A stretch of 31,147 nt of DNA, from IMG/VR virus record IMGVR_UViG_3300042890_000260, positions 1-31,147 of that record; one strand, given 5' to 3'. Position 1 is the stretch's first letter. The number at the start of each line of letters is the position of its first letter. Shown in pieces: positions 1-31,147 of this stretch. A model generated the notes under the pieces. It ran no database searches and was not told the DNA's origin. It saw only the letters and a list, made by a program, of their open reading frames with translations. Origin of the DNA: a virus. A program made the position numbers and the translations under genes.

Positions 1-266
1 TGTGCAAAGATATCTTCAGGATTGACATCACCGGTGAACATATTTGGGCCACCATGACCACCAAAGTTGAAACTCGGTGCGGGGTTGTCATACTGTTGAC
101 GCTTTTGTGGGTCGCTTAATGTGCGATATGCTTCTTCAATCTTTTGAAACATGGCAGTGTCACCGCCCTTATCAGGGTGATGCTGACTCGCCAATTTGCG
201 ATATGCTTTTTTTATTTCTTCCGGGGTAGCTGTTTTGGCTACCCCTAACGTAGCGTAATGGTCCAT
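1..266 (-). CDS. J-domain (DnaJ-like) co-chaperone, C-terminus cut by window edge
   Basis: Translating the minus strand from the ATG at 266 gives 88 codons running off the left edge. Residues 1-62 form a J-domain: a start like MDHYATLGV, helix II residues KKAYRKLA, the HPD motif at residues 30-32 in HHPDKGGD, then [14 protein letters not shown]. Residues 65-88 are rich in G, F and N, like the G/F region of DnaJ. J-domains stimulate Hsp70 ATPase through HPD, so the likely partner is host DnaK; this is family knowledge. It follows the holin-like gene with a 38-nt gap. No Shine-Dalgarno precedes the ATG, but a TTGACA, 17 nt, TAGACT promoter ends six bases before it. Whether a zinc or C-terminal domain follows cannot be seen. 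Confidence 0.93.
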
Positions 267-272
267 ATTTAC

Positions 273-301
273 AGTCTAACAGATTTCTCTGTTTCTGTCA
301 A
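273..301 (-). promoter_or_regulatory. sigma70-like promoter before the J-domain gene
   Basis: On the minus strand TTGACA (301-296) is followed by 17 nt and TAGACT (278-273; 4 of 6 match to TATAAT). The -10 ends six bases before the ATG at 266, so transcription would begin at or next to the start codon. The -35 is a perfect match; the weak -10 limits confidence. Confidence 0.5.
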
Positions 302-304
302 TAT

Positions 305-925
305 TTACTTTGCCGCGCCTTCGATCTTTTCTTTTGTACGCCCATAAGCCGCAATACCAAGAACTGCACCCATAGCGATGTGATAAAGACCTGCACCTTG
401 TAGTGTCAATGGTTGCCATTGACTTGTTACATTACCCTTGCTCAATGCTTGCAACACAGACCACATAATTGGGAACAACACAAAGTCTGCTGTACATGTT
501 GCCATATACACCCAACCCATTGCAGGACGCCATTTTTTATTGATCCAATCAGTATTGTCGTTCGCTACTAGTACATCTGCCCCGCTTGCGGCATTTGTAG
601 GTGCGGCTCCTGTAAGTACAGGTTGACTTCCATTTGATTGATTAATGTTTTGTGTGCTTCCGAAATTTGATGATGATTGTTGATTAAAGTTTGGGCTTGA
701 AAACGATCCTGGTGCACCAAACCCACCGGGTGAACCGAAGCCTCCTGCTGAAGGTGAGCCAAATGCTGAACCCCCGCCAAATGCATTGATGGAACTTGTT
801 GTCCCAAAACTACTGCCTTGCGGGAATTGTTGAATTGTTGGGTCGCTTGCGAGTTGGTCATGATGTTCATCATTTGTTGCTGTTGGTTGTTCTGTTCCTG
901 CTCTTTTAGCTAAAATCGTTGGCAT
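305..925 (-). CDS. holin-like membrane protein with FG-repeat N-terminus
   Basis: 206 residues. The first 100 are low-complexity, rich in G, S, F, N and Q, with six FG dipeptides at residues 40-41, 49-50, 55-56, 63-64, 69-70 and 88-89. Residues 127-206 are compact: NKKWRPAMGW, a hydrophobic segment at about 137-161, WQPLTL, and a second hydrophobic segment at about 174-195 ending in a charged tail (RTKEKIEGAAK). The WRP start and the paired segments resemble the three-TM holins of GTA and phages, which open the inner membrane at lysis; this rests on pattern memory. The start at 925 is supported by AGGGAG six bases upstream. It is 18 nt after the preceding gene and far from the GH19 endolysin gene. 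It could instead be another small membrane-anchored protein. Confidence 0.72.
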   Translation of the reverse strand: MPTILAKRAGTEQPTATNDEHHDQLASDPTIQQFPQGSSFGTTSSINAFGGGSAFGSPSAGGFGSPGGFGAPGSFSSPNFNQQSSSNFGSTQNINQSNGSQPVLTGAAPTNAASGADVLVANDNTDWINKKWRPAMGWVYMATCTADFVLFPIMWSVLQALSKGNVTSQWQPLTLQGAGLYHIAMGAVLGIAAYGRTKEKIEGAAK

Positions 926-943
926 ATGTTACTCCCTTTATTC

Positions 944-1492
944 TTATAATCCTGCTTTGCTTATGAAGTCTCTAATCTCTGCGTCCTTTTCAAAGATAGT
1001 CTTAGTAGATAAACCTGCAACGCTACGCATCTCATTTAACTCATCTTCTTTTTCTTTTTCCATCTTATACTCATTAGGATTGCAAATGATAACCTGGTGT
1101 AAAATTTGTTCTTCAGGATCATATTCTTCATCTTCAACCTGCACTGCCCATTCGGATACTTTTAAGTTTGTTAATGTTTTTAAATCTTTTATAAGTTCTA
1201 TGATTCTTTTAGGGACTGTGGATCTGCGACTTATTTCTACGAATACTAACCAGCGATTAGGTTCAATCTCACCGTCACTTATACTAGCATCCAAAACCCA
1301 ATCATAGCCACGCTCAAACCAATCTACTAGATCGTTCCCTGCAGATTCTGATTTTACTATGAAAGATAGTGTGACAATATCACTATCAGACCCCATCTTT
1401 GCGGCATATTCGTCTACGGTGACTAATGGTAATAATTGACCTTCCATGTCGTGAAAGTCTAGTCCTTCTGTTATAAAAATCTTCTTTTCCAT
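944..1492 (-). CDS. conserved-looking phage protein, unknown function
   Basis: 182 residues, acidic, with no signal peptide or membrane segment. The middle (about residues 35-125) alternates hydrophobic strands and helices, including SFIVKSESAGNDLVDWFERG and WLVFVEISRR, which suggests a small alpha/beta domain. The last 40 residues are charged and probably helical. It begins two bases after the stop of the 208-aa gene (TAATTATG), so the two are likely translationally coupled. Position between a late-type promoter and the holin-like gene suggests late expression. I do not recognise a function; a minor virion or assembly role is a guess from context only. Confidence 0.85.
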   Translation of the reverse strand: MEKKIFITEGLDFHDMEGQLLPLVTVDEYAAKMGSDSDIVTLSFIVKSESAGNDLVDWFERGYDWVLDASISDGEIEPNRWLVFVEISRRSTVPKRIIELIKDLKTLTNLKVSEWAVQVEDEEYDPEEQILHQVIICNPNEYKMEKEKEDELNEMRSVAGLSTKTIFEKDAEIRDFISKAGL

Positions 1493-1494
1493 AA

Positions 1495-2121
1495 TTACAT
1501 CGGCGGAGCCGCTCCCGGTGAACCTGGTTGTGGCGCCATGCCACCACCCATATCACCCGCCGGAGTTTGTTGATCCTGCGGAGTTTGTCCTTCTTGTTGT
1601 GTATTCTCTTTATCTAAATCGTCCTCATATGCAGTTTCAATATCATCCAAATCAATTGTCTGATCTGCTAAGTCGATAGAGCCTTCTTTAATGTCGTTCA
1701 TTAGTTCTTTAGGTATTTCGATACAAACGAACCAAATCTTCTTTTCTACGCCTTTTGGATATCTCGTTCCCTGAACAAAGTCATCGTAATTCTTTACTTC
1801 AATGGGTACTCTAATTTTACCCTTTTTGAATGATACATTGCAACCAATGTTAGCTAGACGCTTTGCTCCGCTTGGATCGGGCATCAACTTATAAGGCCAC
1901 ATGAACACACACGATACTGAATAACGACCAGAGTCTGGTCCCTGAACTAGTTCACCTAGCTCCCAGTTTTGAAATGCGTATAGATCGGCTTCATCCAAGA
2001 CACGCTCAAAATCTAAGAGTGTGGACATAGTACCGTCGCTGGTCATGATACCCTTGACATTGCTAACTACGCTAACAAAGTCGATATCATCAAAAAAGTC
2101 GTCTGCGGATTTATGTTTCAT
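1495..2121 (-). CDS. conserved-looking phage protein with acidic and Pro/Gly/Gln-rich tail, unknown function
   Basis: 208 residues. Residues 1-150 look folded, with strand-like stretches such as YSVSCVFMWPYKL and KIWFVCIEIPKEL. Residues 150-170 are acidic (DLDDIETAYEDDLD) and residues 172-208 are low-complexity Q, P, G and M. It is the first gene of the leftward unit opposite phoH. Two late-type elements precede it: a perfect TATAAATA at 2189-2182 and GATAAATA at 2133-2126, the latter ending four bases before the ATG. No Shine-Dalgarno is present and there is no nearby alternative Met, so at least part of its mRNA may be leaderless. Function unknown; late control suggests a structural or assembly role. 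Confidence 0.85.
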   Translation of the reverse strand: MKHKSADDFFDDIDFVSVVSNVKGIMTSDGTMSTLLDFERVLDEADLYAFQNWELGELVQGPDSGRYSVSCVFMWPYKLMPDPSGAKRLANIGCNVSFKKGKIRVPIEVKNYDDFVQGTRYPKGVEKKIWFVCIEIPKELMNDIKEGSIDLADQTIDLDDIETAYEDDLDKENTQQEGQTPQDQQTPAGDMGGGMAPQPGSPGAAPPM

Positions 2122-2125
2122 GTAG

Positions 2126-2133
2126 TATTTATC
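2126..2133 (-). promoter_or_regulatory. late-promoter-like GATAAATA, four bases before the start codon
   Basis: Minus strand reads GATAAATACTACATG into the 208-aa gene. It matches the recurrent phage element GATAAATACTA and the T4 late core at 7 of 8 positions. The geometry would give an almost leaderless transcript. Confidence 0.5.
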
Positions 2134-2181
2134 ACTGTACAGTTTATTTGTTCAGAATCAAAAACTTTACCCTAAGCCTAA

Positions 2182-2189
2182 TATTTATA
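2182..2189 (-). promoter_or_regulatory. late promoter, perfect TATAAATA
   Basis: Minus strand TATAAATATTAG at 2189-2178 is an exact T4 late-promoter core (family knowledge: recognised by gp55 with gp33 and the clamp gp45). It lies about 60 nt before the ATG of the 208-aa gene. Confidence 0.65.
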
Positions 2190-2250
2190 CAAAAACTTTT
2201 CTTTTTAATGATAGCTATATCGTCGGCATAAACCCCTTTAAATAACATTG

Positions 2251-2270
2251 AATGCTTCTGAAAAAGCATT
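2251..2270 (+). promoter_or_regulatory. stem-loop in the phoH 5' leader
   Basis: AATGCTT (2251-2257), loop CTGAAA, AAGCATT (2264-2270): a 7-bp perfect stem ending 12 bases before the AAGGAG ribosome-binding site of phoH. Function is unknown; the site fits translational control or mRNA protection. Confidence 0.35.
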
Positions 2271-2294
2271 TAAGCTCTAACGAAGGAGAACAAC

Positions 2295-3077
2295 TTGAGC
2301 AAACGCAAAACCAGCGCAGTACGCAGTAAAGATAACACATCCAGATATACACAGTTCCCCCAAAATGAAGTAAAGACATTCTACATGAACCAGTCAAAGA
2401 CAATAGATTTCAGTCAGGCACAGCCAAAGAAGCCGCGCAAGCCGGTCGATCTTATACCGAAATCGTTGAATCAAGAAAAATACATAGTATCCCTCCTAGA
2501 TGATGAAACCGATATAGTCGTAGTTTCAGGACCTGCAGGAACGGGTAAAACGTATTTGGCTATGCAGGCTGCTATTAAGGCCCTGCGATCAGGTGAGTGT
2601 CAGAAAATCATTTTGACAAGACCCGCGGTTAGTGTGGACGATGAAAAACATGGCTTCTTACCTGGCGATCTCAACGCCAAAATGGAACCGTGGACTCGTC
2701 CATTGTTAGACGTTTTACAGGAGTATTATACAGTTAAAGAAATACAACAAATGTTAGAAGAACAGATTATTGAAATCGCACCACTAGCATTTTGCCGAGG
2801 AAGAAACTTCAAGCATAGCTGGATAGTCCTAGACGAATCACAAAACGCTACCCCAAGTCAACTCAAGATGATTATGACTAGGATAGGTGTTGGAAGCAAA
2901 CTCGTAATTACAGGAGATGTTGAACAAACAGATAGACGCTTTGCTCAAAATGGTCTCATGGACCTTATCGATAGACTTACACAATACAAAGTTCCCGGAC
3001 TAAGTGCTTGTAAATTTGACGTTAAGGACGTACAACGACACAAAATTATTGAACATGTGTTAAAATTGTACTCGTAA
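2295..3077 (+). CDS. phoH: PhoH-family P-loop ATPase
   Basis: 260 residues. After a basic, low-complexity N-terminus (about 1-55) comes a PhoH domain with Walker A GPAGTGKT at residues 79-86, the family-typical LTRPAVSVDDEKHGFLPGD at about 107-125, Walker B WIVLDESQN at 176-184, and VITGDVEQTDR further on. PhoH proteins are ATPases often carried by marine T4-like phages; their role is unsettled, with proposals in phosphate stress and RNA metabolism. The start is TTG at 2295, chosen because AAGGAG (2283-2288) lies six bases upstream and no ATG sits closer. It is one of few plus-strand genes and converges on the gp44 operon across a shared terminator. Confidence 0.96.
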   Translation: MSKRKTSAVRSKDNTSRYTQFPQNEVKTFYMNQSKTIDFSQAQPKKPRKPVDLIPKSLNQEKYIVSLLDDETDIVVVSGPAGTGKTYLAMQAAIKALRSGECQKIILTRPAVSVDDEKHGFLPGDLNAKMEPWTRPLLDVLQEYYTVKEIQQMLEEQIIEIAPLAFCRGRNFKHSWIVLDESQNATPSQLKMIMTRIGVGSKLVITGDVEQTDRRFAQNGLMDLIDRLTQYKVPGLSACKFDVKDVQRHKIIEHVLKLYS

Positions 3078-3103
3078 AAAACGGGGCAATTGCCCCGTTT
3101 TTT
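3076..3103. terminator. bidirectional intrinsic terminator between phoH and the gp44 operon
   Basis: A perfect 28-nt palindrome: six A, CGGGGCAA, TTGCCCCG, six T. It begins inside the phoH stop codon and ends inside the stop codon of the minus-strand 87-aa gene. GC-rich arms with A and T runs on both sides serve both converging transcripts. Confidence 0.93.
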
Positions 3104-3365
3104 ATTTCTTTACATGAACTTCGTTGTTCTTTTCAAGTTGATCTATTAATGAAGGATAAATGCGTTTATAATATTCGTGCATCTTATCCCAAGCAGTGTC
3201 AACTACTTTGCCTTCAATAACACACTTTTCTACTTTCTTCTTTTGAAAGTCTAGAATAACATTACATGTCTGTACATCACTCAATTTTACTTTCTTAGAA
3301 ACTGCTACCTGTTCATCAATTTGTCCTCCGGGTTTACGGAAGAATGTAATCAATAGATATCTCAT
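3102..3365 (-). CDS. small conserved-looking protein next to the clamp loader, unknown function
   Basis: 87 residues. It starts with hydrophobic MRYLLITFF, then RKPGGQIDEQVAVSKKVK and a helix-like charged C-terminus. Its ATG overlaps the gp44 stop in ATGA (3365-3362), implying translational coupling. In T4 the gene after 44 is 62, the other clamp-loader subunit, but gp62 is about twice this length and I see no convincing similarity, so I do not call it gp62. Its last codons lie in the terminator palindrome. Function unknown. Confidence 0.8.
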   Translation of the reverse strand: MRYLLITFFRKPGGQIDEQVAVSKKVKLSDVQTCNVILDFQKKKVEKCVIEGKVVDTAWDKMHEYYKRIYPSLIDQLEKNNEVHVKK

Positions 3366-4285
3366 GATGTTAACTCCACTAGTGTTGCCGCTAGTGAAAT
3401 CTCAGGGATACCGACTAGAGGCAAGTTTGCAAGACCATTACGAATGACAATAACGCTTGCATCTTTCTTTTCTTGTGAATTGCCCCACAAGTCAATATTG
3501 TCATACATCCACTTGTATGTATCTTCAATACGTGTTGGATACATAGCAATGTATTGCATCAATTGTTGACGACCTTCAAGAATCTTACCTTTCTTGAACA
3601 GGGTAGTAGCTTCAATTAACAAATCATGTTCACCGGAGCCTTGCGATTGAGCCGGCAATAGTTTGCCACTATTACTGTTGACTTGTAATTGATTCAGACA
3701 CTTACGTAGATCGGGGTATGTACCACGAACATATGTATCAAGTGTATCTAAATCGAATTCTATACCCTCAGTCACAAGAACAGTCGCACCACGTGCAGTA
3801 AATTCTGTCATATCTGGCTTAGCGATATGGAACTCATGGCATCTGCTCTTAAGTGCTGGGATAATTTTGTACTGATAGTTGCAAGTCAATATATAACGCA
3901 CAGTTTGATGATATGCTTCCATATCATTACGCAATGCAGCCTGTGCTGGCTGAGTCAAATAGTCAGCTTCATCAAGCAATACAATCTTAAAAGTACCAAA
4001 CGGCATCGTTTGAACGAATCCGTTAATCTTATCACGCAGGTTATCGATACCGTTTTCACGTGATGCATTGATTTCCATTACATCGTAATCTTCTATACCG
4101 AGTTCTTTGATTAGAACCTTCGCTAGTGTAGTCTTACCTGTGCCGGCATCACCACTGAACAATAGATGAGGGATTGATCCGTCTTTGATCCATTGTTTAA
4201 CTTGCTCTTTTTGTCTGTCATCTACGAATACATATTCTGTTACGCTTTTCGGACGATACTTTTCTACCCACAATTGATTTTTCAT
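3362..4285 (-). CDS. 44: sliding-clamp loader ATPase subunit (T4 gp44 / RFC-small type)
   Basis: 307 residues, close to T4 gp44 (319). It opens with WVEKYRPKSVTEYV, the RFC-box signature of clamp loaders. Walker A is GDAGTGKT at 45-52, Walker B LLDEADYL at 103-110, sensor 1 TCN at 134-136 and the SRC arginine-finger motif at 147-149. The family loads the sliding clamp (gp45) on primer-template DNA with ATP; in T4 the clamp also activates late transcription. It overlaps the 87-aa gene downstream by 4 nt, and its ATG directly follows the stop of the 96-aa gene (TAAATG). The clamp itself is not in the window. Confidence 0.96.
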   Translation of the reverse strand: MKNQLWVEKYRPKSVTEYVFVDDRQKEQVKQWIKDGSIPHLLFSGDAGTGKTTLAKVLIKELGIEDYDVMEINASRENGIDNLRDKINGFVQTMPFGTFKIVLLDEADYLTQPAQAALRNDMEAYHQTVRYILTCNYQYKIIPALKSRCHEFHIAKPDMTEFTARGATVLVTEGIEFDLDTLDTYVRGTYPDLRKCLNQLQVNSNSGKLLPAQSQGSGEHDLLIEATTLFKKGKILEGRQQLMQYIAMYPTRIEDTYKWMYDNIDLWGNSQEKKDASVIVIRNGLANLPLVGIPEISLAATLVELTS

Positions 4286-4576
4286 TTAGCTACGCAGTGC
4301 CTCAAAACTGATGATTTTACTTAATTCTCTACCGAGGTCTTGATCCTCATGAACAATGTGTAGTTTATTATCACTACGGTCACGTTGTCTATCATATTGG
4401 CGATATTCAACGATATAGCCACCGTTTGCTTTATAGACACTAAAATTCATACCGTTAGCTTCGATTGAATTGCTATGCATCTTTGAAGATGAGATAGAGA
4501 TACCGACAGGTTCATCTTCTCTGCCTTCCCATGCATGTCTGCACTTCTTAGCAAACCATTTGTCAAACCATTTCAT
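4286..4576 (-). CDS. small hypothetical phage protein
   Basis: 96 residues. A basic, Trp- and Cys-bearing N-terminus (MKWFDKWFAKKCRHAW) is followed by a beta-rich middle (FSVYKANGGYIVEYRQYD) and a helical end. No membrane segment. It is packed between the acidic 166-aa gene (TAAGCATG) and gp44 (stop and ATG adjacent), so it belongs to the same message. The middle resembles a small antiparallel sheet. Function unknown; co-transcription with gp44 suggests, but does not show, a replication link. Confidence 0.82.
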   Translation of the reverse strand: MKWFDKWFAKKCRHAWEGREDEPVGISISSSKMHSNSIEANGMNFSVYKANGGYIVEYRQYDRQRDRSDNKLHIVHEDQDLGRELSKIISFEALRS

Positions 4577-4578
4577 GC

Positions 4579-5079
4579 TTAACCTTCCTTAGGGGTTTCA
4601 AAGGGCCACTGTGCTTGTGGTTCTAATTTAGGAATCTCTCTACTCTTTTGAGTTTCTTCATCCATTCCAGTTGTAATAGTTTCGCCGTGTGATCCATCAT
4701 CATTGATTCGTGTGATTTCTAAATCACAATCAATAATCATTTCACATTCGTCTTGACTCCAACCGTGTTCTTCAAGGTCAAGCCAACTATTGCCTTCCTC
4801 AAAGAATTCTTCTATCCATGCTGTGGTTTCATCATCACAGTCATCGGTATCTACTTCTTCCCAACAACCATCATTGGTCTCAACCAATTCAGATTCATAA
4901 CCACAATCATATATATCCACACCAGCTTCAATGTTAGGTGGATTGTCATCCTCAGTCTCAACTGTGAATTCACCCCAACGCCAACCAGTTTCCACCATAA
5001 CTGTGTTACCATCTTTAGTAAGATAGTTGCGTTCAAGAATAGATTTTTTCCAAGTGGGTTTAACAGACCATGTTGCCAT
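4579..5079 (-). CDS. highly acidic conserved-looking phage protein, unknown function
   Basis: 166 residues. A basic N-terminus (MATWSVKPTWKKSILERNY) leads into a Trp-rich, very acidic body containing GWRWGEFTVETEDDNPP and WEEVDTDDCDDETTAWIEEFFEEG. This strong negative charge resembles DNA-mimic or protein-sequestering phage proteins, but no family is recognised, so that is speculation. It starts one base after the GroES-like gene's stop (TAAAATG). An antisense frame open through most of the gene reflects its GAT/GAA-rich codons and is not a gene. Confidence 0.85.
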   Translation of the reverse strand: MATWSVKPTWKKSILERNYLTKDGNTVMVETGWRWGEFTVETEDDNPPNIEAGVDIYDCGYESELVETNDGCWEEVDTDDCDDETTAWIEEFFEEGNSWLDLEEHGWSQDECEMIIDCDLEITRINDDGSHGETITTGMDEETQKSREIPKLEPQAQWPFETPKEG

Positions 5080-5080
5080 T

Positions 5081-5467
5081 TTAGTACACCTTGTCGCTCA
5101 TTGTTTCATCTTCCATCGGCTCATCCGATATCAGTAGTATATCATTAGGATCGACTTTACGCAACGTCAATTTGCCCTCTGGTGTTTCTACTGTGATACC
5201 GCGGGTCCAACGTCCGTGACTGATAAGAATATATTTTCCAATTTGTAGTTCCGGGTCGTTAACATCAGGACCTAGCCCATAAATCTTTGCCCAACGTGGA
5301 CGAATACCAGAACTTTTCTTGTCATCGTCCATTAGAATAATACCACCTTGTGTGATACGTTGGTCAAACTTCATATCAGTAACAATGATATGGTTATGAA
5401 AGAACTTTAGTTTGTCTACTTTTGTAGGGCTAAACGCAGGTTTACTGTATGCGCTTAAGTCACTCAT
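5081..5467 (-). CDS. GroES-like co-chaperonin (T4 gp31-type role)
   Basis: 128 residues. KLKFFHNHIIVTDMKFDQRITQGGIIL has the layout of the first strands and mobile loop of a Cpn10 protein, ending in the conserved GGIIL. Then come the domain core RPRWAKIYGLGPDV, the GKYILISHGRWTRGI region, and a C-terminal strand with LRKVDPNDILLI. In T4, gp31 replaces host GroES to fold the major capsid protein inside GroEL; the same role is inferred here. Its ATG overlaps the stop of the preceding gene in ATGA (5467-5464). With the J-domain protein it gives this phage cofactors for both host chaperone machines. Confidence 0.86.
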   Translation of the reverse strand: MSDLSAYSKPAFSPTKVDKLKFFHNHIIVTDMKFDQRITQGGIILMDDDKKSSGIRPRWAKIYGLGPDVNDPELQIGKYILISHGRWTRGITVETPEGKLTLRKVDPNDILLISDEPMEDETMSDKVY

Positions 5468-5958
5468 TTCTTAGCTTTCGGTAAGTTAGATTCCATTGCC
5501 TTGATTTGTTCAACCAATTCATCATCATCTAGTTCACGATCCAAATCTAGTTCATCTTGAGTCAACTGTTCTTCAACGACTTCTTCAACTATTTTTGGTT
5601 GGACTACAGGGGCTTGCTGTACTACAGGTTCCGGTAATATAACATCATCAACCTCATCAATTCGTTGATTGACGGCAGACCTAGTAGGTGCAGGAGTAGT
5701 TACAGGTTTTTGCGGAACCGAATCATTTCCTACCCTTTTAGGTTTTTGAGCCACTGGTTGTGCAGACCTATTGCCTACTGTTTTGCTGTATGCTTCATTA
5801 ACCTTACTTGTTGCAGGTTTTATAACTCGACCAAACGCATCAATGGTGTCACCACGTGCGTTTACTTTCATGTTGCCCACGGCCCTAGTCTTCTCATTCC
5901 TAGATGCTAGAACACTCATGTCAACTACTTTACCTAATGCTGTGCGATATTTTGCCAT
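5464..5958 (-). CDS. hypothetical protein with basic head and acidic tail, unknown function
   Basis: 164 residues in two parts. Residues 1-65 look conserved (MAKYRTALGKVVDMSVLASR, then RAVGNMKVNARGDTIDAFGR), are basic and contain a short sheet-like core. Residues 66-164 are low-complexity P, V and Q, ending very acidic (LDLDRELDDDELVEQIKAME). AGGAG precedes the ATG by about eight bases, giving strong initiation. A late-type GATAAATA (6016-6009) lies 50 nt upstream inside the DnaE-like gene. It overlaps the GroES-like gene by 4 nt. I do not recognise the family; a head-assembly or transcription role is only a guess from promoter and neighbour. Confidence 0.85.
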   Translation of the reverse strand: MAKYRTALGKVVDMSVLASRNEKTRAVGNMKVNARGDTIDAFGRVIKPATSKVNEAYSKTVGNRSAQPVAQKPKRVGNDSVPQKPVTTPAPTRSAVNQRIDEVDDVILPEPVVQQAPVVQPKIVEEVVEEQLTQDELDLDRELDDDELVEQIKAMESNLPKAKK

Positions 5959-5967
5959 TTTTTTCTC

Positions 5968-6489
5968 CTATTTTAAAAACTCATCTATTGACAAGTCATA
6001 ATATAAACTATTTATCCTATGTATACCGATTAAAAATAATACAAAGCTGGATACAGAACTACCACGACCTACTCCCCAAACAATGTTATTCTCTCTCATT
6101 GTATCTACTAGGTATTTGATATACACTAGTAATGGGAACATTTCACGTTCTTGAAACATCAATAGTTCTTGCCCGACTCGTTGAAGTTCTTCATCAGTTT
6201 GACACAAATCTAAAACATACTGTGCTATGTCAAAGTCTTTGTACGCTTCAGGGATTTTCCAGTTATCTTGTAGTGAGTTGTCAAATTCTGTGACTGACAT
6301 TGACGGGTCAGTATATGTAATAAATTTGGGTACGTTAGTTGTATCTATAATGTCAAACAAAGGGATATCTTTATCCACAACCATGTGTCTCATGGTTCGT
6401 TCCGGATCAGACAACAGCAAATCGCATATGTCTGATTCTGAATAAATTTGTTGACCGTACTTATCTACTCTCATCAACATATGATACAC
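5968..6489 (-). CDS. stand-alone fragment related to the DNA polymerase III alpha (DnaE) palm region
   Basis: 173 residues from GTG at 6489; ATGs at 6480 and 6474 are possible starts and none has a clear ribosome-binding site. Residues 75-173 align in order with bacterial DnaE just before its active site: a helix (EELQRVGQELLMFQEREMF), then WGVGRGSSVSSFVLFLIGIH and YDLSIDEFLK, matching DnaE's GPGRGS..GSL...L.I and FDLLFERFLNP. The protein stops exactly where DnaE continues into its catalytic PDFDVDF aspartates, so it cannot polymerise alone. It is a regulator, nucleotide or polymerase binder, or a relic. It lies in the same frame as the 198-aa gene upstream, separated by one TGA and three codons. 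Confidence 0.82.
   Translation of the reverse strand: MYHMLMRVDKYGQQIYSESDICDLLLSDPERTMRHMVVDKDIPLFDIIDTTNVPKFITYTDPSMSVTEFDNSLQDNWKIPEAYKDFDIAQYVLDLCQTDEELQRVGQELLMFQEREMFPLLVYIKYLVDTMRENNIVWGVGRGSSVSSFVLFLIGIHRINSLYYDLSIDEFLK
6009..6016 (-). promoter_or_regulatory. late-promoter-like GATAAATA inside the DnaE-like gene
   Basis: Minus strand GATAAATAGTT, 50 nt before the ATG at 5958. It would start transcripts for the 164-aa gene and the GroES-like gene independent of upstream genes. It lies in coding sequence, so it may be chance. Confidence 0.35.
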
Positions 6490-6508
6490 GATTACGCATC
6501 ATTTGTCA
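6478..6508 (-). promoter_or_regulatory. possible sigma70-like promoter before the DnaE-like gene
   Basis: Minus strand TTGACA at the end of the 198-aa gene, 17 nt, TATCAT (5 of 6), overlapping the first codons of the DnaE-like frame. The next in-frame ATG (6474) is six bases after the -10. TTGACA also encodes the C-terminal VDK, so chance is possible. The interval given is approximate. Confidence 0.3.
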
Positions 6509-7095
6509 ACTGGAATGTATAAGACTTCGCCCTTATCTTTTTTGCAATCTTCTTTCCAACCCAATCCTAAACTATTCCAATCTAGTTGTTCTTTTCTCAA
6601 ATCAACTACTTTTTCTCGTTTGGTTTTCTTTATAAGAATGCTTGTATTTGGGCTACTATCTGTCCACCACACATTTGACAGATGTTTAAATTCTGCTTCT
6701 TCTTCCTGAGACACATAAAAACATACATCATCGCAGATATCAGAACGAATCTTAATTTCAGTTAAAAACAAATGCCCATCTGTGATAGAGTTAATCTTAC
6801 TAATCATAACAGCGGCAACAACCTGATCGTAGGGTTCGTCTGGTAATGGACATATCCTGATTCCAGTCTTCCCATAAGCTTCCATAGCTTTAGTATCGTT
6901 TACATCAACGAACACACAACTATCAAAGCAAGAGTCGAATAGATACTTGATTCTATCCATAGCAATGTTTTGTTCACGTATGCTTTCAGTAGTAACATCC
7001 ATAAACAATTCTAGTTCATAGTTGTTTATAATGAAGTTTTCTTCATAGTGAATCGCGGCTTGCAGTGGGAATTTTTTAGAGATTCTGGTATTCAT
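6499..7095 (-). CDS. hypothetical protein, unknown function
   Basis: 198 residues, mixed alpha/beta, soluble. The first half carries NNYELELFMDVTTESIREQN and a Cys/Asp-rich stretch (LFDSCFDSCVFVDVND); the second half has strand-like FLTEIKIRSD and a charged tail. Its ATG overlaps the 78-aa gene's stop in ATGA (7095-7092). It ends in TGA, after which the same frame stays open through three codons into the DnaE-like gene. The pair may be coupled, or joined by rare readthrough. No family is recognised. Confidence 0.83.
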   Translation of the reverse strand: MNTRISKKFPLQAAIHYEENFIINNYELELFMDVTTESIREQNIAMDRIKYLFDSCFDSCVFVDVNDTKAMEAYGKTGIRICPLPDEPYDQVVAAVMISKINSITDGHLFLTEIKIRSDICDDVCFYVSQEEEAEFKHLSNVWWTDSSPNTSILIKKTKREKVVDLRKEQLDWNSLGLGWKEDCKKDKGEVLYIPVDK

Positions 7096-7328
7096 TTTGC
7101 GTCTTTTTCAATACTGATTTTTGTATTGATTTTTTGTTTACCCATCATATCATCCATCTTTTTGGAGTAGGCTTCTCTGTAGCTTTCTACTGCCATGTTT
7201 AATTGATGGATTAGTGCCCCGTTGCCTGTTCTATAGGCAAACGTTAGTTTGGTCATAAGTCCTGAGATAGTTGTTTGCAACTCATCTAGGGTCTTATCTG
7301 AAAGGTCATTAATAAAAGGATGTTTCAT
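7092..7328 (-). CDS. small helical phage protein, unknown function
   Basis: 78 residues, almost wholly helical: NDLSDKTLDELQTTISGLMT, then a Tyr- and Gln-bearing helix (RTGNGALIHQLNMAVESYRE) and a lysine-rich end. The heptad-like spacing suggests a short coiled coil or helical hairpin. The start is the ATG at 7328, directly after AATAAATACTTAGG; the AGG touches the ATG, too close for an ordinary ribosome-binding site, so a leaderless message is possible. It overlaps the next gene by ATGA. Function unknown. Confidence 0.82.
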   Translation of the reverse strand: MKHPFINDLSDKTLDELQTTISGLMTKLTFAYRTGNGALIHQLNMAVESYREAYSKKMDDMMGKQKINTKISIEKDAK

Positions 7329-7334
7329 CCTAAG

Positions 7335-7342
7335 TATTTATT
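7335..7342 (-). promoter_or_regulatory. late-promoter-like AATAAATA, six bases before a start codon
   Basis: Minus strand AATAAATACTTAGGATG. The element overlaps the stop codon of the 424-aa gene and ends six bases before the ATG of the 78-aa gene. Confidence 0.5.
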
Positions 7343-8615
7343 ACCAAGATTGTAGGGTCGATCTTTTCCAAATATCAGATCCGACGTATGCACTAGCACT
7401 GCAACTACCCGAAGCAGTAGTCAATACAACTACTGAATCCGCAACTCCGTTTGTTCTGGATCTACTAACTGTAATGGTTGTGCCATCGGGGATAGATTTA
7501 ATATAGTAAACAACGCCTGCTGTAATTCCACCAAATACTGTTCCACTGAATACGATAGGTGCATTCAATGTCAATCCAGTTGTATTACTTAATGTAATTA
7601 AATTAGTTGTTACTGTTGTATCAGTAACTGTTTTACTGTAAGTTGTTGCATCATATGTGTCTGTGCAGACATACGTATATGATACTGGGTTACCATACAT
7701 TGAACTTGTGGGGCTTGCATTACCTGCTAGGTTTACATTTGCACCACCCAATGATGAAGAAACTGAGAACGTTGTGCTAGAAACGACATTACGAACATAG
7801 TATGTTGTACCAACAGTAACGTTTGCTTCCATTGTCACACCAGTAAACACGACAGGCAAGTCTGTGTATAGCTGTGCCGTATTTGCTGTTGTAAAATAAT
7901 CTGCACTATTTGAACTAGAGATTGATAATTGATTATAAACGTCACCTAACGTTATAGTACCAGCTACGTCACCTTGATATCCTGTTGGAGTAGGAGTACG
8001 CTGTTGTATTTGGGTAGCCTGTCTAGGTCTATTGTAAGGCTCAATAATAATTGTATTACCGCAATCAGTAGAACTTAAACGATAATCTAGTTGACTGACC
8101 CCATAAGGAACAGAAACATTGCCATTAGATACATAGTTTTCTAATGTAGTTATACCAAAGTTATTGTTTGACGATACAACTGCGCTAGGGAATGATATAA
8201 CTGCATTAGCGTTAGATATAGCTAACTGAAGTTGAACATTACTTTGTGTTCCATAAGGGGCCCAGCCACCAAAGTTTATTGTGACATTACCTGCAACAGT
8301 ACCATACTGAACATCACCTGCGTTAACATCAATTGTTACAGTACCAGACAATGCGTTGCCTAGATTGTATGTAGTTGCTCTAAAGCCACGTGTACTAGCA
8401 TTGCTAATCAATGTATTAGCCATGTCATTGTTGATAACAGTGTTATCCAATGCTGCCTTGACTACTACTTTGTTCTGTAGGTCAGATATCTCGGTACCTG
8501 CGGTATCAAGATTATTTTTGATACTAGCAAAGTTATTTCTAAACCCCTGTGAACTATTGTTCTGACCGGGGACTGGGTAGTTTACATCAAGTCCGTTTGT
8601 GTTTATTGCGCTCAT
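7341..8615 (-). CDS. virion structural protein, fibre/baseplate-like, with repeated beta modules
   Basis: 424 residues. The N-terminus (VNYPVPGQNNSSQGFRNNFA, then IKNNLDTAGTEISDLQNK) is a pattern common at the start of phage fibre and baseplate-attached proteins. Residues 75-200 are beta-rich. Two related modules follow, each with the order (V/I)(V/T)F(S/T)G, then GTTYYVRNV or GVVYYIKSI, then a T(F/I)(T/S)VS strand, at about residues 243-300 and 345-405. A third copy is in the 838-aa protein next door. The protein ends in SDIWKRSTLQSW. A late-type ACTAAATA sits 18 bases before the ATG. Role in the tail tip or fibre is inferred from composition and context. Confidence 0.85.
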   Translation of the reverse strand: MSAINTNGLDVNYPVPGQNNSSQGFRNNFASIKNNLDTAGTEISDLQNKVVVKAALDNTVINNDMANTLISNASTRGFRATTYNLGNALSGTVTIDVNAGDVQYGTVAGNVTINFGGWAPYGTQSNVQLQLAISNANAVISFPSAVVSSNNNFGITTLENYVSNGNVSVPYGVSQLDYRLSSTDCGNTIIIEPYNRPRQATQIQQRTPTPTGYQGDVAGTITLGDVYNQLSISSSNSADYFTTANTAQLYTDLPVVFTGVTMEANVTVGTTYYVRNVVSSTTFSVSSSLGGANVNLAGNASPTSSMYGNPVSYTYVCTDTYDATTYSKTVTDTTVTTNLITLSNTTGLTLNAPIVFSGTVFGGITAGVVYYIKSIPDGTTITVSRSRTNGVADSVVVLTTASGSCSASAYVGSDIWKRSTLQSW

Positions 8616-8633
8616 AAATTAAATTCCGTATAG

Positions 8634-8641
8634 TATTTAGT
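8634..8641 (-). promoter_or_regulatory. late-promoter-like ACTAAATA before the 424-aa structural gene
   Basis: Minus strand ACTAAATACTA at 8641-8631, overlapping the stop codon of the 838-aa gene and 18 nt before the ATG at 8615. It shares the TAAATACTA core of the other late elements. Confidence 0.5.
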
Positions 8642-11153
8642 ACTGCGTTTCGTCGGGTAAAATAGTTTGACGTGGGAATAATACGTAGAAGTCTTTACTA
8701 TTCAACGGATTTGGTACAGGGGTTGCACTAGGTAATCCAGTCCAAGCAGGAGGACTTGTGTTCTTATCGTAGTTATACGTAATACTCTTATCAACACTAA
8801 ATCTGTCAATTCTAAAGTTAACCATGTTCAGTTTATAGGGTAAGCCATCAGGTTGTACCCAAAAGAGATTAATGTTATTTTTTATAATATCTGCATAGCC
8901 CGGTTTAGTATAAGCAATGACCCAAGCTTGAGTATATCCCAATGTACTACCATTAGCCTGTTGACTTGTCATCCACTGTGGTAATAGTCTACTATCAAAT
9001 TCTTGACCAAGCAACTGACCTACACGTTGACGCATATTAAATAAACTGTTTGGATACAATATACGTGCATATCCGGGCGATAAACTCGTATAGTATTCTT
9101 GTCCTAGAATGTCTGCATAACTAGTAAAGACGTTAGTGACACTTGTGTACCATGGACCTAACTGCAAATCAATAGGTCTAGGCCATACGATTTCTTCTGC
9201 TATACTTACCCCTTGCGGGTTTACTAGATTGTCTACCACTTGACTATACACAACCTCATAAATTACTACACCGTTCTCGTCCCTAGCTTGTGCAGTTTTA
9301 ATTTCCCCTAATGTAATGTTTCTCCAATAGTGGTTCTTAGTAACTGCTGCCAAATATTCTTGTATATCACTAGCATATATACCATATGCATGTTCGTATA
9401 CTACATCTGTTGCTTTACCAAAGTAAATATCATCAGGTCTGTACAAATACTCTGATGGAATAAGTGTTTCACTATCTAACAATGTGTTTATGATTTCTCT
9501 GTCAACAATGCTTGGCGCAGCCTTAATGTATAGAATGTCAGTTGGTTGACTATACTCTTGTAAAACAGTTAAGGTAAATGTCCTAGTAGATTTTACAATA
9601 GGATATAACGGACTATAAGCTTCGATGTTGAAGGTGAAGTCTGTAGTTTCACCTTGATTCAACAACTGGCTTGTTGGTTGATTTGCAACATATCCTGTAA
9701 TTTCACCATTACTTAGTAAGGTTAAGTTAGGTGGTAAAGATCCACTAGATATTCTATATTCTAATGCTACGTCAGACGATGCTAATACACTCTTTGTACT
9801 TATTGTGCCATTAAATATTTGTCCTAGATTGCTTGGTGTAATCCAAGTAATGTCTCCAGTAACTTGATTAGACAAGTTAAACGAGAAGTTAAAAAAAGGT
9901 GATTGTATTGCTGGATTAGCTACTTTATATACGGCAACACCAAAGCTGTATTGATTTATACCATCGATTGAAATGTTAGGAGTTCCTGTTATCCAACCTG
10001 TCGAAATATCACCTACTAGTCCTAAAGGTAAGTTAGCAAATAGGTATTTAATTTCATTACCGTCAAAATCATTACCTATAATTTTAAAAGCAAAAAAGTT
10101 ATTACTTTCAATTGTACCTATGAATGCCGCAGTGCTTGGTGGATATGTGTCGTAAGAACTACCTGCGGGTGGTAACACATAGTATCCATAATATGGATTA
10201 GAATTAGTTAAGTTATATGTTTCTGGTCTAGTGTTATAAGCTGTGGGAATTCGTGTATTAATAGGAAAACCTGGTCCACCTTGACTAATAGGAGTATTCT
10301 GATTCACAACTGTAATAGAGTAAGAACTAATATCACTACCTAATAGACTTGTTAACTGTAAGCTGAAATTATATGTACGAATCGTAGGTTGTCCTACAGA
10401 TATTGCGGCTAATGTTACTGTCATGAATCCAGTGCCACTTGTTAAACTCAAAGTAGAGCCGTTAGGTGTTGTTGATATTGTAAATCCTGTACCACCGATG
10501 ATTGATTTAATATAGTATGTGACACCGGCTTCAATCCCACCAAATACAGCAGTTCCGGTAAATGTTACCGGTCTACCTAATGTGAATCCAGCAGTGCTTA
10601 AACATGTAATAACGTTTGTAGTTTCTGTTACTGTTGCCGCTGTGGTTACTGAAGGTACAGTAACATTCACAGTAGGTGGGGCAGGATATCCTCTAATAAT
10701 ACCTTCTTCATTAATTTCTAGCCCCGGTGGTAATATACCTCCTAACAATTCAATTGTTACTATATTAGTAGGATCAGGGTTAGAGTATAATACGGCTAAC
10801 TCAATCCAAATACTGTCATTAGTAGTTAGTAATGTTCCTGTGGGAGTGGTAAATGCAGGAATAGCCGAACCTGTAATCGTCATATTAAACGTTCTGTCAC
10901 GTATATTACCGTAGTTATCAGTAACTCTAATACCAAAAGTTGATACAGTTTCTTTTGTTACAAGATTGGGTGTACCATAAATAAGCCCGTTCTCATCTAT
11001 AGAAAAACCAGGAGGTAAGCTGCCGCTTAAGAGTGCGTATGTAACTGTCACTGCAGGCAATACTGGATCTGCTGATAACTGAAATCCCGCTACTATACCT
11101 GAAGGGAATGTTCCTAAAGTGCCGGACGGGGTATTCCATACTGGTTGTGCCAT
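8637..11153 (-). CDS. large virion structural protein with Ig-like (He_PIG-type) repeats
   Basis: 838 residues. The N-terminal half carries repeats of the pattern W.TP.G.LG, then Y.L.SGSLPPG(F/L).(I/L)...G.I.G.P (at about residues 6-60, 105-160 and 450-510), typical of putative Ig/cadherin-like He_PIG domains. One is interrupted at about 165-255 by a module also found twice in the 424-aa protein (TFTGTAVFGGIEAGVTYYIK). The C-terminal 300 residues are different, rich in Y, W, I and P, likely an attachment or baseplate domain. No signal peptide. It overlaps nothing, starts two bases before the endolysin end, and sits in the fibre/lysis block. A tail-fibre or baseplate role is inferred. Confidence 0.86.
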   Translation of the reverse strand: MAQPVWNTPSGTLGTFPSGIVAGFQLSADPVLPAVTVTYALLSGSLPPGFSIDENGLIYGTPNLVTKETVSTFGIRVTDNYGNIRDRTFNMTITGSAIPAFTTPTGTLLTTNDSIWIELAVLYSNPDPTNIVTIELLGGILPPGLEINEEGIIRGYPAPPTVNVTVPSVTTAATVTETTNVITCLSTAGFTLGRPVTFTGTAVFGGIEAGVTYYIKSIIGGTGFTISTTPNGSTLSLTSGTGFMTVTLAAISVGQPTIRTYNFSLQLTSLLGSDISSYSITVVNQNTPISQGGPGFPINTRIPTAYNTRPETYNLTNSNPYYGYYVLPPAGSSYDTYPPSTAAFIGTIESNNFFAFKIIGNDFDGNEIKYLFANLPLGLVGDISTGWITGTPNISIDGINQYSFGVAVYKVANPAIQSPFFNFSFNLSNQVTGDITWITPSNLGQIFNGTISTKSVLASSDVALEYRISSGSLPPNLTLLSNGEITGYVANQPTSQLLNQGETTDFTFNIEAYSPLYPIVKSTRTFTLTVLQEYSQPTDILYIKAAPSIVDREIINTLLDSETLIPSEYLYRPDDIYFGKATDVVYEHAYGIYASDIQEYLAAVTKNHYWRNITLGEIKTAQARDENGVVIYEVVYSQVVDNLVNPQGVSIAEEIVWPRPIDLQLGPWYTSVTNVFTSYADILGQEYYTSLSPGYARILYPNSLFNMRQRVGQLLGQEFDSRLLPQWMTSQQANGSTLGYTQAWVIAYTKPGYADIIKNNINLFWVQPDGLPYKLNMVNFRIDRFSVDKSITYNYDKNTSPPAWTGLPSATPVPNPLNSKDFYVLFPRQTILPDETQY

Positions 11154-11154
11154 A

Positions 11155-11778
11155 TTAATGTGCGCCTAATTGTTCTAATGCCAAATGATAATGATGCTGT
11201 CTGTCAGCTAAACCAATAGTTCCACCATTGATACGTTTTGTTAATGTAACAAAGTCATCTTTATCACAAAACTGATTTAGTTTATTATTGTCCCAGAACC
11301 AACCTGCACTAGATACTGCCCCGTTAGGAGTTTCTAAGTATGCTACTGTTTCATCTATACCGATTCCCAAGTCTTGTGCAAACTTTGTATAGTTAGCACG
11401 ACCGGTCAACTGAATCAATCCACGACCACAGAAACGATAGCCATCTCCTGATTCTTCAGGACCGTTAGCCATACGATTAGCATAAACACGATTGGCAATC
11501 TTTTCAGGCTTGCGTTCATACTGCTTTGCTAATTCTTCTGTGGGGAAATACTTCTTAAATGTAGTCATCAATCCTTTAGCACTGTAATTTAAATTTTCTT
11601 TAACAAAATTGAAACCACCTGATTCGTGTGCGATTTGCGCCAAAAATCCTGCAACTCGGCGAGGATTATCGTACATGTCGTAATATTCTGCTACGGTGTT
11701 TAGTGGTTCTACATAACCTTCTAATACACTTCTTTTTGTCTTTGGGCACATTGCCTGCAATAGTTCTATTGTAATCAT
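11155..11778 (-). CDS. GH19 chitinase-like endolysin
   Basis: 207 residues. Residues 41-66 (RVAGFLAQIAHESGGF, then ENLNYSA) hold the GH19 catalytic glutamate E52 in HESGG; residues 113-130 (YRFCGRGLIQLTGRANY) are the family's substrate-groove signature; WFWDNNKLNQF and KRINGG follow. Phage GH19 enzymes cut the glycan strands of peptidoglycan during lysis or, when virion-bound, entry. There is no signal peptide, so a holin would be needed for export. AAGGA stands upstream of the ATG at 11778 with good spacing. It lies among tail-fibre genes, so a virion-associated lysin is an alternative. Confidence 0.94.
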   Translation of the reverse strand: MITIELLQAMCPKTKRSVLEGYVEPLNTVAEYYDMYDNPRRVAGFLAQIAHESGGFNFVKENLNYSAKGLMTTFKKYFPTEELAKQYERKPEKIANRVYANRMANGPEESGDGYRFCGRGLIQLTGRANYTKFAQDLGIGIDETVAYLETPNGAVSSAGWFWDNNKLNQFCDKDDFVTLTKRINGGTIGLADRQHHYHLALEQLGAH

Positions 11779-11791
11779 ATCTTATCCTTCC

Positions 11792-14098
11792 TTACATGTA
11801 AGTAGCACCTGCTGTATACCATTGATTAGCGATTGGTGCTATATAAATCAATGTTGATCCTGCTAATTGAGAATACACTGTGTTTGCACCATTAGTGTTG
11901 ATCTGTGCGTTAGCTGGTGGGAAAACGTTTAAAGTATTAGCTGATCCGTTAGTTATGAATATTGACATGCCGGCCGTAATACTAGGCAATCTAACAGCAT
12001 TTGCTCCATTTAGACATGCATTAACATATACCATTGATTTTGTAATTGCGGCTGCGTTTGCTAATGCTGTACCTGCTGCCGCAATATTTGATACTGCGCT
12101 AATGTGATAGTTTGATGTTAGAGCACCAACGTTAGCATCAAACACTAATGATGTTGCACCTTTTGCAGTTTGATTAGAACCTAAAGCCCCAACCATTGTA
12201 GGATACAATGTTGTTGTGATTGAATCTGATGCGGCATTAATAGTAGTGCTAGGTCCTGCAACACCCGACCATCCAGAGGCACCAGATATACCACTGATAC
12301 CTGATGTGCCTGACCAACCTGATGTACCGCTAGCACCACTGACACCAGTAGTACCTGACCATCCAGAGATACTTGAATACCCTGAAATACCTGATGTACC
12401 TGACCAACCACTTTGACCACTAGTACCAGAGAAACCACTAATACCAGAGAAACCACTAATACCAGAGAAACCACTAATACCAGAGAAACCACTAATACCA
12501 GTAGTGCCTGACCAACCTGATGTACCACTGAAGCCTGACGTACCAGTGTATCCGCTATACCCAGAAGGGCCCTGCAACGGACCAATGTTAGTCCATGTAT
12601 TATCACCATTACTTAATGCACCATCACCTGCAGTATATCCGCCGCCCGTACCTAATACAAGATATAATACGCCTGCGGATGTTCCATTGGGTAGAAGAGT
12701 AGAGTTAGCAACTGATCCTGATAGTAACACTGATTGACCTGACGTGCCGCTGTAACCACTAATACCGGATGTTCCGCTAGTGCCTGATGTGCCACTTGTG
12801 CCTGATGTGCCACTTGTGCCTGACCAACCCGATGTACCACTGATACCTGATGTTCCCGACGCACCCGTCCAACCACTTACTCCAGTATAACCACTAATAC
12901 CAGACCAGCCTGATGTACCGGATGTGCCTGATGTGCCAGTAAATCCACTGACGCCGGATGTGCCGCTTTGGCCGCTCCAACCACTTGTACCACTGTATCC
13001 CGATGTACCACTGATACCCGAGATGCCCGACCAACCACTTACACCAGTATAACCACTTACACCAGTTGTACCTGAAATACCTGTTGTACCAGAAAAGCCC
13101 GACACGCCAGTGGTGCCTGATATACCACTGATACCTGTTGTTCCTGACCATCCAGAGATGCTTGAATACCCCGAAATACCTGATGTACCACTGATACCTG
13201 TTGTGCCACTGATACCTGATGTACCACTGATACCTGATGTACCACTAAATCCACTAACACCGGTTACACCTGACCAACCACTGACACCACTAGTACCTGA
13301 CCACCCTGATGTGCCACTAATACCAGTAGTACCTGATGCTCCACTCCAACCAGACACACCTGTAGTACCTGACCATCCTGATATACCTGATGTACCGGTA
13401 AAACCACTGACGCCAGTAGTGCCTGAAAACCCTGATGTAGCACTTCCCCAATATAGAGTACCGGTACCACTGGTCATCAATATTTGACCGTTAGTACCAC
13501 CTGTTATCCTAACATTACTAATTGCACCAAGTGATACATTGCTAGCGTTAATCATATTAGCAACACCAGTAACTACTAAGTTGCCACTTGATACTGCATT
13601 ACCTGTTACGGTTAAATTACCTAATACTCCACTGCCACCGGTAAAGTTAGTTGTTGCAGTTAAATTGTCAGTTGTTGTGTTACTTGATACTGTTAGATTA
13701 CCCAAAATACCAGTGTAACCTGAGATACCTGAAGCCGCTAATTGTCCTGTTAAGTTAATGTTTATTACGTTAGCGATAGTAGACGGTAAGTCAATCCAAA
13801 GAGTCTGAGAACTTTGTGTGATAGATGTGTCTTGTAATCCGTTGGCATCACGACCAATACTCAATGTGCTTGTGTGTACTTGAACACAAGCGATGTTTGC
13901 TGTAACAATAACGTTACCGGTAGGGGAACTAACTGTAATGCCTGCACCGGGCGTTCTGTTAATAGATACAACGGAGCCGCCGGCAAATCCGTTATAAATT
14001 TCTGTAAAGTTTTGCTGTACTTTAGTAAACGCCGTTCGTATCGCATCCGCATCTGGATCGTCGGGGAAAGTACCAAAATCGATATTCTGTTGGGCCAT
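11792..14098 (-). CDS. tail fibre with long Gly-X-Ser/Thr triplet repeats
   Basis: 768 residues. Residues 1-40 ([20 protein letters not shown], then [15 protein letters not shown]) are a typical virion-anchor head. Residues 41-215 are beta-rich ([11 protein letters not shown]-type strands). From about 220 to 635 nearly every third residue is Gly in G-X-S/T triplets, X often W, I, V, F, T or Y, without proline. A small globular insert at about 455-515 ([30 protein letters not shown]) interrupts them. The C-terminal 130 residues form a likely tip domain. Such repeats make long trimeric collagen-like shafts; host recognition by the tip is inferred. A late-type element and AAGGTGA precede the ATG. 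Confidence 0.93.
12258..13440. repeat. G-X-S/T-coding minisatellite region in the fibre gene
   Basis: DNA encoding the triplet repeats, built of 9- and 18-bp units, with the globular insert at about 12555-12740. Near-identical blocks recur (gtgcc-acttgtgcctgat and similar), making the region prone to slippage and recombination. Copy number can vary and misassembly is possible here. Confidence 0.85.
12425..12496. repeat. four perfect tandem 18-bp repeats
   Basis: Unit accagagaaaccactaat on the plus strand, four exact copies end to end, encoding ISGFSG four times on the minus strand. Exact identity among otherwise diverged triplets points to recent expansion. Confidence 0.95.
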
Positions 14099-14118
14099 GT
14101 CTATATCACCTTATCTAG

Positions 14119-14126
14119 TATTTATC
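14119..14126 (-). promoter_or_regulatory. late promoter GATAAATACTAG before the fibre gene
   Basis: Minus strand GATAAATACTAG, 20 nt before the ATG at 14098, with AAGGTGA between them. It sits just downstream of the terminator of the upstream operon, exactly where a new unit must start. Confidence 0.7.
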
Positions 14127-14150
14127 GTTTACATTATAAACACTATAGCC

Positions 14151-14182
14151 AAAAAAATACCCGACATAAGCCGGGTATTTTT
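14151..14182 (-). terminator. intrinsic terminator after the 775-aa head-region gene
   Basis: Arms 14153-14163 and 14172-14182 pair over 11 bp (AAAAATACCCG with CGGGTATTTTT), with an 8-nt loop. Read leftward, the hairpin ends in a seven-base T run (14157-14151). It separates the packaging/head block from the fibre promoter. Confidence 0.9.
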
Positions 14183-14193
14183 GTAGCGTAATA

Positions 14194-16521
14194 TTACCTA
14201 ATTCCGCTCAGTTTTTTCCAATCATGCAATAAATTAATTGATTCTTGCATTGGGTTTCCTAAACGACTTATCTGAGTTGACACTACAGGAACTGTAGATT
14301 GACCAGTAGCTTTTTCTTTATTCAACCCACCTGAAATAACTTTAGTCATGAAATCCATGTCAGTCTTGAAAGACTCATCATCGAAATCTCTAGCTTTTTC
14401 ACCAGCATCGTTCGCCCACTCATTTACTTCTTCTGCTTGTGCCGAATCTTCTGCACCTTCTTCTTCATCTTGTCCGGCATCTGCAATTGCTAATGCTTTA
14501 TCTTCACCAGCTTCTGCATTTTCATCTGCTGTAGTTTCGGCAGCGCCGCTGTCAGGAGCGTTAGCTTCGGCAGCAATTTCAATTTCTTGATCGTATGATT
14601 CTACTTCATCGACCATTTCTTGACCTTCATCACATGAATGACCGGCTTCCATCATGCCACCACATGATTCACATGTGCCTTCATGTCCGTGCTCATCGTC
14701 ATGACCTTCTTCGTCAGCATAATCTTCAGAACCGCCTTCATCGCCACCTTGTCCTGTTAGCTTCTTCATAAGAGCCATCATGCCATCATGGTCATCAACT
14801 ACTTCAATGCCATCATGGTCGTGTGTAATACCGCTGTCTTGAGGAACACCGTAACCATTGTTTTCGTCACCACCAAACAAACCTAATCCAGCTTGCTTAA
14901 TAATGCTCAATAGTTGATCGGCTTCACCGTCTTGTGCTGATACTGTTACTGAATCAGGAGAACCTTGTTGTCCTTTACTAATAGAAACAGTCATACCTTC
15001 ATCTACTTTGCCTTCTAACAATGCATTTAGTTGACTGTCTAGACTTTCAAATGTAGAATCATAACTTGTTCTATCAGTGAATGATTTTCCGCCAACACTG
15101 AACTTACCACCTTTTGGTGTACGAGCTAATGCCGCAGTGAATGCGTTACCTTCATCCATGTCTGCTTCCATCGCTTGATTTGCCATACCGCCTGGTGTTG
15201 CTGGTGGCATTGCTGGTGCTTGTTCATAAACACCTTGACCATAGCACTCATCTAGGCCTTCTTTATAGCCTTCATGGTACATACGAGCTTCTTCCATGTC
15301 TTCATAGTTCTTACCACAGTGACTGTGGCCTTTTAATCCATGTGACTTACCACTTAGTCTTGCGGCTTGTAAGCTTTGTTCCATGCCTTCTTTAACTTTC
15401 TTTTTCTGATCCTTTTTAGCGAATGGATTTACACCTTTCTTAGGTGCTGCACCTTTCTTCTTGCCTTCGTTGTCATCCTTACCCGGCTTTTTGTCAGCCC
15501 AATCAGGAACTCCATCACCGTCATCATCTGGCTTTTTATTTTTAGAAGCCTCAGGCTTTTTCTTAGTATCTTTCTTAGCAAAAGGATTAACACCCTTCTT
15601 AGCTTCCAATACACCTTGATTACGACCAGCACCTAAACCAGCACCCATATCAACTTGATCTGATGGCATGTCTGCCTCGTTAGTCTTAGCACGTAGTTTA
15701 GCTAACACTGCGCCTGCAATACGTTTACCTTTTTCGCCACCTCCGGCAGATTTTTCAATCTTAGCAAAGTTCTTACCTGGCTTACCAATGTCTTTACCCG
15801 CGGCTGCTTTCTTAGCACTGTAGTCTTCTTCCGCTACACCTTGTTGCGGTTTACCAGCACCACGTTGTTGCATACTAGCACGAATGTTATTCAATGCACC
15901 ACCTTGACCAGATTGCATACGGTCACGAACTGCATTTAAAGCACCACCTTCAGATACTTCATCAGGCATCAATGTCATTTCGCCCTTACCAATAGATTGT
16001 TTAATCTGATTAGCAAGTTGCGGGTTGTTAACTGTACCTAAGGTCTTGTTACCTTGAGCAATAACTTGTGTGTTTTGTGCTGGTTGACCTGCAACTTGTT
16101 GTTGCTGGCCAGGCTGTGATGTTTGGCCAGGTTGCTTAGGCATTTGACTCGCCGGCTTAATAGAAATTTGTTCTGCTTCAGCAATGTATTTTGATTCGAT
16201 AGATTCTACCCAGTCTTTTAAAGTGTGCTTCTTCTTAGGTAGCTTATCTAACTCTTTACCTTTTGGCTTGTTACCAACCATAAAGTCTTGTAGATTTTTA
16301 GCATTGTCATACTTCTTGACTTCACCATCAGAATCTGCATCTTTCTTAGGACGACCGCGTCCTTTCTTAGGAGCATCAACTTTTACTTTTTTGCCTTCTT
16401 CGTCCTCGTCATCTTTACGACCGTAGCCACCAGGCTCGGCAGTATGAACACGGCCTTTGCCTGTTTCTTTTGTTGCTTCATTCAACTGGTCAAGTTGAGA
16501 TAATAAATTTTTGAAATCCAT
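14194..16521 (-). CDS. large charged head-region protein with AT-hook, Asp-loop and CCHC motifs; unknown function
   Basis: 775 residues, mostly disordered and highly charged. Motifs in order: LNE at 13-15 (fits the T4 gp21 prohead-protease site (L/I)xE); a canonical AT-hook PKKGRGRPKK at 51-60; Q/P-rich 120-160; KKGVNPFAKKD(T/Q)KKK twice at 308-322 and 361-375, flanking DDDGDGVPDW (332-341), a calcium-loop-like element; a short folded segment at about 490-550; an H/D-rich tract; C617, C620, H628, C630 as a CCHC cluster; a very acidic tract at 650-720; and a short C-terminal domain. AT-hooks bind the minor groove of A/T-rich DNA. AAAGGA precedes the ATG. Its place beside gp16 and a protein with a YITE leader suggests an internal head or scaffold protein. 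Confidence 0.85.
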   Translation of the reverse strand: MDFKNLLSQLDQLNEATKETGKGRVHTAEPGGYGRKDDEDEEGKKVKVDAPKKGRGRPKKDADSDGEVKKYDNAKNLQDFMVGNKPKGKELDKLPKKKHTLKDWVESIESKYIAEAEQISIKPASQMPKQPGQTSQPGQQQQVAGQPAQNTQVIAQGNKTLGTVNNPQLANQIKQSIGKGEMTLMPDEVSEGGALNAVRDRMQSGQGGALNNIRASMQQRGAGKPQQGVAEEDYSAKKAAAGKDIGKPGKNFAKIEKSAGGGEKGKRIAGAVLAKLRAKTNEADMPSDQVDMGAGLGAGRNQGVLEAKKGVNPFAKKDTKKKPEASKNKKPDDDGDGVPDWADKKPGKDDNEGKKKGAAPKKGVNPFAKKDQKKKVKEGMEQSLQAARLSGKSHGLKGHSHCGKNYEDMEEARMYHEGYKEGLDECYGQGVYEQAPAMPPATPGGMANQAMEADMDEGNAFTAALARTPKGGKFSVGGKSFTDRTSYDSTFESLDSQLNALLEGKVDEGMTVSISKGQQGSPDSVTVSAQDGEADQLLSIIKQAGLGLFGGDENNGYGVPQDSGITHDHDGIEVVDDHDGMMALMKKLTGQGGDEGGSEDYADEEGHDDEHGHEGTCESCGGMMEAGHSCDEGQEMVDEVESYDQEIEIAAEANAPDSGAAETTADENAEAGEDKALAIADAGQDEEEGAEDSAQAEEVNEWANDAGEKARDFDDESFKTDMDFMTKVISGGLNKEKATGQSTVPVVSTQISRLGNPMQESINLLHDWKKLSGIR

Positions 16522-16533
16522 TTTATGTTTCCT

Positions 16534-17157
16534 TTATTTTCTTGCGCCAGTTTGTGGCTTTTGTGGACGAGTAATCTTGCTCATTGGACTGTTACCGCCT
16601 TTTGGATCTTGTGGAATAGCTTTGAACGGATCAAACGCACTAGGTGTTACTTTACCTGTATATTGCATTTGAATCTGGTTGCCCTTCATTTGTTCTTTAA
16701 CGCTTGGTAGATATGAGTCACCGTATGCTTTGTTTGCATCTTTAGCTCCTGGCATGTCTTCTAATTCAGTGTGATTTAATAGAGGACTATGACTTTCTTC
16801 ATTGTCATAAGCTTGTGCCTCACTGTTAATACTATCATTGTAGTTTGTTTGAATAGCACGAACCATGTTAACGTTGTATCCCAACAATTGAGCAACTTGC
16901 TGAATCATTGGTTCTGTTGCTGGATATCTAAAGTTAGCTTTGATAATCGTAACAGATTGATTACGTAGTTCAGGAAATCCGTATGGATCTTTCTGAATAG
17001 GTGTGCTAGATGGCGAACTAATGTTAACGGCGTCGAACTTCTCTTTTAGATTGTGTGAAAACAAATCTAAGAAATTCTTGTCAACATCGCCGGCGATCTT
17101 AATGGTATAATCGTAAAGCTTTACGCTTTCGGTGATATATTGTTTTAGGCTTCTCAT
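16534..17157 (-). CDS. hypothetical head-region protein with possible protease-cleaved leader
   Basis: 207 residues. MRSLKQYITES at the start holds I-T-E at 8-10, matching the (I/L)xE consensus cut by the T4 prohead protease gp21, so a ten-residue leader could be removed. Residues 13-110 are a mixed alpha/beta domain (YDYTIKIAGDVDKNF, then SVTIIKANFRYPATEPMI); the remainder is polar and proline-rich with PKGGN and a basic end. It lies between gp16 and the 775-aa gene. A late-type GATAAATA overlaps the gp16 stop, 19 nt upstream, and AGGAAT precedes the ATG. Function unknown; a prohead-core component is inferred from leader and neighbours. Confidence 0.83.
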   Translation of the reverse strand: MRSLKQYITESVKLYDYTIKIAGDVDKNFLDLFSHNLKEKFDAVNISSPSSTPIQKDPYGFPELRNQSVTIIKANFRYPATEPMIQQVAQLLGYNVNMVRAIQTNYNDSINSEAQAYDNEESHSPLLNHTELEDMPGAKDANKAYGDSYLPSVKEQMKGNQIQMQYTGKVTPSAFDPFKAIPQDPKGGNSPMSKITRPQKPQTGARK

Positions 17158-17176
17158 TGCTTATTCCTGTATCTAG

Positions 17177-17184
17177 TATTTATC
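17177..17184 (-). promoter_or_regulatory. late promoter GATAAATACTAG overlapping the gp16 stop codon
   Basis: Minus strand TGATAAATACTAG: the TGA is the gp16 stop. It ends 19 nt before the ATG at 17157 and is identical over 12 bases to the element before the fibre gene. Confidence 0.65.
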
Positions 17185-17665
17185 ATTGTTGATCTTTTTT
17201 GGCTGAGAGGATTCTAAGCAGTTCATTTCGATCCAATACTTGACCCTCACCTAACGGTGTATTCTCAATTTCTTCTGTTTTTTCGGTCATTTTGTGATCT
17301 AATGCCGCTTTCTTAAGCTGTAACTCAATCATCTTAAGCTTTTTGTTCATCTTGGCTGTTTTTGCAGTGATAGCATGTCCTAACATACTACTAGCACTAT
17401 TGAAGATTTCGCTTGCAAATCTACTATCAACTTGCATACCCAAATCTATCAAGTCTTTGTAGCTAGTTTTTGCTAGCTCTGCTAATTCATCCATCTCAAT
17501 GTCACTTGCATCTAGCCCACGAACTTGAGGTAACGCATTCTCAATCTTTTCTAAATTGGTAAGTGCGTCTTGTGTTATCTCTTGTGCGTCCTCAGGTATA
17601 GGTCTAGTGAGAGTATCAATCTCACTCTGCGGTAATTCAAAGAGTTCTTCTAATTTCTTTGTCAT
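17183..17665 (-). CDS. 16: terminase small subunit (T4 gp16-type)
   Basis: 160 residues, near T4 gp16 (164), and almost wholly helical. The central part (DELAELAKTSYKDLIDLGMQ, then SRFASEIFNSASSMLGHAIT) followed by a long charged coiled coil (KTAKMNKKLKMIELQLKKAA) matches the gp16 plan in marine T4-like phages: helical core, oligomerising coiled coil, basic tail. gp16 forms rings that select DNA and regulate the large terminase gp17 in packaging. gp17 is not in this window. The start at 17665 directly follows AATAAATACTGTTT with no Shine-Dalgarno at normal spacing, suggesting a leaderless message. Assigned by architecture, not by a catalytic motif. Confidence 0.78.
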   Translation of the reverse strand: MTKKLEELFELPQSEIDTLTRPIPEDAQEITQDALTNLEKIENALPQVRGLDASDIEMDELAELAKTSYKDLIDLGMQVDSRFASEIFNSASSMLGHAITAKTAKMNKKLKMIELQLKKAALDHKMTEKTEEIENTPLGEGQVLDRNELLRILSAKKDQQ

Positions 17666-17671
17666 AAACAG

Positions 17672-17679
17672 TATTTATT
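17672..17679 (-). promoter_or_regulatory. late-promoter-like AATAAATA, six bases before the gp16 start
   Basis: Minus strand AATAAATACTGTTTATG. The element lies in the 13-base gap after gp4 and its stop, and ends six bases before the gp16 start codon. Confidence 0.5.
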
Positions 17680-18116
17680 TACCTGCTTCTACCATTGTAG
17701 AAAAGGTCATCTTCTGTTATGACTCTAAATGTATAACCTTGGCTTTTACAATAAGCCATTGCAGACGCCCACTTAGCATGGTTTATTGCTACAACCATTC
17801 TATCTTTTTGGCTAGCAACTTTACTTTCAATTATACTTTGTTTTTTAGGTTTAATCTCTACTACTTCTGCGACCTTCTGTCCATGCCTGTTTTGATAAAC
17901 TACAAAGAAGTCAGGTACATAAGTAGTAGGTTTTCCTGTGAAAGGATGCTTGTATGGAATGCGTAATGATTCACTAGCCCAATATAGTACGTTATTGTTT
18001 GTATCACAAAACGTCATGAACGTGAGTTCCCAACCCGATCTATACCTAGGTTCGTGTTTACCTATGTATTTTTGTGGGTGCTTTGGAGTATATAGACCTT
18101 GTGCCCACTTAGCCAT
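17679..18116 (-). CDS. 4: head-completion nuclease-like protein (T4 gp4)
   Basis: 145 residues, against about 150 for T4 gp4. It starts MAKWAQGLYTPKHPQKYIGK with the YRSGWELTFM block of the family, then ESLRIPYKHPFTG, YVPDFFVVY and VVEIKPKKQ. The E(L) in helix 1, D in PDF and EIK form a restriction-nuclease-like (PD-D/ExK) active-site pattern, as in TnsA-type folds. In T4, gp4 is needed to finish filled heads before tail joining. The start follows the preceding stop by one base (TAACATG). Confidence is high from the continuous block match. Confidence 0.92.
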   Translation of the reverse strand: MAKWAQGLYTPKHPQKYIGKHEPRYRSGWELTFMTFCDTNNNVLYWASESLRIPYKHPFTGKPTTYVPDFFVVYQNRHGQKVAEVVEIKPKKQSIIESKVASQKDRMVVAINHAKWASAMAYCKSQGYTFRVITEDDLFYNGRSR

Positions 18117-18117
18117 G

Positions 18118-18480
18118 TTACAATACTACGTTTCTAGCAACGGGTATAACTGGTGCAGGAATTACGCTAACACCGTATAATGATGTTTTAGATTTTAAGC
18201 TATTCAACCAGTAACAAATTTGTTTGTTCATTGCCAATGAACCATTGACACCTTGAAGTTCCCCGAGTAGTACTTGAACGTTCACTCCGGTTTGTGTAGA
18301 AATTCGAAACAAAACGGTTGTAAAATTATTAGCGATGTTGGTATCTCCGCATACTCTAGTGAAATAGCCGTGCACAAGGTCATACTCACTGGCATTCACT
18401 CTCATGTTTGCCTGATAAAATGCATCAAAGATTCTTACTGTTCTATCAAGCGATGTTTTGTCGTCAATAATTCTAGGCAT
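18118..18480 (-). CDS. small virion structural protein, T4-like marine-phage type
   Basis: 120 residues, mostly helical: TSLDRTVRIFDAFYQANMRV, then NIANNFTTVLFRISTQTGVN and ICYWLNSLKSKTSLYGVSVI with a proline-rich end (PAPVIPVARNVVL). I recall very similar small proteins beside gp4/tail genes of marine T4-like phages, annotated only as virion structural proteins; that is memory, not a search. One-base spacing to both neighbours marks it as part of a coupled operon. Exact role unknown; a tail or baseplate component is likely. Confidence 0.83.
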   Translation of the reverse strand: MPRIIDDKTSLDRTVRIFDAFYQANMRVNASEYDLVHGYFTRVCGDTNIANNFTTVLFRISTQTGVNVQVLLGELQGVNGSLAMNKQICYWLNSLKSKTSLYGVSVIPAPVIPVARNVVL

Positions 18481-18481
18481 A

Positions 18482-18748
18482 TTATAATGGAACCTGTCTT
18501 CCTGCGTATGTTACTGTACCATCTATGACTGTATTTGTTCTCGCCCCCAATGTTGGAGAACCTGCGCCATAGTTTGGTGTAGCTTCATTTGTTGGAAATA
18601 GAAATACTACATTTCTATTTAGATTAGGTCTATCTCTCATTGAAATAGTCAAACCTGCTTGCGATTGTGCTTTATTAGATGTTACTAAACCAGGTACTTT
18701 TTGATAATTATATGCAACATTTGCACTGTTACTAGGGATAGCAGACAT
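18482..18748 (-). CDS. small structural-block protein, unknown function
   Basis: 88 residues, polar, with few charges and much N, S, P, T and V. It includes TISMRDRPNLNRNVVFLFPT and ends in GTVTYAGRQVPL. This resembles beta-strand-exchanging extensions of structural proteins, but no domain is recognised. Its ATG shares an A with the preceding stop (TAATG at 18748), giving tight coupling to the 312-aa gene. Codon composition matches its neighbours. Function unknown. Confidence 0.78.
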   Translation of the reverse strand: MSAIPSNSANVAYNYQKVPGLVTSNKAQSQAGLTISMRDRPNLNRNVVFLFPTNEATPNYGAGSPTLGARTNTVIDGTVTYAGRQVPL

Positions 18749-19686
18749 TAGTTACTTCCTCCATCGCCGTATAGTGGTTTTACGAAATTGCCTGGTCTGT
18801 ACTCGCCTTGCCAAGGTACGTTTCTATTTGCTTCCGGTGGGGTGATCGTACTTAATTGTTTATCATATGCATTAGCAAGACCAAATCCTTTGACGATATC
18901 ACTAGGTGCTTGTCCATCCATGCCGCCTTCATTGTAAACAACAGACTCATAGTTTATGTCCATCTTACATTCCATAGTTCCTGCGCCATCAGCGTAAGAA
19001 TATGTATCATGGTCAAATTTAGTAATCATAGGATTAATTAATGTATACGCAGTAAAGGTATGTCTGTTAAATCCAAAAATCGTGATGTTTCTAAAATAAG
19101 GTAACTTTAATTGAGTACCTTCATATGTCTCACCGATATAACCCCAATTATTATCACCGGTCAAGTCGTAATTGTATATGTTTCTAACATTATAGTTTTG
19201 ATTGGCTGCGCCAGCCCCGGGTTGAGTAGATGCATTGTCAGCACCAACTTCACCTTTAAACACACCAGTTAAATTTGATGCATCATTGTAATAGTAATTG
19301 TAATATGAATCCCACATTTTTGTAATCGTGTTTAGATTATCATCGTGGAAAGTGATGTTGATAGGATCATACGTGATCTTAGTCTGTACGATTCTTTTTC
19401 TGTTATATTGATTAAGTTCCTGCGTCTTGATATTGAAAGACGGAAGCTTTACAGTTTTTACTAATAAACCAAAATTAGCCCCATTGCCTATATTTTTGTC
19501 ATAAGCAAGAGGGTTAATATCAAAGAAGGTGTGAAATAGAAACTTAAATTTAGGGGTAAGGTCGTAACTACCAGGCCTAAAAATCTTTGCCGCATGTGCA
19601 AAGTCTCTAAGGTAAGGACTGCCGAAATCGGCAGGCCTTTGAGTTTGGCTACCGTAGTAGCCGGGTCCGTCACCTTTGTAAGACAT
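18748..19686 (-). CDS. tail-tube-fold structural protein, possibly baseplate hub or tube initiator
   Basis: 312 residues. The core (KFKFLFHTFFDINP, then LLVKTVKLPSFNIKTQELNQ, YNRKRIVQTKITYDPINITF) has the strand order of phage tail-tube proteins: strands, the conserved LP.F/Y turn before a loop, then TKI.YDP. The region with KMDINYESVVYNEGG resembles the final tube strand. It follows gp19 by 13 bases, as tube-like initiators (T4 gp48/gp54 types) often accompany tubes. Low-similarity duplication of gp19 is possible. AGGATTTAAATG at the start is a workable ribosome-binding site. Exact baseplate position is inference. Confidence 0.75.
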   Translation of the reverse strand: MSYKGDGPGYYGSQTQRPADFGSPYLRDFAHAAKIFRPGSYDLTPKFKFLFHTFFDINPLAYDKNIGNGANFGLLVKTVKLPSFNIKTQELNQYNRKRIVQTKITYDPINITFHDDNLNTITKMWDSYYNYYYNDASNLTGVFKGEVGADNASTQPGAGAANQNYNVRNIYNYDLTGDNNWGYIGETYEGTQLKLPYFRNITIFGFNRHTFTAYTLINPMITKFDHDTYSYADGAGTMECKMDINYESVVYNEGGMDGQAPSDIVKGFGLANAYDKQLSTITPPEANRNVPWQGEYRPGNFVKPLYGDGGSN

Positions 19687-19699
19687 TTAAATCCTAAGA

Positions 19700-20347
19700 T
19701 TAAGTGCCTACGGAAGTTGCTGTACCAGCGCCACCACGTGGGAATGTACCAGCGCCAGCTCCAACTCCAGATTCTAAACCACTTGGTGCAGACTGAATTG
19801 CGTTGTCATATTGGATTGTCATCGCAATTTTGACATCTTCAGATGTACCGTAGTTTAGAGCGTTGTAGTTAACTGACTCTAAGTAGCATCCATATAGTTC
19901 CCAACGTTCTAGGATAATTGGTTCATTCAAACCGTTACCACCGTCAAGAATATCAATGTATGTGCTGAACTTATAGTCACTAGCAGATGCCGCACTTGCT
20001 TGTTCAATGAAGTCAAGTTGTTTCTGTAGTTGTTCACCAACTGCTCTAGAAACGTTACCGGCAGCATCGTCACGAATGTTAACGTTCATTGGTTGCCATG
20101 TGTGCTTACCTGCCATGAATACTGTTGAGTTGTAAACTGGTAAAGTAATTTTAGCGAATTGAACGTTAGGACGTGAACAATCAACTACCTGTCTTGTTAG
20201 TTCTTGTGCGTCAGTTAAACCAAAATTGAAGAACAATACACGGAATCTGTATTGTAATTTTGGCATCAACAACGTACCGTTTGCTGGTGTCAAATCTTGT
20301 CCACCAGATACTGAGAAGTTGTTTAATGATTGAGAGGCTGTTGCCAT
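19700..20347 (-). CDS. 19: tail tube protein (gp19)
   Basis: 215 residues, against 163 in T4. The pattern (RFRVLFFNFG, VVDCSRPNVQFAKITLPVYN, WQPMNVNIRDD, then ERWELYGCYLESVNYNALNY and VKIAMTIQYDNA) is that of gp19: tube strands, conserved Pro, and the late strand ending in I.YDNA. The last 30 residues are a Gly/Ala-rich extension. The tube passes DNA through the tail and lies inside the sheath. Strong AGGAG precedes the ATG, and a GATAAATA late element lies 22 nt upstream, separating it from gp18 by a hairpin, which fits high late expression. Confidence 0.93.
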   Translation of the reverse strand: MATASQSLNNFSVSGGQDLTPANGTLLMPKLQYRFRVLFFNFGLTDAQELTRQVVDCSRPNVQFAKITLPVYNSTVFMAGKHTWQPMNVNIRDDAAGNVSRAVGEQLQKQLDFIEQASAASASDYKFSTYIDILDGGNGLNEPIILERWELYGCYLESVNYNALNYGTSEDVKIAMTIQYDNAIQSAPSGLESGVGAGAGTFPRGGAGTATSVGT

Positions 20348-20369
20348 TTTATATTTCTCCTGTTAATCT

Positions 20370-20377
20370 TATTTATC
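20370..20377 (-). promoter_or_regulatory. late promoter GATAAATA before gp19
   Basis: Minus strand GATAAATAAGA, 22 nt before the ATG at 20347, with AGGAG between. It lets gp19 be made independently of the long sheath transcript. Confidence 0.6.
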
Positions 20378-20385
20378 TTTTTATC

Positions 20386-20407
20386 AGGGCGCCCCAAAGA
20401 GCGCCCT
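20386..20407. terminator. GC hairpin between gp18 and gp19
   Basis: AGGGCGC (20386-20392) pairs with GCGCCCT (20401-20407) over 7 bp around an 8-nt loop. No T run follows on either strand, so it may be a pause or 3'-end-protecting hairpin for gp18 mRNA rather than a full terminator. Confidence 0.5.
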
Positions 20408-20414
20408 TAATAAA

Positions 20415-23400
20415 TTATGCTCCTGATAGTTCACCTGTATTCAATATACGCATTGGTATATAGATGAATTCAGCTGCCTTAACAGGTTCGATTGCAACGT
20501 CAACCCATAGCTCGTTTCTGTCGATACGTGCTGGTGTGTTATTGCTTGAATCACAAACTACTAGATAGTCATAGATACCGCGCTTTGCTACCAAGTCTAA
20601 GCATAGAGATTCGATAGTGTTAGCAATCTGACCTCTGGTGAAGCCATCATTAGGTTCGAACACATATGGACGACCTGCTAATGTTAACTGTCTACGCATG
20701 TAAGCAATCAAACGAGCAACGTTAGTTCTGTCTAATGCAGAGCTAGAGTTAAAGCTTGTCTTGTTACCGTAGTTCAATAGACCTTGACCAGTGAAGAACA
20801 CTAGCGGGTTAATGAAGTTGACATATAGAACGTCACGAACACCTAAGCGTGTCTTGATTGTAACGAATTCACCAGTTTGTCTATTGATATAACCGATGTT
20901 AGTTGCGTTATCAATGATACCACGGCGTGTACCTGCAGCCGCTAACCAAGGATAAGCAATGTTATCGTTTCTAATAAATGTTCTCAACATCATGTGTGAT
21001 GGGGGAACAGCAACCAAGTTACCTGATAGGTCACTTGTTAATCCACTTGGATAGAATAGACCCAAGTATGTATTGCGTGTTACACAACCTTCTTCACCTG
21101 TGCTTTGAGCACCTGCGGCGTTAGTTGCCCATGCTTGAATGTCAGTTGCACTATCAGATAGACCCATTGGGGTGTCACCTAAGATGTAACCTGTCTCACC
21201 ACGATCAGCATTCAACACAACCATGTTAGGTTGTAGTTCTGGATATGCTGGTGTAGCCATCAAGTTGAAGAAGTTATCTTCATCACGAATATCCGTATTA
21301 GTGTCGATTGCGGCACGTAGTGCTTCAACAACCATATTACGTTGTGCTAGACGACCCATGTAAGGAGCGCCATTAGCCATTAGACCACTTACTGATACCC
21401 ATGCATTTCTCTCTGTTGGTAGAGATTGTCCAGGGAAATTCTGAATGCTAAAGTAGTTTTGTTTGAACTGTTTAACATTATAACCTGAACGGCGTGTGTT
21501 GAATAACAACATACCTGTTGGGTATAGTGCATCATCAGGTGCATCCAAATCTAAGTAGTTGCTTGTCAACAAGCTAACAATAGTTGGGATAGGATCATCA
21601 GTTACTGATGTTGTTGCGTTTGTTGCCCAACGTGCATCAGAAAACAATACACCGTTTGAATCAGTTTGATTAGCATTGTCAATTAGAACCCACTGATTTG
21701 CACCGCTGACAGATTGCCAACGACTGATTACTGGATAAGTTTCCAAATTGCTTGTATCGATCCACAAATCACCGTATACTAATACAGTACCATCACTTTG
21801 AGTTGTTGGTTCTGTTGGGCTTACGATAGGACCATTAGGGTCTGTGTTACCTGCACCGCTTGGTAGTGGGAAACCATTCAAGTCATAAGGTTGATTTTTA
21901 TAGCCTCTCCAACCATTAGATGTGTTAACCATAATGTCAACTTGGTCTACTACTGAGTAGAACCAGTTTGAATTATTAACAGGATTTGCTACAGGAGCAC
22001 CATCGTTAGCTGTGTAATCAAAAATTACCCAGTTACTCAATTCATACTTATAAGCTGTTGTTGCCGAACCTGTAACATATGTTACACCAGTAATACCGCC
22101 GCTAACGTCTATAGAAAGAACTTTGATTTGTAAATCGTTAGTTGTTACCTCGCCACCTAAATCGTCGCCGGCTATAGTTATTATATCACCGGCTGCATAA
22201 CCAGTACCAGCATTACCAAATGTATTTGGACTGACAACATATGCACCGTTACTTAATGTAACTGTGAATGTTGCATTTGCGCCGCCACCTGTTGTTGCAG
22301 ATTGTGCTACTCCACTGAATACTGTTTGAACACAGCTATAATATCTTACACCATCTGTTGCAACAGTAAATCCAGCTTCTGCTAGAACACCGTTAGATTT
22401 ATACTCATATGTACCGGATGGTTCAATATCGTCTACTACAATTACGCCACCTTCAGTATGTGTCAATTGAATTGCACCTGATGTGGCTACTGTTGCAGTA
22501 GTGAAGGGAATATTTGCCGCTGACCATGCAATTGTAAAATCACTAGCGTCAGCACCTTCAGGAATAGATACAGTATATGCAGTACTTAAAGAGTTACTAC
22601 CTGGAGTAGAAACGTTTACATACAACAAGTATGGGCCTGAACCAGTTGGACTAAGTGCAGAAAAGTCAGGTGCTGTATTTGTACCTGTAACTACTGTAGG
22701 ACCAGTCGCTACACGCTTCCATAGATTTACCGGAGCTAAATTGAACGAATTGTTTTGTGTATATTGAGCATATACCGTATCAGCAGGAATTGCTTGACCG
22801 CCAGTAGGATCTAATGCATAAATTGCACTAACGTCACCTTGTGCAAGAGTTACTGTTTTAGTTTCCCAAGATGCAGTAACGTTTGACCATTCTTGCACAG
22901 TTGGGTTTAGACCTGTACCGCCAACTTTCATCCATACAGAACCTGTTGGACGAGGATATGTTTGTCCGGCGGCCCATAGTGGCTGTTGTGCGCTTGTTCC
23001 CCATGACATTACTGGTTGATAGTATGTACCAGGAGCAATACCTAAATCAGTAAGAACCGTGCCTGATCCCGTAGAAATAGTAAGAAATCTTGGAGCACTA
23101 CTAGCACCTTCTGGGAAAGCTTGGAAAATACATAATTTGCCATCACGTACAGATGCTGATAAGTAACCCCAACCTAAACTATTGATTACTCCTGCAACAC
23201 CAGTAACGTTTCCGATACCGCCGCCTGCGTCAGGAACACTGATCGCAACTGTTACGTCACCATCCATGTTAAGATTGAATGAGTTTCCTGCTGTTAGTGC
23301 AGGAGATGATGCTGAGCCTTGTACTGTAGGCCAATCTTCGCGCCATAATTTACTACCAATTGGTGCCCATACATTATCAGTTAACTTATAGAAGAACTGA

Positions 23401-24002
23401 TGTGATGTGGTTGGAGCATCACCTTCTTGGGGTAATGCATATACTGCATAATCACCAATTGCACCTAAGCTTGATATTGGATCTCCACCTGACATGTAAA
23501 TATCATCAGTAATGATAATAGGATTCTGAATTTCAAAACTACTTGTTGTAGCGTTGAATTCATAGATACCCCATGTTGATGTTGTAGTGTCTAACCAGTA
23601 TGTGCCGTTTGAAGGCTCACCAACTGGTCGACCTGTTTGACCTACTAGACTTGCTAGATCAATGTCTGCTCTCAATACATAACAACGATTTGAAGCACCA
23701 AGCACAGAATATGCTGCCTGAAGGCCGTACTCATTGAGTTCATAACCCTGTAGAGGTGTACCATTGCTGGTCGTATAGAAAGTCGGGTTACCAAATAGTG
23801 TAACTAAGTCACGTTGACTTGTTACTTGGTATAGTTTATTAGCGTTTGCCGCTGTTGTACCTGCTGCAATGCCAACGCCTGATGGTTCAGTCTTATCTTG
23901 CGCTGTTGCTAACAAGACGAACGGAACGGAACCTGGGGCCGCTGGAAGATATTGACTTTGGTCAATAACTTGTACTTCTACGCCGGGAGATGTTAATGCC
24001 AT
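20415..24002 (-). CDS. 18: tail sheath protein (gp18), unusually large
   Basis: 1195 residues, nearly twice T4 gp18 (659). The N-terminus (MALTSPGVEVQVIDQSQYLP, then VPFVLLATAQDKTEP) and about the last 390 residues are sheath-typical, including TGMLLFNTRRSGYN, VLYVNFINPLVFF and the end GYIDYLV-like segment RGIYDYLVVCD with EPVKAAEFIYIPMRI. Residues about 115 to 790 hold inserted beta-rich domains with repeated Trp-rich strands (WIDTSN, WVLID, WLDTT). Sheath subunits contract to drive the tube into the cell; insert domains sit on the outer surface. A late-type ACTAAATA lies 54 nt upstream and AAAGGA precedes the ATG. Confidence 0.94.
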   Translation of the reverse strand: MALTSPGVEVQVIDQSQYLPAAPGSVPFVLLATAQDKTEPSGVGIAAGTTAANANKLYQVTSQRDLVTLFGNPTFYTTSNGTPLQGYELNEYGLQAAYSVLGASNRCYVLRADIDLASLVGQTGRPVGEPSNGTYWLDTTTSTWGIYEFNATTSSFEIQNPIIITDDIYMSGGDPISSLGAIGDYAVYALPQEGDAPTTSHQFFYKLTDNVWAPIGSKLWREDWPTVQGSASSPALTAGNSFNLNMDGDVTVAISVPDAGGGIGNVTGVAGVINSLGWGYLSASVRDGKLCIFQAFPEGASSAPRFLTISTGSGTVLTDLGIAPGTYYQPVMSWGTSAQQPLWAAGQTYPRPTGSVWMKVGGTGLNPTVQEWSNVTASWETKTVTLAQGDVSAIYALDPTGGQAIPADTVYAQYTQNNSFNLAPVNLWKRVATGPTVVTGTNTAPDFSALSPTGSGPYLLYVNVSTPGSNSLSTAYTVSIPEGADASDFTIAWSAANIPFTTATVATSGAIQLTHTEGGVIVVDDIEPSGTYEYKSNGVLAEAGFTVATDGVRYYSCVQTVFSGVAQSATTGGGANATFTVTLSNGAYVVSPNTFGNAGTGYAAGDIITIAGDDLGGEVTTNDLQIKVLSIDVSGGITGVTYVTGSATTAYKYELSNWVIFDYTANDGAPVANPVNNSNWFYSVVDQVDIMVNTSNGWRGYKNQPYDLNGFPLPSGAGNTDPNGPIVSPTEPTTQSDGTVLVYGDLWIDTSNLETYPVISRWQSVSGANQWVLIDNANQTDSNGVLFSDARWATNATTSVTDDPIPTIVSLLTSNYLDLDAPDDALYPTGMLLFNTRRSGYNVKQFKQNYFSIQNFPGQSLPTERNAWVSVSGLMANGAPYMGRLAQRNMVVEALRAAIDTNTDIRDEDNFFNLMATPAYPELQPNMVVLNADRGETGYILGDTPMGLSDSATDIQAWATNAAGAQSTGEEGCVTRNTYLGLFYPSGLTSDLSGNLVAVPPSHMMLRTFIRNDNIAYPWLAAAGTRRGIIDNATNIGYINRQTGEFVTIKTRLGVRDVLYVNFINPLVFFTGQGLLNYGNKTSFNSSSALDRTNVARLIAYMRRQLTLAGRPYVFEPNDGFTRGQIANTIESLCLDLVAKRGIYDYLVVCDSSNNTPARIDRNELWVDVAIEPVKAAEFIYIPMRILNTGELSGA

Positions 24003-24056
24003 TTTCTTTTTCCTTTATGTAAAATTATGAGGTTTACCACCTAAAATGCATACTAT

Positions 24057-24064
24057 TATTTAGT
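24057..24064 (-). promoter_or_regulatory. late-promoter-like ACTAAATA before the sheath gene
   Basis: Minus strand TTTCACACTAAATAATAG, 54 nt before the ATG at 24002. It is one half of a mirror-image pair with the plus-strand element at 24111-24118. Confidence 0.5.
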
Positions 24065-24110
24065 GTGAAACGCAAAAAAGGCTGGTTTAGCGTGCCTTCG
24101 AAGGTTTCTC

Positions 24111-24118
24111 ACTAAATA
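24111..24118 (+). promoter_or_regulatory. late-promoter-like ACTAAATA before the zinc/HNH-like gene
   Basis: Plus strand CACTAAATATAAGATG: the element ends four bases before the ATG at 24123 and the message would be almost leaderless. Confidence 0.45.
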
Positions 24119-24122
24119 TAAG

Positions 24123-24476
24123 ATGCCAACAAAAAGACCCATCTGTCCTACATGCGATAAGAATTACTGTGCTGTAAACTATCACCGCGATGGAGTAGTT
24201 CATTATAGAAGTGTGTGTGATGAATGTGGCAGGAAAAAGAAGAAACTGAAACCTAGACGGTCACTTTGGGCACGCGGTGGATATAAGAAAAAAGCCACAT
24301 GTGATTTATGTGGCTTTCATAGTGTCGTCAATTCACAAATTACTGTCTTTCATGTCGACGGTAAACTAGAGAATATTGCTAGTAGTAATCTTCGATCCGT
24401 TTGTCTTAATTGTATTGAAGTAATCAAGAAAAAAGAAGTTACTTGGAAACGAGGGGACTTAGAGGTTGATTATTGA
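24123..24476 (+). CDS. zinc-binding HNH-like protein
   Basis: 117 residues, very basic. The first half has zinc-type pairs C8/C11 and C32/C35 around a YHRDGVVHYR stretch. The second half has C60-x2-C63, then FHVDGKLENIASSNLRSVCLNC with H77, N84, N89, C94 and C97, which is the layout of a Cys4 HNH domain. HNH proteins cut or bind DNA; several phages use them in packaging or as homing nucleases. Whether the active site is complete is uncertain because the third catalytic residue is not clear. It lies on the plus strand between minus-strand gp18 and gp1, and its last 18 bases overlap the end of gp1. Confidence 0.8.
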   Translation: MPTKRPICPTCDKNYCAVNYHRDGVVHYRSVCDECGRKKKKLKPRRSLWARGGYKKKATCDLCGFHSVVNSQITVFHVDGKLENIASSNLRSVCLNCIEVIKKKEVTWKRGDLEVDY

Positions 24477-25091
24477 CTTGATCTGTTTATGTAGGTCATC
24501 AATAGTGCCGTCGTTGTTAATATAATGGTCATAGTTTAGCCCCACACTAGAGTACTCACTTGCATGAACTTTCAATAATTCCAGCTGTTTCCTACTTAGA
24601 GACCAAGTCATATTACGTATCTCCCCTTGATTAAATGACACTGCGGCATCATACCATTCGGGTTTTGGTCCTCTTGAAATTCGCATTGTTATACCACCTA
24701 CATTCTTGATAGCTAATACTTCATTGGAAAATCGACAATCAGTAATGACAATGTTGTCTTTAGTCTGACGTAATTTGTTCTCAACGCTTGCTACCCAAAT
24801 ATCTTTATGAAAGCCATTACGACAAACTTCTGTACCCCAGTACTGTAGGACCCATCTTGGAGTAATTTCTATACCTAGTCGATTACTCCACCATGGGTCT
24901 ATTTGTTCACGCCACTCTCTACTTGTCTTAGTAGAACCCTCTAATAGTTCTCTGTCCCAACCAAATACACTTGAAACTGCATCTTTTAGAGAAGCCGCAA
25001 AGCTTACTCTTTTGAACCCATGAAACGTACAAAGATAATCAGCAACTGTGTCTTTGCCGCTTCCAATAAAGCCAGTAACACCTAAAATCAT
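24459..25091 (-). CDS. 1: deoxynucleoside monophosphate kinase (T4 gp1-type)
   Basis: 210 residues, against 241 in T4. The P-loop is GFIGSGKDT at residues 7-15. FKRVSFAASLKDAVSSVFGW, the substrate-site stretch TPRWVLQYWGTEVCR and DNIVITDCRFSNE(V)LAIK follow, as in gp1-like dNMP kinases, which phosphorylate dNMPs to dNDPs for phage DNA synthesis. The C-terminal ILE-type helix DDLHKQIKSIINL closes the fold. A 10-bp hairpin over the AGGAG ribosome-binding site (25098-25130) suggests translational control. Placed among virion genes, it may be read from a late transcript, unlike T4 gene 1. Confidence 0.9.
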   Translation of the reverse strand: MILGVTGFIGSGKDTVADYLCTFHGFKRVSFAASLKDAVSSVFGWDRELLEGSTKTSREWREQIDPWWSNRLGIEITPRWVLQYWGTEVCRNGFHKDIWVASVENKLRQTKDNIVITDCRFSNEVLAIKNVGGITMRISRGPKPEWYDAAVSFNQGEIRNMTWSLSRKQLELLKVHASEYSSVGLNYDHYINNDGTIDDLHKQIKSIINL

Positions 25092-25097
25092 ATGGAA

Positions 25098-25130
25098 ACT
25101 CCTGTCAAGTACTTAGTATATGACAGGAGT
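25098..25130 (-). promoter_or_regulatory. 10-bp hairpin sequestering the dNMP kinase ribosome-binding site
   Basis: ACTCCTGTCA (25130-25121 on the minus strand) pairs perfectly with TGACAGGAGT (25107-25098), loop 13 nt. The AGGAG within the second arm lies seven bases before the ATG at 25091, so the folded mRNA would block initiation. Confidence 0.7.
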
Positions 25131-25151
25131 ATGAAAAAGTAAAGAACTAGT

Positions 25152-25949
25152 TTACCCTTGAATCCAAGTCAATGGTTGACTATAATCTTGATATCTACGT
25201 AAATCTTCGATAAGTGTTTCTTGCAATGCTTTAGATTCTGCTTTCATGGCTGCACCGTTAAGTGAAGTTCCGCCGCCCGGGCCTGCAATACTAGCAAACT
25301 TTTCACGTGCTTCACCGATGATGCCTTTGAGTACTGCTAATGTAAAATCACCAATCCAAACACCTGCACCTGGATCTTGTAGTAGCTCTGACTCAGGACG
25401 TTGGATATCAGCCCAAACCAGAATACGTTCACCTGTACCCTTGAAATCACGAACAACTTTTAAAATTTTGGTTACTGGATTGAATGTATAGTTTACATAA
25501 CCACCAAACATACGTGCGGCTAATTCAACATATCCTGCATAGAAATCATACGTTGCCATACCACCTGCAGAGTTGTAGTTTAATAGGTATGTGTTAAGAA
25601 TAGCTGAACTAAATGGATCAAAGCTACTAGAACTAGGACCGGTGTCTAAGCCAACTGTTCTACGGAATAAACTACGTACATTTATAAATTCAGAGGGTAA
25701 TGTATATGTGTCTACGTTCTTAATGACAGTCATTAATGTATAGGATTCGACAGTAGCGTTTTGTGCCCTTTGACGGTATAATTTAATGGCATAGTTAAAT
25801 GCGGCTTCATAATGCTGAGGGTCAAGTTCTAAATCAATAATATCACCACCTAATCTTAGTCGGATGTTATTGAATAATGCTTCTTTTAATTCATCTAGTG
25901 TTAAACTAGATGGTGTACTCATTGGTGTTGCTAGTGCGCTTACAGTCAT
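25152..25949 (-). CDS. virion structural protein, neck/connector-like
   Basis: 265 residues. It opens TLDELKEALFNNIRLRLGGD, then IDLELDPQHYEAAFNYAIKLYRQRA, a helical layout like the head-tail connector/adaptor proteins of T4-like phages (gp13-type neck proteins in marine relatives), followed by a beta-rich middle (DTYTLPSEFINVRSLF, YVNYTFNPVTKILKVVRDFK) and a helical C-terminus. No catalytic motif. It begins the virion block: GATAAATA lies 20 nt upstream and AGGAACC precedes the ATG. The exact T4 counterpart is inferred. Confidence 0.7.
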   Translation of the reverse strand: MTVSALATPMSTPSSLTLDELKEALFNNIRLRLGGDIIDLELDPQHYEAAFNYAIKLYRQRAQNATVESYTLMTVIKNVDTYTLPSEFINVRSLFRRTVGLDTGPSSSSFDPFSSAILNTYLLNYNSAGGMATYDFYAGYVELAARMFGGYVNYTFNPVTKILKVVRDFKGTGERILVWADIQRPESELLQDPGAGVWIGDFTLAVLKGIIGEAREKFASIAGPGGGTSLNGAAMKAESKALQETLIEDLRRYQDYSQPLTWIQG

Positions 25950-25969
25950 GATTGGTTCCTAATATCTTA

Positions 25970-25977
25970 TATTTATC
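25970..25977 (-). promoter_or_regulatory. late promoter GATAAATA before the connector-like gene
   Basis: Minus strand GATAAATATAAG, 20 nt before the ATG at 25949 with AGGAACC between. It is placed at the head of the virion block. Confidence 0.65.
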
Positions 25978-25984
25978 TGGTTAT

Positions 25985-26206
25985 ATGTCTTTAGATATTC
26001 TTAGGCAATGGCGAGTAGATATAAAATCTACAAGCCAAAAAACATTCTTGAGGAACATAGGCGATGATGAATTAAAAGATTATGGTGGAGGATTGACTAT
26101 ATCTCACCGACCCCGTGAAGGGACTTTTCCGTATTCGCTGTTAAAGTGTAGGTATATTCATCAGGATTCTACACACAGCCCAGGCCCTCTATCGCAATTA
26201 CTATGA
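25985..26206 (+). CDS. doubtful small plus-strand frame
   Basis: 73 codons from ATG at 25985. The peptide has an ordinary start (MSLDILRQWRVDIKSTSQ) and DDELKDYGGGLTISHRP in the middle, but no recognised family, no ribosome-binding site and no promoter. An overlapping frame from 26008 (MASRYKIYKPKNILEEHRR) looks more phage-like for 19 codons and then stops; a frameshifted remnant is possible. Confidence 0.2.
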   Translation: MSLDILRQWRVDIKSTSQKTFLRNIGDDELKDYGGGLTISHRPREGTFPYSLLKCRYIHQDSTHSPGPLSQLL

Positions 26207-26383
26207 CCTGGCATACTATCAACTGTTAAGATATGGGAAACGTTACTCAACAAAGGTGAGGCGTTTAAAGCATCCAAGGGTAGTCCCATAAATATTGCGT
26301 TGGTCCCGCACTCTACCGTCGCACCACTATGAGAACGGATTATAGCCACACTTTGAGGTAGTGGGTCACCTATAGACCAATAA

Positions 26384-26407
26384 AAAACGGGCGTTGTGGC
26401 CCGTTTT
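26384..26407 (-). terminator. intrinsic terminator after mazG
   Basis: AAAACGGGC (26384-26392) pairs with GCCCGTTTT (26399-26407) over 9 bp around GTTGTG. Read leftward it ends in six T (complement of 26387-26382). It begins two bases after the mazG stop. Confidence 0.9.
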
Positions 26408-26409
26408 AG

Positions 26410-26850
26410 TTAAATATCGCCTTCTTTGCGATTCTCTGAATAGTGTGCATCAAATGTGCCACCGGGATATCGACTTTCTAACTTACGAATATTTTCATCA
26501 ATAACATCATTAGGGTCGATATTCAATGCACGACATGCATTGATCCAGTACCACATAACATCACCTAGTTCACGCTTCATGTGAAAGACTGCGGCTTCAT
26601 CTAGAGGCTTACCTTGAAAGATAATCTTCTTAGGCACCTCAATGAATTCCCCTGCTTCTGCTGCCAAACCAAAACATGCAGTCATAAGCAATGGAACATT
26701 GATATCAGGACCATGTGTGCATACAGTGGCATCAAAGTTTCCGTCTAGTTCATCTAGTCGATTCATAAATGTAGTCAAGTCATTACTTGCTTTGCTGGTT
26801 ACAGCCTCTACGAATTGTTGGTATTTGTTTAAATCAATGTTTTGTGTCAT
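26410..26850 (-). CDS. mazG: MazG-like nucleotide pyrophosphohydrolase
   Basis: 146 residues. The all-helical MazG core has EAGE..E at E65, E68 and E71 and ELGD at E94 and D97, the metal-binding pair of motifs, separated by KKIIFQGKPLDE and followed by MWYWINACRALNIDPNDVI. The C-terminus (RYPGGTFDAHYSEN) is also typical of phage MazG. The family hydrolyses NTPs or dNTPs to monophosphates; in phages it is thought to supply precursors or lower (p)ppGpp. AAGGACC precedes the ATG, eight bases after the SGNH gene. It closes the early operon. Confidence 0.93.
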   Translation of the reverse strand: MTQNIDLNKYQQFVEAVTSKASNDLTTFMNRLDELDGNFDATVCTHGPDINVPLLMTACFGLAAEAGEFIEVPKKIIFQGKPLDEAAVFHMKRELGDVMWYWINACRALNIDPNDVIDENIRKLESRYPGGTFDAHYSENRKEGDI

Positions 26851-26858
26851 ATTGGTCC

Positions 26859-27620
26859 TTATTTGTAAGTGGTGTGTAGTTTGTTCTTAGTAATATACTC
26901 GTAAAGATGTTCTGAGTAAAGCTTATGCGGAACTTCATCGTGGTGATAATACTTTGCTTTTGTGTTCTTGTAGCCCAAGTTAGCATACTTGTAATAGAAC
27001 GGTTCACTGTTGTTGTCAAAGTCTAAGAATCGTTTACGATCAATCTGTTCTTTGTACCAAGCTAATGTTTCATGTTCTTGTGTAAACATGTAAAGCGTAT
27101 TTACAAACAAGTATTTGACCTTCTTCATTTGTAGGAAGAATTGTAATTGAGTAACGTAGGTTGCGCTGAGTATTTCTAGGTACAACTCGTTATCAGCCAT
27201 GAATCTATGATAACCTTCAATAAAGTCTTGTTCTTTAGAACCGTTACCTTTGTAGCCCATATTGATTCTGATGTAGTCATCATGGGTAGTGCTGTACCAA
27301 TCTACATGTTTATCCCATTCTTGATTGTACCATGTCTTTTGATAGAAGGGAACTTCCATTCTAATACCATCAGCCCAGCCTACAAGTACAAATACTTCAC
27401 TGTATGGATCGTAATTGTTATTAAACCAATCTAGGACACTTCTGACGACACCGCCATTTGCCGAACCTGCAATTGCAATGTTTACTGGTTCATATCCTAG
27501 CTTTTGTGCTAGCAGATTACCAAAGCTATTCTGTCGATTGTATGGACTATCACTTGATCCATCAATCTCAGATCCTGCAGGGTCGCTACCACCTGCAATC
27601 AACATTATTTTTTTACTCAT
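26859..27620 (-). CDS. SGNH-hydrolase-like protein 1
   Basis: 253 residues. Near the N-terminus AGGSDPAGSEIDG (9-21) occupies the nucleophile block, with GSD in place of GDS; then NSFGNLLAQKLGYEPVNIAI, GSANGGVVRSVLDWF (the glycine and asparagine blocks) and VFVLVGWADGIRMEVPF follow. This is an SGNH/GDSL-like alpha/beta fold, but the final D..H pair is uncertain: HDEVPHKLYSEHL near the end is a candidate. Such enzymes act as esterases or deacetylases, sometimes on sugars or cell-surface polymers; the substrate here is unknown. It overlaps the next gene upstream by 8 nt. Confidence 0.75.
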   Translation of the reverse strand: MSKKIMLIAGGSDPAGSEIDGSSDSPYNRQNSFGNLLAQKLGYEPVNIAIAGSANGGVVRSVLDWFNNNYDPYSEVFVLVGWADGIRMEVPFYQKTWYNQEWDKHVDWYSTTHDDYIRINMGYKGNGSKEQDFIEGYHRFMADNELYLEILSATYVTQLQFFLQMKKVKYLFVNTLYMFTQEHETLAWYKEQIDRKRFLDFDNNSEPFYYKYANLGYKNTKAKYYHHDEVPHKLYSEHLYEYITKNKLHTTYK

Positions 27621-28203
27621 TCATTTTTCTCAATTGTTTAATTACATTTTCATATACAGTACGATTACCTATTTCATCGTAATGATTGATTGACCCCCTA
27701 TGTTTACTGAACAAATCTTTGAAGTTTAAAAAATTCTCAAACTTATATAGATTTTTCCAGTCAATATGTGAAACATGCAGGGTCTTAATAGGACAATATG
27801 CCTCAATCTCTTGCAATAATAGATTATGCATGTGTTCTGCATATTCTACATCAAAGTACTTGTCAAAGTATTCTATTACGGGCTGTAACTCAGGGTGATT
27901 GGGTAGATGTTCCAATACGTCAGTATATAGTAAACAGCTATTTTTGTGTAACTTGTCTTTACTATGTACCGGATGTTCGTTCACATAAAGGCGAAAGGGG
28001 CTAGTATGTGACACTAGCACCAAATCAAATTTATCTATGTCTACGGACTGTAATTGCTTTAGGATTTTGTATTCACTACAACCCGCTTGTGCAAGATTTG
28101 TTACTTTGTAATCTTGCTCAAGCAGATTGACCCAACCTACACCTTTTACTTTAACAGTCCAATCTGCGGCAAAGCTATCGCCACAGATCAGAAGTTTAGT
28201 CAT
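27613..28203 (-). CDS. SGNH-hydrolase-like protein 2
   Basis: 196 residues. A clean nucleophile block CGDSFAADW (G8-D9-S10) after a short strand, then GWVNLLEQDYKVTNLAQAGC (glycine block), a central strand with LVLVSHTSPFRL, and NHYDEIGNRTVYENVI at the end. The end supplies an Asp or His candidate in NHYDEIGN, though the usual DxxH spacing is not exact. It is more orthodox at the nucleophile than its tandem neighbour and may be the active partner. Its ATG shares a base with the stop of the 398-aa gene (TAATG). Substrate unknown. Confidence 0.78.
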   Translation of the reverse strand: MTKLLICGDSFAADWTVKVKGVGWVNLLEQDYKVTNLAQAGCSEYKILKQLQSVDIDKFDLVLVSHTSPFRLYVNEHPVHSKDKLHKNSCLLYTDVLEHLPNHPELQPVIEYFDKYFDVEYAEHMHNLLLQEIEAYCPIKTLHVSHIDWKNLYKFENFLNFKDLFSKHRGSINHYDEIGNRTVYENVIKQLRKMNE

Positions 28204-29399
28204 TAAAACGCTTTCAGAATTATCATAGCATCATTGAACCTACCATTAGGGCTAGTTGCAACTGCCTTGATATCTTTGAAGTATTTACGTGCGGCCGGCT
28301 TGCTACCCATAATTTCTTTAATTTGTTCAGCAGGTTTACGCAGTGTTTTGACTTCACTTTGATTGTTGTCAAACCCTAGCAATGTGTTACCTTTGACTGT
28401 AAAAGTCTTAGAGTATTCATCGGCAAGATAGTGATGCAGTTTACGCTTGGCAGTATCATACACCCATGCTTCGCTAGCACCATGCAGTTTGATCGGATGC
28501 AAACTAATCAAATCAAGCTTTGTTGCGGCATCTTTAAACGCCTTCATAAACTTGAGTTTAGCTACAATCTTTTCAACAGGCACTGCCTTACGTGTTCGAG
28601 GCTTAGCTTTAGCGGCTTTCTTGATAGAAACGTAACTGTTGAAGTCACTCAAACACTGGTCAATAAACTTGAGAATGTTTTTAAGTTGAGTCTTGGTGTA
28701 ATGACTATAAGCTTGAACCAACTGAGAGTCCTTACCCTGCATTGCTTCCTCAATTTCATTACGCTTACGATTCCATGCATCAGTGAAAATGTAGATATGT
28801 TGGGGCAATACATTCTTCTTAGCCAATTCATCTAGAGGCTTGAAGTTGAAAGTAGACTTTGCACCTGCAAGTAAGTAGTCATCGAACATGCCTTCAATTT
28901 CACCTGCGGCTTCACGTGCCTTTTCCTTCATGATTTCTTGCACGTTGGGTCGAGAAACCTCTACTTTTACTTCAGGTTTCTTATTAACCTTGAGTTGACT
29001 TTCTTTGTATTCAGGATCAGTCACACTCTTAACAAGACGGTTGATTTCATCTTGCAATCGTTTATTTTCCTCATCAGTGAGTTGCAACCCACGCAACGTC
29101 AGTCGGGCTAGCCAACACAAACTTGGATTGAGGTTACTTTCATCAACCTTACGAACGACTTTAGCTAGTCCATCATTACCAGTTAAGTCAAGATATTGAA
29201 CAATCAAATCTTTTGCGTCTTTACGACCATAGAATCGGCTATACCAATTGAATGACCGAATTAGTTCAATGTTCCGATTCTCAGGCTGAACAATGAACGC
29301 AGGTTCAGCACCAAAATATTTTGTGTCTGCATCTTTTGGGTCAAGTGTTTTGACACCGAGAGTATCGACTAGTTTTTTGATCGTTTTGCGAGTTGCCAT
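28203..29399 (-). CDS. early-operon protein of unknown function, 398 aa
   Basis: 398 residues, basic and mostly helical. The N-terminal 120 residues are rich in aromatic residues (LIRSFNWYSRFYGRKDAKDL); residues about 130-175 are a charged coil (KVNKKPEVKVEVSRPNVQEI); the middle has a lysine-rich stretch (KKAAKAKPRTRKAVP) that could bind nucleic acid; the C-terminus includes a beta-rich patch (HLHHYLADEYSKTFTVKGN-like) and a helical end. No motif is recognised. It is the first gene after the consensus sigma70 promoter, with GGAG before the ATG, so it is likely strongly expressed early. Confidence 0.85.
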   Translation of the reverse strand: MATRKTIKKLVDTLGVKTLDPKDADTKYFGAEPAFIVQPENRNIELIRSFNWYSRFYGRKDAKDLIVQYLDLTGNDGLAKVVRKVDESNLNPSLCWLARLTLRGLQLTDEENKRLQDEINRLVKSVTDPEYKESQLKVNKKPEVKVEVSRPNVQEIMKEKAREAAGEIEGMFDDYLLAGAKSTFNFKPLDELAKKNVLPQHIYIFTDAWNRKRNEIEEAMQGKDSQLVQAYSHYTKTQLKNILKFIDQCLSDFNSYVSIKKAAKAKPRTRKAVPVEKIVAKLKFMKAFKDAATKLDLISLHPIKLHGASEAWVYDTAKRKLHHYLADEYSKTFTVKGNTLLGFDNNQSEVKTLRKPAEQIKEIMGSKPAARKYFKDIKAVATSPNGRFNDAMIILKAF

Positions 29400-29428
29400 T
29401 TTTGCTCCGTTTTTGCAAGGTATATCGT

Positions 29429-29457
29429 ATTATATATCATTGTCCATTTATTGTCAA
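29429..29457 (-). promoter_or_regulatory. consensus sigma70-type early promoter
   Basis: Minus strand TTGACA (29457-29452), 17 nt, TATAAT (29434-29429): a perfect match in both boxes and spacing. It drives the operon starting at 29399 and is read by host RNA polymerase alone, which fits early expression. Confidence 0.93.
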
Positions 29458-29468
29458 GCCTTACCTGC

Positions 29469-29476
29469 GATAAATA
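29469..29476 (+). promoter_or_regulatory. late-promoter-like GATAAATA, four bases before a start codon
   Basis: Plus strand GATAAATACTATATG into the structural gene at 29481. It lies 12 bases from the divergent sigma70 -35 box, so early-left and late-right promoters are back to back. Confidence 0.55.
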
Positions 29477-29480
29477 CTAT

Positions 29481-31147
29481 ATGCCAAGATTAAGCCTATA
29501 CCGCGAAAACAAGCAAAACGACTATCGTTTTTTGGACAGAACTGTTTCTGAACAATTGACTGTGGGCGGCACCGACTTGTACATTCACAAATATTTGGGA
29601 CCTACAAGTCAAGGACCTAGTACTGATTATACGCAACCTCAGTATGATAAGCTAGACCCAACCAACATTCAAGATTTATTATTCTTAGAAAACAGGGATC
29701 GCACGTATGATCCTAATATCTATAGATTACGTGGTCATTACAATGTTCAAAATTTGGATTTTGACTTGTCACAGTTTGGTTTATTCTTAAACAATGATAT
29801 TATCTTCGTTACTGTTCATTACAATGACATGATTGATATCGTAGGTCGTAAATTGATGGTTGGTGATGTACTTGAATTACCTCACTTGCTTGATTATAAT
29901 CCATTGAAAGAAACAATACCTGTTGCATTGAAACGTTTCATGCAAATTACTGATGCTAACTATGCGTCAGAAGGCTTTAGTCAAACTTGGTTCCCTCATC
30001 TATGGCGCATCAAGTGCGAACCTTTAGTTGACAGTGAAGAATTTAGTCAGATTTTACAGCAACCAATTAACCAAGACACTTATTTGGGCAATTGGGATGT
30101 TACTAAGACATATCCTGCAGGATACGTCATCACGTATGGTGACAAAAACTACAAAGCATTAGTTGAAGTGCCAATTGGTATTGCACCACCTAACGCAACA
30201 TATTGGGAACTTGATACCGCTGACAATCTTAAAGATATCTTATCAACATACAACAAGAATATTCAAATCAACAATGCGGCATTGCAGGAAGCACAACGTA
30301 TCGTTCCTAAAGCAGGCTACGATAACAGCAAATTGTATGTTGTACCGACATACGGTGCATATTCAGAGAATGGTCAATTATCCGGTAAGATAAATCAGCC
30401 GGCGCCACCTACTAACATAATAACATCATCTATAAACATTACAGGTACCGTTGCGATGATGCGTAACCCTGAGTTTAAGAATCCTAGTCCAGTAATCAAA
30501 ATTCCCAAAGCTTCTCTAAAGAGTATTTGGGACATGACAGTGGATATGGATCATACTGAACAATTAGATAAATTTGTTCAGGCAAGTCTACAATTAATAG
30601 AAACAACACCTGAAAGAATGGGTACAGGTTCAGGTCCGGTTAAGGGAGCTATGATTCTATCTGTACATAGCTTGGGTGCTATTACAGGACCATACGGTAC
30701 TGCTGACAACACTTATGCTACTGCTGACCAAAATCCAGAGGCTCCAGGATTCACCGGTGATATTACACAACAAATGGACTATCGTGCAGATTGTGATCCT
30801 AGATTTCAGTATATAGCACGTGCTACACCTAGGTCGTTTGGTTATAGCGCAGGATATTTAACTGGCGACGGACAAGCTCCAAATGGAATGCCTACTGGGT
30901 CTGGCATATCATTCCCTCAGAATCAACAAGTGGGTGACTACTTCTTACGTATTGACTATTCACCTCAAATACTATTCCGTTGGGACGGTGCAATGTGGGT
31001 TCGCATCTCTGAAAACGTAAGAACGGATACGGGCTTCACTTACGATGATAAATCATTATTGTCAGGATACATTAATAATGAAGATGAGATTTATCTACAG
31101 CAACAAGACAAGTATGTTCCACAAGCTCAAGGATTGTCTACAATACT
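29481..31147 (+). CDS. virion structural protein with sugar-binding-like insert, C-terminus cut by window edge
   Basis: 555 codons from ATG 29481, open to the right edge. The start (MPRLSLYRENKQNDYRFLDR, then TDLYIHKYLGPTSQGPS) and the block IQDLLFLENRDRTYDPNIY, then RLRGHYNVQNLDFDLSQFGL match, from memory, a conserved virion structural protein of marine T4-like phages. A short module at about residues 203-245 (WDVTKTYPAGYVITYGDKNY, then YWEL) resembles carbohydrate-binding modules of the CBM5/12 type. The sequence turns structural and beta-rich afterwards. No Shine-Dalgarno is present; a late element ends four bases before the ATG. A neck or baseplate role with surface binding is inferred. 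Confidence 0.85.
   Translation, partial: MPRLSLYRENKQNDYRFLDRTVSEQLTVGGTDLYIHKYLGPTSQGPSTDYTQPQYDKLDPTNIQDLLFLENRDRTYDPNIYRLRGHYNVQNLDFDLSQFGLFLNNDIIFVTVHYNDMIDIVGRKLMVGDVLELPHLLDYNPLKETIPVALKRFMQITDANYASEGFSQTWFPHLWRIKCEPLVDSEEFSQILQQPINQDTYLGNWDVTKTYPAGYVITYGDKNYKALVEVPIGIAPPNATYWELDTADNLKDILSTYNKNIQINNAALQEAQRIVPKAGYDNSKLYVVPTYGAYSENGQLSGKINQPAPPTNIITSSINITGTVAMMRNPEFKNPSPVIKIPKASLKSIWDMTVDMDHTEQLDKFVQASLQLIETTPERMGTGSGPVKGAMILSVHSLGAITGPYGTADNTYATADQNPEAPGFTGDITQQMDYRADCDPRFQYIARATPRSFGYSAGYLTGDGQAPNGMPTGSGISFPQNQQVGDYFLRIDYSPQILFRWDGAMWVRISENVRTDTGFTYDDKSLLSGYINNEDEIYLQQQDKYVPQAQGLSTI

What the first reader, a model, noticed from the sequence alone, without database searches (positions are those of the whole stretch)
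5968..6489. Stand-alone DnaE palm fragment that ends just before the catalytic aspartates
The last 100 residues align in order with C-family DNA polymerase up to GRGS and the FLxP-like stop, but the protein ends where PDFDVDF should follow. T4-like phages replicate with a B-family polymerase, so a C-family fragment is unexpected. It could compete with or bind host Pol III, bind nucleotide or pyrophosphate, or be a relic with a kept fold.
Basis: partly seen in the sequence, partly recalled or inferred. Interest (0 to 1): 0.6.

Follow-up and report, generated by a model that had tools for sequence, protein, structure and literature searches.

The report
Half of a split phage DnaE
This small phage gene makes one half of a stripped-down bacterial-type DNA polymerase whose other half, carrying the missing catalytic aspartates, is encoded elsewhere in related giant-phage genomes; this two-piece enzyme was predicted in print in 2021, but I found no report that it has been tested.

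Summary
ORF 5968-6489 (-) matches the DnaE palm (PF07733, 2e-10) up to GRGS and the "FL" end and stops before PDFDVDF. It is not a truncation or relic: 158 of 159 relatives stop within three residues of the same point, GRGS is invariant and dN/dS is about 0.08.

The missing aspartates are in another gene. Related genomes encode a ~190-215 aa partner that starts at (P)DIDIDF and keeps every position examined: D401/D403/D405, K553, D555 and steric-gate H760 (E. coli numbers). Predicted models of the two proteins tile C-family polymerases end to end, E. coli alpha 279-393 and 397-791, with the thumb and much of the fingers deleted. All 58 phage records with the N-half also carry the C-half. A B-family polymerase was found in all eight genomes tested. 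The window is too short to hold its partner.

Iyer et al. 2021 already proposed a split minimal Pol III alpha in these phages, so this is a new member of a known, untested kind. New details here: exact break point, charge reversal at R390 (E in 59/60), a DexA-like exonuclease gene overlapping the C-half gene in the window's clade, and a 141-kb phage carrying both.

The parts
5968..6489 (-). N-half of a split minimal C-family (DnaE-like) polymerase: residues about 79-173 are the first part of the palm with GRGS; residues 1-78 are a phage-specific extension of unknown fold
   Evidence: PF07733 2.1e-10; phrog_11127 2e-41; AF2 model pLDDT 88.8 aligned to E. coli alpha 279-393, best Z 12.6 to M. 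tuberculosis DnaE1 307-413
6058..6069 (-). GRGS motif (residues 141-144), predicted dNTP triphosphate-binding loop
   Evidence: 60 of 60 sequences in alignment A3; aligns with E. coli 361-364
5980..5982 (-). E170, at the position of E. coli R390; acidic in all relatives
   Evidence: E 59/60, D 1/60; alignment of EFL with ERFL
5464..5958 (-). Downstream conserved neighbour of unknown function (phrog_14844), 164 aa
   Evidence: Same place in 158 of 159 N-half loci, median gap 10 bp
5081..5467 (-). GroES-like / head-morphogenesis protein
   Evidence: phrog_931 5.7e-14; downstream in 154 of 159 N-half loci
3362..4285 (-). T4 gp44-like sliding clamp loader large subunit
   Evidence: phrog_168 8e-71; downstream in at least 107 of 159 loci, many of which are cut short
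6499..7095 (-). Upstream neighbour, 198 aa, unknown function
   Evidence: Homologue directly upstream in 99 of 159 loci; no family hit

Best explanation
The gene encodes the N-terminal subunit of a two-protein, minimal C-family DNA polymerase. SHOWN: the subunit is the first ~95 residues of the DnaE palm including GRGS, plus a ~78-residue phage-specific extension. Related phages encode, on the same strand elsewhere in the genome, a second ~190-215 aa protein that begins at the DxDxD motif and holds D401, D403, D405, K553, D555, a reduced fingers part and the steric-gate histidine H760 (E. coli numbers). The break falls in the same 2-4 residue gap against every template; the thumb, PHP domain and much of the fingers are gone. 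Both halves are under strong purifying selection and co-occur in essentially every adequate genome. INFERRED: the two subunits bind each other and rebuild the palm active site, with GRGS of this subunit holding the triphosphate of the incoming nucleotide opposite the two metals held by the partner's aspartates. INFERRED: with no thumb it is a short-stretch polymerase (gap filling, repair or lagging-strand finishing) beside the B-family replicase, possibly helped by a DexA-like 3'-5' exonuclease encoded directly upstream of the C-half in the window's own clade.
For: N-half identity. Fixed end point in 158/159 loci. One PF07733 match per genome in eight 288-490 kb genomes, always this fragment, with no PHP domain and a B-family polymerase in all eight. 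C-half found in Atu_ph07 (starts MKNIPDIDIDF) and 121Q; phrog_11778 'DNA polymerase'. All 58 phage records with the N-half have the C-half; the C-half-first outliers Stenotrophomonas CM1 and the 141-kb Alishewanella Slicko01 have the N-half too. Same strand in 37 of 37 genomes tabulated. AF2 models pLDDT 88.8 and 91.6; VIA-align: N-half = E. coli 279-393, Mtb 307-413, Taq 293-455, PolC 825-965; C-half = E. coli 397-791, Mtb 416-818, Taq 458-848, PolC 967-1312; best Z 12.6 and 9.5, best non-polymerase Z 3.4 for the C-half and none for the N-half. Catalytic positions invariant in 58/58 C-halves and GRGS in 60/60 N-halves. dN/dS medians 0.08 and 0.10. Exonuclease gene (PF16473, phrog_255) overlaps the C-half start by 4 bp in 26 loci. 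The same split was inferred independently by Iyer et al. 2021, PMC7824862.
Against: No complex was predicted or measured; the two models were folded separately. Sequence similarity of the C-half to DnaE is weak on its own (Pfam fingers E 0.02-0.05; hhalign E 0.004 to E. coli and 5e-5 to a phage polymerase), so its assignment rests on motif order and fold. E. coli R390 is replaced by an invariant acid. Loss of the thumb makes processive synthesis doubtful. Two incomplete IMG/VR contigs (G004, G009) have an N-half and no C-half; in G004 the expected place lies at or beyond the contig end. The window itself, 31 kb, contains no C-half.
Confidence: 0.83

Rival explanations
1. The two halves assemble, but the product is not a template-directed DNA polymerase: it is another nucleotidyltransferase (for example template-independent or end-modifying) or an inactive scaffold that kept the fold.
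For: No thumb, shortened fingers, and the R390 position is E or D in all 60 N-halves, whereas the contiguous phage polymerase L168 keeps R there.
Against: D401/D403/D405/D555, K553 and the steric-gate H760 are all invariant; H760 discriminates deoxyribose in E. coli (PMC8485763), which points to dNTP use. A DexA-like exonuclease gene lies next to the C-half in one clade.
Confidence: 0.25
2. Stand-alone decoy or inhibitor of host Pol III alpha.
For: Palm-like sequence; host DnaE is present in the infected cell.
Against: The fragment lacks the PHP, clamp-binding and C-terminal regions where alpha contacts its partners (general knowledge; PHP binding of epsilon in PMC3919608). It tracks a phage-encoded complementary half in every adequate genome, and its strongest conservation is at the active-site face, GxGRGS.
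Confidence: 0.06
3. A decaying relic of a full-length DnaE or a sequencing/assembly truncation.
For: None beyond its small size; the CBB authors called the homologue truncated (PMC5259590).
Against: Identical end point in 158/159 loci, dN/dS about 0.08, conserved gene neighbourhood in 154-158 of 159 loci.
Confidence: 0.01
4. A structural or assembly role unrelated to nucleotides, given its place between virion genes and a GroES-like gene.
For: Neighbours include tail, structural and GroES-like genes.
Against: Clamp-loader gene is part of the same conserved block; 121Q gp56 and gp16 are not among that record's genes named 'structural protein', though that label is only weak evidence; catalytic residues are invariant.
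Confidence: 0.05

Closest known systems
Split phage-specific minimal DNA polymerase III alpha of group 2.2 jumbo phages (Iyer et al. 2021, PMC7824862); PHROGs 11127 (N-half) and 11778 (C-half)
   Same: Same N-half family (phrog_11127), same split into an N-terminal NTP-binding and a C-terminal Mg2+/template-binding protein, same company of a B-family polymerase in relatives.
   Different: Window copy comes from an uncultured relative (closest cultured-phage N-half about 40% identical). Exact break point, thumb deletion, R390-to-acid change, exonuclease coupling and a sub-200-kb carrier are details measured here that I did not see in the passages I read of that paper.
Bacterial DnaE / PolC (C-family polymerases)
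   Same: Palm fold with GRGS; with the partner, all catalytic aspartates, K553 and H760.
   Different: Two polypeptides of about 170 and 200 aa instead of 900-1400; no PHP, no thumb (27 residues instead of 106 between D405 and H511), 32 instead of 121 residues between the fingers RP motif and H760; no OB or C-terminal domain.
DnaE genes of Enterococcus phage EF1 and Lactobacillus phage Maenad, interrupted near the same site
   Same: Reading frame broken at the PD-x-D-x-D site; an HNH endonuclease gene is adjacent or between.
   Different: Halves sit next to each other and are near full size; probably intron-interrupted genes rather than permanent subunits (inference; Rfam found no known intron).
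Cyanobacterial split DnaE with trans-splicing inteins
   Same: DnaE encoded in two genes.
   Different: Neither phage half carries extra sequence at the junction that could be an intein: N-halves end at EFLK and C-halves start about five residues before DIDID, so no splicing is expected and the product should stay a heterodimer.

Membership tests
Split minimal phage Pol III alpha (Iyer et al. 2021) | Stand-alone N-terminal palm unit of phrog_11127 type | tested here: met
   phrog_11127 E 2.1e-41 over residues 8-173; end point as in 158/159 relatives
Split minimal phage Pol III alpha (Iyer et al. 2021) | Separate C-terminal unit with the catalytic aspartates in the same genome | tested here: inconclusive
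   Not in the 31-kb window; found in relatives, e.g. G001 with an N-half 67% identical to the window's. It lies 41-51 kb upstream in four IMG/VR relatives, while the window has only 25 kb upstream
Split minimal phage Pol III alpha (Iyer et al. 2021) | B-family polymerase also encoded | tested here: inconclusive
   Present in all 8 related genomes searched; the window is a fragment and none was seen in it
Split minimal phage Pol III alpha (Iyer et al. 2021) | The two units bind and form an active polymerase | not testable with these tools
   Needs protein; models were folded separately
Bacterial DnaE, as a single protein | Palm with GRGS | tested here: met
   PF07733; VIA-align Z 10.3-12.6 to DnaE chains
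Bacterial DnaE, as a single protein | Catalytic D401, D403, D555 in the same chain | tested here: not met
   Protein ends before D401; they are in the separate partner
Bacterial DnaE, as a single protein | N-terminal PHP domain | tested here: not met
   No PHP Pfam match in this protein and none in 8 related genomes
Bacterial DnaE, as a single protein | R390 in the ERFL motif | tested here: not met
   E170 here; E 59/60, D 1/60

The most novel reading that the evidence does not exclude
A split C-family enzyme of only about 365 residues in total, the smallest of its kind known to me, that has been re-tooled: thumb lost and the R390 position turned invariantly acidic, so that it works as a specialised gap-filling or non-canonical nucleotidyltransferase paired with a DexA-like exonuclease.
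Probability: 0.3. Interest if true: 0.65.

Novelty: new member of a known kind. Interest (0 to 1): 0.42.

Why it matters
A pared-down DnaE built from two proteins would show the least that a C-family active site needs, and it sits in phages that already own a B-family replicase, so its job is an open question. Iyer et al. suggested such forms resemble ancestral polymerases. The exact complementarity at the junction, the invariant catalytic set and the pairing with an exonuclease gene make the prediction easy to test with two small proteins.

Tried and rejected
Relic or truncation: rejected by the constant end point, dN/dS and synteny. Full-length DnaE elsewhere in the genomes: PF07733 gives one match per genome, and PF17657 (fingers) gave only sub-threshold hits in two genomes, which turned out to be the C-half. 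PHP domain elsewhere: none. Intein or trans-splicing: no extra sequence at either junction. Fusion (Rosetta-stone) evidence: no locus held the two halves in one ORF; the contiguous L168 polymerase is a different, larger type. Search of PDB sequences with the 58-row C-half profile gave nothing, so fold comparison was needed; Foldseek alone gave weak E-values (0.04 and 0.002 at best), with C-family polymerases as the top eight in both. Rfam found no known intron at the EF1 and Maenad junctions. Literature search on a role for R390 gave no paper; a search for split or minimal DNA polymerase III / DnaE returned mostly intein papers.

Full report
What is there. The window is 31 kb of a T4-related phage (tail sheath, tail tube, head-closure, endolysin and gp44-like clamp-loader genes). 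The ORF at 5968-6489 on the minus strand encodes 173 aa. Pfam PF07733 matches residues 99-172 (E 2.1e-10), PHROG family 11127 matches the whole protein (E 2e-41), and curated DnaE models agree. The match runs through GRGS to the position of E. coli L392 and stops; D401 and D403 are absent.

Not a relic. I collected relatives from IMG/VR and cultured phages. In 158 of 159 loci (105 distinct proteins overall) the ORF ends 33-35 residues after the first G of GRGS. The exception, L168, is an unrelated-sized 858-aa contiguous phage polymerase. Within 60 divergent members (A3) the invariant residues include G139, G141, R142, G143 and S144. Pairwise dN/dS has a median of 0.08. The gene order is fixed: a small unknown protein (phrog_14844 type) follows in 158 of 159 loci, a GroES-like gene in 154, and the gp44-like clamp loader in at least 107, many loci being cut short.

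Where the missing part is. Eight related genomes of 288-490 kb each hold exactly one PF07733 match, this fragment, no PHP domain, and a B-family polymerase. A fingers profile gave two sub-threshold hits. The ORFs under them are 191 aa in Atu_ph07, starting MKNIPDIDIDF, and 212 aa in 121Q. They are phrog_11778, 'DNA polymerase'. They carry in order DxDxD, H-x-x-G, K-x-D-x-L, an IRP motif and KSH, the same order as in DnaE. In 58 divergent members the positions of D401, D403, D405, K553, D555 and H760 are invariant. Published work names D401, D403 and D555 as the metal-binding residues of the whole C family, D405 as invariant in DnaE (PMC3919608), and H760 as the steric gate (PMC8485763). So the fragment 'ends just before the catalytic aspartates' because the next gene product begins with them.

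Co-occurrence. Every one of the 58 phage records with the N-half also has the C-half (my comparison of the lists). Of the C-half records outside that list, Stenotrophomonas phage CM1 and Alishewanella phage Slicko01, a closed 141-kb genome, turned out to have a divergent N-half; Klebsiella W12-3 is a 110-kb record of a ~350-kb phage type and shows none. The halves lie on the same strand in all 37 genomes tabulated, usually with the C-half 29-51 kb upstream. Two IMG/VR contigs have an N-half only: G009 (235 kb) and G004, in which the expected place coincides with the contig end. In the window the C-half would lie past the right-hand end.

Structure. AlphaFold2 models of the N-half (pLDDT 88.8) and C-half (91.6) were compared with the PDB. 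For the N-half all nine chains with Z of 2 or more are C-family polymerases (Z up to 12.6); residues 79-173 cover E. coli alpha 279-393, M. tuberculosis 307-413, Taq 293-455 and PolC 825-965. For the C-half the ten best entries are C-family polymerases (best Z 9.5, rmsd 3.9-4.0 A over about 195 residues; next entry Z 3.4); residues 1-200 cover E. coli 397-791, M. tuberculosis 416-818, Taq 458-848 and PolC 967-1312. In each template the two models leave a gap of only one to three residues. From motif spacing, 106 residues between D405 and H511 in E. coli become 27, which removes the thumb, and 121 between the fingers RP motif and H760 become 32.

Two features bearing on function. First, E. coli R390 (in ERFL) is replaced by E170 in the window and by E or D in all 60 N-halves; L168 keeps R. 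I found no paper on this residue in the library; that it lies by the active site follows from its place next to D401 in sequence, and what the change does is unknown. Second, in the window's clade a DexA-type 3'-5' exonuclease gene (PF16473, phrog_255) lies upstream of the C-half in 46 of 105 loci held (some duplicated) and overlaps its start by four bases in 26. That suggests, but does not show, a polymerase-exonuclease partnership.

Mechanism. Most likely the two proteins bind and rebuild one palm active site, this protein supplying the triphosphate-binding loop and the partner the metals, primer and sugar contacts. Without a thumb, short synthesis (gap filling, repair) is more plausible than processive replication. 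Shown: identity, break point, catalytic conservation, co-occurrence, selection. Inferred: binding, catalysis and role.

Prior work and novelty. Iyer et al. [quoted passage not shown] The CBB and Atu_ph07 papers had noted the fragment as a truncated or ordinary Pol III alpha. The window's gene is therefore a new member of a known, still untested kind.

Possible origin (inference). In Enterococcus phage EF1 and Lactobacillus phage Maenad, larger DnaE genes are interrupted close to the same PD-x-D-x-D site, with HNH endonuclease genes adjacent. The site may be a recurrent target of mobile elements, one route to a permanent split.

Noticed in passing
L168:1357-5577: A phage contig with a C-family polymerase in three adjacent genes: a PHP-like protein (264 aa), a DnaQ-type exonuclease (212 aa) and a PHP-less palm-to-OB core (858 aa); a second, different way of splitting DnaE.
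   Followed up: partly
L280:4484-7843 (Enterococcus phage EF1); L281:3550-8398 (Lactobacillus phage Maenad): DnaE genes interrupted near the catalytic PD-x-D-x-D site with HNH endonuclease genes adjacent; no Rfam intron match.
   Followed up: partly
L199:2444-3579 and 25 other C-half loci: DexA-like 3'-5' exonuclease gene overlaps the start of the C-half gene by four bases.
   Followed up: partly
L268:5968-6579 and L270:1486-1998 (Alishewanella phage Slicko01, 141 kb closed genome): Both halves in a phage under the 200-kb jumbo limit, with a highly diverged N-half.
   Followed up: yes
window 5464-5958 (-): phrog_14844-type protein of unknown function with a conserved N-terminus (MAKYRTALGKVVDM) directly downstream of the N-half in 158 of 159 loci.
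   Followed up: partly
L114:2074-2454 (-): phrog_11637-type unknown gene lying opposite to, and usually overlapping, the 3' end of the C-half gene; opposite strand in all 97 matches counted.
   Followed up: no
window 7092-7328 (-): Small 78-aa protein upstream of the N-half in 150 of 159 loci; no Pfam or PHROG match.
   Followed up: no
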